In this document: piece after piece, positions 1 through 64,000 of the stretch
Layout: the number at the start of each line of letters is the position of its first letter
Numbering within the stretch: the first letter of the stretch is position 1
NCBI GenBank assembly: GCA_947503765.1
Contig: CANNFA010000002.1
Coordinates: forward strand, 182,501-246,500
DNA: 64,000 nucleotides
DNA from: an uncultured Paracoccaceae bacterium
GTDB taxonomy: Bacteria > Pseudomonadota > Alphaproteobacteria > Rhodobacterales > Rhodobacteraceae
Direction: 5' to 3'
Translations under genes and position numbers: made by a program
Notes under the pieces: generated by a model
Told to the model about the DNA's origin: nothing
The model's input: the letters and a program-made list of their open reading frames with translations, nothing else
The model's database searches: none

Positions 1-2172
<2,172 letters not shown>

Positions 2173-2261
2173 TGATCCAGTAGAAGCCAGGCGACAGCCG
2201 AGCTTAACTGATCGAAGAGCATACGCCGAAGGTATGCTTGACTTGGAACAGGTTCTTTCTC

Positions 2262-2379
2262 GGTTTGGTGGTCATAGCGCGAGCAAAACACACGATCCCA
2301 TCCCGAACTCGACCGTTAAGTGCCGTAGCGCCGATGGTACTGCGTCTTAAGACGTGGGAGAGTAGGTCACCGCCAAACC
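2262..2379 (+). rRNA. rrf: 5S ribosomal RNA
   Basis: A roughly 118-base gene whose ends pair (GTTTGGTGG near 2263 with CCGCCAAAC ending near 2379). It contains the conserved ATCCCATCCCGAACTCG loop and the GTGGGAGAGTAGGTC segment. It lies about 90 bases after the 23S end and about 50 bases before the initiator tRNA, the usual order in Rhodobacterales rRNA operons. Ends are good to a few bases. Confidence 0.96.
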
Positions 2380-2429
2380 TAGCAAGACCCTGTTTGTGAA
2401 TCTCTCTGACGATGAAACACCACAATTGG

Positions 2430-2506
<77 letters not shown>

Positions 2507-2532
2507 ACTTTAGCGAACTTCCGAGGCCAGCC

Positions 2533-2563
2533 AAGCTCGCCGCATCGGTGGGCTTTGTTGTTT
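2533..2563 (+). terminator. probable terminator of the rRNA operon
   Basis: A 9-base-pair stem (arms AAGCTCGCC and GGTGGGCTT, including G-T pairs, loop GCATC) at 2533-2555 is followed by the T-rich tail TGTTGTTT. It starts 27 bases after the CCA of tRNA-fMet, where the rRNA operon should end. Confidence 0.7.
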
Positions 2564-2790
2564 CCAGTGGTTCCAACAGCTTATCATGCCGTTCCACCCG
2601 GTGGGCCCGCATGTCGGCGTCTTAATCCACAACCTCGGTGTCGATCAGATTATGCCGTTTGAGCCAAACTATAAGACTCCAGCCCGCAGATTCTCCTTGT
2701 AAGCGAGGGACCGGCGGAGGCCGGTCATTCGACATTCATCCGCGGTCCGTCAAACGCGCGCAATCGGCGCCCTTTCTGCGGTGCGCGGGA
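2564..2790. other. gene-free stretch between rRNA operon and catabolic genes
   Basis: I see no credible gene here. On the minus strand a short open stretch around 2640-2585 could be a decayed coding fragment, but it is too short to assign to a family. The next gene (2791) is convergent with the rRNA operon. Confidence 0.5.
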
Positions 2791-3663
2791 TCAGGCCAAG
2801 TCGATCCGCTTGCCGTCTTGTCCTACAATCAGCAACCCGTCCCAATGGCCGTCGACTGCCTTGCGCCAGTCCTCGGATCCGTAGTCGGGATCGTCCGAGG
2901 GGATCAGGTGTGACAATGCCAGCCGCTTGACGCCCGCCCTCGTGGCCGTCTGGGCGGCGTCATGGGCGAAGGTATGCGAGCGCAGCCAATGCGCCATCAG
3001 CTTGTCCGAGCCATTGCCGACGCGTTGCATGAGCGCGGGCAAGGCCGTCTCAAGCATGGCCTCGTGGATCAGAAGATCGGCGCCTCGGGCGAATTCCTCG
3101 AGCGCGGCCAGCGGTGCGGTGTCGCCGGAAAAGACGACATGGCGGGTCTCGGTACGGAACGAGTAGGCGAAACAATCGACCAAGGGCGGATGCTCGGTGC
3201 GGATGGCGGTAACGCGGATGCCGTCCCGGATCACCACTTCGCCCGCATCCACACTGTGAAAAATGACGAGATCGCGCAGGTCGGGGCGGCCTTCGTCGTC
3301 GACCCTGATATCGATGTCGGCTTTCATCGAAGCGAGGAAGCCGTCCCAATAGGCGGCCAACCCGTCAGGACCATAGACGTCCACCGGCGTTTTCAGCCCG
3401 GCGGTCCAGGCGGTGTGGAGCAGCGGCCCAAGCTCAAGGTAATGATCGGAATGCAGGTGGCTGATGAAGATCAGCGACAGATCCTTCAGCTGCATCCGCT
3501 GATCGACCAGTCCGCGCGTCACACCGAGGCCGCAATCCACGACGATCTGTCTGCCGTTCAGGCAAAGCAGGTTCGATGTCGGCATCGACGAGCCGGGCCG
3601 AATGGCCGGTCCGCCCTTGGTGCCCAGAAGCGCGACGTAATCCCGCACTACAGGCCCCTTCAT
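2791..3663 (-). CDS. metallo-beta-lactamase fold hydrolase
   Basis: A 290-residue member of the MBL superfamily, closest in layout to the RNase Z/arylsulfatase-like branch. The full metal-ligand set is visible: HLHSDH at residues 69-74, His158 (TEHPP), Asp181 (FSGDTAP) and His252 (LSHL), so two metals, probably zinc, should be bound. No signal peptide is seen, so it is likely cytoplasmic. The start ATG at 3663 overlaps the aminotransferase stop codon by four bases (ATGA); upstream in-frame codons run inside the aminotransferase gene and are not used. It is the last gene of the IclR-aminotransferase chain and may hydrolyse an ester, lactone or thioester intermediate of that pathway. The substrate cannot be read from sequence. 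Confidence 0.9.
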   Translation of the reverse strand: MKGPVVRDYVALLGTKGGPAIRPGSSMPTSNLLCLNGRQIVVDCGLGVTRGLVDQRMQLKDLSLIFISHLHSDHYLELGPLLHTAWTAGLKTPVDVYGPDGLAAYWDGFLASMKADIDIRVDDEGRPDLRDLVIFHSVDAGEVVIRDGIRVTAIRTEHPPLVDCFAYSFRTETRHVVFSGDTAPLAALEEFARGADLLIHEAMLETALPALMQRVGNGSDKLMAHWLRSHTFAHDAAQTATRAGVKRLALSHLIPSDDPDYGSEDWRKAVDGHWDGLLIVGQDGKRIDLA

Positions 3664-5006
3664 GCTGCCGCGAAACCGGCATCGAGCGCGGTCAGGATGG
3701 TATCTGCCTCGGCCTCGGACAGGACCAGCGGCGGCGACAGGATCAGGTTGGGACCGGAAATGCGCACCATGGCGCCATTCTGATAGGCCACTTCCTGCAC
3801 GATTGTCGTGGTGGCGCCTCCGGCGGGGGTCTTTTGGGCGCGGTCGCTGACCATCTCGATCGCCGTCATCAATCCGTGGCCGCCGCGCACGTCGCCGATC
3901 AGCTCGTGTTTCTCCTGCAGCTTCAGGCAGCCTTCGTAAAGCTGCGTGCCGCGTCTGGCGGCGTTGTCCGCCACGTTCAGGCGTTTGGTCTCGGACAGAC
4001 AGGCCAGCGCCGCCGCCGCGCCGACCGGGTGACCGGAATAGGTGTAGCCGTGGGCGATCTTGGCGGCCGGGTTGTCCTCGAATGCCTCGACCATCTTCTC
4101 GCCCAGCATCACCGCGCCAAAGGGGAAAAAGCCGTTGGTGATCGCCTTGGCGGTGCACATCATGTCCGGCCGGATGCCCCAGAGCCGTGCGCCGGACCAT
4201 GCGCCGGTGCGGCCATAGGCGGTGATCACCTCGTCGGTGATCAGCAGGACGCCATTGCGGTTGCAGATCTCCTGCACCATCGGAGCAAAGGACTTGTGCG
4301 GCGGGATGACGCCGCCGGCGCCGAGGATCGGCTCCATGATCATCGCGGCGATTGTGTTGGCGCCCTGAAAGGCGATCTCGTCTTCCAGCGCGGCGGCGCA
4401 AAGCCGGGCCAGCCGCTCGGGATCGGTTTCATTGAAGGGGTTGCGATAGGTATAGGGCGCCGGGATGTGGAAGCAGCCAGGCAGCAGCGGCTCGTAATCC
4501 TGTCTGAAGTTGGCGTTGCCATTGACCGAGGCGGCGCCGATATGGGTGCCGTGATAGCCCTTCTTGAGGCTGAGGAACTTGGTGCGCCCGGACTCGCCGC
4601 GCAGCTTGTGGTATTGCCGTGCCAGCCTGAGCGAGGTTTCCACCGAATCCGATCCGCCGGAGGTGAAGAAGGCGCGTTTCATGCCATCGGGGGCGAAGAA
4701 TTCGGCCATTTCATACGACAGCTCGATCACCGCATCGTTCGATGTGCCACGAAAGGTGGAGTAGTAGGGCAAGCGGTCGAGCTGCGCCGCCATGGCGTCC
4801 TTTACCGGCTGGCAGGAATAGCCGAGGTTGACGTTCCAAAGTCCGCCGACCCCGTCGATGACGGTGTGTCCGTCGATATCGGTGATGCGGACGCCCGAGG
4901 CTTCGGTGATGATCTTGGGCGGATTGGCGATGCTGTCTGCCGGCGAGGTCATCGGGTGCCACATCAGGCGGGCGTTGTTTTCCTTGAGGAAGTTCGAATC
5001 TATCAT
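3660..5006 (-). CDS. class III PLP-dependent aminotransferase
   Basis: A 448-residue fold-type I, class III (omega-amino acid) aminotransferase. The PLP lysine is Lys287 in TAKAITNG, the PLP pyridine-nitrogen aspartate is Asp258 in LLITDEV, and the phosphate-binding FTSGGSDSVE segment lies at residues 114-123. Family members move the amino group from beta-alanine, GABA, taurine, polyamines or similar compounds to pyruvate or 2-oxoglutarate. Start ATG at 5006 overlaps the IclR stop by four bases, and the 3' end overlaps the MBL gene. The divergent operon encodes an aldehyde dehydrogenase, which fits oxidation of a semialdehyde product; that link is inference. Confidence 0.93.
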   Translation of the reverse strand: MIDSNFLKENNARLMWHPMTSPADSIANPPKIITEASGVRITDIDGHTVIDGVGGLWNVNLGYSCQPVKDAMAAQLDRLPYYSTFRGTSNDAVIELSYEMAEFFAPDGMKRAFFTSGGSDSVETSLRLARQYHKLRGESGRTKFLSLKKGYHGTHIGAASVNGNANFRQDYEPLLPGCFHIPAPYTYRNPFNETDPERLARLCAAALEDEIAFQGANTIAAMIMEPILGAGGVIPPHKSFAPMVQEICNRNGVLLITDEVITAYGRTGAWSGARLWGIRPDMMCTAKAITNGFFPFGAVMLGEKMVEAFEDNPAAKIAHGYTYSGHPVGAAAALACLSETKRLNVADNAARRGTQLYEGCLKLQEKHELIGDVRGGHGLMTAIEMVSDRAQKTPAGGATTTIVQEVAYQNGAMVRISGPNLILSPPLVLSEAEADTILTALDAGFAAA

Positions 5007-5812
5007 GGCGTGGTGTCCAATACTTCTGAGTATGACGGGAGACCGGACCAGAGGCCCTCGATATGCGCGGGCAGGGTTCCGCCCCAGTTGTGGGAAATGA
5101 CGCGGCTTGTCGAAATGAGGTGCGTCTTGATTGCAAGTTCCAGATCGGGCGTGAACCGCGACCCCACGCAGGCGACCGCCACCGCCCCGGCGAACTGCCC
5201 GGTATAGTCGAAGATCGGAGCGGAAAAGGAAACGATCTCTGCCTCGAAACAGCCTTGGGAGTGGCCGAAACCGGTGTCGCGCACGCAGGCCACTGCGCGG
5301 GCCAGGGCCTCGGGGGTGATGGGCGTCGTGTCGGTAAAGCGCTCGAGCGCGCGGGTTGCGGCGTCGAACAGGGTGTCCGGTCCGAAAGCCAGTGCGCAAA
5401 GCCCGGTGGCGGTCGCATGCAGCGGAAGCGAGGGGACGTCGATGATCGCTCGCGTGCTGTAGGTGGGCGATTCGCAGGACAGCAGCGTATACAGCGTAGT
5501 GCCCGACAAGACCGCCACATGCGCGGTCTCTCCGGTGGCATTGGCCAGGTCGGTCAGCGGTAGTTGCGCACCCGCCTTGCGCGGCACGGTGGCTTCGCGC
5601 GTTTGCGCCAGTTGCAGCAGCGCAGGCCCGAGCCGATAGTGCCGCGTCATCGGATTCTGCTCGACAAATCCCACCGTTTCAAGCGCTTGCAGGTGTCGGT
5701 AGGTTGTTGCCTTGTCTCGTTTGACCATCCGGCACAGCTGCGACAACCCGATCTCGGGCTGGGCGAGCGAGAAGTGCGTAAGGAGTTCGAGAGCTTTGGT
5801 AGCTGAGGACAT
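5003..5812 (-). CDS. IclR-family transcriptional regulator
   Basis: A 269-residue regulator. Residues 1-60 form the winged helix-turn-helix (LSQLCRMVKRDKATTYRHLQ), and about 75-265 the IclR effector domain, which usually binds small organic acids. The ATG at 5812 is chosen because the predicted helix-turn-helix begins directly after it. It is first in a three-gene chain with four-base overlaps and faces the tctCBA operon across 119 bases, so it is the likely regulator of both directions. A perfect inverted repeat in that gap is the best operator candidate. Confidence 0.93.
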   Translation of the reverse strand: MSSATKALELLTHFSLAQPEIGLSQLCRMVKRDKATTYRHLQALETVGFVEQNPMTRHYRLGPALLQLAQTREATVPRKAGAQLPLTDLANATGETAHVAVLSGTTLYTLLSCESPTYSTRAIIDVPSLPLHATATGLCALAFGPDTLFDAATRALERFTDTTPITPEALARAVACVRDTGFGHSQGCFEAEIVSFSAPIFDYTGQFAGAVAVACVGSRFTPDLELAIKTHLISTSRVISHNWGGTLPAHIEGLWSGLPSYSEVLDTTP

Positions 5813-5931
5813 GGCCGAATATCGCGTCTGGTGTGTGTTTAGAAAAAGTTTGACGCAGCGGCACATACACGGCAAGTTTTTTAAAAACAATGGTTCGTTA
5901 TGTGAACCACACTTAGGGGGGCTACAGAAAA
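5813..5931. promoter_or_regulatory. divergent promoter region with IclR-type inverted repeat
   Basis: This gap separates the iclR start (5812) and the tctC start (5932). At 5891-5909 there is a perfect repeat, TGGTTC and GAACCA, separated by seven bases; its core GTTCG-N5-TGAAC resembles operators of PcaR/PobR-type IclR proteins. It ends 22 bases before the tctC ATG. The A/T-rich stretch around 5879-5890 may hold a promoter element, but no convincing -35/-10 pair was found. Confidence 0.6.
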
Positions 5932-6882
5932 ATGAAAATGACGAAGTCAGCGATACCGATGACAGCGATCGTGCTGGCGATGACCGCCATTGGCGGTGCA
6001 GCGCAGGCCGAATACCCCGAGAAGCCGGTGGAATTCGTGGTGCCGTGGCCTCCGGGGGATCTGGAGGACGTGCTGACACGCATGATCGCCGAGGATTTCT
6101 CGGCGGAATACGGCGTGCCGACCGCAGTGGTGAACAAGCCCGGCGGCGGCGGCGGGCCGTTCCCCGGCGCCATCGAAGTGGCAGATGCGCCCGCCGACGG
6201 CTATACCATCGGATCCTTCATCATCGCGATCCCCACGGTGGGCCCGCAACTGGGCATTCCGCAGCTTGATCCCGACCCCTTCGTGCCGCTGGGCAACTTT
6301 TTGACCTATCCCTTCGTGATCGCCACCTCGGGCGACGCGCCCTATGACGACATCGACGGGCTGGCGGCCTATGCGCAGGACAACGACGTGGTGCTCGGCC
6401 ATTTCGGCGCACCGCTGGTGCCGACACAGGTGACCATGGGGCTGGCCAAGGAAAAGGGCTTTGCCTTTGCCTCCGACGCGGCCTTTGACGCGCTCGACTG
6501 CAACACGCTGGCGTCGGGCGACGTGGACGTGATCAACACCACGCTGCAACTGATCCTGCCCTGCCTCGACGATGTAAAGGTGCTGGCCTCGATCGGGGCC
6601 GAGCGCATCCCGCTGATGCCGGATACGCCCACCGTGGCCGAACTGGCGCCGAATCTCGACGTGGCGCTGTGGAACGGGCTGTTTGTTCACAAGGACACGC
6701 CCCAGGACGTGCGTGACAGGATCAGCGCCGTGGCGGAAAAGACCGCGCTGTCCGAGCGTGCGCAGGCCTTGGCGGCCGAGACCGGTGCCCTGGTCTACTG
6801 GCAGCCGGCGGCCGAGGTCGAGACGCAGATCCTCAAGGACATCGAGACATTGGGAAAGATAGAGGCCATGCTTTCGGAATGA
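5932..6882 (+). CDS. tctC: TTT-family transporter substrate-binding protein (TctC type)
   Basis: A 316-residue periplasmic binding protein of the tripartite tricarboxylate transporter family. Residues 1-26 are a signal peptide ending GGAAQA. The mature part shows the family features: EKPVEFVVPWPPGD after the signal, a VVNKPGGGG segment near residue 65, and the DTPTVAEL segment near 235. TctC proteins capture organic acids such as citrate, terephthalate or nicotinate derivatives and hand them to TctAB. The gene opens the plus-strand chain tctC-tctB-tctA-aldehyde dehydrogenase-Tm-1-like. An alternative ATG lies two codons downstream (5938). Confidence 0.93.
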   Translation: MKMTKSAIPMTAIVLAMTAIGGAAQAEYPEKPVEFVVPWPPGDLEDVLTRMIAEDFSAEYGVPTAVVNKPGGGGGPFPGAIEVADAPADGYTIGSFIIAIPTVGPQLGIPQLDPDPFVPLGNFLTYPFVIATSGDAPYDDIDGLAAYAQDNDVVLGHFGAPLVPTQVTMGLAKEKGFAFASDAAFDALDCNTLASGDVDVINTTLQLILPCLDDVKVLASIGAERIPLMPDTPTVAELAPNLDVALWNGLFVHKDTPQDVRDRISAVAEKTALSERAQALAAETGALVYWQPAAEVETQILKDIETLGKIEAMLSE

Positions 6883-6893
6883 TCCGACACATC

Positions 6894-6919
6894 GGCCGGG
6901 CGGCACGGATTGCCCGGCC
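6894..6919 (+). terminator. stem-loop between tctC and tctB (attenuator candidate)
   Basis: Perfect 8-base-pair arms GGCCGGGC and GCCCGGCC with a 10-base loop start 11 bases after the tctC stop and are followed by the weak T-containing tail TATTGCTTT. It probably reduces read-through into the permease genes or protects the tctC mRNA 3' end. Confidence 0.6.
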
Positions 6920-6949
6920 TATTGCTTTGCCACCCGACAGGGGCCGGTC

Positions 6950-7489
6950 ATGTCGCGCGTGAAAACGTTGCAATCGCTATTCAAGCGCTACCGCCGACCC
7001 GGAGACATCGTCTTTGCCTGGATCGCACTGATCGTCTCGATCCTCCTGCTGGTGCAGGTGACGGAACAGACGGCGTGGAAAAGCGGCGGGCCGCTGTTTG
7101 CGCAGCCCCGTTTCTGGCCGGCGGTTTCGCTTGGCGGGATGGCTTTCTTCGCGGCCTTTCACTTGCTGGGTTCGGTTTTGTCCGAGCGTCTTCACGGACG
7201 CTGGCAAGAGGTCTGGCTCTGGATCACCTCGCTGGAATATGCCCTCTGGTTCATCGCCTATGCGGTGGCGGTTCCCTACGCTGGATACCTGCCCGCGACG
7301 GTGATCGCCGCGCTTCTGCTCGCCCTGCGCACCGGCTATCGCCGCCCCTCTACGCTTCTGGCCGCAGTGGCAACGGCACTGGTGATCGTGCTGCTGTTCA
7401 AGACGTTCCTGAAGGTCAGCCTGCCTTCGGGCGCGGTCTACGAGGTGTTGCCGGACGGGCTGCGCCAGATCATGCTGACCAATTTCTGA
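6950..7489 (+). CDS. tctB: TTT-family transporter small permease (TctB type)
   Basis: A 179-residue inner-membrane protein with four predicted membrane segments, at about residues 19-37, 61-80, 99-120 and 140-160. That size and topology are usual for TctB, the small partner of TctA. It lies between tctC and tctA in the canonical order. Sequence conservation in this family is poor, so the call rests mainly on topology and position. Confidence 0.9.
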   Translation: MSRVKTLQSLFKRYRRPGDIVFAWIALIVSILLLVQVTEQTAWKSGGPLFAQPRFWPAVSLGGMAFFAAFHLLGSVLSERLHGRWQEVWLWITSLEYALWFIAYAVAVPYAGYLPATVIAALLLALRTGYRRPSTLLAAVATALVIVLLFKTFLKVSLPSGAVYEVLPDGLRQIMLTNF

Positions 7490-7501
7490 TCGGACCCTCG
7501 G

Positions 7502-9019
7502 ATGGAAAACCTGCTGGCAGGACTGGAAATGCTCGCCCGCTGGGACGTGATGGTGGCCCTGCTGGTCGGGTCCATCGGCGGTGTGATCATCGGCGCGATT
7601 CCCGGCGTGGGGCCTGCCGTGGCCATCGCCATCCTGCTGCCCGCCACCTTTGCGCTCGACCCGATTGTCGGGCTGACCATGTTGCTGGGGATCTACGGCT
7701 CGTCGATGTACGGGGGCGCGATCCCGGCGGTGCTGATCAACACACCCGGCACCGCGGTCAATGCGCTGACCTCCTACGACGGCTATCCGATGACGCAGGC
7801 GGGCAAGGCGCATCGCGCGGTATCGCTGGCCTATAGCGCGTCGTTCTGGGGCGGCATCTTCGGCATTCTCTGCCTGATCCTTCTGTCGCCGGTGCTGGCG
7901 CTTGTGGCGCCGATGTTCGGCTCGCGCGAGATTTTCCTCGCGGCGCTTCTGGGCATCATTCTCGTGATCCTCGCCCATCGCGGCCAGATCTTCGCGGCCG
8001 GGCTTCTGGCGATGTTCGGCATTTTCCTGCAGACCATCGGGCTGGATGCCGTCACCTACACCCAGCGCTTCACCTTCGGTTACAGCTTTCTGAGTTCCGG
8101 CATCAACCTGATCGTCGTGGTGCTGGGCCTCTTCGCACTGAGCCAGGCGTTCTTCCTGCTCACCGCGCCGGATGAAAGCCCCGAGGCGAAGCCGGTGAAA
8201 GGACGGATGTCCGCCGGGTTCCGCGAGCTTCTGAAACACAAGCGGGTGGCGACGGTGGCCTCGAGTTTCGGTGTCCTCCTCGGCATGATCCCCGGCACCG
8301 GCGAATTCACCGCCCAGTTCATGAGCTATACCTACGCGCAGAAAACCTCGAAGACGCCGGACGCGTTCGGCAAGGGCTCGCCCGAGGGGCTGATCGCTTC
8401 GGAAGCGGCCAACAACGCCGTGCCCGCCGCGGCGATGATCCCGCTTCTGGCGCTCGGCATTCCGGGCGAGGCGCTGACAGCGATGATGCTGTCGGTCTTC
8501 TATGTCCACAACGTGATCCCCGGCCCGGCGCTTTTCCAGAACAACATCGATCTGGTCTACGGCCTATATTTCGCGCTGATCGCGCTCAATGTCATCGTGA
8601 TGGTCTTCCTGCTGTTCTCGACCAACCTGCTGACGAAGATCATCCGCGTGCCGACCCGGTTCCTCGGGGTGACGATCCTGCTTCTGTCCTTCGTCGGCGT
8701 CTATTCCTTGCGCAATTCGCTGACCGATTGCATGATTTCCGCCGGGTTCGGGGTGTTCGGGCTGATCCTCAAGCGGCTGAACCTGCCCATCGTGCCGATC
8801 ATCCTCGGGATGGTTCTGGGCGGCATCATGGAGGTCAAGCTGCGCTCGGCTCTGCCGCGGCTCAAGACACCGTTCGACCTGATCGACCGCCCGATTTCCT
8901 TCATTCTCTTTGTGCTCATCCTGCTGGTCTTGGCACTGCATGTCCGAACGCTCGTCTGCGAATGGCGCGGGCGTCCGGCCGCGGAAGACCACGACATGCA
9001 CGACACCCAAATGAGGTAG
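7502..9019 (+). CDS. tctA: TTT-family transporter large permease (TctA type)
   Basis: A 505-residue protein with 10-12 membrane segments and the conserved TctA features: GAIPGVGPAVAIAILLP near residue 35, the YGGAIPAVLINTPGTA segment near 75, and GMIPGTGEF near 262. TctA forms the transport channel for organic acids driven by an ion gradient. The glycine-rich N-terminal segment is specific enough to separate it from DctM permeases. It ends seven bases before the aldehyde dehydrogenase start, so they are very likely on one transcript. Confidence 0.95.
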   Translation: MENLLAGLEMLARWDVMVALLVGSIGGVIIGAIPGVGPAVAIAILLPATFALDPIVGLTMLLGIYGSSMYGGAIPAVLINTPGTAVNALTSYDGYPMTQAGKAHRAVSLAYSASFWGGIFGILCLILLSPVLALVAPMFGSREIFLAALLGIILVILAHRGQIFAAGLLAMFGIFLQTIGLDAVTYTQRFTFGYSFLSSGINLIVVVLGLFALSQAFFLLTAPDESPEAKPVKGRMSAGFRELLKHKRVATVASSFGVLLGMIPGTGEFTAQFMSYTYAQKTSKTPDAFGKGSPEGLIASEAANNAVPAAAMIPLLALGIPGEALTAMMLSVFYVHNVIPGPALFQNNIDLVYGLYFALIALNVIVMVFLLFSTNLLTKIIRVPTRFLGVTILLLSFVGVYSLRNSLTDCMISAGFGVFGLILKRLNLPIVPIILGMVLGGIMEVKLRSALPRLKTPFDLIDRPISFILFVLILLVLALHVRTLVCEWRGRPAAEDHDMHDTQMR

Positions 9020-9025
9020 GCACCC

Positions 9026-10510
9026 ATGGACCAAGGCAAGATCGACGCGCTTCGCGGACGGCCGGTGAATGCGTTTTCGCATCTGATCGACGGCAAATCC
9101 GTACCGGCCTCGGATGGCGGCACGATGGACGTGCTGTCGCCCATCGACGGGCAGGTGCTGACACAGATCGCCCGCGGCACGGCAATAGACATGGAGACCG
9201 CCATCGCCACGGCCCGCACCGCTTTCGAAGACAGGCGCTGGGCCGGACAGCCGCCTGCGGCGCGCAAGGCCGTGCTGCTGAAATGGGCCGACTTGATCGA
9301 GGCAAATGCGCTGGAACTGGCGGTGCTGGGGGTGCGTGACAATGGCACCGAGATCGGCATGGCCCTGAAGGCCGAGCCGGGATCTGCCGTGGGCACCATC
9401 CGCTTTTATGCCGAAGCGATCGACAAGGTCTATGGCGAGATCGCACCGACCTCCGACGACGTGCTGGGCCTGATCCACAAGGAGCCTGTGGGCGTGGTGG
9501 GCGCCATCGTGCCCTGGAACTTTCCGATGATGATCGGCGCGTGGAAACTGGCCCCGGCGCTGGCCAGCGGCAATTCGGTGGTGCTGAAACCGGCCGAGAC
9601 CGCGTCGCTCACGCTCCTTCGAATGGCGGAACTTGCGCTTGATGCCGGGTTGCCGCCGGGGGTGCTGAACGTCGTCACCGGCGAGGGTGCGGTGGTCGGT
9701 GAGGCGCTGGGCCTGTCGATGAATGTCGATGTGCTTGTATTCACCGGCTCGGGCGCAACGGGGCGGCGGCTGATGGAGTATTCGGCGCGCTCGAACATGA
9801 AACGCGTCTATCTGGAACTGGGCGGCAAGTCGCCCAACATCGTCTTTGCCGATGCACCCGATCTGGCCGAGGCGGCCAAGGTCGCCGCGAGCGGCATGTT
9901 CCGCAATGCCGGCCAGGTCTGCGTCGCCGCCTCGCGGTTGCTTGTCGAAGCGTCGATCCACGACGACTTCGTTGCCGAAGTGGTCAAGGCCGCCGAGGCG
10001 ATGCGGGTGGGCGATCCCTTGCGCCTCGACACCCAGATCGGCGCAGTGAACTCCGGCGCCCAGCTGGAGCAGAACCTGCGCTTCGTCGAGATTGCCGCAC
10101 AGGAGGGCGGGCAAATCGTCACCGGCGGCGCGCGCATCCTGCAGGAAACCGGCGGCTATTTCATGGCGCCCACCGTGGTGACCGGCGTCACGCCCGAGGC
10201 AAAGCTGGCGCAGCAGGAAGTTTTCGGCCCGGTGCTGGGCGTGACCCCCTTCAGGACGGAAGACGAGGCGGTACGGATCGCCAATTCCACCGCCTACGGA
10301 TTGGCTGGCGCGGCCTGGACCGCCAACCTGGGCCGCGCGCATCGCATGGTTCGCGCCGTGCGCACCGGGGTGATGCATATCAACACCTACGGCGGCCCCG
10401 ATGTGACCGTGCCGATCGGCGGCGTCGGCCAGTCGGGCAATGGCGCCGACAAGTCGCTGCATGCCCTCGACAAGTACGTCAACCTCAAGACTGCCTGGAT
10501 CAAGCTGTAA
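9026..10510 (+). CDS. NAD(P)-dependent aldehyde dehydrogenase
   Basis: A 494-residue aldehyde dehydrogenase superfamily enzyme. The catalytic cysteine is Cys299 (GQVCVAAS), the general base Glu264 (LELGGKSP) and the oxyanion asparagine Asn165 (PWNFP). Overall it resembles the PuuC/betaine aldehyde dehydrogenase group. The ribosome site AGGTAGG overlaps the tctA stop codon, showing co-expression. In context it could oxidise the semialdehyde made by the divergent class III aminotransferase, giving an acid for central metabolism. Substrate is inferred only. Confidence 0.94.
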   Translation: MDQGKIDALRGRPVNAFSHLIDGKSVPASDGGTMDVLSPIDGQVLTQIARGTAIDMETAIATARTAFEDRRWAGQPPAARKAVLLKWADLIEANALELAVLGVRDNGTEIGMALKAEPGSAVGTIRFYAEAIDKVYGEIAPTSDDVLGLIHKEPVGVVGAIVPWNFPMMIGAWKLAPALASGNSVVLKPAETASLTLLRMAELALDAGLPPGVLNVVTGEGAVVGEALGLSMNVDVLVFTGSGATGRRLMEYSARSNMKRVYLELGGKSPNIVFADAPDLAEAAKVAASGMFRNAGQVCVAASRLLVEASIHDDFVAEVVKAAEAMRVGDPLRLDTQIGAVNSGAQLEQNLRFVEIAAQEGGQIVTGGARILQETGGYFMAPTVVTGVTPEAKLAQQEVFGPVLGVTPFRTEDEAVRIANSTAYGLAGAAWTANLGRAHRMVRAVRTGVMHINTYGGPDVTVPIGGVGQSGNGADKSLHALDKYVNLKTAWIKL

Positions 10511-10520
10511 GAGGCTCGCC

Positions 10521-11753
10521 ATGACCGACAAGACCATCCTCGTAATCGGCACCTACGATACCAAGGACGACGAGTTGGGCTACCTCGCCGGTGTCATCCG
10601 CGATCAGGGGGGGCGGGTTGTCACGATGGACGTCTCGGTGCTGGGCGATCCCTCGCGGCCTGCCGACTATTCCAAGCATGACGTGGCGGCGGAGGACGGC
10701 AGCACCATTCAGGCGGCCATCGACAGCGGCGATGAAAACCACGCCATGCAGATCATGGCCAGGGGCGCGAGCCTGCTGTCGGCGCGCCTGCACAACGAGG
10801 GCGTGTTCGACGGCATGATCATGCTGGGCGGCACCATGGGCACCGATCTGGCGCTGGACGTCTGCACGGCGCTGCCGCTGGGTGTTCCGAAATACATCGT
10901 CTCGACGGTCTCCTTCTCGCCTTTGATCCCGGCCGAGCGGCTGGCGGTGGACACCCAGATGATCCTCTGGGCCGGGGGGCTTTACGGGCTGAACTCGGTC
11001 TGCAAGGCATCGCTCAGCCAGGCCGCAGGTGCCGTGCTGGGCGCGGCGCGGGCCGTGGAAAAACCCGATCCGACCAGGCCCCTGGTGGGGATGATGTCGC
11101 TGGGCACGTCCGCGCTGAAATACGTGATCCCGCTGAAACCGGCGCTGGAAGCGCGCGGCTTCGAAGTGGCGGTTTTCCACGCCACCGGCATGGGCGGCCG
11201 GGCCTTCGAAAGCCTTGCCGCGCAAGGCTCCTTTGCCTGCGTGATGGATTTCTGCACCCAGGAATTGGGCAACCACCTGCACGGCTCGAACATTTCGGCG
11301 GGTGCCGACCGGCTGACCAATGCCGGTGCCTCGGGCACGCCGCAGATCGTCGCGCCGGGGTGTTACGACCTTGTCGACATCGCCGGCTGGCAACCGCTGC
11401 CGGATAAATGGCTGGATCATCCGAACCACGCGCACAATCGCCTGCTGACCTCTGTCGTGCTGAGCACCGAAGAGCGCAAGCAGGTCGCGCGCGCCCATTC
11501 CGAGCGGCTGGGCTCGGCAAGGGCACCAGTGGCGCTGATCCTTCCGGAGCAGGGCCTTGGCGAGTGGGACCGCGAAGACGCGGACCTGCATGACAAGGTC
11601 GGCTTGCAGGCGTTTCTGACGGAATTGCAGGCGACCCTGCCCGCCAATGTCACCCTGCACCGCACCGCCTGCCACATCAACGACGCGGGCTTTGCCGACA
11701 AGGCACTCGAGATTTTCGACGCGTGGCGCGACGAGGGTCTCATCAAAGCCTGA
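10521..11753 (+). CDS. Tm-1-like ATP-binding domain protein (UPF0261)
   Basis: A 410-residue protein of the UPF0261/Tm-1-like family. It opens with IGTYDTKDDELGYLAGVI, the typical start of the family, and has the glycine-rich GMIMLGGTMGTDLALDV near residue 95 and GASGTPQIVAPGCYDLVD near residue 270. The plant relative Tm-1 binds nucleotide; bacterial members have no settled function and often sit with a separate TIM-barrel partner, which is absent here. It begins 10 bases after the aldehyde dehydrogenase, so it belongs to the TTT operon. The start ATG at 10521 has the weak ribosome site GAGG at 10511. Confidence 0.9.
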   Translation: MTDKTILVIGTYDTKDDELGYLAGVIRDQGGRVVTMDVSVLGDPSRPADYSKHDVAAEDGSTIQAAIDSGDENHAMQIMARGASLLSARLHNEGVFDGMIMLGGTMGTDLALDVCTALPLGVPKYIVSTVSFSPLIPAERLAVDTQMILWAGGLYGLNSVCKASLSQAAGAVLGAARAVEKPDPTRPLVGMMSLGTSALKYVIPLKPALEARGFEVAVFHATGMGGRAFESLAAQGSFACVMDFCTQELGNHLHGSNISAGADRLTNAGASGTPQIVAPGCYDLVDIAGWQPLPDKWLDHPNHAHNRLLTSVVLSTEERKQVARAHSERLGSARAPVALILPEQGLGEWDREDADLHDKVGLQAFLTELQATLPANVTLHRTACHINDAGFADKALEIFDAWRDEGLIKA

Positions 11754-12280
11754 TCCGCGCCACGTTCCGGAAAGTCGAGCAGTCTCTCATGGCCGTCCTC
11801 GTCCAGCGCGGCCCTGAAAAATCGGCCAGGGCGTTCCGCAGCATCTTGGATTGCCGTCGGGTTGCCGGAATGGGCCGGAACCGTCCGGACGGTGGTACCT
11901 CCGGTGGCAGGCCGGTGCCGACTGGGCCTGACTGTCGATTTGAGGGCGGTCCCGATCCACGGACAGCCCGGTATGAGTATCGGCCGGAAGGTCACCGGCA
12001 TTTGCTTGTAACGCGTGATCGGCGATTCACCATTTCGCAAAAGGTTGGCTGGAGGAGCTTTCCACCGGGAATACTCCTCCGCCACCATTCCCCATGATCC
12101 GACAGGCCGCGTCGGCGCAATTGTCGAGGCACGTACAGGCCGGTTGGCCGGCCCCGCGCCGCGACTGAAAAAACCATGTTCCGTCAACGTGATCGGCACC
12201 TTCGGATTGATCGCCGCAGGGATCGCGCCGTATAGTGCGGCGCGGGAACGGGCGGTTCTGCGCCAGTCACGGGAGAGGCC
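11754..12280. other. gene-free 527-base stretch between two catabolic loci
   Basis: No open frame here looks like a protein family I know; the frames that stay open have no family motif. A perfect 12-base palindrome CCGTCCGGACGG lies at 11881-11892, and an A-run (CTGAAAAAAC) near 12168. GGGAGAGG directly before 12281 is the ribosome site of the next gene. The stretch probably holds the promoter of the kinase operon, and may include decayed sequence. Confidence 0.45.
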
Positions 12281-13240
12281 ATGCTTCGCGAATGCAGGAT
12301 CGTCACGGTGGGCGAGATTCTCGTCGAATTCGTGTCGCACATGACGGGATGCGCGCTTCAGCGGACCGGCGAATATTCCGGCCCCTATCCCAGCGGCGCA
12401 CCGGCGATCTTCCTTGACCAGGCAGCGCGGATGGGGGCGGCGACCAACATGTTCGGCGGCGTCGGCGATGACGGGTTCGGCCGGCTGGTGCTGGACCGGT
12501 TGCGTGCCGACGGGGTCGGGACGGCGGGCGTATCGGTCGTGCCGGGGCGCAGCACCGGGGTTGCCTTCGTGTCGTATCATGCGGATGGGGCGCGTGATTT
12601 CATCTTTCACCTCGTAAATACCGCCGCGGACAGCTTCGACTTCTCGCCCGACCTGCTGCCGCAGGGGCGGCTGGCGCTGCATGTCTCGGGCGCCTCGCTG
12701 GGCAGTGCGCCGATGCGCCATGCCATCCTTTCCGCCGCCGATGCGGTAAAGCGTGCCGGCGGCATCGTCACCTGCGATCCCAATGCGCGCCCGCAACTGA
12801 TGCAGGACGAAACCGCCCGGCAGACGCTTGCCCGTGTCATCGGTCTGGCCGATTGCCTGATGCCAAGCACCAGCGATCTGGAGCATCTTTATCCCGAACT
12901 GGACGAAGACGCCGCGATTGCGCGCCTGGCGGCGTCAGGCGCGCCCATTGTCGCGGTCAAGCGCGGGGCCGAGGGGGCGACGATTATCGCCGAGGGGGCG
13001 CGATACGATCTGCCCGGTCACCGGGTGACCGAAATCGACCCCACCGGAGCGGGCGATTGTTTCTGCGGCACGTTCCTTGCGCTTCTGACGCAGGGCGCGG
13101 CGCCCCAAGAGGCGGGGCGCCAGGCGAATGCCGCCGGCGCCATCGCCGTGACACGCCGCGGCCCGATGGAGGGGAATTCCGGCCCGGCAGAGATCGCCGC
13201 ATTCCTGAAGCCCGGCGCGGCCGGAGGGCGGCCGGCATGA
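12281..13240 (+). CDS. PfkB-family sugar kinase
   Basis: A 319-residue ribokinase-like carbohydrate kinase. The C-terminal PfkB signature DPTGAGDCFCGTFLALL contains the catalytic aspartate in GAGD, and the N-terminal glycine-rich region with FGGVGDDGFG lies near residue 60. It should phosphorylate a ketose or ketose phosphate with ATP. The ATG at 12281 is preceded by GGGAGAGG. The 3' end overlaps the GatZ-like gene by four bases, so the likely substrate is D-tagatose or a related ketohexose. The sugar is inferred from context. Confidence 0.93.
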   Translation: MLRECRIVTVGEILVEFVSHMTGCALQRTGEYSGPYPSGAPAIFLDQAARMGAATNMFGGVGDDGFGRLVLDRLRADGVGTAGVSVVPGRSTGVAFVSYHADGARDFIFHLVNTAADSFDFSPDLLPQGRLALHVSGASLGSAPMRHAILSAADAVKRAGGIVTCDPNARPQLMQDETARQTLARVIGLADCLMPSTSDLEHLYPELDEDAAIARLAASGAPIVAVKRGAEGATIIAEGARYDLPGHRVTEIDPTGAGDCFCGTFLALLTQGAAPQEAGRQANAAGAIAVTRRGPMEGNSGPAEIAAFLKPGAAGGRPA

Positions 13241-14502
13241 TCGACCTGCACGCGCTTATCGCGGAAAACCGGGGCGGTGCCGCGCGGGGCCTGCCATGTT
13301 TCTGCACCGCCAACGAACATGTCCTGCGCGCGATCCTGTCCCATGCCGCCCGCACCGGCGCGCCCACCGTGATCGAGGCGACCTGCAACCAGGTCAACCA
13401 GGATGGCGGCTATACCGGCATGACGCCGCAGGATTTCATCACGTGGCTGACCCGGCTGGCCGAGGATGCGGGCGTATCGGCCGATGCGCTGATCCTTGGC
13501 GGCGATCACCTGGGCCCGAATCCGTGGCGAAAGGAACCCGAAAGGACGGCGATGGCCAAGGCGCGGGAACTTGTGCGCCTTTACGCCGCCGCCGGGTTTC
13601 GCAAGATCCACCTCGATGCGTCGATGCCGCTGGGCGGCGAGGCGCCGCCGAGTTTCGAGACAATCGCCGAGCGTGCGGCCGATCTTTGCGCCGTGGCCGA
13701 AGAACATGCCCCCGATCCGTCCCGGCTGATCTACATCATCGGCACCGAGGTTCCGATTCCCGGCGGCGAGACGGAAGAACCCGATGCGCTGGATGTCACC
13801 TCTGTCGAGCGATTCGAGCGGACGGTGAAGACCCACCGCGACGCCTTTGCGCGGCGCGGGCTGGATGCGGCCTGGGGGCGTATCGTGTCGGTCGTCACCC
13901 AGCCGGGCGTGGATTTCGGGCACAGCTCCGTCTTTCCCTTCGCCCCGGCCGCCGCGCGTCCGCTTGCCGCCGCGATCGAGGCGGTGCCGGGCCTGGTTTT
14001 CGAGGCGCATTCGACCGATTACCAGCCTACCGCATCGCTGCGCGCGCTGGTCGAAAACCACTTCTTCTTTCTCAAAGTCGGGCCGGAGCTGACCTTCCGC
14101 TTCCGCGAGGCGGTGTTCGCCCTTGCCGGGATCGAGGCGCTGCTGTCGCCCGCCGATCCGTCCGGGATCGTGCAGGTGATCGCGGATAGAATGACCGCCG
14201 ACGATGCCCATTGGCGCGACTATTACCGGGGCGATGCGCGGCAGGTCGCGCTGCTGCAACGGTTCAGCTACAGCGACCGCATCCGGTATTACTGGTCCGA
14301 TCCGGCGGTGGCGCGGGCGCTGGACCGCCTGCTGGCCAACCTGTCGGGCGGCGCCATGAGCGAAACGCTGGTCTCGCAATTCTTTGCCGGGCTCGATTTC
14401 GGCGAGATTCCGACCGATCCGCGCGCCCTGATCGAGGGGCATGTCGCGCGTTGCGTCACGCGCTATTTCGATGCCGCCGGCCACCGGCCGGAGGATACCT
14501 GA
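13237..14502 (+). CDS. GatZ/KbaZ-like protein (tagatose phosphate epimerase or aldolase subunit)
   Basis: A 421-residue TIM-barrel protein of the GatZ/KbaZ family, recognised by FCTANEHVLRAILSHA near residue 22, EATCNQVNQDGGYTGM near 48, LILGGDHLGPNPW near 84, and HSTDYQPTASLR near 258. In enterobacteria GatZ is described as a chaperone-like subunit of class II tagatose-bisphosphate aldolase. I recall that Agrobacterium relatives in galactitol/altritol catabolism act as D-tagatose-6-phosphate 4-epimerases. No GatY/KbaY partner is present here, which favours the enzyme role: kinase product tagatose 6-phosphate to fructose 6-phosphate. It overlaps the kinase gene by four bases. Confidence 0.9.
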   Translation: MIDLHALIAENRGGAARGLPCFCTANEHVLRAILSHAARTGAPTVIEATCNQVNQDGGYTGMTPQDFITWLTRLAEDAGVSADALILGGDHLGPNPWRKEPERTAMAKARELVRLYAAAGFRKIHLDASMPLGGEAPPSFETIAERAADLCAVAEEHAPDPSRLIYIIGTEVPIPGGETEEPDALDVTSVERFERTVKTHRDAFARRGLDAAWGRIVSVVTQPGVDFGHSSVFPFAPAAARPLAAAIEAVPGLVFEAHSTDYQPTASLRALVENHFFFLKVGPELTFRFREAVFALAGIEALLSPADPSGIVQVIADRMTADDAHWRDYYRGDARQVALLQRFSYSDRIRYYWSDPAVARALDRLLANLSGGAMSETLVSQFFAGLDFGEIPTDPRALIEGHVARCVTRYFDAAGHRPEDT

Positions 14503-14538
14503 CCCCGCGCCGGGCGCGGTCAAGACAAGGACAAGGAC

Positions 14539-15273
14539 ATGCAACAGACGGGATTCGACAAGGGGCCGATCCTCGTGACCGGGGCCAGCGGCGGGATCGG
14601 CGGCGCCACGGTGCGCCAGCTTTGCCAGGCGGGCGCCACGGTGATCGCCAATGGCCGCAACACCGAGGCGCTGGACGCGCTGGCCGCCGAAACGGGGTGC
14701 GGCACGCTGCCCTTCGACCTGGAATCCGAGGACGAGGTGCGCGGCGCGCTGGCCGATCAGCCGCTATACGGCGTGGTCAATTGCGGCGGCTTCGGCGGCG
14801 AGATCGCGACCCCGATGGAAACCGACATCTCGGTGTTCGACAAGGTCATGTCTGTCAATGCGCGCGGCGCGCTGCTGGTGACGAAATACGCCGCGCAATC
14901 CATGATCCGCGCTGGCAAGGGCGGGGCGATCGTCAACGTGTCCAGCCAGGCCTCGCTTGTGGGGCTGAAGGGGCATATCTCCTACGGCTCCTCCAAGGCG
15001 GCGCTCGACAATATCACGCGGGTTTCGGCACTGGAACTTGGCCCCCACGGGATCCGCGTCAACAGTGTGAACCCGACCGTGGTGATGACGCCGATGTCGG
15101 CCTGGTACTGGGGCCGGCCGGATATCGAGAAGCCGTTCCTCGACACGATGCCACTGGGCCGCTGGGCGACAGAGGACGAGATCGCGGCGCCCATCGTCTT
15201 TCTGCTGTCGGACGGCGCGTCGATGATTTCCGGGGTCACGCTGCCGGTCGATGGCGGCTTTACCGCCGTCTGA
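14539..15273 (+). CDS. SDR oxidoreductase, L-xylulose reductase (DCXR) type
   Basis: A 244-residue classical short-chain dehydrogenase. It has TGASGGIGG for the cofactor, Ser in NVSSQASL, and the YGSSK catalytic pair. The C-terminal half, with VNPTVVMTPM followed by a PLGRW segment and STLPVDGG-like ending, matches dicarbonyl/L-xylulose reductases, which interconvert ketoses and polyols. Galactitol and xylitol dehydrogenases of alphaproteobacteria fall in nearby groups. With the preceding kinase and GatZ-like protein it would oxidise a polyol to the ketose. A ribosome site with AAGGACAAGGAC precedes the ATG. Confidence 0.9.
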   Translation: MQQTGFDKGPILVTGASGGIGGATVRQLCQAGATVIANGRNTEALDALAAETGCGTLPFDLESEDEVRGALADQPLYGVVNCGGFGGEIATPMETDISVFDKVMSVNARGALLVTKYAAQSMIRAGKGGAIVNVSSQASLVGLKGHISYGSSKAALDNITRVSALELGPHGIRVNSVNPTVVMTPMSAWYWGRPDIEKPFLDTMPLGRWATEDEIAAPIVFLLSDGASMISGVTLPVDGGFTAV

Positions 15274-15313
15274 GCCAAAGCGCGCGGCTGGGAAATATCG
15301 AATGGCGCAACGC

Positions 15314-15334
15314 GGCCCGGCGCCCGGCCGGGCC
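15314..15334. terminator. stem-loop between convergent SDR and ABC genes
   Basis: Perfect arms GGCCCGGC and GCCGGGCC with a 5-base loop lie in the 75-base gap between a plus-strand and a minus-strand operon end. Being symmetrical it could stop both, though neither side has a clear T tract. Confidence 0.5.
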
Positions 15335-15348
15335 ATAGGGGCAAGCCG

Positions 15349-16089
15349 TCAGACCGAGGCGCCCATCATCAGGCGCACGATTTCCTCGTCATTCGTCTCG
15401 GACGGGCGGCGTTCCCCGCCCACCACGCCGCGCGCCAGCACAATGATCCGGTCGGCGGCGGCGAAGATGTCGGGCAGGTTGTGCGAGATCAGGATGATCC
15501 CCACGCCCTTTGCCTTCAGCCGGCCGATCAGGGCCATCACCTCGCGCTGTTCGGGCACGCCCAGCGCGGCGGTGGGCTCGTCCATGATGACCAGCTTGGC
15601 CTGCCAGTGGATCGCGCGGGCGATGGCGATCGCCTGCCGCTGACCGCCCGACAGATCGCGCACCGGCGCGGCGGGGTCGGGCACCTCGATTCCAAGGCTT
15701 TTCATCACCTCGGCCGCGTCGCGCCGCATCGCCGCGCGGTCGAGCACCGGGATCCCCAGCACGCGGCGCATCTTTTCCCGCCCCAGGTACAGGTTCAGGC
15801 CGGGGTCCAGGTTGTCGGCCAGCGACAGGTCCTGGTAGATCGTCTCGATCCCGGCGCTGCGCACGCCTTCGGGGGTCTTGCCGGTGAGAAGCTCGCCGTT
15901 GAAGAACACCTGCCCCTCGGTCGGGGTATGCACGCCCGAGATCATCTTGATGACCGTGGACTTGCCGGCGCCGTTGTCGCCGGCAAGGACGACGCATTCG
16001 CCCTCGTGCACGGTAAAGGACACGTCGCTGACCGCCTCGTTCCCGCCGAAGCGCTTCTTCAGGCCCTTGGCCTCGAGCAGCACGCTCAT
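15349..16089 (-). CDS. sugar ABC transporter ATP-binding protein (CUT2, FrcA type)
   Basis: A 246-residue single-domain ATPase with Walker A GDNGAGKST near residue 37, signature LSGGQRQAIAIARA near 145, and Walker B VIMDEPTAALG near 167. Most CUT2 ATPases (RbsA, XylG) carry two domains; this one has a single domain, as FrcA and some other alphaproteobacterial members do. It energises uptake through the overlapping permease gene. Its start overlaps the permease stop by four bases. Confidence 0.94.
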   Translation of the reverse strand: MSVLLEAKGLKKRFGGNEAVSDVSFTVHEGECVVLAGDNGAGKSTVIKMISGVHTPTEGQVFFNGELLTGKTPEGVRSAGIETIYQDLSLADNLDPGLNLYLGREKMRRVLGIPVLDRAAMRRDAAEVMKSLGIEVPDPAAPVRDLSGGQRQAIAIARAIHWQAKLVIMDEPTAALGVPEQREVMALIGRLKAKGVGIILISHNLPDIFAAADRIIVLARGVVGGERRPSETNDEEIVRLMMGASV

Positions 16090-17099
16090 GTCCGCCCCCC
16101 GGTCAGCTTGTCCTTGGACTGGTCGACCAGCACCGCGACGATGATGACAAGGCCCACGGCGACGAACTGCCAGTAGGGCGGCAGCCCCGAGAAGACCAGC
16201 CCGAACTGGATCACCGCGATGATGGTCGCGCCGATCACCGTGCCCATCACGGTACCCTGGCCGCCGGTCAGCGACGCGCCCCCGATGAACACCGCCGCCA
16301 CCGCGTAAAGCAGGATCGGCTCGCCCGCATTGGCCGCCCCGGCCGAGAAGCGCCCGGTATAGATCAGCCCGCCGACCCCCGCCGTCACCGCCGACAGGAC
16401 GAACAGCGCGATCAGCAGTTTCTGCACGTCGACGCCCGCCCGCTCGACCGAGGCGCGGCTGGCGCCCAGCGCGTAGACATGGACGCCGAATTTCGTGTGG
16501 GTCAGCAGGTAATGGAACAGCAGCGACAGCAGCACCGCGACCACGACGGGCACCGGAAAGCCCAGGATGTCGCCATTGCCGAAGGCGCGCGCGGCGTCAC
16601 TGCGGATCGAAACGGTCGCCCCGCCCGCCACGATCAGCGCCGCGCCCCGCGCGATCCCGTAGGTTCCCAGAGTGCCGATGAAACTGGGCACGTTCAGATG
16701 CGCCACCAGCCAGCCGTTGACCAGCCCCACGATCACCGCGGCGAAGATGCCGACGCCCATCGCCAGGATCACCGCCAGCCAGCCCGAATCCGGCCCGATC
16801 CAGCGGATCACAAGCGCCATGACCACGGCGGCAAGCCCGGTGGTAAAACCGATGGATAGGTCGATATGCCCGGCGACGATCACCAGCGTCAGCCCCAGCG
16901 CCAGCAGCAGGATCTGCGATGCCGCGACGGCGATGGATTGCAGGTTGTAGACGCGGAAGACAAAGGTGTTCCCGGTCTCGATCTGGGCATAGATCTCGAA
17001 GAATGCCAGGATCAGGAACAGGAACAGCCACGACCAGATATTGAGAAGGGACTTCGCAAGCGAAGCCCCTTTCCGTTGATTTGTCACTGCCTGGCTCAC
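16086..17099 (-). CDS. sugar ABC transporter permease (CUT2, FrcC/RbsC type)
   Basis: A 337-residue inner-membrane protein with about nine membrane segments. The RbsC/FrcC landmarks are LVIVAGHIDLSIGFTTGL near residue 76 and FIGGASLTGGQGTVMGTVIG near 270. It starts with GTG at 17099, overlapping the binding-protein stop codon (GTGA). It forms the membrane channel of the hexitol-locus transporter, probably as a homodimer. Confidence 0.94.
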   Translation of the reverse strand: MSQAVTNQRKGASLAKSLLNIWSWLFLFLILAFFEIYAQIETGNTFVFRVYNLQSIAVAASQILLLALGLTLVIVAGHIDLSIGFTTGLAAVVMALVIRWIGPDSGWLAVILAMGVGIFAAVIVGLVNGWLVAHLNVPSFIGTLGTYGIARGAALIVAGGATVSIRSDAARAFGNGDILGFPVPVVVAVLLSLLFHYLLTHTKFGVHVYALGASRASVERAGVDVQKLLIALFVLSAVTAGVGGLIYTGRFSAGAANAGEPILLYAVAAVFIGGASLTGGQGTVMGTVIGATIIAVIQFGLVFSGLPPYWQFVAVGLVIIVAVLVDQSKDKLTGGRT

Positions 17100-18073
17100 T
17101 CGGAATAGATGAACTTGGCGATGGCTTCGTCGCCGACATTATCCGCGTTGAGGACAGTGAAACCGGTGCCGATCGAGACGGGCACCGACTGGCCGGTCAG
17201 CAGCGCATAGGCCGACATGACCCCGAAATAGCCGATCTCGGCCGGATGCTGCGCGATGGCGGCATCGACCAGGCCGGATTCGATGTTGTCGACGATGCTG
17301 GTCGGCGCGTCGAAGGCGATGACCGTCACGTCATCCATCTTGCCGGCGCCCTCGACCCCGTTCGCGGCCCCGAGGGCAGAGAACAGGTTGGCCCCGAACA
17401 CGCCCGCGATTTCCGGGTGACGCGCCAGCACGGCGTTGAACTGCGACGCGGCAAGCGATGCGTCGTTCTCGTTATACTGGGTCTGAAGAACCTCGATATC
17501 GGGGTAATTCTCGGCCATCTCGGCCATGAAACCCTCTTCGCGCTGGTCGGTGGTGGAAATGCCCGGCCGCACATTCGAGACATAGACCTTGCCGGTGCCG
17601 CCGATCTCTTCGGCCATGAACCGTGCCGCCATGCGCCCGCCGCCGATATTGTCCGACGCGATATAGGCCATCGGGAAATCGCCGTCGCCGGCTCCGTCCT
17701 GGTACTTGCCGTCGTCGATGAAGGTGTCGACGGTGATCACCGGGATCCCCTGTTCATGGGCGCGCCGCAGCGGTTCGATCATCTGCGTGCTGTCGGTTGG
17801 CGCGATCAGGATCGCGTCGGGCTGGCCGGCGATCACCGCGTCCAGAACCGGGGTCTGCAGCACCGGGTCGAATTCCTCGGCGCCCTGGAAATTGACGGTG
17901 ATGCCCAGCGCCTCTGCCGCGGCCTGCGCGCCCCGGTTCATGGTGATGTAGAAGGCATCGGTGGTCAGGCCGGGCACGAGGGCAATGGTGATGTCCTTGC
18001 TGTCCTGTGCCTGGGCCATGCCGGCCAGGCCGACGCTGGCCGCCAGAGCCGTGGATCGGATGAGATTGCGCAT
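17096..18073 (-). CDS. sugar ABC transporter substrate-binding protein (RbsB/FrcB type)
   Basis: A 325-residue periplasmic binding protein of the peripla_BP_4 family. It has a signal peptide of about 22 residues ending GMAQAQ, then ITIALVPGLTTDAFYITM. The hinge region carries PTDSTQMIEPLRRAHEQG and a VDTF segment that lines the sugar site in relatives. ATG at 18073 is chosen over an upstream in-frame codon (18145) because GGGAGGAA lies eight bases before it and the signal peptide starts there. It is first in the ABC operon. Unlike the other binding-protein genes in the window it is directly coupled to its permease with no stem-loop. Confidence 0.94.
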   Translation of the reverse strand: MRNLIRSTALAASVGLAGMAQAQDSKDITIALVPGLTTDAFYITMNRGAQAAAEALGITVNFQGAEEFDPVLQTPVLDAVIAGQPDAILIAPTDSTQMIEPLRRAHEQGIPVITVDTFIDDGKYQDGAGDGDFPMAYIASDNIGGGRMAARFMAEEIGGTGKVYVSNVRPGISTTDQREEGFMAEMAENYPDIEVLQTQYNENDASLAASQFNAVLARHPEIAGVFGANLFSALGAANGVEGAGKMDDVTVIAFDAPTSIVDNIESGLVDAAIAQHPAEIGYFGVMSAYALLTGQSVPVSIGTGFTVLNADNVGDEAIAKFIYSE

Positions 18074-18309
18074 ATTCTGTTCCTCCCAGAACGCGGCCCG
18101 CACGCCGGGCCGCTTGTTGTCGCCCCTTGGCGGGGCGTCGTGCAATTGCCCTTTCGGGCCGTGTCGGCCGCGCTGGCGCGTTGGGCCACAGCCGGTCGCG
18201 GCCGGGCCCCAGCGCTCAACACTGCCGAAAACACGATAAAGGTTTGCGCATCTGTCCAGTACGATGCAAGAACAAAATACCAGAAATAAATTTCAGATGC
18301 GGAAGCTTC
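18074..18309. promoter_or_regulatory. divergent promoter region of ABC operon and SorC regulator, with operator candidate
   Basis: The shared upstream region of the minus-strand ABC operon and the plus-strand SorC gene. A 16-base imperfect palindrome CAGAAATAAATTTCAG sits at 18281-18296, 13 bases before the regulator's ATG. A near copy, 14 of 16 identical, lies at 19264-19279 before the aldolase operon. The surrounding sequence is locally A/T-rich against a GC-rich background. This is the best candidate for SorC binding and autoregulation. Confidence 0.6.
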
Positions 18310-19272
18310 ATGTCCCGCCGCTCGCGCATGTCCTCTCCGTCGCGCCGGACCCTGCTGCACACGGCAGCAAAGTTGCACTATCTCGACGGGCTTTCCCAGA
18401 TCGAGGTTGCGCGGCGCATGGAGGTCTCGACAGCCTCGGTGTCGCGGCTGCTCGCGCAGGCGCGCAAGGAGGGCATCGTCCGCATCGATGTGGCCGATCC
18501 CGACGCGCCCGATGACATGGCCGAAGCTTTGGCCGCGGCGCTGGAACTGGACCGCGTGCGGGTGATGGATACCGACCGTCTGGCGGTGCTCGGCGCGCAG
18601 GTCGGCGCGATGCTGCAGGAGGCGGCGCTGCCCCCCGGCGCAGTGATCGCCATCGGCTGGGGCCGCGCGGTGCAAAGCCTGATTGCCGGCGGCCTGCCGG
18701 CACTGCCGGGCGCGGTGGTGGTTCCGACCACCGGCGGCATGACCGAGACCGCCGCGCATTTCCAGATCAACGAATTCGTCCGCAAGGTTGCCGAACAGGT
18801 CGGCGGCGAGGCGCGGATGCTGCACGCCCCCGCACGCCCCGCAACCGATCTGCGCGCGGAACTGGTCCGCGATCCCGGCATCGCGCAGGTGATGGACGCG
18901 TGGGACCGGGCCGATGTGGCGATCGTGGGGATCGGCAATTCGCCGCAGACGGCAGGAGACCACGGCCTTGGCTTCGCACCCGAAGCGCATGGCCGGGTCG
19001 TGGGCGATGTCGTGCGCCATTATTTCGACCGCGACGGCAGGGCGGTGCCTTGGCCCGGACAATCCAGCCTGATGGGCATAACCCGCGCGCAATTGCAGCG
19101 GGTCACACTGTCCATCGGGATCGCGGTGGGGCGCGACAAGGTGGCGGCCATCATCGGCGCCGCCCGGTCAGGAATGATCACGGCGCTCGTGACCGATGCG
19201 GCGACGGCGCGGGGGATCCTCGATCACCTTGCCTCCGATCCCGGACCGGGGGCGAGCCAAGAACTGAAGTAA
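18310..19272 (+). CDS. SorC/DeoR-type sugar-binding transcriptional regulator
   Basis: A 320-residue SorC-family regulator. Residues about 15-60 form the helix-turn-helix (LHYLDGLSQIEVARRMEVST then SVSRLLAQARKEGI), and 65-315 the sugar-phosphate-binding domain, with IGWGRAVQSL near 116 and VGIGNSP near 205. Such proteins sense phosphorylated sugars or polyols; SmoC of the Rhodobacter sorbitol operon is a relative. ATG at 18310 is used; ATG at 18328 is possible. It lies between the ABC operon and the aldolase operon, and its last codons overlap a second copy of the putative operator. Confidence 0.92.
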   Translation: MSRRSRMSSPSRRTLLHTAAKLHYLDGLSQIEVARRMEVSTASVSRLLAQARKEGIVRIDVADPDAPDDMAEALAAALELDRVRVMDTDRLAVLGAQVGAMLQEAALPPGAVIAIGWGRAVQSLIAGGLPALPGAVVVPTTGGMTETAAHFQINEFVRKVAEQVGGEARMLHAPARPATDLRAELVRDPGIAQVMDAWDRADVAIVGIGNSPQTAGDHGLGFAPEAHGRVVGDVVRHYFDRDGRAVPWPGQSSLMGITRAQLQRVTLSIGIAVGRDKVAAIIGAARSGMITALVTDAATARGILDHLASDPGPGASQELK

Positions 19273-19279
19273 ATTTCAG
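19264..19279. promoter_or_regulatory. second SorC operator candidate
   Basis: CTGAAGTAAATTTCAG matches the 18281-18296 element at 14 of 16 positions and has the same inverted symmetry. It overlaps the stop codon of the SorC gene and lies 192 bases before the LacD-type aldolase gene, so it could control that operon. Confidence 0.55.
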
Positions 19280-19471
19280 AAACTAATTGTTGTTTCGCCG
19301 CGCATCGGGCGGTATTCAGAAACCTGCCCGGTTCACCATGTACCGGGCAGGCTCGGCCGCGCCCTGTGCGGGCGAGCCGAAGTTGCCGGGCAGGGCCACG
19401 CCACCGGGCCCCCGCTTTTCGGCCGCCTTCGATTGATGCGGTGGCGGGTTTCCGGCAAAGGGATGCGCCCG

Positions 19472-20377
19472 ATGACTTTGACCATGACAACCGCGGAAAA
19501 GCGCGGCTATCAGCAGATCTGCGGCGAGAACGGCCTGATGATGGTGGTCGCCTGCGACCAGCGCGGCGGGATGCGCAAGGTGCTGGCCGATACGCCCGAA
19601 GCGCAGGCCGCCATCGACAATGCCGCGCTTGGCGTGGTGAAGGGCGACATCGTGCGGCATCTGGCGAACAAGGCGTCCTGCGTGTTGCTCGATGCGGTCT
19701 GCGCCGTGCCGGACGTGGTGGATGACGGCACGCTGGCGCGCGATACCGGGCTTCTGGTCGGGCTTGACGCCTCTGGCTGGGACACGGACGCGAACGGCTA
19801 TCGCAACTCGATCCTGACGCCGGGCATCACCGCGCGGCGGGTGCGAGAGCTGGGCGGAACCGGGGCCAAGCTGATGGTCTACCTGCGCCCCGACCGGCCG
19901 GAGGCGAACGACCACAACATCCGGATCATCCGCGACTGCGTGGCCGATTTCGCCGCCGAGGACGTGCTGCTGGTGGTCGAGATCCTGACATATCGGCTGG
20001 AGGACGAAACCGAGGCCGAGTATGCCGCCGCCTTTCCCGGCTTGATCGTCGATTGCGCGCGCATCGCGCTAGAGCTTGGCTCCAAGGTGCTCAAGCTGCC
20101 CTATCCGGGCAAAGCAGAGGCCTGCGCGCGCATCACTGAGCTGTGCCGCGGCGTTCCCTGGGCGGTGCTGTCGGCCGGGGTCGATCACGAAACCTTCGTC
20201 GGCCAGGTCGCCACGGCAATGGAAAACGGCGCCTCGGGCGTGATCGCGGGGCGCGCGCTGTGGAAGGACTGCATCTCGCTCGACCGCGCGGTTAGCGCCG
20301 ACCGGCTGGAGCGGATCGCAAGCGCCCGGCTGCGCGAGATCCAGGGTATCCTCGACGGTCATGCGGCGCGCGGCTGA
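19472..20377 (+). CDS. LacD-type class I aldolase (tagatose-1,6-bisphosphate aldolase family)
   Basis: A 301-residue TIM-barrel protein of the LacD/DeoC-like class I aldolase family. The Schiff-base region appears as SKVLKLPYPG near residue 195 and the C-terminal phosphate site as WAVLSAGVDHETFVGQV and GVIAGRALWK near residues 223-262. Family members split tagatose 1,6-bisphosphate or sulfofructose 1-phosphate. ATG at 19472 is preferred because AAAGGGA lies upstream at the right distance; an in-frame ATG at 19433 has no such site. The next gene overlaps by 17 bases. It may provide a second exit for ketose phosphates besides the GatZ-like protein. Confidence 0.88.
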   Translation: MTLTMTTAEKRGYQQICGENGLMMVVACDQRGGMRKVLADTPEAQAAIDNAALGVVKGDIVRHLANKASCVLLDAVCAVPDVVDDGTLARDTGLLVGLDASGWDTDANGYRNSILTPGITARRVRELGGTGAKLMVYLRPDRPEANDHNIRIIRDCVADFAAEDVLLVVEILTYRLEDETEAEYAAAFPGLIVDCARIALELGSKVLKLPYPGKAEACARITELCRGVPWAVLSAGVDHETFVGQVATAMENGASGVIAGRALWKDCISLDRAVSADRLERIASARLREIQGILDGHAARG

Positions 20378-21260
20378 AAACTGCATCGGGCTGGATGTCG
20401 GCGGCACCCGGATCCGGGCCGCGCGCATTCTGCGAAACGGGCAGCGCGCCGGCCACCTGGTCGAACCCGTCTGCGCCGACCGCGCCGGGTTCGCCGCGCA
20501 GGTGCTGCGGTTGATCGGCAGCGTCCGCGACGATGGCAGTCGCGCCGCCGGCATCGGCATTCCGGGCCGTGTGGACGGCACAAGCGGGACGATCCTGTCG
20601 GCGGGCTATGTCGCGGCGGCGGGGCTGGACCTGCGCGGGCTGATCGCGCGCGAGGCGGGGCTGCCCGCACGGATCGAGAATGACGCGGCCATGGCGCTGA
20701 TGGCCGAGGGACATGCGCGCCGGGACGAGGCGCAGGGCATTGGCGGGCTGATCGCCATGGTGACCGTGGGAACGGGGATCGGCGGCGCGCTGATCCAGAA
20801 CGGTGCGCCCTGGCATGGCGGCGGTATCGCGGGACAGTTCGGGCATCTGGTCGTGGCTGCCCATGGGTCGCCCTGCAAATGCGGCCGGCGCGGCTGCGTG
20901 GAAACCTTCAGCTCTGGCACCGCGCTGGGCGGGCTTATCGCGCGCGTCGGGCTGCCTGCGGATACCCGCGCCGAGGATCTGCTGGACGCCGCCGACGCGG
21001 GCGATTCGCGGGCCGCCGCGGTACTGGCCGACTGGGCCGCCCCGTTCCGCCGCGCGCTGGAGACGCTGGTGGCCGCGGTCGATCCGCAGCGGCTGATCGT
21101 GGGCGGCGGGCTGGGCGCGCAGATGGTGCGCGCGCTGGCGCGGCTCGACGCGCCCGGCGGCTGGTTTGCCCTGCCGGTCGAGGCGGCACGACTGGGCGAC
21201 GACGCCGGCGTGATCGGCGCGGGGCTTGCCGCCTTTGCCATGCTGGACGCGCCGGCATGA
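20361..21260 (+). CDS. ROK-family sugar kinase
   Basis: A 299-residue ROK protein. It starts with IGLDVGGTRIRAARI (ATP phosphate loop), contains the zinc motif CKCGRRGCVE near residue 173, and the catalytic region IENDAAMALMAEG near 106. There is no N-terminal helix-turn-helix, so it is a kinase, not a repressor. ROK kinases phosphorylate glucose, fructose, allose or N-acetyl sugars. It overlaps the aldolase gene by 17 bases and the next gene by four. It could supply the phosphate on a second sugar carbon or on a different sugar. Confidence 0.92.
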   Translation: MRRAAENCIGLDVGGTRIRAARILRNGQRAGHLVEPVCADRAGFAAQVLRLIGSVRDDGSRAAGIGIPGRVDGTSGTILSAGYVAAAGLDLRGLIAREAGLPARIENDAAMALMAEGHARRDEAQGIGGLIAMVTVGTGIGGALIQNGAPWHGGGIAGQFGHLVVAAHGSPCKCGRRGCVETFSSGTALGGLIARVGLPADTRAEDLLDAADAGDSRAAAVLADWAAPFRRALETLVAAVDPQRLIVGGGLGAQMVRALARLDAPGGWFALPVEAARLGDDAGVIGAGLAAFAMLDAPA

Positions 21261-21805
21261 GGCGCGCGATCCTGCTGAACGGCGTTCCGGCCAGCGGCAA
21301 GTCGACCGTCGGCGCCGCGCTGCTGCCGGTGCTGGCGGCGCATGGCATCGCGGCGGTTCCGCTGGCGCTGGACATTGTGAAGGAGGGGCTGTTCGCCGAA
21401 CTCGGCACCGGCGATCGCGCGCATAACCGGATGCTCGGCCGCGCCAGCTATCGCGCGATCTTCGACAGCATCGCGGGCTTTCCCGATGCGCTGCTGCCGG
21501 TGGTCGATGCGTGGCACGGGTTCCAGCCGCGGGGCGTGCTCGAAGGCCACCTTGCCCGCGCCCGCATCGACCAGGTGGTCGAGATCTGGTGCGCCGTGCC
21601 GCCGGCAACCGCCGCCGCCCGCTACCGCGCCCGCGCGGCGGGGCGTCATGCCGGGCATCTGCCCGCCTCCTACGCCGAGGAATTGTTCGAGCTTGCGCAG
21701 ACAGCCCGCCCGATGGCGCTGGGCCCGGTGATCACGGTCGATACCGAGGCGCCGCTTGGCCCCGATGCCTGCGACGGGCTGCTGGCGGCGCTTGGCGCGG
21801 CCTGA
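21257..21805 (+). CDS. small P-loop kinase-like ATPase (AAA_33/CPT-like)
   Basis: A 182-residue protein starting with the Walker A motif LLNGVPASGKST at residues 6-17. A basic region with repeated arginines (ATAAARYRARAAGRH) near 120 resembles the lid of P-loop phosphotransferases such as chloramphenicol phosphotransferase or gluconate kinase. No single activity can be assigned. Its ATG overlaps the ROK stop by four bases, so it is co-translated with two sugar enzymes, which suggests a small-molecule kinase in the same pathway. Confidence 0.85.
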   Translation: MRRAILLNGVPASGKSTVGAALLPVLAAHGIAAVPLALDIVKEGLFAELGTGDRAHNRMLGRASYRAIFDSIAGFPDALLPVVDAWHGFQPRGVLEGHLARARIDQVVEIWCAVPPATAAARYRARAAGRHAGHLPASYAEELFELAQTARPMALGPVITVDTEAPLGPDACDGLLAALGAA

Positions 21806-21815
21806 AAAAGCCGGA

Positions 21816-23510
21816 TCAGGGCGCCGAGGGGCGCGCGTTGCCCAGGACCAGGTCGGCAGCCTTTTCGGCTAGCGCATAGGTTGCCGCGACGGTGTTGCCG
21901 GATACCAGAACCGGCATCACCGAGGCATCGACCACCCGCAGCCCGGACGTGCCGTGCACCCGCATCGTCACGGGATCAACCACCGCCATCGGCCCGGTCC
22001 CCATGGCGCAGGTGCCGACGGGATGGAACAGCGTGCCCACCGTGCGGCGGATGAAGGCATCGAGCGCGGCATCGTCCTGCGCCTCGGCGCCGGGCGCGAT
22101 TTCCGAGGCGAGGTGAGGGGCAAAGGGCGGCTGCGCGATGATCTCGCGCGCCATGCGCAGCCCGTCGCGCAGCACCTTGGGCGAGCTGTCGCCCTGGAAG
22201 AAATTGTAGACGATGCGCGGCGGATCGGCGGGATCGGCGCTGTTCAGGCTGACGCGGCCCACGCTTTGCGGGCGCAGCTGGCAGACATGCATGATGAAGC
22301 CGTGGATGCCGAAGCCCTTGGCGTTCTGCGTGTTGGCCAGCGCGGTGCAGAAGAAAAGCTGGATGTCGGGGCGCGCATCGCCCGTGGTGGTCAGGAATGC
22401 CCCGCCCTCTGCCGTGGTCGAGGAGAACAGCCCGCGCCGCCGAAGGATCCAGTCCGCGACGTGCAGCGCGTTGCGCGGCAATGCCCGCCACGAGGCGCCG
22501 TGCGGCGCGCGCGTCCGGGCGCGGTATTCCAGGCTGATATCGAGATGATCCTGCAGGTTCGCGCCGACGCCGGGAAGGTGGTGCACCGGGGCGATGCCGT
22601 GTTCGGACAGATGCGCCGCGTCGCCGATGCCCGACAGCATCAAGAGATGCGGCGAGACGAAACTGCCGGCGGCCAGCACGATCTCGGCGCCGTGGGTCTG
22701 CCCGGTTTCGCCGGCCGCATCGCGCCATTCGACCCCGGTGGCGCGGGTTCCGTCCATCAGCAGGCGCGTGACGCGCCGTCCGGGCAGGATCGTCAGGTTC
22801 GGCCGTTTGCGCACCGGGTCGATATAGGCGCTTTCCGCCGTCACCCGTTCGCCGCGCTTCTGGGTGAAGGTGTAAAGCCCGTATCCCGCCTGCCGTGCAC
22901 CGTTGAAATCGGGGTTGAAGCGGTGCCCGGCCAGCGCCGCGGCCTTCAGGAAGACGCGCGCAAGCGGGCTGGCGCTGCGCATGTGGGCGACGTTCAGCGG
23001 CCCCGACACGCCGTGCAGCGCGGGATCGAACGGGGCGGCCGCGCGCTCTGCCGCGGCGGGCAGGTGACGGTCGGCCCTGGGGTCGGCCAGCGGCTCGAAC
23101 CGTTCCGCGCGGCGGAAATAGGGCAGCAGGTCGTCATGTCCCCAGCCCGGACAGCCGCCATCGCGCCAATCGTCGAAATCCTCGCGCTGGCCGCGGACAT
23201 AGATTTGCCCGTTCACCAGCGTCGATCCGCCCGTGCCGCGCCCGCGCGGCAGGTCGATGCGGCGCCCGTCCAGGCCCGGCTCCGGCTCGGTACGGAACCA
23301 CTGCATGAACCGCCCGCCGCCGAGAAAGGCAAGGGCAGGGGCCATGAAGGTGACCATGGCCAGCGGAACGCGCACGATGGCGCGGCGCGAATTGCGGTCG
23401 CGCCCGCTTTCGATCAGCGCGACACGCACGGCCGGGTCCGCGCTCAGCCGGTTGGCCAGAACGCAGCCCGCCGCGCCCGCGCCGACAATGACGTAATCGA
23501 AACGGTCCAC
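21816..23510 (-). CDS. GMC-family FAD oxidoreductase (choline dehydrogenase-like)
   Basis: A 564-residue glucose-methanol-choline oxidoreductase. It has the FAD dinucleotide motif IVGAGAAGCVLANRLS at residues 8-23, GMC signature 1 near residue 85 (RGRGTGGSTLVNGQIYVRG), signature 2 near 270 (GSFVSPHLLMLSGIG), and the C-terminal catalytic His in FHPVGTC and Asn in SGNTVAA. It would oxidise an alcohol or polyol, with quinone or oxygen as acceptor. Three bases separate it from the SDR gene upstream. It lies tail to tail with the sugar kinase operon, so a sugar alcohol is a possible substrate; choline is an alternative because a betaine-type transporter follows. Confidence 0.93.
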   Translation of the reverse strand: MDRFDYVIVGAGAAGCVLANRLSADPAVRVALIESGRDRNSRRAIVRVPLAMVTFMAPALAFLGGGRFMQWFRTEPEPGLDGRRIDLPRGRGTGGSTLVNGQIYVRGQREDFDDWRDGGCPGWGHDDLLPYFRRAERFEPLADPRADRHLPAAAERAAAPFDPALHGVSGPLNVAHMRSASPLARVFLKAAALAGHRFNPDFNGARQAGYGLYTFTQKRGERVTAESAYIDPVRKRPNLTILPGRRVTRLLMDGTRATGVEWRDAAGETGQTHGAEIVLAAGSFVSPHLLMLSGIGDAAHLSEHGIAPVHHLPGVGANLQDHLDISLEYRARTRAPHGASWRALPRNALHVADWILRRRGLFSSTTAEGGAFLTTTGDARPDIQLFFCTALANTQNAKGFGIHGFIMHVCQLRPQSVGRVSLNSADPADPPRIVYNFFQGDSSPKVLRDGLRMAREIIAQPPFAPHLASEIAPGAEAQDDAALDAFIRRTVGTLFHPVGTCAMGTGPMAVVDPVTMRVHGTSGLRVVDASVMPVLVSGNTVAATYALAEKAADLVLGNARPSAP

Positions 23511-23513
23511 CGG

Positions 23514-24242
23514 TCAGATATCCTGCCCCTGCGGCAGGATCACGAGGTCGCGGATGGTGACATGCGGCGGGCGGGTCAGCATGAACATCACCGCCTCGGC
23601 CACGTCCTCGGACCGGATGCCTTCATGCGCGGCCACCTTGGCGTCGATATCCGCGCCGTCCGCCATGCCCCAGAGCGGGTTCAGCACCACGCCGGGCGCG
23701 ATGGCACCGACGCGCAGCCCGTGCCGCGCCACCTGCCGGCGCAGCCCGTGGGTGAAGGACTGGATCGCGTGTTTCGAGGCGGAATAGACCGGCTCCCACT
23801 GGATCGCTTGGTGGCCGGAGACGGAGCTGGTGATGACGATGTCGCCGGCGCCGCGCGCGATCATCCCCGGCAGAACCCGCCGCACCAGGCGAAACACCGA
23901 GTTGACGTTGACCTTCAGCAGCGCGTCCCAGGCGTCGGGGTCGCCCTCGGCCACGTCGCCGGGAACGTAAAGCCCGGCATTGGCCAGCAGGATGTCGATC
24001 TGCCCGAAGGCAGCCTCGGCCTCGGCGGCGATACGGTCGACCTCGGCCGGCTCCGACAGGTCGCCGGAGAGACAGACCGCCCGCTCGCCGATGGTGCCCC
24101 GCACCTCTTCCAGCCGGGTCCGCGAACGGCCGGCCAGGATCACCCGCGCACCGGCCTGCCCGGCCGCCACCGCCAGCGCCCGCCCGATGCCCGAACTGGC
24201 GCCCGTCACCAGTACCGCCTTGTCCGTCAGGGTCCAGTCCAT
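23514..24242 (-). CDS. SDR-family oxidoreductase (YdfG-like)
   Basis: A 242-residue classical short-chain dehydrogenase with VTGASSGIGRALA at the N-terminus, NAG in LLANAGLY, Ser in ITSSVSG and the catalytic YSASK. The start ATG at 24242 has AGGAGG six bases upstream; longer in-frame starts lack one. It is three bases from the GMC gene and clearly co-transcribed. The pair may oxidise and reduce the same polyol/carbonyl compound. Substrate unknown. Confidence 0.92.
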   Translation of the reverse strand: MDWTLTDKAVLVTGASSGIGRALAVAAGQAGARVILAGRSRTRLEEVRGTIGERAVCLSGDLSEPAEVDRIAAEAEAAFGQIDILLANAGLYVPGDVAEGDPDAWDALLKVNVNSVFRLVRRVLPGMIARGAGDIVITSSVSGHQAIQWEPVYSASKHAIQSFTHGLRRQVARHGLRVGAIAPGVVLNPLWGMADGADIDAKVAAHEGIRSEDVAEAVMFMLTRPPHVTIRDLVILPQGQDI

Positions 24243-24739
24243 CGCATCCTCCTGCCAATGCTGCAATATGATCCGCCGGCGCGGCCCCGGCCTGTCGAAT
24301 GTTCTTCCTACGCGACCGGCCATGCCCGCGACAATGCCAAAGCGCCGCGGTGTCAAGCAGCGCCCAGGGAGGCGGTTTGCCCGCCCCGTCAGAGGCGGAG
24401 CGTACCGCCGTATTTGCGGCATATTCCGCGCTGTTTTCCCGGTTGCGGCGGGGCGAAATCGGCGGTCGCGCCCGCGACGGTTTTCCGCGATTTCGCTCTA
24501 GGCTGTTGCAGTTCGGGAAAAATCCTGTTGAATCGGCACAGGTCGCGCTGCCGTCTTGACGTGCCCGCACATGCCTTCGACCGGAATGGCGTGATGCGCG
24601 GGCAGTATGGCGGCGCGCCCGGACACCCTTCGGGTGTGTCCGACCTCGAGCGCCGCGCGCGGATCCCGTCGGGGTCCACGCGCCTACGATGGCCCGGGAC
24701 CGGGCCGAGTGTGAAACGCAAGCATGAGGAAATGCTGAC
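24243..24739. other. gene-free 497-base region upstream of the betaine-type transporter
   Basis: This region lies between divergent operons and has no credible coding frame. A stem-loop at 24621-24641 (GGACAC and GTGTCC arms extended by CC/GG around a TTCG loop, one bulged T) lies about 100 bases before the transporter start, inside the likely mRNA leader. GAGGAAA just before 24740 is the ribosome site. The rest presumably contains promoters for both directions. Confidence 0.5.
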
Positions 24740-25705
24740 ATGAAAAAATATCTACTGGGAACCGCCGTCGCGATGGCCTTGCCCGCCGCGGCAATGGCCG
24801 AGGAATGCGGCGAAGTCTCGATGGCCGAGATGAACTGGGCCTCGGCGCAGATCGTCGTCGCCGTCTCCGAGTTCCTGCTGGAGCAGGGCTATGGCTGTGA
24901 CGTGCAGGTCGTGCCGTCCGACACCACGCCCGCCGTCACCTCGCTGTCCGAGAACAACGAGCCGGACATCGTGCCCGAGCTGTGGCCGAACTCCGCCGGC
25001 GCGGCCTATGACAAGCTGAAGGAAAACGGCAAGATCGTCGAGCTGACCAACGTGCTCGATCCCGGCGGTGTCGAGGGCTGGTGGCTGCCGACCTACCTGG
25101 TCGAAGAGCATCCCGAGCTGAAGACGATCGAGGGCGTGCTGGAAAACCCCGAACTGGTGGGCGGCATGTTCAACAACTGCCCCGACGGCTGGGGCTGCCG
25201 GATCGTCAGCGACAACCTGGTCCGCGCCTTCGACCTGGAAGGTCACGGGATCGAGGTGTTCAACCACGGCTCGGGCGAGACGATGGTGACCTCGATGGCC
25301 GCGGCCTACGAAAGCGAGGAGCCGTGGTTCGGCTACTACTGGGGTCCGACCACGCCGCTGGGCAAGTTCGACATGACCAGCATCGACCTGGGCGAGTACG
25401 ACGCGGAGGCGCATGCCGCCAACCAGAACGCGGACAACCCGGATCCCAAGCCGTCGGCCTTCCCGACCGCGCCGATCCTCACCGTGGTGACCAAGGACTT
25501 CTACGAGGCGCACCCGGACATTGCCGAGTTCCTGGGCAAGGTGTCGTTCAAGACCGATTCGATGAGCGGTCTTCTGGCCTGGCAGGATGCGAACAACGCC
25601 ACGACCGAAGAGGCGGCGGTGTACTACCTGCAGAACAACAAGGACGTCTGGGCCGAGTGGCTGAACGACGACGCCCGTGAGAACCTTTCGAAACTGCTGA
25701 AATAA
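24740..25705 (+). CDS. quaternary-amine ABC transporter substrate-binding protein (OpuAC/ProX type)
   Basis: A 321-residue periplasmic binding protein with a 20-residue signal peptide (ending AAAMA). The mature start EECGEVSMAEMNWASAQ and the repeated tryptophan segments EGWWLPTYL and EPWFGYYWGPTTPLG are typical of OpuAC-domain proteins, where aromatic side chains cage a trimethylammonium group. Glycine betaine, choline, carnitine and TMAO (TmoX of marine Roseobacters) are all possible ligands. No trimethylamine or choline catabolic gene is beside it to decide. It is first in the operon and followed by a strong stem-loop. Confidence 0.92.
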   Translation: MKKYLLGTAVAMALPAAAMAEECGEVSMAEMNWASAQIVVAVSEFLLEQGYGCDVQVVPSDTTPAVTSLSENNEPDIVPELWPNSAGAAYDKLKENGKIVELTNVLDPGGVEGWWLPTYLVEEHPELKTIEGVLENPELVGGMFNNCPDGWGCRIVSDNLVRAFDLEGHGIEVFNHGSGETMVTSMAAAYESEEPWFGYYWGPTTPLGKFDMTSIDLGEYDAEAHAANQNADNPDPKPSAFPTAPILTVVTKDFYEAHPDIAEFLGKVSFKTDSMSGLLAWQDANNATTEEAAVYYLQNNKDVWAEWLNDDARENLSKLLK

Positions 25706-25719
25706 CAGCCGGTTTCCGG

Positions 25720-25743
25720 GGGGCGGCGCGAAGGTGCCGCCCC
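25720..25743 (+). terminator. stem-loop between binding-protein and permease genes
   Basis: Perfect arms GGGGCGGC and GCCGCCCC with an 8-base loop, followed by TCCTGCTTTG. It lies 15 bases after the binding-protein stop and about 130 bases before the permease start. A partial terminator or mRNA-stabilising hairpin would favour excess binding protein. Confidence 0.6.
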
Positions 25744-25873
25744 TCCTGCTTTGGGCCCCGCGCGGCGGGGCCGACGTCTTTGAACCAGAGTCCTTGGGCC
25801 CGTACCGTGACCGCGGCCCGTTCATGGACCCGCAAGAAGAATGGCAGGGCCGAAAAGGCCCGGAGAGGGGAAG

Positions 25874-26902
25874 ATGGCGACCTACGATTTCGTATTCGAG
25901 GCGCTCGGGCTGAAGGAAGCCTGCGGCGCCGACGACGGGGGCGGGCTGTCCTCGATGGCCGACCTGATGGGGGATGCGACCGGAGAGGACCAGGTCGTCT
26001 CGCTGTGGGACACGCCGTTTCCGTCGCTCGATGCGCTGCACGAGGCGTGCCCGGCAATTCCGCAATCGCGCGAGGTTACGCGCGGGCTGGAACAGGGCTT
26101 TCTGAACATCAAGGACAGCCTCAAGGTCGTGGTCGATCCGCTGACCCAGCCGCTGTCCTGGGCGCTGAACGAGGCGCTTTGGATCATGCAGGCGACCCCG
26201 TGGTGGATCATGATTCCGCTGCTGATGCTGATCGTGTACCTTGTCGGGCGGTCGGCAAAGCTGGTGGTGCTGGTCGCGGTCTGCTTCGGCTTTCTCGCCT
26301 TCATCGACTATTACGAATACACGATGCAGACGCTGGCGATCATCTTTGTCTGTGCGTTCATATGCGTGCTGTTCGGGGTGCCCATCGGCATCGCCATGTC
26401 GCGCAGCGACCGGGTGCAGCGCGGCATGATCCCGGTGCTCGACATGCTGCAGACGCTGCCGCCCTTCGTCTACCTGATCCCGCTGATCTTCCTGTTCTCG
26501 GTGACCGAGCCAAAGCTCTACGGCATCGCCATCATCCTTTACGCCATGGTGCCGGTGATCCGGCTGACCGATCTCGGGATCCGGCTGGTGGACCAGGACG
26601 TGATCGAGGCGGCCGACGCCTTCGGGATGACCAAGCGGCAGAAGCTGTACGGGGTGCAGATCCCGCTGGCGCTGCCGAACATCATGGCGGGGGTGAACCA
26701 GACCATCATGATGAGCCTCGCAATGGTCGTCATCGCCTCGCTGGTGTCCGCACCGGGGCTGGGCGTGCTGGTGCTGCGCGGTATCCGCAGCCTGGAGCTG
26801 GGCGTCGGCCTGCTGTCGGGGCTGGGGATCGTGCTTCTGGCGATCATCCTCGACCGGGTGACCAAGGCGGCGCTGGCCCGCATCAACGCGGCGCAGAAAT
26901 AG
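25874..26902 (+). CDS. quaternary-amine ABC transporter permease (ProW type)
   Basis: A 342-residue permease. Residues 1-100 are mostly hydrophilic and hold no membrane segment, then about six membrane helices follow. The coupling (EAA) loop reads VIEAADAFGMTKRQKLYGVQIPLA without its usual final variation, near residue 240. ATG at 25874 follows GAGAGGGGAAG; an in-frame ATG at 25841 is poorer. Ten bases separate it from the ATPase gene. ProW of E. coli also has a long N-terminal extension, so this is within the family's range. Confidence 0.92.
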   Translation: MATYDFVFEALGLKEACGADDGGGLSSMADLMGDATGEDQVVSLWDTPFPSLDALHEACPAIPQSREVTRGLEQGFLNIKDSLKVVVDPLTQPLSWALNEALWIMQATPWWIMIPLLMLIVYLVGRSAKLVVLVAVCFGFLAFIDYYEYTMQTLAIIFVCAFICVLFGVPIGIAMSRSDRVQRGMIPVLDMLQTLPPFVYLIPLIFLFSVTEPKLYGIAIILYAMVPVIRLTDLGIRLVDQDVIEAADAFGMTKRQKLYGVQIPLALPNIMAGVNQTIMMSLAMVVIASLVSAPGLGVLVLRGIRSLELGVGLLSGLGIVLLAIILDRVTKAALARINAAQK

Positions 26903-26911
26903 GGGATGGCC

Positions 26912-27967
26912 ATGAGCGACAACATCAAGATTTCGGTCCGCCATCTCTACAAGATCTTCGGCGACGACCCGCAGCCGGCGCTGGAAATGGTCAAGGCCGG
27001 GATGACCAAGACCGAGCTGATGGAGCAGGAACAGCATGTGCTGGGCCTGAACGACATCAACGTGGACATGCCGGCTGGCAGGACCACGGTCATCATGGGG
27101 CTGTCGGGGTCGGGCAAGTCGACCCTGATCCGCCACCTCAACCGGCTGATCGAGCCGACCTCGGGCGAGGTCTGGGTCGATGGCGAGAACATCCTCGAGT
27201 ACAACGAGCGTCAGTTGCGCGGCCTGCGCCAGCACAAGATGTCGATGGTGTTCCAGAAGTTCGCATTGCTGCCGCACCGCACGGTGCTGCAGAATGCCGG
27301 GATGGCCCCGGCCGTCGAGGGCAAGAGCGAACGCAAATACGCCGACGAGGCGACCAAGTGGCTTGAACGGGTCGGCCTTCAGGGGCAGGGCAACCAGTAT
27401 CCGCACCAATTGTCGGGCGGGATGCAGCAGCGCGTGGGGATCGCCCGGGCGCTGACCAGCAATTCGGACATCATGCTGATGGACGAGGCGTTCTCGGCGC
27501 TCGATCCGCTGATCCGCACCGACATGCAGAACCTGCTGATCGACCTTCAGGCGGAATTGCAGAAGACGGTGGTGTTCATCACCCACGACCTGGACGAGGC
27601 GCTGAAGCTGGCCGATCACCTGGTGATCCTGAAGGACGGGTTCGTCGTCCAGCAGGGCGAGCCGCAGCATATCCTTCTGAACCCGAACGATCCGTATATC
27701 GAGGACTTCGTGAGCGACATCAACCGCGCCCGCGTGCTGCGGGTCCGGTCGGTCATGATCGAAACCACGGATGCCGAAGGCGAGGTATCGGGCGAGGTCG
27801 ATGCCGACGACACGCTGGAATCGGTGATCTCGAAATCCGAGGGCGACACGACCCGGCGTTACCGGGTGACCCGCGACGGACAGCCCGTTGGCATGCTCGA
27901 CATGCGCCGGCTGGTCCGTGCGCTGGTGCCGCGCGACGCGTCGGGCGAAACCCGCATGACGGGCTGA
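26912..27967 (+). CDS. quaternary-amine ABC transporter ATP-binding protein (ProV type)
   Basis: A 351-residue ATPase with Walker A GLSGSGKSTLIRHLNRL near residue 67, signature LSGGMQQRVGIARAL near 168, and Walker B IMLMDEAFSALDP near 188. The region after residue 280 contains a CBS-like stretch (RRYRVTRDGQPVGMLDM), as in ProV/OpuAA, where it senses ionic strength. ATG at 26912 is preferred over 26906 because AGGGG sits at the proper distance. The N-terminal FGDDPQPALEMVKAGMTK is a ProV hallmark. Confidence 0.94.
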   Translation: MSDNIKISVRHLYKIFGDDPQPALEMVKAGMTKTELMEQEQHVLGLNDINVDMPAGRTTVIMGLSGSGKSTLIRHLNRLIEPTSGEVWVDGENILEYNERQLRGLRQHKMSMVFQKFALLPHRTVLQNAGMAPAVEGKSERKYADEATKWLERVGLQGQGNQYPHQLSGGMQQRVGIARALTSNSDIMLMDEAFSALDPLIRTDMQNLLIDLQAELQKTVVFITHDLDEALKLADHLVILKDGFVVQQGEPQHILLNPNDPYIEDFVSDINRARVLRVRSVMIETTDAEGEVSGEVDADDTLESVISKSEGDTTRRYRVTRDGQPVGMLDMRRLVRALVPRDASGETRMTG

Positions 27968-27977
27968 TGCCGCGTCG

Positions 27978-28004
27978 GGCCGGGGCCGGAATGCGGCCCC
28001 GGCC
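27978..28004 (+). terminator. probable terminator of the betaine-type transporter operon
   Basis: A perfect 11-base-pair stem (GGCCGGGGCCG and CGGCCCCGGCC) with a 5-base loop, 10 bases after the ProV-type stop, followed by TATCCTT. The T tract is weak but the stem is very stable. Confidence 0.6.
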
Positions 28005-28065
28005 TATCCTTGGCCCCGCCCCATGCGCTAGGATCCCCCCGAACCCGCCAGACCGGAGGTGAGCC

Positions 28066-29307
28066 TTGCCACTGCGCAGCCTGTTTCTTTCCGTCCTGCT
28101 GGCCGTCATGGCCGCCGCCGCGCCCGCGCAGGACCGTGCGGCCGCCGAACGGCAGTTCCACGCATGGCTGGAACAGACGATCTGGCCGCGCGCCGAAGGT
28201 GCGGGCGTGTCGCGCGCCACCTTCGACGCGGCGTTCCGGGGTGTCGCGCTGGATTGGTCGCTGCCCGATCTGGTGCCGCCGGGCACCGATCCCGAGACGC
28301 CGAAATTGCAACGCCAGGCCGAGTTCGGCGCACCGGGCAAGTATTTCAACCGCGGATCGGTCGACGGGGCGACCTCGGTCGGCAAGGTGATGGCCGGGCG
28401 CCATGCCGCGGCCCTGGCGGCGGCAGAGGCGAAGACGGGCGTTCCGGGCCACATCGTGCTGGCGATCTGGGGCCGGGAAAGCGGCTATGGCCGCGTGGAC
28501 ATCCCGCACAACGCCTTTCGCGTCCTTGGCACCAAGGGGTTCATGAGCACCCGTTCCGCGTATTTCACCGATGAGCTGGTCGCCGCCCTGCGCATCGCAG
28601 AGGCCGGCCATGCCCCGGACGGCGCGATGAAAAGCAGCTGGGCCGGGGCGCTGGGCCAGCCGCAATTCATGCCGTCGAGCTTTCTCGACTATGCCGCCGA
28701 TGGCGACGGCGACGGCCGCGCCGATATCTGGCGCTCCGAGGCCGACACGATCGCATCCATCGCCAATTACCTTGCCCAGCACGGCTGGGAGGCCGGGCGC
28801 GACTGGGGCTTCGAGGTCGAGGTGCCGGGCGGCGTGTCGTGCACGCTCGAAGGACCGGACCAGGGGCGCTCGATCGCCGACTGGGCGGCGATGGGCATCA
28901 CCCGCGTCTCCGGCCGGCCGTTCCCAGAGCACGAGCTTGCCGGCACCGGCTATCTGCTGATGCCGGCGGGCCGGCGCGGGCCGGCCTTTGTCGTCACGCC
29001 GAACTTCTATGTCCTGAAAGCCTACAACATGAGCGATCTCTACGCGCTGTTCGTGGGGCATGTGGGTGACCGGATCGCCTATGGCATGGGCGATTTCGCC
29101 GGGAGTTGGGGCTCTGTCGGCGGGCTCTACCGGTCCGACATCGCCCGGATGCAGCAGGCGCTGGTGGCGATGGGCCACGATGTCGGCGGCGCGGACGGCC
29201 TGCCCGGCTTCAAGACCCGCCGCTCCATCGGCCGCTGGCAGGAGGCGCTGGGCGAGCCGGCGACCTGCTTTCCCGAAAAGGCGATGATCCTCAGGCTGGT
29301 GCCGTGA
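28066..29307 (+). CDS. lytic murein transglycosylase (MltB family, SLT_2 plus PG-binding domain)
   Basis: A 413-residue exported enzyme that cleaves peptidoglycan glycan strands, leaving 1,6-anhydro ends. It starts with TTG at 28066, seven bases behind the strong site GGAGGTGAG. A signal peptide covers about residues 1-23 (ends APAQ). The catalytic glutamate is in AIWGRESGYGR near residue 142, and FMPSSFLDYAADGDGDG near 206 is an MltB-type motif. The C-terminal 60 residues are a PG_binding_1 domain (LVAMGHDVGGADGLPGFKT). No lipobox cysteine is visible, so it is probably periplasmic, not a lipoprotein. Confidence 0.93.
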   Translation: MPLRSLFLSVLLAVMAAAAPAQDRAAAERQFHAWLEQTIWPRAEGAGVSRATFDAAFRGVALDWSLPDLVPPGTDPETPKLQRQAEFGAPGKYFNRGSVDGATSVGKVMAGRHAAALAAAEAKTGVPGHIVLAIWGRESGYGRVDIPHNAFRVLGTKGFMSTRSAYFTDELVAALRIAEAGHAPDGAMKSSWAGALGQPQFMPSSFLDYAADGDGDGRADIWRSEADTIASIANYLAQHGWEAGRDWGFEVEVPGGVSCTLEGPDQGRSIADWAAMGITRVSGRPFPEHELAGTGYLLMPAGRRGPAFVVTPNFYVLKAYNMSDLYALFVGHVGDRIAYGMGDFAGSWGSVGGLYRSDIARMQQALVAMGHDVGGADGLPGFKTRRSIGRWQEALGEPATCFPEKAMILRLVP

Positions 29308-29330
29308 CGCGCCGGCGGGGCGTCTGACGG

Positions 29331-29678
29331 GTGCCCTGGGCCTGGCTCTATGTCGCCTGCGCCGTGCCGTCGGTGGCCGTCAGCGTGGGCGTCGCGCTGG
29401 GCGCGCCCTGGGGCCGGCTGGTGATGGGCGGGCGCTGGCCGGGCCGGGCGCCGCTGCGCGGTCGGTTGCTGGCGGCGGCGCAGGCGATCCTTCTGGCGGC
29501 CATGGCGGCGGCGATGGTGCTGCCGGCAACACCGGCCCTGCTTCACTGGGCCGTGGTCGCGCTTACGGCGCTGTCGCTCGCGGCGAACGCCGTCAGCCCG
29601 TCGCGGATCGAGGCGCGGCTCTGGACGCCGCTTCTGGCGGTGATGCTGGTCGCCGGCCTTGTTTCGGGCTTGCGTTGA
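29331..29678 (+). CDS. small hypothetical membrane protein
   Basis: A 115-residue protein starting with GTG. It is almost entirely hydrophobic and alanine/leucine-rich, with four predicted membrane segments at about 5-22, 45-63, 68-86 and 96-113. I do not recognise a family. Coding is supported by GC-rich third positions and by its place 23 bases after the transglycosylase gene, with which it could be co-transcribed. No good ribosome site is visible, so the start is uncertain. Confidence 0.6.
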   Translation: MPWAWLYVACAVPSVAVSVGVALGAPWGRLVMGGRWPGRAPLRGRLLAAAQAILLAAMAAAMVLPATPALLHWAVVALTALSLAANAVSPSRIEARLWTPLLAVMLVAGLVSGLR

Positions 29679-29715
29679 CCCCAGTCCTACACTGGTTAAA
29701 TATCCCCCCGGCTTA

Positions 29716-29744
29716 TTGACAAGTGCCGTTGGCGGTAACAGTCT
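29716..29744 (+). promoter_or_regulatory. possible sigma-70 promoter of the AfuABC-type operon
   Basis: TTGACA at 29716-29721 is a perfect -35 element. Seventeen bases further, CAGTCT at 29739-29744 is a weak -10. It lies in the 119-base gap before the binding-protein gene, in a short A/T-richer island. The -10 match is poor, so the exact start is uncertain. Confidence 0.35.
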
Positions 29745-29797
29745 GCCCGGATGCCGGCAATCGGCACCGAGGAAAAACAATGACTTGGGAGGATAGA

Positions 29798-30814
29798 ATG
29801 AAAACCCTGAAAATCGCCCTGCTGGGTGCGGCATCCACCGTGACGCTGGCGGCTGCCGCCGGCGCACAGGAGCTGAACCTGATCTGTTCCGCCGACGTGG
29901 TGATCTGCGAATTGCTTGTCGAGGAATTCGAGAAAGCGCACGACATCGACGTGAACATGGTCCGCCTGTCCTCGGGCGAAGCCTACGCCAAGCTGCGGGC
30001 CGAGGCGCGCAACCCGCAGACCGATCTGTGGTGGGGCGGCACGGGCGATCCGCATCTGCAGGCCGCGTCGGACGGGCTGACCGCCGAGTACAAGTCGCCG
30101 ATGCTGGAGGAATTGCAGGACTGGGCCGTGCGCCAGGCCGAATTGTCGGGCTTCAAGACGGTCGGCGTCTATTCTGGCGCGCTGGGCTGGGGCTACAACA
30201 CCGAAATCTTCGACTCCAAGGGCATCACCCCGCCGAAATGCTGGGCCGATCTGCTGGACCCGTCGCTTGCCGGCGAGATCCAGATCGCCGATCCCAACTC
30301 GTCGGGCACCGCCTATACCACGCTGGCGACGCTGGTGCAGCTGATGGGCGAGGACGAGGCGTTCGAGTTCCTCAAGAAGATGGACGCGAACGTCTCCCAA
30401 TACACCAAGTCCGGCTCGGCCCCGGTCAAGGCTGCCGCGCGCGGCGAGACGGGCCTTGGCATCGTGTTCATGCATGACGCCGTCGCCCAGGCCGAGGCGG
30501 GCTTTCCCGTGCAGGTCGTCGCGCCTTGCGAGGGTACCGGCTATGAGATCGGGTCGATGTCGATGGTCGAGGGCGCGCAGAACGAGGACGAGGCAAAGGC
30601 GTTCTACGACTGGGTGCTGGGCGCCGATATCCAGAGCATGATGCCCGAGGCCGGATCCTACCAGATCCCGTCGAACGCCAACGCCACCCCGCCCGAGGCC
30701 GCGCCGAAGCTCGATGACATCAAGCTTATCGACTACGACTTTGCCCAGTACGGCGATTCGGATCGGCGCAGCGGGCTGCTGTCGCGCTGGGATTCCGAGG
30801 TCGGCGGCCAGTAA
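29798..30814 (+). CDS. ABC transporter substrate-binding protein (AfuA/FbpA-like)
   Basis: A 338-residue periplasmic binding protein with a signal peptide of about 22 residues (ends AAAGAQ). It belongs to the Fe(III)/sugar-phosphate/polyamine cluster: DLWWGGTGDPHLQAA near residue 77, LGWGYNTEIFDSKG near 130, and DPNSSGTAYTTLATL near 165. The tyrosine pair that binds iron in FbpA is not seen, and the SSGTAYT loop is closer to AfuA-type organophosphate binders, so iron is unlikely. ATG at 29798 has GGGAGG six bases before it. Confidence 0.9.
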   Translation: MKTLKIALLGAASTVTLAAAAGAQELNLICSADVVICELLVEEFEKAHDIDVNMVRLSSGEAYAKLRAEARNPQTDLWWGGTGDPHLQAASDGLTAEYKSPMLEELQDWAVRQAELSGFKTVGVYSGALGWGYNTEIFDSKGITPPKCWADLLDPSLAGEIQIADPNSSGTAYTTLATLVQLMGEDEAFEFLKKMDANVSQYTKSGSAPVKAAARGETGLGIVFMHDAVAQAEAGFPVQVVAPCEGTGYEIGSMSMVEGAQNEDEAKAFYDWVLGADIQSMMPEAGSYQIPSNANATPPEAAPKLDDIKLIDYDFAQYGDSDRRSGLLSRWDSEVGGQ

Positions 30815-30835
30815 CCGCCACGCCTGATGCAACCG

Positions 30836-30860
30836 GCCGGGGCGGCGCGTCCGCCCCGGC
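30836..30860 (+). terminator. stem-loop between binding-protein and permease genes
   Basis: Perfect 10-base-pair arms GCCGGGGCGG and CCGCCCCGGC with loop CGCGT, 21 bases after the binding-protein stop. No T tract follows; the permease ribosome site AAGGAAAG begins right after it. It more likely tunes expression than fully terminates. Confidence 0.6.
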
Positions 30861-30877
30861 AAGGAAAGTGCTGCCTC

Positions 30878-33076
30878 ATGTTCCGCGACAACCGCCGCCT
30901 CGATCTTCTGTTCGGCCTGGTGCTGGCCGGCTTGCTGCTGGTGCCCTGGTACCGGGTGCGGTCAGGCTTTTTCGGGTTCGACTGGATCGCGGACATGGCC
31001 GGCAAGACCGACCTGTGGCCGGGCCTGCTGCAACCCTTCCTGGGACGCTGGCAGGTGGCCCCGGTGCTGGTGTTGCTGGCCCTGACGCTTTTCCTGCGGC
31101 TTGCCCGCCAGCCGGGCCGGGCGCGCGGCCGGGTACTGATCCTGATCGGCCTGGCCGGGCTGGTCTGGATGGTCGCCGAGGGGCTGTCGATCGGCATGCG
31201 CGGCTGGAACTGGGGCCTGCTGGAGGCCGCATTCGGGGAGATCGAGGGGCAGCCCGCCTTTGGTGCCGGCGCGGTGACGGCGGTGCTTGCCTTCACGCTG
31301 CTGATCGCCTTCGGATTTGCCGAACGCGGCGCGCTCAAGGGCGATGCCTTCATCCTGGGGGCCATCGCGCTGCTGGTGCTGCTGGTGGCGACCTTCGTGT
31401 TCTACCCGATCCTGTCGATGTTCACCGGCGCGTTCCAGGAATTCGACGGATCCTTCACCGCCAAGGGCGTGCTCAAGAACCTGCCGGATCCCAAGATCTG
31501 GTCGCTGTCCTGCCTGACCGGGACGGGAAGCTGCGGCGTGGCGTGGCGGACCTTCTTTCTGGCCATATGCACGGCGACGGGCACGACGCTGCTGGGCCTA
31601 GCCTTCGCGCTGGTCGCCACGCGCACCCGGTTTCCGGCCAAGAAGGGCCTGCGCCTGCTGACGGTTCTGCCGATCATCACGCCGCCCTTCGTGATCGGCC
31701 TGGCGCTGATCATGCTGCTGGGCCGCTCCGGCACCCTGACCCAGGTGATCGAGGGGGTGACGGGGCTGGAGCTTGGCCGCTGGGTCTATGGGCTGACGGG
31801 CATCTGGATCGCCCAGATGCTCAGCTTCACGCCGATCGCCTTTCTGGTGCTGATCGGCGTGGTCGAGGGCGTGTCCCCCTCGATGGAGGAGGCGAGCCAG
31901 ACCATGCGCGCCGGTCGCTGGCGGACCTTCCGCAAGGTGTCGCTGCCGCTGATGGCGCCGGGGCTGGCCAATTCCTTTCTGATCGGCTTCATCGAATCGA
32001 TGGCCGATTTCGGCAACCCGCTGGTGCTGGGCGGATCGGGCGGCGTGCTGTCGACCGAGATCTTCTTTGCCGTGGTCGGCGCGCAGCATGATCCGGCCCG
32101 CGCCGCGGTGCTGGCAACGGTGCTGCTGTGCTTCACGCTCTCGGCCTTTCTGGCGCAGCGTCTGTGGCTGTCGGGCCGCAACTACGCCACGCTGTCGGGC
32201 AAGGGCGATGGCGGCCGCCATGCCGCGCTGCCCGCCCGTGTCGCCTGGCCGGTGACGATCATCGTGGTGGCGTGGGGGCTGTTCACGCTGATCATCTACA
32301 CGATGATCCTGTTCGGCGGGTTCGTGAAACTTTGGGGGTTGGACCACTCGCTGACGCTGGAGCACTACGCGCGCGGCTTCTCCATCGTCTGGGATAACGG
32401 TATCGTCTGGACCGGCGTCGCCTGGAACAGCTTCTGGACGACGATGAAGATCGCGCTGATCGCCGCGCCGCTGACGGCGGCGGTCGGCCTGCTGACCGCC
32501 TGGCTCATCGTGCGCCAGAGCTTCCCCGGCAAGGGCGCGTTCGAGTTTGCGCTGATGATGTCGTTCGCCATTCCCGGCACGGTGATCGGCATCAGCTATA
32601 TCATGGCGTTCAACCTGCCGCCGATCCAGATGACCGGCACCGCGATGATCCTGATCTTCTGCTTCGTGTTCCGCAACATGCCGGTCGGCGTGCGCGGCGG
32701 CGTCGCGGCGATGGCGCAGATCGACGGCTCGCTGGACGAGGCGTCGCTGACGCTGGGCGCCAATTCGGCCCGCACCATGCGCCGGGTGATCCTGCCGTTG
32801 ATGCGCCCGGCGATCCTGGCTGCGCTGGTCTACAGCTTCGTGCGGGCGATCACCTCGATCTCGGCGGTGATCTTCCTGGTGTCGGCCAAGTACAACATGG
32901 CCACCGCCTATATCGTCGGGCTGGTGGAGAATGGCGAATACGGCATCGCCATCGCCTATTCGTCGGTTCTGATCCTGGTGATGATCACCGTGATCGGCAC
33001 GTTCCAATTGCTGGTCGGGGAACGGCGGCTGAAACGCCCCGAACCGGCCGCCAAACCGCAGGAGATGCCCGCATGA
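30878..33076 (+). CDS. ABC transporter permease, two-domain (AfuB/FbpB type) with extra N-terminal membrane region
   Basis: A 732-residue permease made of two fused membrane domains. The two coupling loops are EEASQTMRAGRWRTFRKVSL near residue 340 and DEASLTLGANSARTMRRVIL near 625. Typical FbpB proteins have about 500-570 residues; here about 170 extra N-terminal residues carry four additional membrane segments before the first permease domain. AfuB-type permeases of this longer form are known. ATG at 30878 is used. The 3' end overlaps the ATPase gene by four bases. Confidence 0.92.
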   Translation: MFRDNRRLDLLFGLVLAGLLLVPWYRVRSGFFGFDWIADMAGKTDLWPGLLQPFLGRWQVAPVLVLLALTLFLRLARQPGRARGRVLILIGLAGLVWMVAEGLSIGMRGWNWGLLEAAFGEIEGQPAFGAGAVTAVLAFTLLIAFGFAERGALKGDAFILGAIALLVLLVATFVFYPILSMFTGAFQEFDGSFTAKGVLKNLPDPKIWSLSCLTGTGSCGVAWRTFFLAICTATGTTLLGLAFALVATRTRFPAKKGLRLLTVLPIITPPFVIGLALIMLLGRSGTLTQVIEGVTGLELGRWVYGLTGIWIAQMLSFTPIAFLVLIGVVEGVSPSMEEASQTMRAGRWRTFRKVSLPLMAPGLANSFLIGFIESMADFGNPLVLGGSGGVLSTEIFFAVVGAQHDPARAAVLATVLLCFTLSAFLAQRLWLSGRNYATLSGKGDGGRHAALPARVAWPVTIIVVAWGLFTLIIYTMILFGGFVKLWGLDHSLTLEHYARGFSIVWDNGIVWTGVAWNSFWTTMKIALIAAPLTAAVGLLTAWLIVRQSFPGKGAFEFALMMSFAIPGTVIGISYIMAFNLPPIQMTGTAMILIFCFVFRNMPVGVRGGVAAMAQIDGSLDEASLTLGANSARTMRRVILPLMRPAILAALVYSFVRAITSISAVIFLVSAKYNMATAYIVGLVENGEYGIAIAYSSVLILVMITVIGTFQLLVGERRLKRPEPAAKPQEMPA

Positions 33077-34131
33077 GCACGCAAAAGCGTGGCGCCGTCC
33101 GGTTCGAGTCCGTCCGCAAGGAGTTCGGCAGCTTCACCGCCATTCCCGACCTGTCGCTGGACATCGAACCCGGGGAGCTGGTGACGCTGCTCGGCCCCTC
33201 TGGCTGCGGCAAGACCACGACACTGCGGATGCTGGCGGGGCTGGAGACGCCGACGCGCGGGCGCATCCTGATCGGCGGCGAGGACGTCACGCGTCTGCCC
33301 GCCAACCGGCGCGACGTGTCGATGGTGTTTCAAAGCTATGCGCTTTTCCCGCACATGACAGTGGCGCAGAACGTGGCCTACGGGCTGGAATCGGGCGGCA
33401 TGAAAGCGGCCGAGGCGCGCGGCGCGGCGGACAAGGGGCTGGACCTTGTGGGGCTGTCCGGGCTGGGCAAGCGCCTGCCATCCGAATTGTCGGGCGGCCA
33501 GCAACAGCGTGTGGCCGTCGCCCGCGCCCTGGTGCTGGAGCCGCAGGTGCTGCTGCTGGACGAACCGCTGTCGAACCTCGATGCACGCCTGCGCCGCCGG
33601 GTGCGCACCGAGATCCGCGATCTGCAACAACGGCTGGGCTTCACCGCCGTCTATGTCACCCACGACCAGGAAGAGGCGCTGGCCGTCTCCGACCGGATCG
33701 TGGTGATGCGCGACGGCATCATCGAACAGGCCGGCAGCCCGCGCGAATTGTACGAAGAGCCGGTATCCGAATTCATCGCCGATTTCATCGGCGAGGCGAA
33801 CGTGCTGCCCGCCGATGTGCTGGGCGTCGAGGGCGGCGATGCGCAGGTGTCCATCGGCGGGGTCGAGCTGACGCTGCCGGCGCGCGGCGCGACACCGGGA
33901 CCGGCACGGGTGGCCGCGCGCGCCAATGCGATCACGGTGACCGAGGGCGGCGTGCCGGGGCTTGGGGGGCGCATCGCCTCCTCGGCCTATCTGGGCGATC
34001 ATGTCGAATACGAGGTCGAGACCGATACCGGCCGCCTGTTTGCCATCGACACGGGCGGCGACACGCCGCTGCCGGCCGGAACCGAGGTTGCCGTGGGCTT
34101 TCGCCCGCGCGGGCTGGCGCTGATTTCCTGA
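33073..34131 (+). CDS. ABC transporter ATP-binding protein (AfuC/PotA type)
   Basis: A 352-residue ATPase with Walker A GPSGCGKTTTLRMLAG near residue 38, FQSYALFPHMTVAQNV in the Q-loop region, signature LSGGQQQRVAVARAL near 138, and Walker B VLLLDEPLSNLDARLR near 158. A C-terminal TOBE-like domain (about 280-350) is typical of the FbpC/PotA group. It overlaps the permease gene by four bases and ends the operon. Confidence 0.94.
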   Translation: MSTQKRGAVRFESVRKEFGSFTAIPDLSLDIEPGELVTLLGPSGCGKTTTLRMLAGLETPTRGRILIGGEDVTRLPANRRDVSMVFQSYALFPHMTVAQNVAYGLESGGMKAAEARGAADKGLDLVGLSGLGKRLPSELSGGQQQRVAVARALVLEPQVLLLDEPLSNLDARLRRRVRTEIRDLQQRLGFTAVYVTHDQEEALAVSDRIVVMRDGIIEQAGSPRELYEEPVSEFIADFIGEANVLPADVLGVEGGDAQVSIGGVELTLPARGATPGPARVAARANAITVTEGGVPGLGGRIASSAYLGDHVEYEVETDTGRLFAIDTGGDTPLPAGTEVAVGFRPRGLALIS

Positions 34132-34219
34132 ACTTGTCGGATGGGGGCCGGCGCCCTTGATGGCCACGCGTGCCGTCCCAAGGTGCGGGTTTACCTATCG
34201 CGCTGGACTGCGACCCGCC

Positions 34220-34858
34220 TCAACCGTCGGCGGCAAAGGCGCGCAGGAACCGGTCCACGGCGCTTTCGATCGCCGGGGCCGGGTTGTCGGGGCAGGGCAT
34301 CCGGTAGATATGCCGGCGGATGCCGATATAGACGATGCCGCCATGCAGGTTCCAGATATCCTCCATGTCGGGGCCTTCGCCGGTGCGTGATGCGGCGCGG
34401 ACCTCCTCAAGCAGCAGCTTCAGGATCGTGCCGCCCATATGTTCCAGGTAGCGCCGGTTGAGCTCCGCCCCGGCCAGCCCCGAGAACATGAAGATCCGCA
34501 TCCATTCATATTCGAAGATCAGCTCGCTGTATTCGGTGTAGAAGGCCAGCATCCGGTCGCGCAGCGGCACCGTCCGGTCGCGCAGCAGATCGGGCCAGTC
34601 CGGTGACAGGCGGTCGATATAGACCTGCACATAGACGGCCTCTATCAGCGCGTCCTTGCTGGAAAAATACTTGAACAGAAGCGATTGCGTGACGTTCAGC
34701 CGCCGTGCGAGATCGCGGGTCTTCCCGTCCAGCCCGACCTCGGCAAAGAACGCCACGGCGCCATCGACGATCTGCCGTCTGCGTTCGTCCGGCGGCAGAC
34801 GCCGGCGGGTCGCACCTTCGGCCGTGCCGCCGTCATCGGTCTGCCTGTACCTGTCCAT
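34220..34858 (-). CDS. TetR-family transcriptional regulator
   Basis: A 212-residue regulator with an N-terminal TetR helix-turn-helix (RRQIVDGAVAFFAEVGLDGK then TRDLARRLNVTQSLLFKYFS, residues about 26-70) and an alpha-helical ligand domain. The end of the helix-turn-helix, LLFKYFSSKDALIEAVY, is canonical. ATG at 34858 is preferred because AAGGACGG precedes it; ATG at 34894 is possible. It faces the molybdenum hydroxylase operon, with two GATC-N4-GATC palindromes between them, so it probably represses both itself and that operon. Confidence 0.92.
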   Translation of the reverse strand: MDRYRQTDDGGTAEGATRRRLPPDERRRQIVDGAVAFFAEVGLDGKTRDLARRLNVTQSLLFKYFSSKDALIEAVYVQVYIDRLSPDWPDLLRDRTVPLRDRMLAFYTEYSELIFEYEWMRIFMFSGLAGAELNRRYLEHMGGTILKLLLEEVRAASRTGEGPDMEDIWNLHGGIVYIGIRRHIYRMPCPDNPAPAIESAVDRFLRAFAADG

Positions 34859-34911
34859 GACCGTCCTTGTGCCGCCTGAAAAAACTACTTGCAATCCATC
34901 ATCCTTTTATA

Positions 34912-34951
34912 GATCAAATGATCAACAGGAATAATTGATCAAACGATCAAT
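34912..34951. promoter_or_regulatory. paired TetR operator candidates
   Basis: Two related palindromes lie between the TetR gene and the hydroxylase operon. The element at 34912-34925 is GATCAAATGATCAA and that at 34934-34951 is ATTGATCAAACGATCAAT, the latter with perfect 7-base arms around AAAC. Their centres are 25 bases apart. The layout resembles RutR-type sites (TTGACCA-N2-TGGTCAA) without matching them. Position and spacing fit two TetR dimers covering the divergent promoters. Confidence 0.65.
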
Positions 34952-35012
34952 GAGCGTTCATCGGCGATCGCGGGAAAACCTGCGGCCCGAAAACCTCTGG
35001 GGAGGAACCGTT

Positions 35013-35846
35013 ATGAAGGCTTCGGTGGCCGGATATATCCGTGCGAACGATGTGGCGCATGCCGTGCGGCTGCTTGCTTCGGCGGACGGGATGGGGCGCG
35101 TTCTGGCCGGCGGGCAAAGCCTGGTGGCGGCGATGAACATGCGGCTGTCCACCGGCGACATGCTGGTCGATATCTCTCGGCTGACCGAACTGGAGGGCGT
35201 GACCGAGGAGGACGGCCGGCTGCGCATCGGTGCGTTGACGCGGCATGCCGAGATCGGGCGCAACCCGCTGATCCAAACACATGCGCCGCTGCTGGCCGAG
35301 GCCGCGGGCCATATCGCCCATGCGGCGATCCGCAATCGCGGCACCATCGGCGGGGCGCTGGCCCATGCCGATCCGGCCGCCGAATTTCCCGCCTGCATCC
35401 TGTGTCTGAACGCTGTCCTGCATGTCACCGGCCCGGACGGCAGCCGCGACATCGCGGCGGGCGATTTCTTTCACGGCCTGTTCGAGACGGCGCTGGAAGA
35501 GGGCGAGATCCTGACCGCGATCAGCCTGCCCAAGGCAGAGCCGGGCGAAGTGCAGGTCGTCGAGGAAATGGCGCGCCGGGCCGGCGATTACGCGCTGGCC
35601 GGGCTGTGCGTGACCCGCCGCAGGGCCGGGTACCGCATCGCCGCCTTCTCGGTCGGGCCACGCCCGATCCTGGCCACGGGCGCGATGCAGGCGCTGGATG
35701 CGGGCGATCTGGATGCCGCCGTCGCCAACCTGGCGGAAGAGATCGAGCCGGCCTCCGACACCCAGGCCAGCGCGGCTTACCGCCGGCATCTGGCCGGGGT
35801 TCTGCTGCGCCGGGCGGCCCTACGCATCGAGGGAGAGGCGCAATGA
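35013..35846 (+). CDS. molybdenum hydroxylase FAD subunit (CoxM/XdhB type)
   Basis: A 277-residue FAD-binding medium subunit of the xanthine dehydrogenase/CO dehydrogenase family. The FAD-binding segments AGGQSLVAAMNMRLS near residue 30 and the TIGGALAHADPAAE segment near 112 are clear. It passes electrons from the iron-sulfur subunit to NAD or another acceptor. ATG at 35013 has GGGGAGGAA upstream. It is first in the operon and overlaps the iron-sulfur gene by four bases. Confidence 0.94.
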   Translation: MKASVAGYIRANDVAHAVRLLASADGMGRVLAGGQSLVAAMNMRLSTGDMLVDISRLTELEGVTEEDGRLRIGALTRHAEIGRNPLIQTHAPLLAEAAGHIAHAAIRNRGTIGGALAHADPAAEFPACILCLNAVLHVTGPDGSRDIAAGDFFHGLFETALEEGEILTAISLPKAEPGEVQVVEEMARRAGDYALAGLCVTRRRAGYRIAAFSVGPRPILATGAMQALDAGDLDAAVANLAEEIEPASDTQASAAYRRHLAGVLLRRAALRIEGEAQ

Positions 35847-36343
35847 GCGACCAATTCGAAAACCGCATCGACATCGCGCTGACCGTGAACGGAGAGCCGG
35901 TGGAGGCGCGCGTGCCCGCCGGCCAACACCTGGTCGACTTCCTGCGGCTGGAGCTTGGCCTGACCGGCGCGCATGCCAGTTGCGAACACGGCGTCTGCGG
36001 CGCCTGCACCCTGCGGGTGAACGGCGATGCGGTGCGCGGCTGCCTGATGCTGGCCGCGCAGGCCGATGGCGCCGAGATCTGGACGGTCGAGGGGCTGTCC
36101 GACAGCGCCGCGTTCACCGATCTGCAAGAGGCCTTCGTCGCCCGCAACGCGCTGCAATGCGGGTTCTGCACGCCTGGGATGCTGGTGGCGGCCGAGGAAT
36201 TGCTGAGCGCGGGCGGCGTGCCGGACCGCGCCGAGATACGTGAACACCTGTCGGGCAATTACTGCCGCTGCACGGGATACGAGGCGATCGTGGACGCGGT
36301 GGAAACCGTGGCGCGGGCGCGGGCAGGGGAGGCTGCGCAATGA
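35843..36343 (+). CDS. molybdenum hydroxylase 2Fe-2S subunit (CoxS/XdhC type)
   Basis: A 166-residue protein binding two [2Fe-2S] clusters. The plant-type cluster uses CEHGVCGAC near residue 47 plus a cysteine near 71 (RGCLML); the second uses CGFCTPGM and CRCTGY near residues 108 and 143. It wires the molybdenum site to the FAD subunit. Both ends overlap neighbours by four bases, so the three subunits are translated in a coupled way. Confidence 0.96.
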   Translation: MSDQFENRIDIALTVNGEPVEARVPAGQHLVDFLRLELGLTGAHASCEHGVCGACTLRVNGDAVRGCLMLAAQADGAEIWTVEGLSDSAAFTDLQEAFVARNALQCGFCTPGMLVAAEELLSAGGVPDRAEIREHLSGNYCRCTGYEAIVDAVETVARARAGEAAQ

Positions 36344-38721
36344 CCATTGATTTCGGCCATCCGGACCGCCCCAATTCCTATATCGGCAAGACCGTGCCGC
36401 GCCCGAATGCGCCGCGCCTGGTGCAGGGGCGGGGGGAATATGTCGATGACATGGTCCTGCCGCGCATGCTGCATGTCGCCTTCGTCCGCTCGCCCTTTGC
36501 CCATGCGCGGATCACCGGCATCGACGCGGCCGAAGCCAAGGCGGTGCCCGGCGTGGTGCGGATCTTCACCGGCGCGGAGGTGGCAGAGGTCTGCACGCCC
36601 TGGGTCGGCGTGCTGGCGCATCTTCAGGGTCTGAAATCGCCGCCCGAATACGCCATCGCCGTGGACCGCGCCTGCTGGGTCGGTGAACCCGTGGCGGCCG
36701 TTGTCGCCACGTCGCGCGCTGCCGCCGAAGAGGGCGCCGCACTGGTGGAGGTCGATTACGATGTCCTGCCGGTCGTGGCGGACATGATGACCGCGCTGGA
36801 CGACGATACCCCGGTGCTGCACGCGGATCTTGGGGACAACCTCGCCTTTCGCCGGGTGAACGAACAGGGCGACGTGGATGCCGCCATGGCCGGCGCCCAC
36901 AAGGTCGTCACCGCGCATTTCACCACCGCCCGGCATACCGGCGTCACGCCCGAGCCGCGCTCTATCCTGGCGGATTGGAACCCGGCCGACGAACGGATGA
37001 CCGTGTGGCATTCCACCCAGGCGCCGCACATGATGCAGACCGCGCTGGCCACCCATCTGGACATCGCCGAAAGCCGCGTGCGGGTGATCTGCGGCGATGT
37101 GGGCGGATCCTACGGGATCAAGGTGCATGTCTATCCCGACGAGGTGGCGACAGCCGCGATCGCGCGCATCATGGGCCGGCCGGTGAAGTTCATCGCCGAC
37201 CGGCTGGAGAGCTTTTCCACCGACATCCATGCCCGCGACCACGAGATCGAGGCGAAGATCGCCGTCGATGCCGAAGGCCGCATCCTGGCGATGGACGTGG
37301 ACGACTGGACCGCCATCGGTGCCTATTCGGTCTATCCGCGCACCTCGGCGATGGAGGGCAACCAAGTCGTGAACCTGTGCGGCGGCCCCTATGATTTCGA
37401 ACATTACCGCGCCCGCACCAGCGTGGTGTTCCAGAACAAGACGCCGACCTGCCAGTACCGCGCGGTCGGGCACCCGATCGCCGTGGCGATCACCGAGGGG
37501 CTGGTGGACATGGCGGCGGCCGAGCTGGGCATGGACCCGGTCGAAATCCGGCGCCGCAATCTTTATGCCGACGACGCCTATCCGGTGACCTCGCCCGCCA
37601 AGATGCGGTTCGAGGGGCTGTCGCATCATAAAAGTCTCGATCTGCTGCTGGACCTGATGGATTACGACGGCTTGCGCGCCGAACAGGCGGAGCTGCGCGA
37701 AAAGGGCGTCTACCGGGGCATCGGCATTGCCAGTTTCATCGAACTGACCAACCCGTCGCCCTTCATGTACGGTATCGGCGGGGCGCGGATCTCGGCGCAG
37801 GATGGCTGCACGGTGCGGATGGATCCGGACGGGTCGATCGTGGCGCTGTCGGGCGTGACCGAACAGGGCCAGGGCACCGAGGCGATGCTGAGCCAGGTGG
37901 TTGCCGAAGGCGTGGGCGTGGCGCCGGGCCAGGTGCATGTCATCACCGGCGACACGCAGGTCACGCCCTATGGCGGCGGCACCTGGGCATCGCGCGGCGC
38001 CGGGATCGGCGGCGAGGCGGCGCTGCGCGCGGCGCGGGCCTTGCGCGATTCGATCCTCGAAGTCGCGGGCGCGATGCTGCAATCGGACGCGGCGGGCCTC
38101 GACATCCGCGACGGCGAGGTTGTCGATGCCAAGTCGGGCGAGGCGCGCATGCCGCTGGAGGAACTGGGCCGCATCGTCTATTTCCGCGGCGACACGCTGC
38201 CCCAGGGATTGCCGCGCGAACTGGTGCAGACCCGGCATTACATCACCTCGGAATATCCGTTCGCCTTCACCAACGGCGTGCAGGCGTCCTATGTCGAGGT
38301 CGATACCGATACCGGCAATGTCCGTCTGCTGAAACACTGGTGCGTCGAGGATTGCGGCCGGATCATCAACCCGATGCTGGTCGACGAGCAGATCCGCGGC
38401 GGCATCGTTCAGGGCCTTGGCGGCGCGCTGTTCGAGGAAATCCACTATGACGAGGACGGCCAGCTTCTGAACGGGTCGATGGCCGATTACCTGGTGCCGA
38501 TGGCGGCGGAAATGCCCGACATGGTGATCGGCCATGTCGAGACGCCGACCAAGGAAAGCAGCCTCGGTGCGAAGGGTGCCGGCGAGGCCGGAACCGCCGG
38601 CGCGCCCGCCGCGGTGATGAACGCGATCAACGACGCGCTGCGCCCGATGGGGGCGCAGGTCACCCACATGCCGTTCACGCCCGAGCGCGTCCTGCGCGCG
38701 CTTGGCACATTGAAAGACTGA
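36340..38721 (+). CDS. molybdenum hydroxylase large subunit (CoxL-like, not CO dehydrogenase)
   Basis: A 793-residue molybdopterin-binding catalytic subunit. The N-terminal ald_Xan_dh domain covers about residues 20-140 and molybdopterin-binding domains follow to the end. The active-site glutamate is in GAKGAGEAGTAG near residue 745. The loop that in true CO dehydrogenase reads AYXCSFR reads CQYRAVGHP here, so CO is not the substrate; an aldehyde or N-heterocycle is more likely. It carries no Tat or Sec signal, so it is cytoplasmic. A TRAP transporter and sugar enzymes follow on the same strand. Confidence 0.94.
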   Translation: MTIDFGHPDRPNSYIGKTVPRPNAPRLVQGRGEYVDDMVLPRMLHVAFVRSPFAHARITGIDAAEAKAVPGVVRIFTGAEVAEVCTPWVGVLAHLQGLKSPPEYAIAVDRACWVGEPVAAVVATSRAAAEEGAALVEVDYDVLPVVADMMTALDDDTPVLHADLGDNLAFRRVNEQGDVDAAMAGAHKVVTAHFTTARHTGVTPEPRSILADWNPADERMTVWHSTQAPHMMQTALATHLDIAESRVRVICGDVGGSYGIKVHVYPDEVATAAIARIMGRPVKFIADRLESFSTDIHARDHEIEAKIAVDAEGRILAMDVDDWTAIGAYSVYPRTSAMEGNQVVNLCGGPYDFEHYRARTSVVFQNKTPTCQYRAVGHPIAVAITEGLVDMAAAELGMDPVEIRRRNLYADDAYPVTSPAKMRFEGLSHHKSLDLLLDLMDYDGLRAEQAELREKGVYRGIGIASFIELTNPSPFMYGIGGARISAQDGCTVRMDPDGSIVALSGVTEQGQGTEAMLSQVVAEGVGVAPGQVHVITGDTQVTPYGGGTWASRGAGIGGEAALRAARALRDSILEVAGAMLQSDAAGLDIRDGEVVDAKSGEARMPLEELGRIVYFRGDTLPQGLPRELVQTRHYITSEYPFAFTNGVQASYVEVDTDTGNVRLLKHWCVEDCGRIINPMLVDEQIRGGIVQGLGGALFEEIHYDEDGQLLNGSMADYLVPMAAEMPDMVIGHVETPTKESSLGAKGAGEAGTAGAPAAVMNAINDALRPMGAQVTHMPFTPERVLRALGTLKD

Positions 38722-38730
38722 AAACCGCAC

Positions 38731-38752
38731 GGAATGCGCCAACAGGCATTCC
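38731..38752 (+). terminator. stem-loop between hydroxylase and TRAP genes
   Basis: Perfect 7-base arms GGAATGC and GCATTCC around an 8-base loop, directly after the large-subunit stop and 19 bases before the dctP start. There is no T tract. It may be an attenuator or an RNA-processing hairpin. Confidence 0.45.
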
Positions 38753-38771
38753 ACTTAAGGGAGGATACCAC

Positions 38772-39827
38772 ATGAAGTTCCACACATTGGCCGCAACCGC
38801 GATGCTGACCGTGTTTACCGCGGGCGGCGCGCTGGCGCAGCAGCAGATCACCGTCAATATCGGATCGTCGCACCCCGAGGCGAACATCTGGGTCTACGCG
38901 ATGAAGAACACCTTTCAGCCCGAGGTGAACCGCATCCTCGGCGAGGCGGGCGAATACGAGGTGAACTGGGTCGAATCCTATGCCGGAACGCTCTACAAGT
39001 TCACCGACACGCGCGAGGCGGTGATGGACGGCATCGTCGATGTCGGCATGGTCGGCACGGTCTGGGAAGGGGCGAACATGCCGCTTCAGAACGTGACCTA
39101 TTTCACGCCCTTCGCCACGTCCGACCACAAGATGATCATCGAGATCTTCGACGAGCTCAGCCAGAGCCTGCCGGAATTGCGCGACAGCTGGGCGGAAAAC
39201 GGGATGGTGCACCTGTCCTCGCTGATCACCGACAGCTACGACATCTACGCGACCTTCCCCGTGAACTCGATGGACGACCTGCAGAACCGCAAGCTGAACG
39301 CGCCGGGCACCTCGGCCAACTGGCTGCGCGGCACCGGGGCCACCCCGGTCGACGGGGCGCTGACCACCTATTACACCAATATCCAGACCGGCGTGACCGA
39401 GGGCACGCTGTCCTTCGCCTCGGGCATCCTGCCGACACGGGTCTACGAGGTCGCGCCGGAACTGACGCGGGTCGGCATCGGGTCGATGTATTTCGGCGGC
39501 ATCGCGGCCAACAAGGACTTCTTCGACGGCCTGCCCGCCCCGGTGCAGGAAGCGTTCCGCGAGGCGTCCAAGGCGACCTCGATCGCGCATGGCGATTACG
39601 TCGCGGATCTCGCGGCCCGCGCGATGGAAGAGATGCAGGCGGCCGGGCTGACCGTGCACGAGCTGCCCGACGCCGAAAAGACCGCCTGGGTCGACGGGCT
39701 GCCCAACATCATCGAGCCGTGGCTGGACCAGACCGGCGACAAGGGCCGCGTGGTGCTCAAGGCGTATTTCGACGCGCTGCGCGACCGCGGCGCGACGCCG
39801 CTGCGGAACTGGGACGAAGGTCTCTGA
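38772..39827 (+). CDS. TRAP transporter substrate-binding protein (DctP type)
   Basis: A 351-residue periplasmic binding protein with a 22-residue signal peptide (ends GGALAQ). It has the DctP-type body: SSHPEANIWVYAM near residue 32, LNAPGTSANWLRGTGATPV near 175 and the region that includes the ligand-clamping arginine. TRAP binding proteins capture organic acids, often sugar acids. GGGAGG lies nine bases before the ATG. It begins a dctPQM set that is followed by sugar-oxidation genes, suggesting an aldonate or uronate as ligand; that is inference. Confidence 0.92.
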   Translation: MKFHTLAATAMLTVFTAGGALAQQQITVNIGSSHPEANIWVYAMKNTFQPEVNRILGEAGEYEVNWVESYAGTLYKFTDTREAVMDGIVDVGMVGTVWEGANMPLQNVTYFTPFATSDHKMIIEIFDELSQSLPELRDSWAENGMVHLSSLITDSYDIYATFPVNSMDDLQNRKLNAPGTSANWLRGTGATPVDGALTTYYTNIQTGVTEGTLSFASGILPTRVYEVAPELTRVGIGSMYFGGIAANKDFFDGLPAPVQEAFREASKATSIAHGDYVADLAARAMEEMQAAGLTVHELPDAEKTAWVDGLPNIIEPWLDQTGDKGRVVLKAYFDALRDRGATPLRNWDEGL

Positions 39828-39850
39828 TCTGCTACCATCTTTGATACGCA

Positions 39851-39875
39851 TCCGCCCGGACAGGTTCCGGGCGGA
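39851..39875 (+). terminator. stem-loop between dctP and dctQ
   Basis: Perfect 10-base-pair arms TCCGCCCGGA and TCCGGGCGGA with loop CAGGT, 23 bases after the dctP stop and followed by CGCCTTTCC. Its position allows higher dctP than dctQM expression. Confidence 0.65.
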
Positions 39876-39914
39876 CGCCTTTCCGACCCGACACCGAGCC
39901 CCGAGCGAGCCAGC

Positions 39915-40481
39915 ATGAGCGACGACAGCACGGCCGACATCGAAGACAGGTACGTTCCGCGCTTTTCCGAGGCGCCCTATGGCGCGGTGCTCGGCAGTGT
40001 CGCGGCCGTCATGTCGTCTTTTGGAACGCTCTGGATCGGCGCGCTGATGGCGCTGATCGTCGCCGACGTGATCGGCCGCAACTTCCTCAATGCGCCGATC
40101 ACCGGCGTGGCCGAGATTGCCGGCCGGTCGGTCGTGGCCATTGTGTTCCTGCAAGTTGCCGCCGCGATCCTGCAAAAACGCCTGACCCGCGCCGATTTCC
40201 TGGTGCGCCGCCTGGAAGCCGCCGCGCCGCGCACCGGCTTCGTGATCGAAACCGTCTTTGCGCTGGTGGGCGCGGTCGTCTTCGCGCTGATCCTCTGGGC
40301 GTCCTGGCCGAAACTGATCACCGCCTGGACCGGCGCGGAATATTTCGGGGTGCAGGGGGTGTTCACGATCCCGACCTATCCGTTCCGCGCGATCACGGTT
40401 CTGGGGTCGGCCGTCGCAATGCTGGCCTCGCTCTACCGTGCGTTCCAGGAAATCCGCCTGTACCGGAGTTTCGCGCCATGA
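39915..40481 (+). CDS. TRAP transporter small permease (DctQ type)
   Basis: A 188-residue inner-membrane protein with four membrane segments at about 25-55, 65-88, 108-130 and 150-172, matching DctQ topology. The ADVIGRNFLNAPITGVAEIAG segment near residue 50 matches the family's conserved RxxxxxPxxWxEE-like region. It overlaps dctM by four bases. Confidence 0.92.
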   Translation: MSDDSTADIEDRYVPRFSEAPYGAVLGSVAAVMSSFGTLWIGALMALIVADVIGRNFLNAPITGVAEIAGRSVVAIVFLQVAAAILQKRLTRADFLVRRLEAAAPRTGFVIETVFALVGAVVFALILWASWPKLITAWTGAEYFGVQGVFTIPTYPFRAITVLGSAVAMLASLYRAFQEIRLYRSFAP

Positions 40482-41806
40482 CCACGCTTGCCATCGGCTT
40501 TCTCCTGATCGGCGTGCTGATCGCGCTGGTGCTGCTGGGCATGCAGATCGCCTATGCGCTGTTCGGCGTCGCCTTTGCGGGCATCTGGATCATACGCGGC
40601 AATCTCGACCTGTCGTTCCGGATGCTGGAGTTGACCGCCTATAGCGGCATCGCAGATTACCTGTTCGCCACGATCCCGCTATTCGTGCTGATGGGCCTGC
40701 TGGTCAGCGTGTCGAATGTGGGGCGCGACACCTTCGAGGTGGCCGAGGAACTCTTGCGCCGGATGATCTGCGGTCTGGGGGTCGCGACGGTCGCGGCCAA
40801 TACCGTTTTTGCCGCCGTGACCGGGGTTTCCATCGCCTCGGCCGCCGTGTTCACCCGCGTCGCCGTGCCGGAAATGACGCGCCACGGCTATCGGCCGTCC
40901 TTCTCGGCGGGCACGGTGGCTGGCTCGTCGGTGCTGGGGATGCTGATCCCGCCCAGCCTGCTGCTGATCATCTACGGCGTGCTGGCCGAGGTGTCGATCG
41001 GCGGCATGTTCATCGCCGGCGTGGTGCCGGGGCTGATGCTGGCCGGCGGCTTCGTGGCGATGCTGATCGCGGTGACGATCCTGTTTCCGAGCTTTGTTCT
41101 GACCGACCCGGATGCGGCCCGCACAAGGCGGCTGGACAAGGACCTGGAAAGGATGCCGGTCAGCCGGATGATCGCCAAGCTGATCCCCATCGTGATCCTG
41201 GTGATCCTGGTGCTGGGCGGGCTGTATCTGGGGTTCTTCACCCCGACCGAAGCCGGCGGCGTCGGCGCCTTTGCCGCGCTGATCGTAGCGGTATCGCGCC
41301 GCACGCTGGACCGGCACCGGTTGTGGCAGGTGATGAAGCAGACCGGCGTGATTTCCGTGTCGATCCTGCTGCTGCTGATCGCCGCCAGCTTCTATTCGCG
41401 GATGCTGTCGATTGCCGGGCTGCCCAATGCCATCGCCGGGCTGGTGGCCGATTCCGGCTTCGGGCCGATGGGCTTCATGTTCTTCTACGCGGTGATCATC
41501 CTGCTGATGGGCATGATCCTGGACAGCACGTCGATCCTGCTGATCATGGTCCCGATCGCGGCGCCCATCGCGCAGAACCTCGGGCTGGATCTCAGCCATT
41601 TCGGCATCATCACGGTGATCGCGGTCGAAATTGGGCTGCTGACGCCGCCTTTCGGCATCTCGGTCTTCACGGTGCACAACACGCTGAACGATCCATCGGT
41701 GACGGTCGAGCAGATCTTTGCCGCGACGCTACCGTTCATCGCCATCATGCTGGTGGTTCTGGTGTTGGTCGCGCTGTTCCCGGTGACGGCCACGATCTTC
41801 CTGTAG
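40478..41806 (+). CDS. TRAP transporter large permease (DctM type)
   Basis: A 442-residue permease with about 12 membrane segments. The characteristic SGVSIASAAVF-like segment near residue 112 (AVTGVSIASAAVF), the GSSVLGMLIPPSLLLIIYG region near 150 and the FGIITVIAVEIGLLTPPFG region near 378 identify it as DctM. It drives sodium-coupled uptake of the solute delivered by DctP. Confidence 0.95.
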   Translation: MTTLAIGFLLIGVLIALVLLGMQIAYALFGVAFAGIWIIRGNLDLSFRMLELTAYSGIADYLFATIPLFVLMGLLVSVSNVGRDTFEVAEELLRRMICGLGVATVAANTVFAAVTGVSIASAAVFTRVAVPEMTRHGYRPSFSAGTVAGSSVLGMLIPPSLLLIIYGVLAEVSIGGMFIAGVVPGLMLAGGFVAMLIAVTILFPSFVLTDPDAARTRRLDKDLERMPVSRMIAKLIPIVILVILVLGGLYLGFFTPTEAGGVGAFAALIVAVSRRTLDRHRLWQVMKQTGVISVSILLLLIAASFYSRMLSIAGLPNAIAGLVADSGFGPMGFMFFYAVIILLMGMILDSTSILLIMVPIAAPIAQNLGLDLSHFGIITVIAVEIGLLTPPFGISVFTVHNTLNDPSVTVEQIFAATLPFIAIMLVVLVLVALFPVTATIFL

Positions 41807-41946
41807 CGCGGCATCGGGCGACAGCGCGCCGCGCGCCGCCGATTGCTGGCGAAAGCGGCCACCGGCGGCTACAACACGGGCAGAGCACGAATAGCGGTGC
41901 CCCGCCTGAACGGGCAGCGCCGTGCCCCCGTGACAGGAGCCGCCAG

Positions 41947-42882
41947 ATGACCCACCGGATCGCCATTGTCGGAATCGGCAAGATCGCCCGCGATCAGCAC
42001 GTTCCGACCCTTGCCGCCAGCCCGGATTTCGAGCTGGCCGCCACCGCCAGCCGCAATGGCCGCGTGGACGGCATCGACGCCTATACAAGCCTGAATGACC
42101 TGCTGGAGGCGCGGCCTGACATCCCCTGCATCTCGCTGTGCACCCCGCCGCATGTGCGCTATGCCGATGCGCGCCTCGCGCTCGAGGCGGGGCGGCACCT
42201 GATGCTGGAAAAGCCCCCCGGCGCGACCCTTTCGGAAGTCCACGACCTGATCGACCTGGCTGCCGCGAAGGGTCTGACGCTTTATGCCACATGGCATTCG
42301 CGGCACGCGCCCGCCGTTGCCGCAGCGCGGGAATGGCTGGCGGACAAGGACATCACGCGGCTGCACATTTCGTGGAAAGAGGATGTGCGCCACTGGCATC
42401 CGGGCCAGGACTGGATTTGGCAGGCCGGCGGGCTGGGCGTGTTCGACCCCGGCATCAATGCGCTGTCGGTGCTGACGGCGATCTATCCGCGCGCGCTGCA
42501 CCTGACCCGCGCCGAGCTGGCCTTCCCCGAGAACCGCGACACGCCCGTCGCCGCCGAGCTGGACTTTTTCGATCCGGGCGGCGCGGCGATCACGGCGGAA
42601 TTCGACTGGCTGAAACAGGGCCGGCCGGAATGGGACATGCATATCGAGACGGCGAGCGGCGCCGCGCGGCTCAGCGAGGGCGGCGCGCGGCTGACGGTGG
42701 ACGGGGCAGAGACGCAAGGGCCGGATGCACCGGAACTGGTGGGCGAATACCCCGCGCTTTACGCGCGCTTTGCCGAGCTTCTGGCGGAAGGCACCAGCGA
42801 GACCGATCTTGCGCCGATGCGCCATGTCGCCGATGCCTTCATCCTGGGCCGCCGCAGATCGGCCCCGCGTTTCGACTGGTAG
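41947..42882 (+). CDS. Gfo/Idh/MocA oxidoreductase, D-galactose 1-dehydrogenase-like
   Basis: A 311-residue NAD(P)-dependent oxidoreductase. The N-terminal Rossmann start MTHRIAIVGIGKIARDQHVP, the EKPPGATL active-site segment near residue 88 (with the family lysine) and HPGQDWIWQAGGLGVFDPGINALS near 150 match D-galactose/L-arabinose 1-dehydrogenases of alphaproteobacteria. It would convert an aldose to its aldonolactone in a non-phosphorylative pathway. It follows the TRAP genes by 140 bases and precedes a matching dehydratase gene. Preference between galactose, arabinose and fucose cannot be read. Confidence 0.87.
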   Translation: MTHRIAIVGIGKIARDQHVPTLAASPDFELAATASRNGRVDGIDAYTSLNDLLEARPDIPCISLCTPPHVRYADARLALEAGRHLMLEKPPGATLSEVHDLIDLAAAKGLTLYATWHSRHAPAVAAAREWLADKDITRLHISWKEDVRHWHPGQDWIWQAGGLGVFDPGINALSVLTAIYPRALHLTRAELAFPENRDTPVAAELDFFDPGGAAITAEFDWLKQGRPEWDMHIETASGAARLSEGGARLTVDGAETQGPDAPELVGEYPALYARFAELLAEGTSETDLAPMRHVADAFILGRRRSAPRFDW

Positions 42883-42903
42883 ACCGACCTGAAAGGACAC
42901 CCC

Positions 42904-43821
42904 ATGACCACCACCCCGACCACCGGCATCCTGCCCGTCGCCCCCACCCCGTTCCACGCGGATGGCCGGGTGGACGAGGAGGGGATGCGCCGCGTTCTCG
43001 ATTGCCTGATCGACCAGGGCGTCGACGCGATCTGCATCCTGGCGAATTATTCCGAGCAATTCGTGCTGTCGGACGACGAGCGCGCGACACTGGTGCGGCT
43101 CAGCCTCGACCATGTGGCGGGGCGGGTGCCGGTGATCGTCACGATCAGCCATTTCCACACCGGCCTCGTGGTGGACCGTGCCCGCACCGCCAAGGAGCAG
43201 GGCGCGGCCATGGTGATGATGATGGCGCCCTATCACGGCGCCGCGCTGAAGGCCGACGATCAGGGCGTGTTCGAACAATTCGCCGCCGTGAACGAAGTCG
43301 GGATCCCGGTGATGGTGCAGGATGCGCCGCTGTCGGGGGTTCACCTGTCGGTGCCGCTGCTGGCGCGCATGGCGGCAGAGCTTGAGAACGTCCGCTGGTT
43401 CAAGATGGAAATGCCCTTTGCCGCCGACAAGCTGGCCGCGCTGATCGAGGCGGGCGGCAAGAACATCCTCGGCCCCTGGGACGGCGAAGAGGCGGTGACG
43501 CTGCTGGCGGATCTCGATGCCGGTTGCACCGCCTCGATGACCTCGGGGCTGCAATGCGAACAGATCAGGCCGATCATCACCGACTATCTTGCCGGCGACA
43601 AGGCGGCCGCGCTGGCGCAATGGACGCGGTGCCTGCCGCTGATCAACCACGAAAACCGGCAATGCGGGCTGCGCGCGACCAAGGCGGTGTACATGGAGGG
43701 CGGCGTGATCGGCTCGGACCATGTGCGCCACCCGCTCAAGCCGATGACCGACCGGACGCGGGCCCGCCTGCTGGAACTTGCGCGCGAGCTTGACCTCATC
43801 GCGCTGAAATGGGGGAAGTGA
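42904..43821 (+). CDS. DHDPS-family lyase, L-2-keto-3-deoxyarabonate dehydratase-like
   Basis: A 305-residue TIM-barrel protein of the dihydrodipicolinate synthase family. The Schiff-base lysine is Lys167 in WFKMEMP. The usual YNxP tyrosine loop reads VMVQDAP (residues 137-143), and SEQFVLSDDER and LINHENRQCG are as in L-2-keto-3-deoxyarabonate dehydratases, which yield 2-oxoglutarate semialdehyde. It lies 21 bases after the galactose-dehydrogenase-like gene, giving first and later steps of one oxidative route. The middle steps (lactonase, aldonate dehydratase) are not in this window. A 2-keto-3-deoxygluconate/galactonate aldolase role is an alternative. Confidence 0.88.
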   Translation: MTTTPTTGILPVAPTPFHADGRVDEEGMRRVLDCLIDQGVDAICILANYSEQFVLSDDERATLVRLSLDHVAGRVPVIVTISHFHTGLVVDRARTAKEQGAAMVMMMAPYHGAALKADDQGVFEQFAAVNEVGIPVMVQDAPLSGVHLSVPLLARMAAELENVRWFKMEMPFAADKLAALIEAGGKNILGPWDGEEAVTLLADLDAGCTASMTSGLQCEQIRPIITDYLAGDKAAALAQWTRCLPLINHENRQCGLRATKAVYMEGGVIGSDHVRHPLKPMTDRTRARLLELARELDLIALKWGK

Positions 43822-43833
43822 AGAACGCCGTGC

Positions 43834-43866
43834 GGCGGCGCGCCATCCCGGCGCGCCGCCTTTTTT
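43834..43866. terminator. strong bidirectional rho-independent terminator
   Basis: A perfect 11-base-pair stem (GGCGGCGCGCC and GGCGCGCCGCC) with loop ATCCC is followed by TTTTTT on the plus strand. It lies 12 bases after the plus-strand operon and overlaps the end region of the convergent minus-strand dctM, so it can serve both. Confidence 0.9.
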
Positions 43867-43867
43867 C

Positions 43868-45148
43868 CTAGCGGTAGATCAGCGTCGGCAGCCACATGGT
43901 GATCGACGGCACGAAGGTGATGAGCAGCAGGACCAGCACCAGCGGAACCAGGAACGGCGCGGTGCCGACGACGGCACGCTCGAACGGGATCCGGGCGATG
44001 CGCGACAGCACGTAAAGCACCATGCCCACCGGCGGTGTCAGCAGCCCGAGCATCAGGTTCAGCACCATGATGACGCCGAAATGCACCGGGTCGATCCCGA
44101 TTTCCAGCGCGACCGGCAGCAGGACCGGCACCATGATCGTGATCGCGGCCACCGTTTCCATGAAACAGCCCACGACGATCAGGATGAAGTTGATCAGCAG
44201 CAGGATCACCCAGGGCCGGTCCGAGGCTGCCAGCAGCAGCGCGGCAACCGTTTCGGGCACCCGGTTGGATGTCAGGATCCACGCAAAGATCGCCGCCGCG
44301 CCGACAACCAGCAGCACGACCGCCGTGGTTTCGATCGTGTCATAGCTGACCCGCAGGAACCGGCGCCAGTTCAGCGTGCGATAGACGATCAGCCCCAGGA
44401 ACATCGCCCAGGCACAGGCGGCGACGGCGGCCTCGGTCGGGGTGAAGGCGCCGGTCAGGATGCCGCCGACGATGATGATCGGCGTCAGCAGCGACAGGAA
44501 CGCGCGCCGGAAGGTCAGGACCAGCAGCGACACCTTGAACGCCTGGTCGCGCGGAAACCCGCGCCGCCGCGCCATGATCGCCACCATCACCATCAGCGCC
44601 AGCGCCATGAAGATTCCGGGCAGGAACCCGGCGGCGAACAGCTGCCCGATCGAGGCGCTGGCGACCACGCCGTAGATCACCATCGGCAGCGAGGGCGGGA
44701 TGATCGGGCCGATGGTGGACGAGGCCGCGGTGATGCCGACGGCGAATTCGCTGTCGTAATTGGCATCGCGCATCGCCTTGATCTCGATCGCGCCCAGGCC
44801 GCCGGCATCGGCCACCGCCGCGCCGGACATGCCCGCGAAGATCACCGAGGCGCCCACATTCACATGGCCCAGCCCGCCGCGCATCCAGCCGACCATCGAC
44901 AGCGCGAAGTTGAAGATCCGCTCGGTGATGCCGGCGGTGTTCATCAGGTTGCCGGCGAGGATGAAGAACGGCACGGCCAGCAGCGGAAAGCTGTCGACCC
45001 CGTTGATCATCCGGTGCGCGACGACCATCGGCGGGACCGACCCGCTTGTGAGCACGTAGATCGCCGAGGATCCGGCCAGCGCGATGGCGACCGGGACACC
45101 GAAGATCAGCAGCCCGAACAGGGCGATGAAGAGAATGGCGATTTCCAA
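43868..45148 (-). CDS. TRAP transporter large permease (DctM type), second system
   Basis: A 426-residue permease with about 12 membrane segments. Family segments include IFAGMSGAAVADAGGLGAIE near residue 108, IGPIIPPSLPMVIYGV near 145 and a GVIMVLNLMLGLLTPPVG region near 350. It completes the second DctPQM set, 10 bases after dctQ. Gene order on the minus strand is fusion regulator, dctP, dctQ, dctM. Confidence 0.95.
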   Translation of the reverse strand: MEIAILFIALFGLLIFGVPVAIALAGSSAIYVLTSGSVPPMVVAHRMINGVDSFPLLAVPFFILAGNLMNTAGITERIFNFALSMVGWMRGGLGHVNVGASVIFAGMSGAAVADAGGLGAIEIKAMRDANYDSEFAVGITAASSTIGPIIPPSLPMVIYGVVASASIGQLFAAGFLPGIFMALALMVMVAIMARRRGFPRDQAFKVSLLVLTFRRAFLSLLTPIIIVGGILTGAFTPTEAAVAACAWAMFLGLIVYRTLNWRRFLRVSYDTIETTAVVLLVVGAAAIFAWILTSNRVPETVAALLLAASDRPWVILLLINFILIVVGCFMETVAAITIMVPVLLPVALEIGIDPVHFGVIMVLNLMLGLLTPPVGMVLYVLSRIARIPFERAVVGTAPFLVPLVLVLLLITFVPSITMWLPTLIYR

Positions 45149-45158
45149 TGGAAGGTTC

Positions 45159-45725
45159 CTAATCCATGGTAGGCACGCTGTCGGCGTGCAGTTCGGGGTC
45201 GATGAGCCTGGAGGTGCCGTCGCGCAGATGCATCCAGCCGTTCCGCAGCGCGTAGAACGTCATCGCGGCGAAACAGGCGGCGACGAACCAGTAGACGTAG
45301 GATTTCGGCAGGTCGATCGAGACCATCATCTGGCCCGTGCGTCCGGCCAGCTGTCCGGTCAGCAGCGTCAGCATCCCGAAAAAGCCGATCGTCACAGCGT
45401 CGATGGCGGCCTGCGCCACCCGCCGCACCGGGCGCGGCACCCAGCGGTACAGGAACTCGACCGCGATATGGGTGTTCTTGCGCACCGCCATGACCGAGCC
45501 GGTGAAGGTTACGGCGATCAGCAGGAAGCGCGCGATCTCTTCGGTCCAGCCCAGCGAATCGTTCAGCACGTAGCGGGTGAAGAATTGCAGGAACACGACG
45601 AATGCGAGGATCCAGAAGATCACCAGCACCAGCGAGTCGTCCCATCGCAGGTCCGACAGGTCGATCTCCTGTTCCTCGAAGTGGATTTCCGGAAGTTCCG
45701 GCTCGTCCGGGCGTTTGTCGGTCAT
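45159..45725 (-). CDS. TRAP transporter small permease (DctQ type), second system
   Basis: A 188-residue membrane protein. About 28 acidic N-terminal residues (EIHFEEQEIDLSDL) precede four membrane segments. The conserved YVLNDSLGWTEEIARFLLI near residue 52 is the DctQ hallmark (W-x-E-E). It is separated from dctP by a strong stem-loop and closely followed by dctM. Confidence 0.93.
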   Translation of the reverse strand: MTDKRPDEPELPEIHFEEQEIDLSDLRWDDSLVLVIFWILAFVVFLQFFTRYVLNDSLGWTEEIARFLLIAVTFTGSVMAVRKNTHIAVEFLYRWVPRPVRRVAQAAIDAVTIGFFGMLTLLTGQLAGRTGQMMVSIDLPKSYVYWFVAACFAAMTFYALRNGWMHLRDGTSRLIDPELHADSVPTMD

Positions 45726-45756
45726 CGCGGCCCCTTCTTCTGGCGGTCAGGGTCAG

Positions 45757-45788
45757 CCGGGCAGGCGCGGGGATGCGCGCCTGCCCGG
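45757..45788 (-). terminator. stem-loop between dctP and dctQ, second system
   Basis: A perfect 13-base-pair stem with arms CCGGGCAGGCGCG and CGCGCCTGCCCGG and a 6-base loop, in the 79-base gap after the minus-strand dctP. No strong T tract. It parallels the hairpin found at the same place in the other TRAP operon. Confidence 0.65.
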
Positions 45789-45804
45789 ACGGTTGCGTAC
45801 TGGC

Positions 45805-46803
45805 CTACTGGCCGATGGCCTGAAGCCGGTCGTAGGTTTCCTGATCCCAGGTCGCCATTTCGCCGTTATGCAGCTTCTTGACCGCCTCGATGAACGGGCC
45901 GCGCTCGACCTCGTTCACGTTGTTGCCCTGCTCGCGGAACCACTCGGCAAGCTCGGCTTCCGACTTGCGGATCGCGTCGGTCGCGCAGACGGCGGTGTCC
46001 TGCAGAACGCCGCTCAGCGTCTCGCGGTCGGCCTCGTCCATGCTGTTCCAGGTCGGGCCGCCGATGATCGTCAGCAGCGCGTCGGTGATGTGCCCGGTCA
46101 GGTTGATGTCCGATTGCACCTCGTAGAACTTCTTGGCCTGGATCGTCGGCAGCGGGTTCTCCTGGCCGTCCACGGTGCCCTGCTGCAGCGCAAGATAGAC
46201 CTCGGCGAAGGCGATGGGCGTCGGGTTCGCGTCGACCGCGTTGGGAAACATCATGTAGAGCGGCGCGTTCGGCACCCGGATCTTCATGCCCTTCATGTCC
46301 TCGGGCTTGAGGATCGGCTTGTTCGAGGTGGCATGCCGGTTGCCGTAATAGGTCATCGCGACGATGTGGTTGCCGGTCGCGTCGGTGTAGCCCTGGCTGA
46401 GTTCGCCGAACAGGTCCGAATTGCGGAACTGGTCCCAGTGGTCATAGTCGCGGAACATGTAGGGTGCGCCGCCGATGGCGATGGGGCCATAGGCGCGGCC
46501 GGCGAACAGCTGCCCGGTATAGATGATGTCGACGGTGCCGAGGCCCAGCCCTTCGTTGATGTCGACTTCCTTGCCCAGCGACGAGGCGGGGAACACCTCG
46601 ATCCCGTAGCGGTTGTCGGTCGCCGCCTTCAGCGCGTCGTTCGCGTCGACGGCGCAGGTGTGGTACGGCTCGCTGGATTCGTAGACATGGGCAAATTTCA
46701 GAACGCGGTCGGCATCCTGCGCGAAGGCGGCGGGCGCCGTCAGTGTCGCGGCGAGGCTGGCCGCCGCCGCAAGGAACGTGGTCTGCTTGAACTTGGACAT
46801 CAT
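45805..46803 (-). CDS. TRAP transporter substrate-binding protein (DctP type), second system
   Basis: A 332-residue periplasmic binding protein with a signal peptide of about 28 residues (ends PAAFAQD). DctP features are the mature start RVLKFAHVYESSEPYHTC, the MKGMKIRVPNAPLYMMFPNAVDANPTP region near residue 155 (family arginine in the binding cleft) and EVYLALQQGTVDGQENP near 190. Its ribosome site AGGGAGGATCC begins directly after the stop codon of the fusion gene, proving a common transcript is likely. The ligand may be a 2-hydroxy or 2-keto acid handled by the fused dehydrogenase. Confidence 0.94.
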   Translation of the reverse strand: MMSKFKQTTFLAAAASLAATLTAPAAFAQDADRVLKFAHVYESSEPYHTCAVDANDALKAATDNRYGIEVFPASSLGKEVDINEGLGLGTVDIIYTGQLFAGRAYGPIAIGGAPYMFRDYDHWDQFRNSDLFGELSQGYTDATGNHIVAMTYYGNRHATSNKPILKPEDMKGMKIRVPNAPLYMMFPNAVDANPTPIAFAEVYLALQQGTVDGQENPLPTIQAKKFYEVQSDINLTGHITDALLTIIGGPTWNSMDEADRETLSGVLQDTAVCATDAIRKSEAELAEWFREQGNNVNEVERGPFIEAVKKLHNGEMATWDQETYDRLQAIGQ

Positions 46804-46818
46804 GAATGGATCCTCCCT

Positions 46819-48597
46819 TTACTGATGTTCCGCCTCACCTTGCGCGGACAGGGTCCGCAGCGCGGTGATGCCATGGTCCCGGGCAAACGTGCCCAGGTGT
46901 TCCAAAGTCGTGCCGTCGAGTTTCATGCCTTTCGACCGGCGCTCGTGCGATTCTTTCCATTCGCGGTCGCCTGGGGCAAGAACCTTCTGCCCCGGGGACG
47001 CCGCCGACCGGCGGATCGTTTCCAGATAGCGTGCGATCAGGGCGCGAAACGGCGCCGCGCCGCTGAACGCGTCCGGGTCCAGCGCCATGACGAAGGCCCC
47101 CAGCTTGCGCGGGGTCGCCATGTCGGCAGAGATCATCGACGGCAATTCATGGCTGAGCGGGGCGTCGGAAAACGCCGCCGACATCACTTCGGACAGGCCG
47201 GCAAGCCCCGCCCCCTTGTAGCCGAAATCGAGCCCGCCAAGCGGCGCCAGCATGTCCACCGCCGCCGGGTCCGTCACGTTGATCCCCTGCGCATCCGAGG
47301 CCACGTCCGCCGGCAGCGGGATCCCCAGCGAGCGGCACAGCTGCACGCGATTGAACGGAATCGAACTGGTCGCCATGTCCAGAAGCCACGGCTCGTCGCC
47401 GTCGGCCGGGGCCGCCGCGGCGATCGGGTTGGTGCCGTGAAACCGTGCCGCCCCGCCATGCAGGCGCACGAAACTGTCGGAGTTGCAGAAGGCCAGCCCC
47501 ATCATCCCCTGCCGCGCGATTTCCGCCGCATAGGCCCCCGCCGCCCCGAAATGCGACGAGTTGCGGATCGCCACCGCGCCGATCCCGTGCTCGCGGGCCT
47601 TGCGCACCGCGATCTCCACCGCGGCATAGCTGGCACGCGCGCCATGCGCGTCGTCGGCATCCAGCACACAGGCGCCGCCGGTCTCGGTCACGATACGCGG
47701 CGCGGGGTGCGGATTGATCCGTCCGCCCGCCAGGCCTTGCAGGTAATGCGGCAGCAGGCGGAAGCCGTGGGTGTCGACGCCCAGCGTCGAGGCATGCAGC
47801 AGCGCCCTGGTCACCGCGTCCACGGTCGCCGCGTCGGCCGCGACCGCGGTCAGCGCGGCGCGGGAAAACCGCTCCATCTCTGCAAGGTCCACGCGGATGT
47901 CGCGGCCCGTCTGTGCGGGGGTGCGGTCTTCGTCGGTGATCTGCGCGAGGTAATTGCGCGCGGTGTCGGCGATATGGCTGGCCAGCACCGCCAGCGCGCG
48001 TTCCACGTCGCCCTTTTCCACCGCGTCGCAGATCGCCGCATGATCCTTGAGCGACGTGTCGTTCAGGGCGGCGTCCAGCGACAGCCGGTTGCGCAGCGCC
48101 TGCACCCGGAATGACAGCATCCGCGCATGGGTCTCGATATAGCCGTTACCGCAATGGGCGAAGATCTCGCCGTGAAAATCGTAGTCGAGCGCCTTGTAGG
48201 CGTCGGTGTCGGACCGCGACAGCGCGTCCTGCATCCGCGCCAGGATGGCATGCAGCTTGCGCGCAAGCGTCGCCGGGTTGCGCGCGCAGGCCAGGCGCAG
48301 CGCTTCGCGTTCAAGCATCTGGCGCAGCTCGCCCAGCTCGGCGACTTCGTCGGGGGTCATCGAGAAGACCCGCGTCGTGCGGCTGGGCGACAATTCGATC
48401 AGTCCCTCGCGCTCCAGCTGCAAAAGCGCCTCGCGGATCGGGCTCTTGCTCATGCCCAGAAGGCGCACGAGTTCCGCCTCCGGCAGCTTGCCGCCCATCG
48501 GAAACTCGCCCGAAATGATTCGCGCGCGAATCGCCTCGCGCGCCTGTTCCGACAGTTTCTGCCGCTCTATCGGTGTCTCGACATGCTTGGTCTGCAA
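46819..48597 (-). CDS. GntR/FCD transcription regulator fused to Ldh (YiaK/malate-lactate dehydrogenase type) enzyme
   Basis: A single uninterrupted 592-residue frame joining two complete proteins. Residues about 12-75 are a GntR winged helix (LPEAELVRLLGMSKSPIREA), and 85-218 an FCD ligand domain with its metal set (Asp138 or Asp140, His142, His186, His208). After a short linker (about 220-235), residues 236-592 are an NAD(P)-dependent Ldh-family dehydrogenase with DTHG at 275-278, NSSHFG at 346-351, MATSS near 408 and GYKGAGLA at 459-466. Relatives reduce 2,3-diketogulonate, ureidoglycolate, sulfolactate or cyclic imino acids. The start is TTG at 48597. It heads a TRAP operon, like yiaK beside yiaMNO. 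The fusion looks real because both halves are full length, but a sequencing frameshift at the junction cannot be fully excluded. Confidence 0.88.
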   Translation of the reverse strand: MQTKHVETPIERQKLSEQAREAIRARIISGEFPMGGKLPEAELVRLLGMSKSPIREALLQLEREGLIELSPSRTTRVFSMTPDEVAELGELRQMLEREALRLACARNPATLARKLHAILARMQDALSRSDTDAYKALDYDFHGEIFAHCGNGYIETHARMLSFRVQALRNRLSLDAALNDTSLKDHAAICDAVEKGDVERALAVLASHIADTARNYLAQITDEDRTPAQTGRDIRVDLAEMERFSRAALTAVAADAATVDAVTRALLHASTLGVDTHGFRLLPHYLQGLAGGRINPHPAPRIVTETGGACVLDADDAHGARASYAAVEIAVRKAREHGIGAVAIRNSSHFGAAGAYAAEIARQGMMGLAFCNSDSFVRLHGGAARFHGTNPIAAAAPADGDEPWLLDMATSSIPFNRVQLCRSLGIPLPADVASDAQGINVTDPAAVDMLAPLGGLDFGYKGAGLAGLSEVMSAAFSDAPLSHELPSMISADMATPRKLGAFVMALDPDAFSGAAPFRALIARYLETIRRSAASPGQKVLAPGDREWKESHERRSKGMKLDGTTLEHLGTFARDHGITALRTLSAQGEAEHQ

Positions 48598-48721
48598 GGT
48601 GACGGCTCCTCCCGAGGGTCCGACGTTATATCATATGCCAAATGGCGCAACAGATCTTTTGGCATCCCGGAACCGGCGCCGGTGGCGGTGGGTTGAGCCT
48701 GCAAGCGAAGGGAGTCGGACC
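48598..48721. promoter_or_regulatory. divergent promoter region with GntR-type inverted repeat
   Basis: This gap lies between the fusion gene and the flavoprotein gene. Inverted copies of ATGCCAAA (48635-48642) and TTTGGCAT (48658-48665) are perfect over eight bases with 15 between, and TATATCATATG overlaps the left arm. Such A/T-rich palindromes are typical for FCD-type GntR proteins. The two 8-mers are two helical turns apart (23 bases start to start). Confidence 0.55.
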
Positions 48722-50125
48722 ATGCAGACGCACAGACCGGATGTCGCGGTGATCGGGGCCGGCACGGCCGGGCTGACCGCAGAGCGTCAGGCGCGGCGCG
48801 CGGGCGCGTCGACACTGCTGATCGACCCGGCGTTTCGCGGCACCACCTGCGCGACGGTGGGGTGCATGCCGTCCAAGCTGCTGATCGCGGCGGCCGACGC
48901 GGCCGAGGCCGTGCGCGGCGCGGCGGTTTTCGGGATCGACGCTGCACCCCGCATCGACGGCGCGGCCGTGATGGCGCGGGTGCGGCGCATGCGGGACGAT
49001 TTTGCCGCTTCGGTGCGCAGGAACATTTCCGATCTGCCGGACGGGATATCTATCGAGGCGCGCGCGCGGTTCACGGCGCCCGGCATGCTGGCGCTGGACA
49101 ATGGCGACTGCGTGGCGCCGCGCGCGGTCGTGATCGCGACCGGCGCGGCCCCGGCGATTCCGCCCCCCTACGAGCATGTCCGCGACCGCGTTCTGACCAA
49201 CGAAAGCCTGTTCGAGCTGTCCGATCTTCCGGCCTCGGTCGGTGTGGTCGGGGCCGGTCCCCTTGGTCTGGAACTGGCGCAGGCGCTGGCGCGGCTGGGT
49301 GTGCGGGTCGCGGTGTTCGACGCCGCGGACCGGCTGGCGGGCCTGCCGGAAGAGACGAGCGCGGCGCTTGGCCGGATCCTGTCGGACAGTTTTCCGATCC
49401 ATCTGAACAGCACGCCCGAGCCCGCCGCCGTGTCGGACGGTGTGCGCCTGACCTGGGACGGCGGCTCTGCCGAGTTCGAGCGGGTGCTGGTCGCCGCCGG
49501 GCGGCCGCCCGACCTGGACGGGCTGGCGCTTGGCGATGCCGGCCTCGCGCTGGACGAAAACGGAACTCCGCTATTCGATCCGGCCACGATGCAATGCGGC
49601 ACCGCGCCGGTTTTCATCGCGGGCGACGCCAACCACGCGCAACCGGTCCTGCACGAAGCCTCTGCCGAAGGGACCATCGCCGGGCGCAACGCCGCGAACT
49701 GGCCCGATATCCGCAAGGCGGAGCGCAAGGTGCCGATGGCCGTGACCTTCACGCGGCCCGCCGCGGCGGTCATCGGTACCACTCCCGGACCCGAGGCGCG
49801 GGACGTGTTGACCGGATGCGTCGATTTCGCGGACCAGGGGCGCGCCCGCGTCATGGGCCGTGCGCGGGGGCTGTGCCGGATCCATGCGCGCGCCGGTGAC
49901 GGGCGTCTTCTGGGTGCGTCGCTATGCGCACCGGGGGGCGAGCATCTGGCGCATCTGCTGGCCTGGGCGATCCAGGCGGGCATGACTGCGGACGAGGTGC
50001 TCGAGATGCCGTTCTATCACCCGACCCTTGAAGAGGGGCTGAAGACGGCGCTTCAGGAAATCTGCCACAAGGGCAAGCTGGCCCATCCATGGAGCCGCGA
50101 CGACGATCCCTTGCCGGGCATGTAG
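48722..50125 (+). CDS. FAD-dependent pyridine nucleotide-disulfide oxidoreductase (dihydrolipoamide dehydrogenase-like)
   Basis: A 467-residue class I flavoprotein disulfide reductase. It has the N-terminal FAD motif VIGAGTAGLTAERQ, redox cysteines Cys43 and Cys48 (TTCATVGCMPSK), a second dinucleotide motif VGVVGAGPLGLELAQAL near residue 175, and the C-terminal HPTLEEG with the catalytic histidine. The dimerisation domain is complete. No lipoylated partner is nearby, and the protein is more divergent than a housekeeping Lpd, so its disulfide substrate is unknown. ATG at 48722 has AAGGGAG upstream. It is divergent from the GntR fusion and may share its operator. Confidence 0.9.
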   Translation: MQTHRPDVAVIGAGTAGLTAERQARRAGASTLLIDPAFRGTTCATVGCMPSKLLIAAADAAEAVRGAAVFGIDAAPRIDGAAVMARVRRMRDDFAASVRRNISDLPDGISIEARARFTAPGMLALDNGDCVAPRAVVIATGAAPAIPPPYEHVRDRVLTNESLFELSDLPASVGVVGAGPLGLELAQALARLGVRVAVFDAADRLAGLPEETSAALGRILSDSFPIHLNSTPEPAAVSDGVRLTWDGGSAEFERVLVAAGRPPDLDGLALGDAGLALDENGTPLFDPATMQCGTAPVFIAGDANHAQPVLHEASAEGTIAGRNAANWPDIRKAERKVPMAVTFTRPAAAVIGTTPGPEARDVLTGCVDFADQGRARVMGRARGLCRIHARAGDGRLLGASLCAPGGEHLAHLLAWAIQAGMTADEVLEMPFYHPTLEEGLKTALQEICHKGKLAHPWSRDDDPLPGM

Positions 50126-50223
50126 CGCAGCGGTTTCAGCCGCCCCGCGTCTCGGCCCGCGCGCCGCGCAACAGCGCAGGGCGAATGCCGGTTTCGCGCA
50201 GTATCTGTGCGATGCCAGGGTCT

Positions 50224-52293
50224 TCAGCCAAGGTCATCCCAGCCGGGATCGGGGGCGAAGCGGGGGCCGTGCCGCCCTTCCAGCATGCGCAGCCGCTCCA
50301 GGATCGCGGAATGTCCGCGCGTTTCTGCATAATGCATCGGGCCGCCGCGGAACGGTGCCCAGCCGGTGGCAAAGATCATCGCCGCATCCACCGTATCGGC
50401 ATCCGATGCGACCCGCTTGCGCAGGCATTCGACCCCGGCATCGCACATCGGCAGGATCAGCCGGTCGATCAGCTCTTCGTCGGGATCCTCCGCAGGGGTA
50501 TCGGGCGGCTCTTCCCCGCCGGAATAGTCGTAAAGGCCGCGATCCGCCTTGCGGCCGACATGGCCCTTCCCGACCATCTCGGCCAGCCAGTCGGGGGTGT
50601 CCGGCATCGGCCGGTCCAGCGCGCCGCGCAGGCTGCCGGCCACTTCAAGGCAGATGTCCAGCCCGACCGTGTCGGCCAGCGCGACCGGCCCCATCGGCAT
50701 CCCGAAGGCCAGCGCGGCGGCGTCGATCTCGCGCTTGTCGCGGCCCTCGTCGACCAATAGCAGCGCCTCCATCAGGTAGGGGGTCAGAACGCGGTTCACC
50801 AAAAAGCCGGGATAGTCGTGCACCCGCGCGGGCAGCCGGTCGATCGCGGTGGTGAACGCGGCCAACCGATCCAGCGTCTCCTTCGCCGCGCGCTCGTGCG
50901 CGACGACCTCGACCAGCTGCATCTTCGACACCGGGTTGAAGAAATGCAGCCCCGCGAACCGCGCCGCATCGGGCGCGGCAGGGGTCAGGTCCGCCAGCGG
51001 GATGCTGGAGGTATTGGTGGCCAGAATCGCGCCGGGTTTCAGCTCGTCCTTCAGCGCGGCGTATATCTTTTCCTTCAGCGCGCGTTTTTCGGGCGCGGCC
51101 TCAATCACCAGGTCGGCGCGCGACCGGCCCAGCCCGTCCGGGTCGGGCATCATCCGGTCCAGCGCGTCGCGCGTCTCGATGCCGCTCAGGTGCTTGGCGT
51201 CGCAGATCTTCGACGCCTGCCGGATCGCCGCGCCCAGCGGCTCCAGCGCCACGTCCTCGAGCGTCACGCGCTTGCCGCGAATGGCCGACCACGCGGCGAT
51301 CTCGGCCCCCATCGCGCCCGCGCCGATGACGTGGACATGGTCGATGCCGTCCGCGCCCCTTCCGGCCGATTTCAGCTTGCGCCGCAGAAAGAACGCGCGG
51401 ATCAGGTTCTGCGCCGTGGCGCTGTCCAGCAGCTCGGCGAAGGACGCGATCTCGGCCTTCTGCATCGCGGCGGCGTCGCCGCCATGCGTCTCCCAAAGGG
51501 CAATCAGCGCATGCGGCGCGGGATAGTGGCGCACGGGCGCTTTCTTCTCGGCCTCGCTGCGCATCCGTCCGGCGGCAAGCGAACGGGCGGCGCGGGTGCG
51601 CAAGGCGGCGGCGCGAAAGCCGGTCTCGGCCGCGTCGATCCGTCCATCCGCCGCAGCGGCAAGCGCGGCCTCGACATGCCGCTCGGGGACCAGCGCATCG
51701 ACAATGCCCAGCCGCTTCGCCTTGCGGTCATGGGCCGAGCGACCGGTCAGCATCATCTGCATCGCTTCGACCGGGTCGATCAGAGCCGGCAGCCGGAAGG
51801 TGCCGCCAAGGCCGGGATGCAGGCCCAGCTGAACCTCGGGAAAGCCGAATTTCACCCCGTCGATACCGATCCGGTGGGCGCAGGCCAGCGCCAGCTCGAA
51901 CCCGCCGCCAAGGACATGGCCATGAACCACGGCAATGGTCGGAAAGGGCAGGGCGGCCAGCGTGTCGAGAACCGCGTGGCCCTGTTCCAGCTTTTCGCGT
52001 GCCGCGGCGCCGCGCAGGGCGGAAAACCCGTCGATATCGGCGCCGGCCGCAAAACCCGCGGGTTTGGCCGAGCGGATCGCCAGCGCGCGGGGCCGGTCAT
52101 CGGCGATGATGTCCAGCAGGCTGCCCAGCTCGCGCAGCACATCCTCGGAAATGACGTTGGTGCCGGTGCCCTCGCAATCGAGCCAAAGGCGCAGAATGCC
52201 GCCCTTTTCCTCGCGCCGCCAATTGCGGATGCCCTCGGGGCGGGGCGCGTTCGTCATCGTCTCGGGGGTGATCGCCTGCATCACGTCGGTCAT
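50224..52293 (-). CDS. fadJ: 3-hydroxyacyl-CoA dehydrogenase/enoyl-CoA hydratase, bifunctional (FadJ/FadB type)
   Basis: A 689-residue beta-oxidation enzyme. The N-terminal crotonase domain (about 20-200) has GADIDGFSAL and FGFPEVQLGLHPGLGG with the catalytic glutamate; the NAD domain starts near 305 (HVIGAGAMGAEIAAW) and includes HFFNPVSKMQLVEVV near 440. It hydrates 2-enoyl-CoA and oxidises the 3-hydroxyacyl-CoA. ATG at 52293 shares one base with the thiolase stop (TGATG), showing translational coupling. It is last in the fadE-thiolase-fadJ chain. Confidence 0.95.
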   Translation of the reverse strand: MTDVMQAITPETMTNAPRPEGIRNWRREEKGGILRLWLDCEGTGTNVISEDVLRELGSLLDIIADDRPRALAIRSAKPAGFAAGADIDGFSALRGAAAREKLEQGHAVLDTLAALPFPTIAVVHGHVLGGGFELALACAHRIGIDGVKFGFPEVQLGLHPGLGGTFRLPALIDPVEAMQMMLTGRSAHDRKAKRLGIVDALVPERHVEAALAAAADGRIDAAETGFRAAALRTRAARSLAAGRMRSEAEKKAPVRHYPAPHALIALWETHGGDAAAMQKAEIASFAELLDSATAQNLIRAFFLRRKLKSAGRGADGIDHVHVIGAGAMGAEIAAWSAIRGKRVTLEDVALEPLGAAIRQASKICDAKHLSGIETRDALDRMMPDPDGLGRSRADLVIEAAPEKRALKEKIYAALKDELKPGAILATNTSSIPLADLTPAAPDAARFAGLHFFNPVSKMQLVEVVAHERAAKETLDRLAAFTTAIDRLPARVHDYPGFLVNRVLTPYLMEALLLVDEGRDKREIDAAALAFGMPMGPVALADTVGLDICLEVAGSLRGALDRPMPDTPDWLAEMVGKGHVGRKADRGLYDYSGGEEPPDTPAEDPDEELIDRLILPMCDAGVECLRKRVASDADTVDAAMIFATGWAPFRGGPMHYAETRGHSAILERLRMLEGRHGPRFAPDPGWDDLG

Positions 52294-53576
52294 CACGCCG
52301 CCTCCAGCAGCATCGCGCCGCCCTGGCCGCCGCCGATGCACTCGGTGGCGATGCCGCGCCGCGCGTCGTTTCGTCTCATCGCGTTCGCAAGGTGCAGCAC
52401 GATGCGGTTGCCGCTGGTGCCGACCGGGTGGCCGAGGCTGATCGCGCCGCCATCGACGTTCAGCCGGTCGCGGTCGATCCGTCCGAAGGCGCCGTCATAG
52501 CCCAGCACGTCGCGGCAGAACGCGTCATCCTGCCAGGCCGCGGTGCAGGCCAGCACCTGCGCCGCGAAGGCTTCGTTCAGCTCCCACAGGTCGATGTCGT
52601 CGCAGGCCAGACCATGGCGCTGCGCCAGCGGCGTCGCGGCCAGCACCGGGCCCAGCCCCATGATCGCCGGGTCGAGCGCCGCCCATTCGCTGTCGACGAT
52701 GCGCGCGATCGGGGTCAGGCCGTGCGCCTCGACGGCGGTTTCGCTGGCCAGGATCACCCAGGACGCGCCATCGGTGATCTGGCTGGAATTGCCGGCCGTG
52801 ACCTTGCCGTAAGGCTTCTCGAACGCGGGCGAAAGCTTCGCCAGCTTCTCGGCGGAACTGTCGGGGCGCACGCCGTCGTCGTGTTCATGTGCGGTCCCCT
52901 CGCGGTCGAAGGCGGGTACGACCTCGCCATCAAGCCAGCCCTCGCGCTGGGCGCGGGCAAGGCGGTGATGGCTTTCGACGGCATAGGCATCGGCGGTCGC
53001 CCGGTCGATCCCGAACCGGTACGCCAGAATCTCGGCGGTCTGGCCCATGTTCAGCGAGGTGATCGGGTCGATCAGCCCGCGTTCCAGCCCGATGACCGGC
53101 GAAAAGAAATCGGGTCGCCACTCGGACAGCTTCTGCGCCTTGCCCAGCGCCGATTTCTCGCGCGCCATGCCGCCGAACCATTCCACCGCCTCCTCGCGGA
53201 AGACCAGCGGTGCATGGCTCAGTGCTTCGGTTCCGCCGGCAAGGATCATCTCGTGACTGCCGTCGCGGATATAGCGGAAGGCGGTGTCGATGCTCTGCAT
53301 CCCCGAGCCGCAATTGATCTGCACGGAAAAGGCGACCTGTTCGTCGCCCATCCCCTGCCGCAGCGCGGCGACCCGCGCCGGGTTCATCTCGTCCTGGATG
53401 ACGTTGACGCAGCCGAGGATCACCAGATCGAAGGCCGTCTCCGCAAAGGGCTGGCGCATCAGCAGCGGGCGGCCGCATTGCACGGCCAGATCCACCGGCG
53501 TGAACGGGCCGGGCTTGCCGCGGGCCTTCAGGAACGGGGTGCGCGCCCCGTCGACAAGGTAGACGGGTCGGGTCAT
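52293..53576 (-). CDS. fadA: acetyl-CoA C-acyltransferase (thiolase, FadA/FadI type)
   Basis: A 427-residue degradative thiolase. The acyl-accepting cysteine is in QINCGSGMQS near residue 90, and the C-terminal catalytic motifs NEAFAAQ (near 338), SLGHPVGTSG (near 378) and CIGGGQGG (near 413) are intact. It splits 3-ketoacyl-CoA to acetyl-CoA and a shortened acyl-CoA. It overlaps both neighbours, by four bases with fadE and one base with fadJ. Confidence 0.95.
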   Translation of the reverse strand: MTRPVYLVDGARTPFLKARGKPGPFTPVDLAVQCGRPLLMRQPFAETAFDLVILGCVNVIQDEMNPARVAALRQGMGDEQVAFSVQINCGSGMQSIDTAFRYIRDGSHEMILAGGTEALSHAPLVFREEAVEWFGGMAREKSALGKAQKLSEWRPDFFSPVIGLERGLIDPITSLNMGQTAEILAYRFGIDRATADAYAVESHHRLARAQREGWLDGEVVPAFDREGTAHEHDDGVRPDSSAEKLAKLSPAFEKPYGKVTAGNSSQITDGASWVILASETAVEAHGLTPIARIVDSEWAALDPAIMGLGPVLAATPLAQRHGLACDDIDLWELNEAFAAQVLACTAAWQDDAFCRDVLGYDGAFGRIDRDRLNVDGGAISLGHPVGTSGNRIVLHLANAMRRNDARRGIATECIGGGQGGAMLLEAA

Positions 53577-55852
53577 TCGGCGGCCTCGCTGGTTTCGTCA
53601 GTGGCGCCGGGTCCACTGTCTTTCCTGCGCATCCCGGCATCGGGCGGGCACTCGCAGAACAGCCGCGCCAGTTCCTCGGGGGTATATTCGTCGACGGCGA
53701 CGACCTTGCCCACAGCGGCGGCAGTGTCCTGCAGCCGGTCGAAATCGGCGCGCGACAGGATGCCGGCCTCCAGCGCCTGTTCGGGGGTCTTGCGCGCCTC
53801 GCGCAGGCGCTTCGACAGCGGCTCCGTTTCGATGGTCAAGTGCCACGCGGTGTCGAGCAGGCCCAGCCCACTTTGCGCCGGGGCCGCGTTCAGCCGGCCG
53901 ATCAGCCGGTCCCGGGTGGCGGATGGCGCGAAGATCACCTTTGCACACGCCTCCACCGCCGCATCGTCCGGCCCGCGCGTTCCGGCCGCCGGGCGCAGGG
54001 CGGGGCGCAGCAGCCAGCGCGCCCAGCGGGCCGGGAAATTGGCGATCGCCGCGTCCAGCGACCGGCCGATCCGGCAGAACGCGGCCTCGGCAGAGTAGCG
54101 CACCAGCGGCAGATCCTCGGGGTGGCGGCCGTCATCCTCCCAGCGCTTCAGCACGGCGGACAGCAGGTACATCTCCGACAAGGCATCACCCAGCCGCGCC
54201 GACAGCATCTCGCGCCGCTTCAGCGCGCCGCCCAGCGTCAGGAACGCCATGTCCGCCGTCACGGCAAAGGCTGCCGACCAGCGCGACAGGCGGGCATAGA
54301 TGCGCCGCACCTCGCCGGCATCGTCGGGCGCATGGCCCCGCCCGGTCCAGGCGGACCACATCGCGCGGAAAAACGTGCGGGTCGAGCCGCCCACATGCGC
54401 CCAGAAATGCTTGTCGAACGCATCAAGCGCGCGCTCGCGGTCCGGCTCCTGCAGGCTTTCGATCTCGTCCAGCAGGTGCGGGTGCGCACGGATCGCCCCC
54501 TGGCCAAAGATGATCAGGTTGCGCGTGACGATGTTCGCCCCCTCGACGGTGATCCCGATCGGAATCGCGCGGTAGATCGGTTGCAGGTAGTTCAGCGGCC
54601 CGTCGATCACCGCCTTGCCGGAATGCACGTCCATCGCGTCGTTGACGGCGGCGCGCATCCGTTCGGTGGCATGGTACTTCATGATCGCCGAGATCACCGA
54701 CAGCCTGTGCCCCTCGTCCAGCGCGGCGCAGGTCAGGCGGCGGCCGGCATCGACGGCGTAGGCATCCGCCGCGATCCGGGCCATGGGTTCCTGCACCCCG
54801 CCGAACAGGCCGATCGGCAGGCCGAACTGGGTGCGCATCCGGGCATAGGCGCCGGTCGTGTGCGCCGACACCGCCAGCGCCGCCGCCGACAGCGACGGCA
54901 GCGAGATGCCGCGCCCGGCGGCAAGCGCGCTCATCAGCATCATCCAGCCGCGCCCGGCATAATCCGGGCCGCCGATGATGTGGTCGAGCGGGATGAACAC
55001 GTCCGTCCCGGTGGTCGGCCCGTTCATGAACATCGTGCCCGAGGGCAGGTGCCGCCGCCCGGTCTCGACCCCCGGCAGATCGGTGGGCACCAGCGCGCAG
55101 GTGATGCCGATCTCGGGATCCTCGCCCAGCAGGCCGTCCGGGTCGCGCAGCTTGAAGGCAAGGCCCAGCACCGTGCAGATCGGCGACAGCGTGATGTAGC
55201 GTTTCGACCAGTTCAGGCGGATGCCCAGCACCTCCTCGCCCTGCCAGTCGCCGCGGCAGATCACGCCCTCGTCGGTCATCGCCGAGGCGTCCGAGCCGGC
55301 ATCCTCGGATGTCAGTCCGAAGGCCGGCAGTTCCTGCCCCCGCGCGAGGCGCGGCAGCCAGTAGCTTTTCTGCGCGTCGGTGCCGAATTGCAGGATCAGC
55401 TCGCCGGGCCCGAGCGAGTTGGGCACCATCACCGAGACCGCGCCCGAAATCGACCGGCTGGAGACGTAGCGGACCACCTCGGAATGGGCGAAGGCGGAAA
55501 AGCCGAGGCCGCCATGTTCCTTCGGGATGATCATCCCGAAGAACCCTTCGTCGCGCAGCAGATCCCACGCCTCCTGCGGCAGGTCGGCGGTCTCGTTGTC
55601 GATGCGCCATGCGTCCAGCAGGTCGCAGAACCTGCGGCACGGCCCGTCGATGAACGTCTGTTCCTCGTCCGTCAGGCGCGGCGCCTTCATGCCGCGCAGC
55701 ATCTTCCAGTCCGGCTTTCCCGAGAAGAGTTCGGCCTCGAAATGGACGTCGCCGGCCGAGATCGCCTCGGCCTCTGTCTCAGACAGCGACGGCAATGCCG
55801 TCTTCGCCCATTTGAAAATCGGCCGCGTGATGCGGTCCCTGCGAAACGTCAT
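53573..55852 (-). CDS. fadE: acyl-CoA dehydrogenase, long FadE type
   Basis: A 759-residue acyl-CoA dehydrogenase of the long FadE class (with C-terminal DUF1974 extension, about residues 480-740), against about 390 residues for short-form enzymes. Recognisable segments are WDLLRDEGFFGMIIPKEHGG near residue 98, PAFGLTSEDAGSDAS near 176 and the FGLPIGLFGGVQEPMARIA region near 342. It introduces the 2,3 double bond of acyl-CoA using FAD. It is first of the beta-oxidation chain, 84 bases after the universal stress protein gene on the same strand, so it may be on the TAXI transcript. Confidence 0.94.
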   Translation of the reverse strand: MTFRRDRITRPIFKWAKTALPSLSETEAEAISAGDVHFEAELFSGKPDWKMLRGMKAPRLTDEEQTFIDGPCRRFCDLLDAWRIDNETADLPQEAWDLLRDEGFFGMIIPKEHGGLGFSAFAHSEVVRYVSSRSISGAVSVMVPNSLGPGELILQFGTDAQKSYWLPRLARGQELPAFGLTSEDAGSDASAMTDEGVICRGDWQGEEVLGIRLNWSKRYITLSPICTVLGLAFKLRDPDGLLGEDPEIGITCALVPTDLPGVETGRRHLPSGTMFMNGPTTGTDVFIPLDHIIGGPDYAGRGWMMLMSALAAGRGISLPSLSAAALAVSAHTTGAYARMRTQFGLPIGLFGGVQEPMARIAADAYAVDAGRRLTCAALDEGHRLSVISAIMKYHATERMRAAVNDAMDVHSGKAVIDGPLNYLQPIYRAIPIGITVEGANIVTRNLIIFGQGAIRAHPHLLDEIESLQEPDRERALDAFDKHFWAHVGGSTRTFFRAMWSAWTGRGHAPDDAGEVRRIYARLSRWSAAFAVTADMAFLTLGGALKRREMLSARLGDALSEMYLLSAVLKRWEDDGRHPEDLPLVRYSAEAAFCRIGRSLDAAIANFPARWARWLLRPALRPAAGTRGPDDAAVEACAKVIFAPSATRDRLIGRLNAAPAQSGLGLLDTAWHLTIETEPLSKRLREARKTPEQALEAGILSRADFDRLQDTAAAVGKVVAVDEYTPEELARLFCECPPDAGMRRKDSGPGATDETSEAAE

Positions 55853-55936
55853 GGCCCGAATCCTTCCTCAACGACAACGCCGCGGGGCGCGGAAGGGTTC
55901 CGGCCCGCGGGAAATACCGGCGCCCGGGCCTGGCCG

Positions 55937-56368
55937 CTACCGCACGACGAACACCGAGCAGGTCGAATGGCGCACGACCCGCGCGGCGTTGGGGCCAAGC
56001 AGGTAGTCCTTGAAGTCGGGCTTGTGCGCGCCGATCACGATCAGCGATGCCTCGATCGCCTCGGCCACGCGCAGGATCTCGTCATAGGCGCGGCCGGTGG
56101 TCACGATGTGGCGGGCGCTTTCGTTGGCTTCGGCACCCAGCGCGCCGGACACCGCCTCGCCGAGCAGCTCGCGCGCCTGGTCCACCGCCTTGTCGTGGTG
56201 ACGCTGATCGAAATACGAGCCGACGACGCTCATCCCGTAATCCGGCACGACGGTGATGACGACAAGCTGCCTGTCGTCCAGCGCGGCAAGGCGCGCCGCC
56301 GCCTTGAGCACGTTGTCGTCGCGGTGCGGGTTGGAGATGTCGACGGCACAGAGGACGGGACCGGTCAT
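55937..56368 (-). CDS. universal stress protein (UspA family)
   Basis: A 143-residue UspA-fold protein starting PVLCAVDISN and ending in the nucleotide-binding stretch IVIGAHKPDFKDYLLGPNAA followed by VVRHSTCSVFVVR. ATG at 56368 overlaps the TRAP permease stop by four bases. TeaD, the UspA protein of the Halomonas ectoine TRAP transporter, is the known precedent: it binds ATP and modulates transport. The coupling here makes a similar regulatory role likely. Confidence 0.92.
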   Translation of the reverse strand: MTGPVLCAVDISNPHRDDNVLKAAARLAALDDRQLVVITVVPDYGMSVVGSYFDQRHHDKAVDQARELLGEAVSGALGAEANESARHIVTTGRAYDEILRVAEAIEASLIVIGAHKPDFKDYLLGPNAARVVRHSTCSVFVVR

Positions 56369-58971
56369 GCGGGGACTCCTTGCTTGGTCATGCGCGCGCG
56401 CTGCAACAGGGCGACCAGCCCCAGCAGAACCAGCGCGGGAAGGAAGATGATCTCCTGCGGCCATTGCCGCACCGGCGCCTTCACCGATTCGATCGTGACC
56501 GGCATGTCGCCGTAGAAGTCGAAGGCCTGCATGGTTTCCGAGAACGGCGTGCCGAACATCGGCTCGTCCATCAGAACGGCGCCGCCGTCTTCCATCAGCA
56601 TCAGGCCGAACCCGTCAAGCAGGTCCGCGCCGTCCTGTGCCTCGTCCACGGGCAGGACAAGCGTGGTATCCTTGATCTCGCCCGAGATGAAATCGGGCCC
56701 CGAGACCACGACACGCAATTCCTGCCCCGGCGCGGCAGCGCCCAGCGCCTGTTCCAGGTTCGCCGGTTCGATCATTGCGAATGGCGGCTGGAACCGGTCC
56801 ATGAACCAGTCGGGCCGGAACAGCGCGAAGGCGATCAGCACCAGCGCCACGCTTTCGTAGATCCGGTTTTTGGTCAGGAACCAGCCCATCGTGCCGGCGG
56901 TGAAGACGAGGATCGCGATCGTCGCCACCACGAAGGTTATGATCCCCTGCACCAGCGTCACGTCGATCAGCAGAAGGTTGGTGTTGAAGATGAACACGAA
57001 GGGCAGGGCGACGGTGCGCAGGCTGTAGAAGAACGCGATGAACCCGGTGCGGATCGCATCGCCCCCCGACACGGCCGCAGCGGCGAAACTGGCCAGCCCC
57101 ACGGGCGGCGTCACGTCGGCCATGATGCCGAAGTAGAACACGAAGAGATGCACCGCGATCAGCGGCACGATCAGCCCCGATTGCGCGCCCAGTTCCACCA
57201 CCACGCCCGCCATCAGCGAGCTGACGACGATGTAGTTCGCCGTGGTCGGCAGGCCCATGCCCAGGATCAGGCTGAGCAGCCCGACCATCACCAGCATCAG
57301 GATCAGGTTGCCGCCGGACAGGAACTCGACAAGGCTGGCCATCACCTGGCCGACGCCGGTCAGGGTGACGGTGCCGACGATCACCCCGGCCGTCGCGGTG
57401 GCGAGACCGATGCCGATCATGTTGCGCGCGCCGTCGATCAGCCCGGCCACAAGGTCGATCACCCCCAGCCGCATCGCCTCTGCCGTCTCGCGGCCGCCGC
57501 GGAACAGCGCCTTGAGCGGCCGCTGCGTCAGCAGGATCACGAACAGAAGCGAGGTTGCCCAGAACGCGCTCAGCCCCGGCGATTTCTGTTCGATCATCAG
57601 GAAATAGACCAGCACGACAATCGGCAGCAGGTAGTAAAGCCCGGCCTTGTAGATCTCGGCCACCACCGGCAGCTCGACCTCCTCGGCATCGGGATCGTCG
57701 GGTTCGAGATCGGGCACCTGGGCCGCGAGCCACAGCAGCGCAAGATAGACCAGCCCGATCAGGGCCGACAGGATCAGCGCCGAATTCGGCAGTGCGGCGG
57801 TGATCCAGCGCACCGGGAACTGCACCCCGTAGGCCAGCCCCGCGAACCCCGCAAAGAACAGCGCCATGCCGCCGATCGTCCGGCCCATGCTGACCACCCG
57901 GTTGCCCAGCGTCGGCATGTTGTTCTTCACCGCCTCCAGATGGACGATGTAGACCAGCGCGATATAGCTGATCGTGGCCGGCAGGAATGCGTGGGTGATG
58001 ACCTCGACATAGGAAATGCCGACATATTCGACCATCAGGAAGGCGGCGGCGCCCATCACCGGCGGCATGATCTGGCCGTTGACGGAACTGGCGACCTCGA
58101 CCGCGCCGCCCTTTTCGGACGAAAACCCGACGCGCTTCATCAGCGGGATGGTGAAGGTGCCGGTCGTCACCACGTTGGCGATGGACGAGCCCGAGATCAG
58201 CCCCGTCGCGGCAGAGCCGACAACCGCCGCCTTGGCGGGGCCGCCCCGCAGGTGGCCAAGCGCACCGAAGGCCATCTTGATGAAGTAATTCCCCGCCCCC
58301 GCCTTGTCGAGCAGCGCGCCGAACAGCACGAACAGGAACACGAACTTGGTGGACACGCCCAGCGCGATGCCGAACACCCCTTCCGAGGTGGTCCACATGT
58401 GGCTCATCGCCTTTTGCAGGCTGGCGCCCTTCCAGCGGATGACCTCGGGGATCCAGTCGCTGGCGCCGAAGAAGACGTAGGCGAGGAAGATCGTGGCGAT
58501 GATCGCCATCGCCGGGCCGAGCGCGCGGCGCGCACCCTCGAACAGGATGATCAGGCCGGCCAGCGCGAACCACTTGTCGGTATGGTCCGCCAGCCCGCCG
58601 TTGTTCACGATCTTGGCGTAGAAGAAATAGCCGTATAGCGAGGTGAACGTGCCCGCCAGCGCCAGCACCCAATCGTAGAGCGGAATGCGGTCGCGCGGGC
58701 TGCGCTTGAACATCGGATAGGCCATGAACGCGAGGAACGTCGCGAAGGCCAGGTGGATCTGGCGCGAGTTGTTGATCAGATCGCCCGGCAGGACATAATT
58801 CGAGACCGGCGAGGCCAGCAGCACCTGGTACAGCGACCAGACCACCGCCACGACCGCCAGCAGGATGCCGACCGGACCGGACGGATTTCGCGCGCCGCCG
58901 TCGCTCGACGAGACGAGATCCTGAAGTTCGGCATCGCTGAGCGGCCCCTTGCCGCCTGAAGTCTCGGTCAT
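56365..58971 (-). CDS. TRAP transporter permease, fused small and large subunits (DctQM, TAXI-associated)
   Basis: An 868-residue membrane protein. The N-terminal part with about four membrane segments corresponds to DctQ and the following roughly 12 segments to DctM (GSAATGLISGSSIANVVTTG near residue 255; GLLSLILGMGLPTTANYIVV near 555). A further C-terminal region of about 200 residues, with a soluble loop (about 720-830) and a last membrane segment, is usual for TAXI-linked 4TM/12TM fusions. ATG at 58971 has GGGAGGG upstream. It works with the TAXI binding protein encoded just before it. Confidence 0.94.
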   Translation of the reverse strand: MTETSGGKGPLSDAELQDLVSSSDGGARNPSGPVGILLAVVAVVWSLYQVLLASPVSNYVLPGDLINNSRQIHLAFATFLAFMAYPMFKRSPRDRIPLYDWVLALAGTFTSLYGYFFYAKIVNNGGLADHTDKWFALAGLIILFEGARRALGPAMAIIATIFLAYVFFGASDWIPEVIRWKGASLQKAMSHMWTTSEGVFGIALGVSTKFVFLFVLFGALLDKAGAGNYFIKMAFGALGHLRGGPAKAAVVGSAATGLISGSSIANVVTTGTFTIPLMKRVGFSSEKGGAVEVASSVNGQIMPPVMGAAAFLMVEYVGISYVEVITHAFLPATISYIALVYIVHLEAVKNNMPTLGNRVVSMGRTIGGMALFFAGFAGLAYGVQFPVRWITAALPNSALILSALIGLVYLALLWLAAQVPDLEPDDPDAEEVELPVVAEIYKAGLYYLLPIVVLVYFLMIEQKSPGLSAFWATSLLFVILLTQRPLKALFRGGRETAEAMRLGVIDLVAGLIDGARNMIGIGLATATAGVIVGTVTLTGVGQVMASLVEFLSGGNLILMLVMVGLLSLILGMGLPTTANYIVVSSLMAGVVVELGAQSGLIVPLIAVHLFVFYFGIMADVTPPVGLASFAAAAVSGGDAIRTGFIAFFYSLRTVALPFVFIFNTNLLLIDVTLVQGIITFVVATIAILVFTAGTMGWFLTKNRIYESVALVLIAFALFRPDWFMDRFQPPFAMIEPANLEQALGAAAPGQELRVVVSGPDFISGEIKDTTLVLPVDEAQDGADLLDGFGLMLMEDGGAVLMDEPMFGTPFSETMQAFDFYGDMPVTIESVKAPVRQWPQEIIFLPALVLLGLVALLQRARMTKQGVPA

Positions 58972-59189
58972 GTCGGTCCCTCCCGGTTCCGCCGAATGCA
59001 TGGCGGTGCGTCAGTTTTTGTTTGTTATGGTCACACTACAAGACAAATCGGGCCGCCTGCGCAAGATTGCGGATCCCGTTCATCCTGCCGCCCCTTCCCC
59101 GGATGCGTGCGCCCCGCCCTTGCGGCGGTTCTGCTTCGGTGGATGGACGCTGCGATGAAACGATTCGAACGAATTGGTGCTGAAAAGCG

Positions 59190-59214
59190 AAAAGGGGGCA
59201 GAAACTGCCCCCTT
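59190..59214 (-). terminator. terminator/attenuator after the TAXI binding-protein gene
   Basis: Read on the minus strand, GGGGGCAG and CTGCCCCC arms, extended by A-T pairs, close a 3-base loop and are followed by TTTTCGCTTTT. This is a good rho-independent terminator 11 bases after the TAXI gene stop. Since the permease lies 220 bases further on the same strand, it probably acts as a partial terminator, or the permease has its own promoter. Confidence 0.8.
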
Positions 59215-59225
59215 CACGGCCCGGA

Positions 59226-60194
59226 TCACTCGATCCAGCCCTGTTCCCTGTAGAACTTCGCGGCGCCGGGATGCAGCGGCGCGGACAGGCCCGCAGTCGC
59301 CATTTCCTCGGGCTCCAGATTGGCGAAGGCCGGGTGCAGCTTCTTGAAGTCGTCGAAGTTCTCGAAGACCGACTTCACCACGGTATACACCGCTTCCTCG
59401 CTGACATCGGCCGAGGTCACGAAGGTCGCGCCGACGCCGAAGGTTTGCGTGTCCTCGTCATTGCCGCGGTACATGCCGCCGGGGATCGTCGCGGTCCGGT
59501 AGTACGGGTTGTCGGCGACCAGCTGGTCCACGACATCGCCGCTGACATCCACCAGGACACTGTCACAGGCGGTGGTCGCCTCCTGGATGGACCCGGACGG
59601 GTGGCCGACGGTGTAGACCATCGCGTCGATCTGGTTGTCGCACAGCGCCGCGCTCTGCTCGACGGCCTTCAGCTCGGTGGCGAGGGCGAAATCGTCGGTG
59701 GTCCAGCCCTTGGCGTCCAGCAGAACCTCCATCGTGCCGCGCTGGCCCGAGCCGGGATTGCCGATATTGACACGCTTGCCCTTGAGGTCGTCGAAGGTGG
59801 TAACCCCGGAATCGGCGCGGGCGACCACGGTGAAGGGCTCGGGATGCACCGAGAACACGGCGCGCAGTTTCTCGAACGGCCCTTCGTCCTCGAAGCGCGA
59901 GCTGCCGTTGTAGGCGTGGTACTGCCAGTCCGATTGCGCGACGCCGAATTCCAGCTCGCCGGCGCGGATCGTCTTGATGTTGTAGATCGACCCGCCGGTC
60001 GATTCGACCGAGCAGCGGATGCCGTGATCCTTGCGGCCCTTGTTGACCAGCCGGCAGATCGCGCCGCCGGTCGGGTAATACACCCCGGTCACGCCGCCGG
60101 TGCCGATGGTGATGAACTCCTCGGCCTGCGCGGCCGGAGCCATCAGCGCGGCCAGCGCGGCCCCGGCAATGGTGAATTTCATCTTTGACATCAT
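59226..60194 (-). CDS. TAXI-family TRAP transporter substrate-binding protein
   Basis: A 322-residue TAXI (TRAP-associated extracytoplasmic immunogenic) protein with a 24-residue signal peptide (ends PAAQAE). The mature start [27 protein letters not shown] and [23 protein letters not shown] near residue 62 are family hallmarks, as is [15 protein letters not shown] near 145. TAXI ligands include glutamate and 2-oxoglutarate in the few studied cases. The start is ATG-ATG at 60194; GAGGGAG precedes it. It lies 35 bases after the RpiR gene on the same strand. Confidence 0.95.
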
Positions 60195-60229
60195 CTTGGT
60201 CTCCCTCTTGGTGATGTTTGGTGGTCGTC

Positions 60230-61102
60230 TCAGCCGGCCCAGACCTCGCTGAGCCGGCGGTTGCTCTCTTCGACCTGCGCGATCCGCTCGCGGGCGGCAG
60301 GGCCCGCACGGCCGACCAGCATGCCGATCATCGTTTCGACTAGAACCATCGTTGCCACATAGGACGAATAGAAATGCGGGCTACCCGTGGGCACGACGAA
60401 CCCGGCCGAGGCATGGCGCAGCGCCGGGCAGGCATGGGTGTCGGTGATCACCACGACGAAGGCGCCGCGTTCGGCAGCCAGCCCGGCGGCGGCGATCGAA
60501 CGGCTGGCAAACGGCGGTTTCGTCACGACGATCAGCGCATCGCGCGCGTCCAGCCCGGTCAAGCCGGCCCCCAGCGATGCGCCCATCCGGCCGGTCATCG
60601 ACCAGCCCTCGGCGCAGAAATCGGCGATATAGGCCATGTACTCGACCACCCCGGTCGAGCCGAGCGCGCCCAGCAGCCGCACATGCCGCGCGGAATGCAG
60701 ACGGTCCACCGTGCGTTCCAGCAGGTCGCGGTCGATCTCGCCGCCCAGGCGTTGCAGGTTGGCCATGCAGGCGCCCAGATGCGCGTCGAAGAACCCGGTT
60801 TCCCCCGCGGCATGGGCATCCTGAAGCGACGCCGCCCGTTCGGCGAAGCTGTCGACGCGGCGGCCGATCATGTCGCGCATCGCGGCGCGCAGATCCTCGA
60901 AACTGTCATATCCGATGGCACGCGCCATGCGCGAGAAGGTGGCGGGCGCAAGGCCGGTATCCTGCGCCACGGCGCGCAGCGACCGGGTGGCGATATCGAC
61001 CGGGTTCTGCGCGACATAGTCGGCAGCCTCGCGAAGCCGTGCGCTCAGCCCGTCGAAATTCTGTGCAAGCCTGCGCTCGAACGATCCATCCACCGCGAAC
61101 AT
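60230..61102 (-). CDS. MurR/RpiR-family transcriptional regulator
   Basis: A 290-residue regulator with an N-terminal RpiR helix-turn-helix (residues about 5-80; [20 protein letters not shown]) and a C-terminal SIS domain (about 120-260) that usually binds phosphorylated or acidic metabolites. ATG at 61102 is chosen: AGGGAGGGG lies just before it, and longer starts run into the divergent promoter. It is first in the minus-strand TAXI transcript and faces the aminotransferase-BKACE pair; repeated TTCATCTGTTTCA elements lie between. Confidence 0.92.
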
Positions 61103-61138
61103 GCCCCTCCCTGGACCTTTTCGCCTGACAGAAGTCGT

Positions 61139-61182
61139 TTCATCTGTTTCACATATTGTCAACACGCGATTCATCTGTTTCA
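61139..61182. promoter_or_regulatory. paired RpiR operator candidates (direct repeats)
   Basis: The 13-mer TTCATCTGTTTCA occurs exactly twice, at 61139-61151 and 61170-61182, 31 bases apart (three helical turns), in the 107-base divergent gap. On the other strand each reads as two TGAAA(C/T) half-sites. Exact repetition in GC-rich DNA with A/T-rich content argues for a regulator site, most simply the adjacent RpiR protein. Confidence 0.65.
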
Positions 61183-61209
61183 GTCTGGCTGCCTGACAGG
61201 ACATTCGCC

Positions 61210-62532
61210 ATGACCCATGTTTTTCCCCGCCACACCCGTGCCCGCCCGCCCGTCGCGGTCCGCGGCGAGGGGGCCTATATCTTCGATGCCGGCGGCAAGC
61301 GGTATCTCGACGGATCGGGGGGCGCGGCGGTGTCGTGCCTCGGCCATTCCGACCCCGACGTGATCGCCGCGATCAAGGCGCAGGCGGATGCGATCCCGTT
61401 CGCCCATACCGGCTTCTTCACCTCGGAGGCGGCGGAACGGCTGGCGGATCGCCTGATTGCCCACGCGCCGGGCACGCTGAGCCGCGCATATCTCGTCTCC
61501 GGCGGGTCCGAGGCGGTGGAGGCCGCGCTGAAACTGGGCCGGCAGTATTTCCTGGAGCGCGGCGAGCCGCAGCGCACCCGTTTCATCGCCCGACGGCAAA
61601 GCTATCACGGCAACACGCTGGGCGCGCTGGCAACCGGCGGCAATGCCTGGCGGCGCGCGCCGTTCGCGCCTCTGATGATCGAGACCAGCCACATCTCGCC
61701 CTGCTACGAATATCGCGGCCGCGCCGAGGGCGAGACGCAGGACGCCTACGGGCTGCGTGTCGCGGACGAGCTGGAGGCGGAATTGCAGCGCGTCGGCCCG
61801 CACAACGTCATCGCCTTCGTGGCAGAGCCGGTTGTGGGCGCGACGGCCGGCGCGGTGCCCGCGGTGCCCGGCTATTTCCGGCGTATCCGCGAGATCTGCG
61901 ACCGCCACGGCGTCCTGCTGATCCTGGACGAGGTGATGTGCGGCATGGGCCGGACCGGCACGCTGTTCGCCTGCGAACAGGACGGCATCGCACCCGATAT
62001 CGTGACAATCGCCAAGGGGCTGGGCGCCGGGTATCAGCCGATCGGCGCGATGCTGTGCACCGCCGCGATCTACGATGCCATCGAACAGGGAACAGGCTTT
62101 TTCCAGCACGGCCACACCTATATGGGCCATCCCATCGCCAGCGCCGCCGCAGATGTTGTGGTGCAAAAGTTGACCGAGGGGGGGCTCACCGCCCGCGCCG
62201 CGCAGATGGGTGCGGTGCTGGACGACGCCCTGCGCGCCGCTTTCGGCCAGCACCCGCATGTCGGCGACATCCGCGGCCGGGGGATGTTCCGCGGGCTGGA
62301 ACTGGTGGCCGACCGTGAAAGCAAGACGCCCTTCGCGCCGGAAAAGGCCGTGCACAAGGCGGTGAAGGCCGCCGCCTTCGAGGCCGGGCTGATCTGCTAC
62401 CCGATGGGCGGGACGATCGACGGGCAGACCGGCGACCACGTCCTGCTGGCGCCGCCCTTCATCGTGACCGAGGCGCAGATCGGCGAATTGGTCGACAAGC
62501 TGTCGACCGCTTTCCGCGCCGCCCTGCCGTGA
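61210..62532 (+). CDS. class III PLP-dependent aminotransferase (aspartate aminotransferase family)
   Basis: A 440-residue class III aminotransferase. The PLP lysine is Lys269 (TIAKGLGAGYQP), Asp240 sits in LILDEVMCGMGRTG, and YLVSGGSEAVEAALKLGRQY (residues 95-114) binds the cofactor phosphate. Family members act on omega- or beta-amino acids. The next gene starts inside its stop codon (GTGA), so the two proteins are made together; because that partner cleaves beta-keto acids, the natural substrate here would be a beta-amino acid. An in-frame ATG at 61156 is too early and overlaps the operator repeats. Confidence 0.93.
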   Translation: MTHVFPRHTRARPPVAVRGEGAYIFDAGGKRYLDGSGGAAVSCLGHSDPDVIAAIKAQADAIPFAHTGFFTSEAAERLADRLIAHAPGTLSRAYLVSGGSEAVEAALKLGRQYFLERGEPQRTRFIARRQSYHGNTLGALATGGNAWRRAPFAPLMIETSHISPCYEYRGRAEGETQDAYGLRVADELEAELQRVGPHNVIAFVAEPVVGATAGAVPAVPGYFRRIREICDRHGVLLILDEVMCGMGRTGTLFACEQDGIAPDIVTIAKGLGAGYQPIGAMLCTAAIYDAIEQGTGFFQHGHTYMGHPIASAAADVVVQKLTEGGLTARAAQMGAVLDDALRAAFGQHPHVGDIRGRGMFRGLELVADRESKTPFAPEKAVHKAVKAAAFEAGLICYPMGGTIDGQTGDHVLLAPPFIVTEAQIGELVDKLSTAFRAALP

Positions 62533-63293
62533 CGCCGCTGCCCCGGCTGATGGTCGCGCCCAACGGCGCGCGGCGCGGCAAGGCCGATCACCCGGAACTG
62601 CCGGTGACACTGCCCGAGATCGTGCAGACCGCGCGGGTCTGCGCCAAGGCGGGCGCGGACGGGCTGCACCTGCATCTGCGCGATGCGAACGGTGCGCATG
62701 TCCTCGATGCCGGGCTGTACCGCGAGGCGCTGGCCGAACTGCGCGGCGCGGTGCCGGACATGGCGGTGCAGGCCACGACCGAGGCCGCCGGCCGCTACTC
62801 CGCGCCGCACCAGCGCCGTGTCGCGCTGGATTCGGGCGCGGCGCTGGTGTCGGCCGCCCTGCGCGAGATGACGGCGGACACGCCCGACGCGGTGGCGACT
62901 GCGTTCTACCGCGACTGCGCCGAGCGCGGCATCGCCGTGCAGCATATCCTGTACGCTCCCGAGGATTTCGACCTGCTGACGCGCCTGTTGCCTGCGCCGC
63001 TGCTGCGCGCGCCGGACCTGCAACTGATCTTCGTGCTGGGTCGGTACAGCCGGGATCAGGAAAGCGACCCGGCCGATCTGCACCCGTTCCTGCGCGCGCT
63101 TCGCGCCCATGACCTTGCGCCGGATTGGGCGGTCTGTGCATTTGGCCGGGCCGAAACCGCCTGCCTGATGGAGGCGCACCGCCATGGCGGAAAGCTGCGG
63201 GTCGGGTTCGAGAATTCGCTCTGGCATGCCGATGGCCGCATCGCCCGCGACAATGCCGAACGTGTCAGCGCGGTGCTGGCGGCCTGCGGCTAG
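62529..63293 (+). CDS. BKACE (DUF849) beta-keto acid cleavage enzyme
   Basis: A 254-residue TIM-barrel protein of the BKACE/Kce family, which uses acetyl-CoA to cleave a beta-keto acid into acetoacetate plus an acyl-CoA. The metal ligands appear as His47 and His49 in GLHLHLRDANG and Glu228 in VGFENSLW, followed by the ARDNAERV helix typical of the family. At 254 residues it is shorter than the usual 275-310. The start is GTG at 62529, overlapping the aminotransferase stop by four bases. Coupling with an aminotransferase suggests transamination followed by cleavage. Confidence 0.9.
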   Translation: MTPLPRLMVAPNGARRGKADHPELPVTLPEIVQTARVCAKAGADGLHLHLRDANGAHVLDAGLYREALAELRGAVPDMAVQATTEAAGRYSAPHQRRVALDSGAALVSAALREMTADTPDAVATAFYRDCAERGIAVQHILYAPEDFDLLTRLLPAPLLRAPDLQLIFVLGRYSRDQESDPADLHPFLRALRAHDLAPDWAVCAFGRAETACLMEAHRHGGKLRVGFENSLWHADGRIARDNAERVSAVLAACG

Positions 63294-63343
63294 GGCGGCG
63301 AGGCATGGCCGCAACACGCCCCGCCGCTCGCCGGCGCCGAAAG

Positions 63344-63363
63344 GGCGCGCGTTCCCGCGCGCC
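63344..63363. terminator. stem-loop between convergent BKACE and SDR genes
   Basis: Perfect arms GGCGCGCG and CGCGCGCC with loop TTCC lie between the two convergent gene ends. It lacks a T tract on either side, so termination is only probable. Confidence 0.5.
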
Positions 63364-63371
63364 GCTCGGCC

Positions 63372-64000
63372 TCAGGGCATAATCTGGCCGCCATTCACTT
63401 CGATGGTCTGGCCGATGATGTAGCTTGCCAGCTCGTCCGAGGCCAGGAACAGGAACGCGCCGACGCATTCGTCGGCCGTCCCCAGGCGCCCCATGGGGAC
63501 GGTCGCGCGCGCCGCTTCAAGTTGCTCCGAGGTGGAATAGCGTTCGTGGAACGGCGTTGTGATCACACCCGGCGCCACCGCGTTGACGCGGATCCCGGAG
63601 CCGGTCCATTCCTTCGCCATGCCGCGTGTGACATTCGCCACGAACGCCTTCGACGAGCCGTAAAGCCCGGCGCCGTTGCTTGCGCCGTTCCTGCCGGCGA
63701 TGGACGTGGTGTTGATGACGAACCCGCCCTGTTTCTTCAGGTAGGGAAAGGCCGCCCGCGACGCCGTCAGGACGGACCGTGCGTTCAGGTCCATGATGTC
63801 GTCGTAATCGGCGTCCGTCACCTCGGAATAGGCGACGCGGCGAACCATCGCGCCCGCGTTGTTGATCAGCCCGTCAAGCCCGCCAAGCGCCGCCGCGGTG
63901 TCGTCCACCGCCTTTGCCAAAGCGGCCGAATCGCTTGCATCGGCGCGGACGAGGTGAACGGTGCCGCCGGCATCGCTGATCTCCTTGCCGAGCGCCTCGG
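63372..64000 (-). CDS. SDR-family oxidoreductase, N-terminus beyond window edge
   Basis: The C-terminal 208 or so residues of a classical short-chain dehydrogenase; the frame stays open to the window end, so the cofactor-binding N-terminus is missing. Visible are LINNAGAMVRR, the catalytic serine in NTTSIAGRNG, YGSSK with the catalytic Tyr and Lys, and the ending EVNGGQIMP. It resembles 3-oxoacyl/gluconate 5-dehydrogenase-type SDRs. It converges on the BKACE gene, so it need not belong to that operon. Substrate unknown. Confidence 0.9.
   Translation of the reverse strand, partial: EALGKEISDAGGTVHLVRADASDSAALAKAVDDTAAALGGLDGLINNAGAMVRRVAYSEVTDADYDDIMDLNARSVLTASRAAFPYLKKQGGFVINTTSIAGRNGASNGAGLYGSSKAFVANVTRGMAKEWTGSGIRVNAVAPGVITTPFHERYSTSEQLEAARATVPMGRLGTADECVGAFLFLASDELASYIIGQTIEVNGGQIMP

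Follow-up and report, generated by a model that had tools for sequence, protein, structure and literature searches.

A GntR/FCD regulator fused to a complete Ldh_2 dehydrogenase in Rhodobacterales, a candidate autoregulator of its own TRAP importer operon

The fusion gene and its protein

The window, i.e. the whole 64,000-nucleotide stretch of contig CANNFA010000002.1 that was analysed, carries a genuine regulator-dehydrogenase fusion, confirmed as a GntR/FCD regulator and a full Ldh_2 dehydrogenase in a single open frame. Judging from sequence and gene context, the protein is probably a bifunctional autoregulator of its own enzyme-importer operon. The initial annotation had described an uninterrupted frame of 592 codons at 46819-48597 and named no strand; the list of open reading frames bears this out and places the gene on the minus strand. 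Its features are as follows:

46819..48597, minus strand: fusion gene (GntR, FCD and Ldh_2), 592 stop-free codons in the open reading frame list, TTG start
Within 46819..48597, minus strand: GntR winged helix and FCD domain (about residues 12-216), linker (219-236) and Ldh_2 dehydrogenase (237-568)
47944..48597, minus strand: regulator half, residues 1-218 (GntR 15-77, FCD 87-210), from Pfam and alignment
46819..47892, minus strand: enzyme half, residues 236-592 (Ldh_2), from Pfam and alignment
48606..48613, minus strand: Shine-Dalgarno sequence GGGAGGAG, 8 bases 5' of the TTG start

Pfam models recognize in the window protein a GntR domain at residues 15-77 (2.1e-15, 56.5 bits against a cut-off of 27), an FCD domain at 87-210 (8.8e-22, 78.3 bits against 24.3) and Ldh_2 (PF02615) at 237-568 (2.9e-92, 309.8 bits against 38.8), the latter over profile positions 2-332 of 333, and all three domains are matched in 15/15 aligned fusions, namely the window protein and those of 14 further loci (L009-L022). 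With models of the NCBIfam type, the fused regulator scores best with phnR_burk and NanR. Among solved chains, the enzyme half matches Agrobacterium 1z2i (1.5e-111) far better than YiaK (2.5e-26), which corrects the Ldh/YiaK type named initially. The window protein also stays below the NCBIfam equivalog cut-offs for AllD (TIGR03175, 160.6 bits against 496.2), L-sulfolactate dehydrogenase (NF040650, 164.9 bits against 500) and YiaK, a 3-dehydro-L-gulonate 2-dehydrogenase (NF009750, 116.1 bits against 316). In Foldseek searches with the AlphaFold model (mean pLDDT 71.9, pTM 0.54, the relative placement of the halves not being reliable), the enzyme part resembles 1z2i and the N-terminal half resembles GntR/FCD regulators. 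Production of a free Ldh protein from an internal start was considered and is not supported: Met241 is invariant in 15/15 fusions, yet by eye it is not preceded by a properly spaced Shine-Dalgarno sequence.

The key residues of both halves are conserved. In the alignment, AllD residues His44, Tyr52, His116, Ser140, Asp141, Met251 and Arg259 correspond to H277, Y285, H349, S373, D374, M488 and R497, which are invariant in 15/15 fusions; the position of AllD Ser43 is occupied by T or S in the fusions and that of Arg48 by Leu281 in the window protein. The AllD paper assigns His116 as the base and describes both histidines (His44 and His116) as invariant in the family. FCD residues D138, H142, H186 and H208, equally invariant (15/15), are aligned with N144, H148, H192 and H214 of PS5454, whose FCD metal site is described in PMC7674646; three histidines with Asp or Asn, the signature of an FCD metal site, are thus present in the fusions. 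For seven pairs, dN/dS values obtained by simple counting, with some dS values near or above 1, were 0.05-0.23 for the winged helix, 0.13-0.37 for FCD and 0.06-0.22 for Ldh_2; conservation is lowest in the linker, at 17-76% identity and a dN/dS of 0.2-1.8. Both halves are under purifying selection and neither is decaying, in agreement, like the Pfam matches and the invariant residues, with the earlier description of a full regulator joined to a full dehydrogenase, each with its key residues.

Distribution and origin of the fusion

The scan of genome contigs returned 17 loci. Fourteen of them (L009-L022) carry the fusion at full length; of the other three, L023 has a separate Ldh gene, and L024 and L025 match Ldh at a distance. 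The 14 fusions come from ten genera, every one of them in Rhodobacterales, and share 59-72% identity with the window protein. With near-copies excluded, the search for further proteins combining GntR, FCD and Ldh_2, which the initial annotation had proposed, brings the number of distinct fusion loci to 18, made up of the window itself, L009-L022, L047, L049 and L050. In taxonomic samples, which overlap and whose strict E-value cut-offs would hide remote fusions, the fusion was found in 4 of 198 genomes of the family (G000, G152, G188 and G025; E 1e-60), with 11 further genomes matching solely from residue 224 or later; in 4 of 390 genomes of the order, with one matching in the Ldh part (E 1e-115); in G000 as the sole fusion among 385 genomes of the class, with two others matching in the Ldh part (E 1e-90); and in 4 of 5 genomes of the genus, G906 being without a match. 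A match was found in 28 plasmid records, none of them covering 80% of the query. Stand-alone relatives of the N-terminal half reach at most 41% identity in the 198 genomes. Outside annotated records, genes were called with our own codon-usage script, which fails in the lower-GC loci L020, L021, L076 and L082-L084; unfused TRAP loci were rechecked by tblastn. In G152, which also has a full fusion, a second stretch at a contig edge (contig C20, 165-329) is 84% identical to fusion residues 7-61 and is either a further copy or an assembly remnant.

An artefact of sequencing or assembly can be set aside with near certainty, nothing having been found in its favour and the same open junction recurring in 18 different loci, which span several genera and types of assembly. 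A missed frameshift or stop at the junction, against which the initial annotation had advised a check, is unrealistic, given that independent isolates and MAGs have an open junction as well. The other objection foreseen there, that close relatives might always have the two genes apart, fails because the closest relatives are themselves fused.

A tree built from 37 Ldh domains divides the 17 fused from the 20 separate ones at a branch supported 100/100, and no separate row falls among the fused. The tree leaves out L025 (a distant fragment) and the 28 plasmid records, and has one entry per genome, L029, L031, L033-L036 and L043 being from the same genomes as L052, L053, L054, L055, L048, L056 and L051; L047 and the near-copies L026, L042 and L046 were left out of both alignment and tree. 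Because the fused Ldh domains form one such branch, a single fusion event is the simplest reading of their phylogeny.

Unfused counterparts provide a view of the alternative arrangement. In five separate clusters (L023, L040, L041, L051 and L052), the gene order is Ldh, GntR, dctP, dctQ, dctM, according to record annotation for L040 and L041 and to our own gene calls for L023, L051 and L052. Those of Paracoccus contaminans (L040) and Rhizobium lentis (L041) resemble the window in that the same three kinds of genes adjoin, and differ from it in that Ldh precedes GntR and an L-idonate 5-dehydrogenase gene follows in both; L040, unlike L041, also has a mannonate dehydratase gene. The neighbouring GntR proteins of L040 and L051, the two scanned, score best with UxuR/ExuR models, whereas the fused regulator does so with phnR_burk and NanR. 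Simple read-through of an adjacent pair is therefore ruled out as the source of the fusion, since the gene order is reversed and the GntR models differ. A profile of the fused N-terminal halves scores 59-75 bits against full-length GntR proteins of the separate loci and 75-85 bits against paralogues in the genome that contains the window.

The TRAP operon and a candidate operator

The genes 3' of the fusion and the conserved elements 5' of it are the following:

45805..46803, minus strand: dctP, TRAP solute-binding protein, 15 bp 3' of the fusion gene
45159..45725, minus strand: dctQ, TRAP small permease, by Pfam family
43868..45148, minus strand: dctM, TRAP large permease, by family models
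48625..48639, minus strand: candidate operator, imperfect inverted repeat GGCATAT-G-ATATAAC, from shared sequence and position
48646..48650, minus strand: TTGCG, -35-like, at the same distance from the repeat in most fusion loci, from column conservation

The fusion gene, dctP, dctQ and dctM share one strand and succeed one another at intervals of 15, 79 and 10 bp. The dctP gene adjoins the fusion in 14/14 loci (L009-L022), and so do dctQ and dctM in the 13 that are not ended by a contig edge, a gene order indicating that the fusion heads an operon fusion-dctP-dctQ-dctM. Of the link to TRAP transport made in the initial annotation, this part is upheld. The coupling to the importer is not obligatory, because orthologous TRAP transporters occur without the fusion: dctP was found at E 1e-110 in 19/394 genomes and has at least 71% identity in 11 of these, five of them fused (G000, G152, G427, G188 and G025) and six not. 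Within the stretches examined, only one of these six, G183 (L048), has an Ldh or GntR relative, with a separate Ldh gene 3' of dctM and a GntR gene farther away. The stretch 6576-15275 of L048 contains this TRAP set, orthologous to that of the window (dctM 84%), followed by the separate Ldh gene, and the same-strand genes before the set resemble, by eye, a ribose-type ABC importer.

Two further gene groups flank the operon in the window. Divergent from the fusion gene, and sharing with it the intergenic stretch that bears the repeat, is a plus-strand gene at 48722-50125 for a flavoprotein of the dihydrolipoyl-dehydrogenase type (NF004939, 518.3 bits, above the cut-off of 435). A second cluster, on the plus strand at 34935-43821, faces the fusion operon and comprises subunits of the molybdenum-hydroxylase type (by eye), a second TRAP dctP (38772-39827), a Gfo/Idh oxidoreductase within the frame 41323-42882 and a DHDPS-family protein (42904-43821); the latter two have no match in fusion loci L009-L022.

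Gene content gives a hint, and no more, that the substrate is perhaps a sugar acid, and favours no one reaction. The hint comes from the L-idonate 5-dehydrogenase genes of two separate clusters and the mannonate dehydratase gene of one (L040). A galactarate-dehydratase-like gene lies 3' of dctM in fusion locus L020 (394.1 bits) and in unfused L080 (351.6 bits), in both cases below the cut-off of 730.85, and L053 holds a member of the same cluster. The nearest solved chain to the window dctP protein, whose predicted structure is poor (pLDDT 40.6), is 4pc9 (1e-49). Neither 4pc9 nor 4pcd was named in the literature among the matches listed; we take these entries to have D-mannonate/L-galactonate bound. 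Sulfolactate is not favoured, given the score of 164.9 bits against a cut-off of 500.

The initial annotation had named 48598-48721 as the stretch for a DNA-binding test, and the operator-like repeat at 48625-48639, kept in 17 of the 18 fusion loci, lies inside it. Upstream of the fusion genes the 15-bp consensus is GRTATAT-N-ATATACC. A core pattern, YRTAYNRTATA, was present within 100 bp upstream in 16/17 fusion loci examined (dinucleotide-shuffled sequences: 0.1%) and also in L047, which brings the count to 17/18; in these 17 loci the 15-bp repeat ends 21-27 bp 5' of the chosen start. Information per column in 16 loci is 1.30 bits across the repeat versus 0.42 bits across the 35 preceding positions. 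When up to one mismatch was allowed, the host genome (3.98 Mb) contained a single match to the window repeat and none to its reversed control, the pattern having been fitted to that site. Taken alone, the palindrome score of each locus does not exceed chance, 5-6 of 8 pairs being the usual result for shuffled upstream regions; the case for an operator is built on shared sequence and position. A sigma-70 consensus scan of 48560-48760 called no promoter, TTGCG included. Promoter conservation could be a partial source of the conservation of the repeat, because the pattern was derived from these very loci and overlaps the presumed promoter.

Outside the fusions, the core pattern was absent from all 19 long unfused loci and from five neighbourhoods examined. 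It occurs in 2 of 77 non-fusion loci (L032 and L099), which is the level of chance, five shuffles giving 0-4. Each of these two copies has a divergent GntR gene on one side and an operon of the TRAP or Ldh kind on the other, the GntR gene of L099 encoding a 34% relative of the fused regulator. At L099 1380-1560 (G192), where this stand-alone regulator gene diverges from the TRAP genes with one copy of the core pattern in between, a perfect 7+1+7 repeat of similar half-sites, GGCATAC-T-GTATGCC, is found near that copy; it may be the operator of an unfused lineage and, because it was noticed afterwards, is offered as a lead only.

The sole fusion of the 18 that is without the repeat, L049, has the recognition helix GTGRREIREAL, versus M/VSKSPI/VREAL elsewhere, and a joint change of regulator and operator is possible in this locus. 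The half-site of the repeat resembles the NanR box TGGTATAW, inverted. The spacing typical of FadR-subfamily sites (GT and AC 3 or 2 nt apart; GT-N3-AC) is not matched by the repeat. This atypical spacing is compatible with FadR/FCD membership, because PMC4494728 lists exceptions, NanR among them.

Possible mode of action and comparison with known systems

As an autoregulator, the protein would bind the inverted repeat over the operon promoter through its GntR/FCD half and repress fusion-dctP-dctQ-dctM; the position of the repeat over the presumed -10 element would fit repression, rather than activation, by a block of RNA polymerase. The FCD pocket, with its metal-site residues, would bind a hydroxy or sugar acid imported by the TRAP transporter, upon which the winged helix would leave the repeat and enzyme and importer would be made together. 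The Ldh_2 half would oxidize or reduce the imported acid, or its product, with NAD(P), and this turnover would clear the inducer beside the sensor. A single chain at the head of the operon would keep sensor and enzyme at a fixed ratio, co-made with the importer, and the enzyme may in this way help to turn its own supply line on or off. One substrate common to importer, sensor and enzyme is assumed throughout.

Whether the covalent link does more than set a ratio admits different answers. It is quite conceivable, if a little short of probable, that two independent functions are simply co-inherited and co-made, the enzyme having no extra influence on DNA binding. The same kinds of genes merely adjoin in the separate clusters, and no tuned interface is visible in the linker, because this is the least conserved part of the protein; such variability speaks mildly against a tuned interface. 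The single origin, with the link kept in all 17 fused tree rows and no separate row among them, hints weakly at usefulness and speaks mildly for a benefit of the link. Rather tentatively, the protein may be regarded as a trigger enzyme with two sensors, in which FCD would read the acid and occupancy of the dehydrogenase by substrate, product or NAD(P)H would set the affinity for the operator. If so, the operon would follow enzyme flux and not inducer level alone, and Rhodobacterales would have evolved, on a single occasion, a flavin-free equivalent of PutA built on GntR. With a clade that has a candidate operator and unfused relatives, the idea of an enzyme reporting its own work to its promoter becomes directly testable, and comparison of the fused with the adjoining-gene arrangement allows the added value of the covalent link to be tested.

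That the Ldh_2 half is a sensor and no longer an enzyme is unlikely. There are precedents in BzdR, whose shikimate-kinase-like domain is without detectable shikimate kinase activity according to PMC3602430, and in MocR regulators, which sense through an aminotransferase-like domain (PMC5320631), and the residue equivalent to AllD Arg48 is replaced (Leu281). In the fusions, however, H277, H349, S373, D374, M488 and R497 are invariant, the Ldh_2 domain is under strong purifying selection, FCD already supplies a sensor, and the protein's own genome has only distant Ldh paralogues (27-30% identity). Still more doubtful is that the regulator half is a relic or an oligomerization module and the protein just an enzyme. 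The repeat could belong to the promoter, and the L049 fusion exists without it; against this, selection is strongest on the winged helix, the FCD metal-site residues are invariant, and the repeat-less locus is precisely the one with the differing recognition helix.

The best reading of these sequence comparisons is that the window protein, taken as an autoregulator, would work like PutA or MocR regulators and belongs to neither family. Trifunctional PutA, as presented in PMC5293562, carries an N-terminal DNA-binding domain on an active catabolic dehydrogenase and is an autogenous repressor of its own regulon. The window protein shares with it a predicted DNA-binding N-terminus joined to a dehydrogenase and is proposed, by analogy, to act alike. 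PutA has a ribbon-helix-helix domain, a flavin-dependent proline dehydrogenase and a P5C dehydrogenase, none of which Pfam finds in the window protein, where a winged helix of the GntR type precedes a full ligand domain (FCD) and an NAD(P)-type Ldh_2 enzyme. MocR/GabR proteins likewise join a winged helix of the GntR family to a large enzyme-derived domain, but according to PMC5320631 this is an aminotransferase-like, PLP-binding domain and FCD is lacking; Pfam detects no aminotransferase domain in the window protein, just GntR, FCD and Ldh_2. BzdR also consists of a DNA-binding domain, a linker and an enzyme-like domain, the former being HTH-XRE and the latter the kinase-like domain without detectable kinase activity (PMC3602430). 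In BzdR, a regulator of enzyme origin, the enzyme activity has been lost; the window protein combines an entire regulator, ligand domain included, with an active-looking enzyme whose key residues are intact.

Among the papers listed by full-text searches, no description of the combination of GntR, FCD and Ldh_2 was found; because subscription journals and protein-architecture databases were outside the scope of this search, the architecture may be catalogued without having been studied. The individual halves have well-represented counterparts. The FCD-type GntR regulators PmiR (7xp0), PS5454 (3c7j), TM0439 (3fms) and NanR (6on4) have the same winged helix, FCD domain and metal-site residues, but were deposited as proteins of 209-265 residues that stand alone, with no enzyme attached. 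Similarly, Agrobacterium 1z2i, AllD, sulfolactate dehydrogenase, YiaK and DpkA share the Ldh_2 fold and the catalytic histidines with the enzyme half, but are stand-alone chains.
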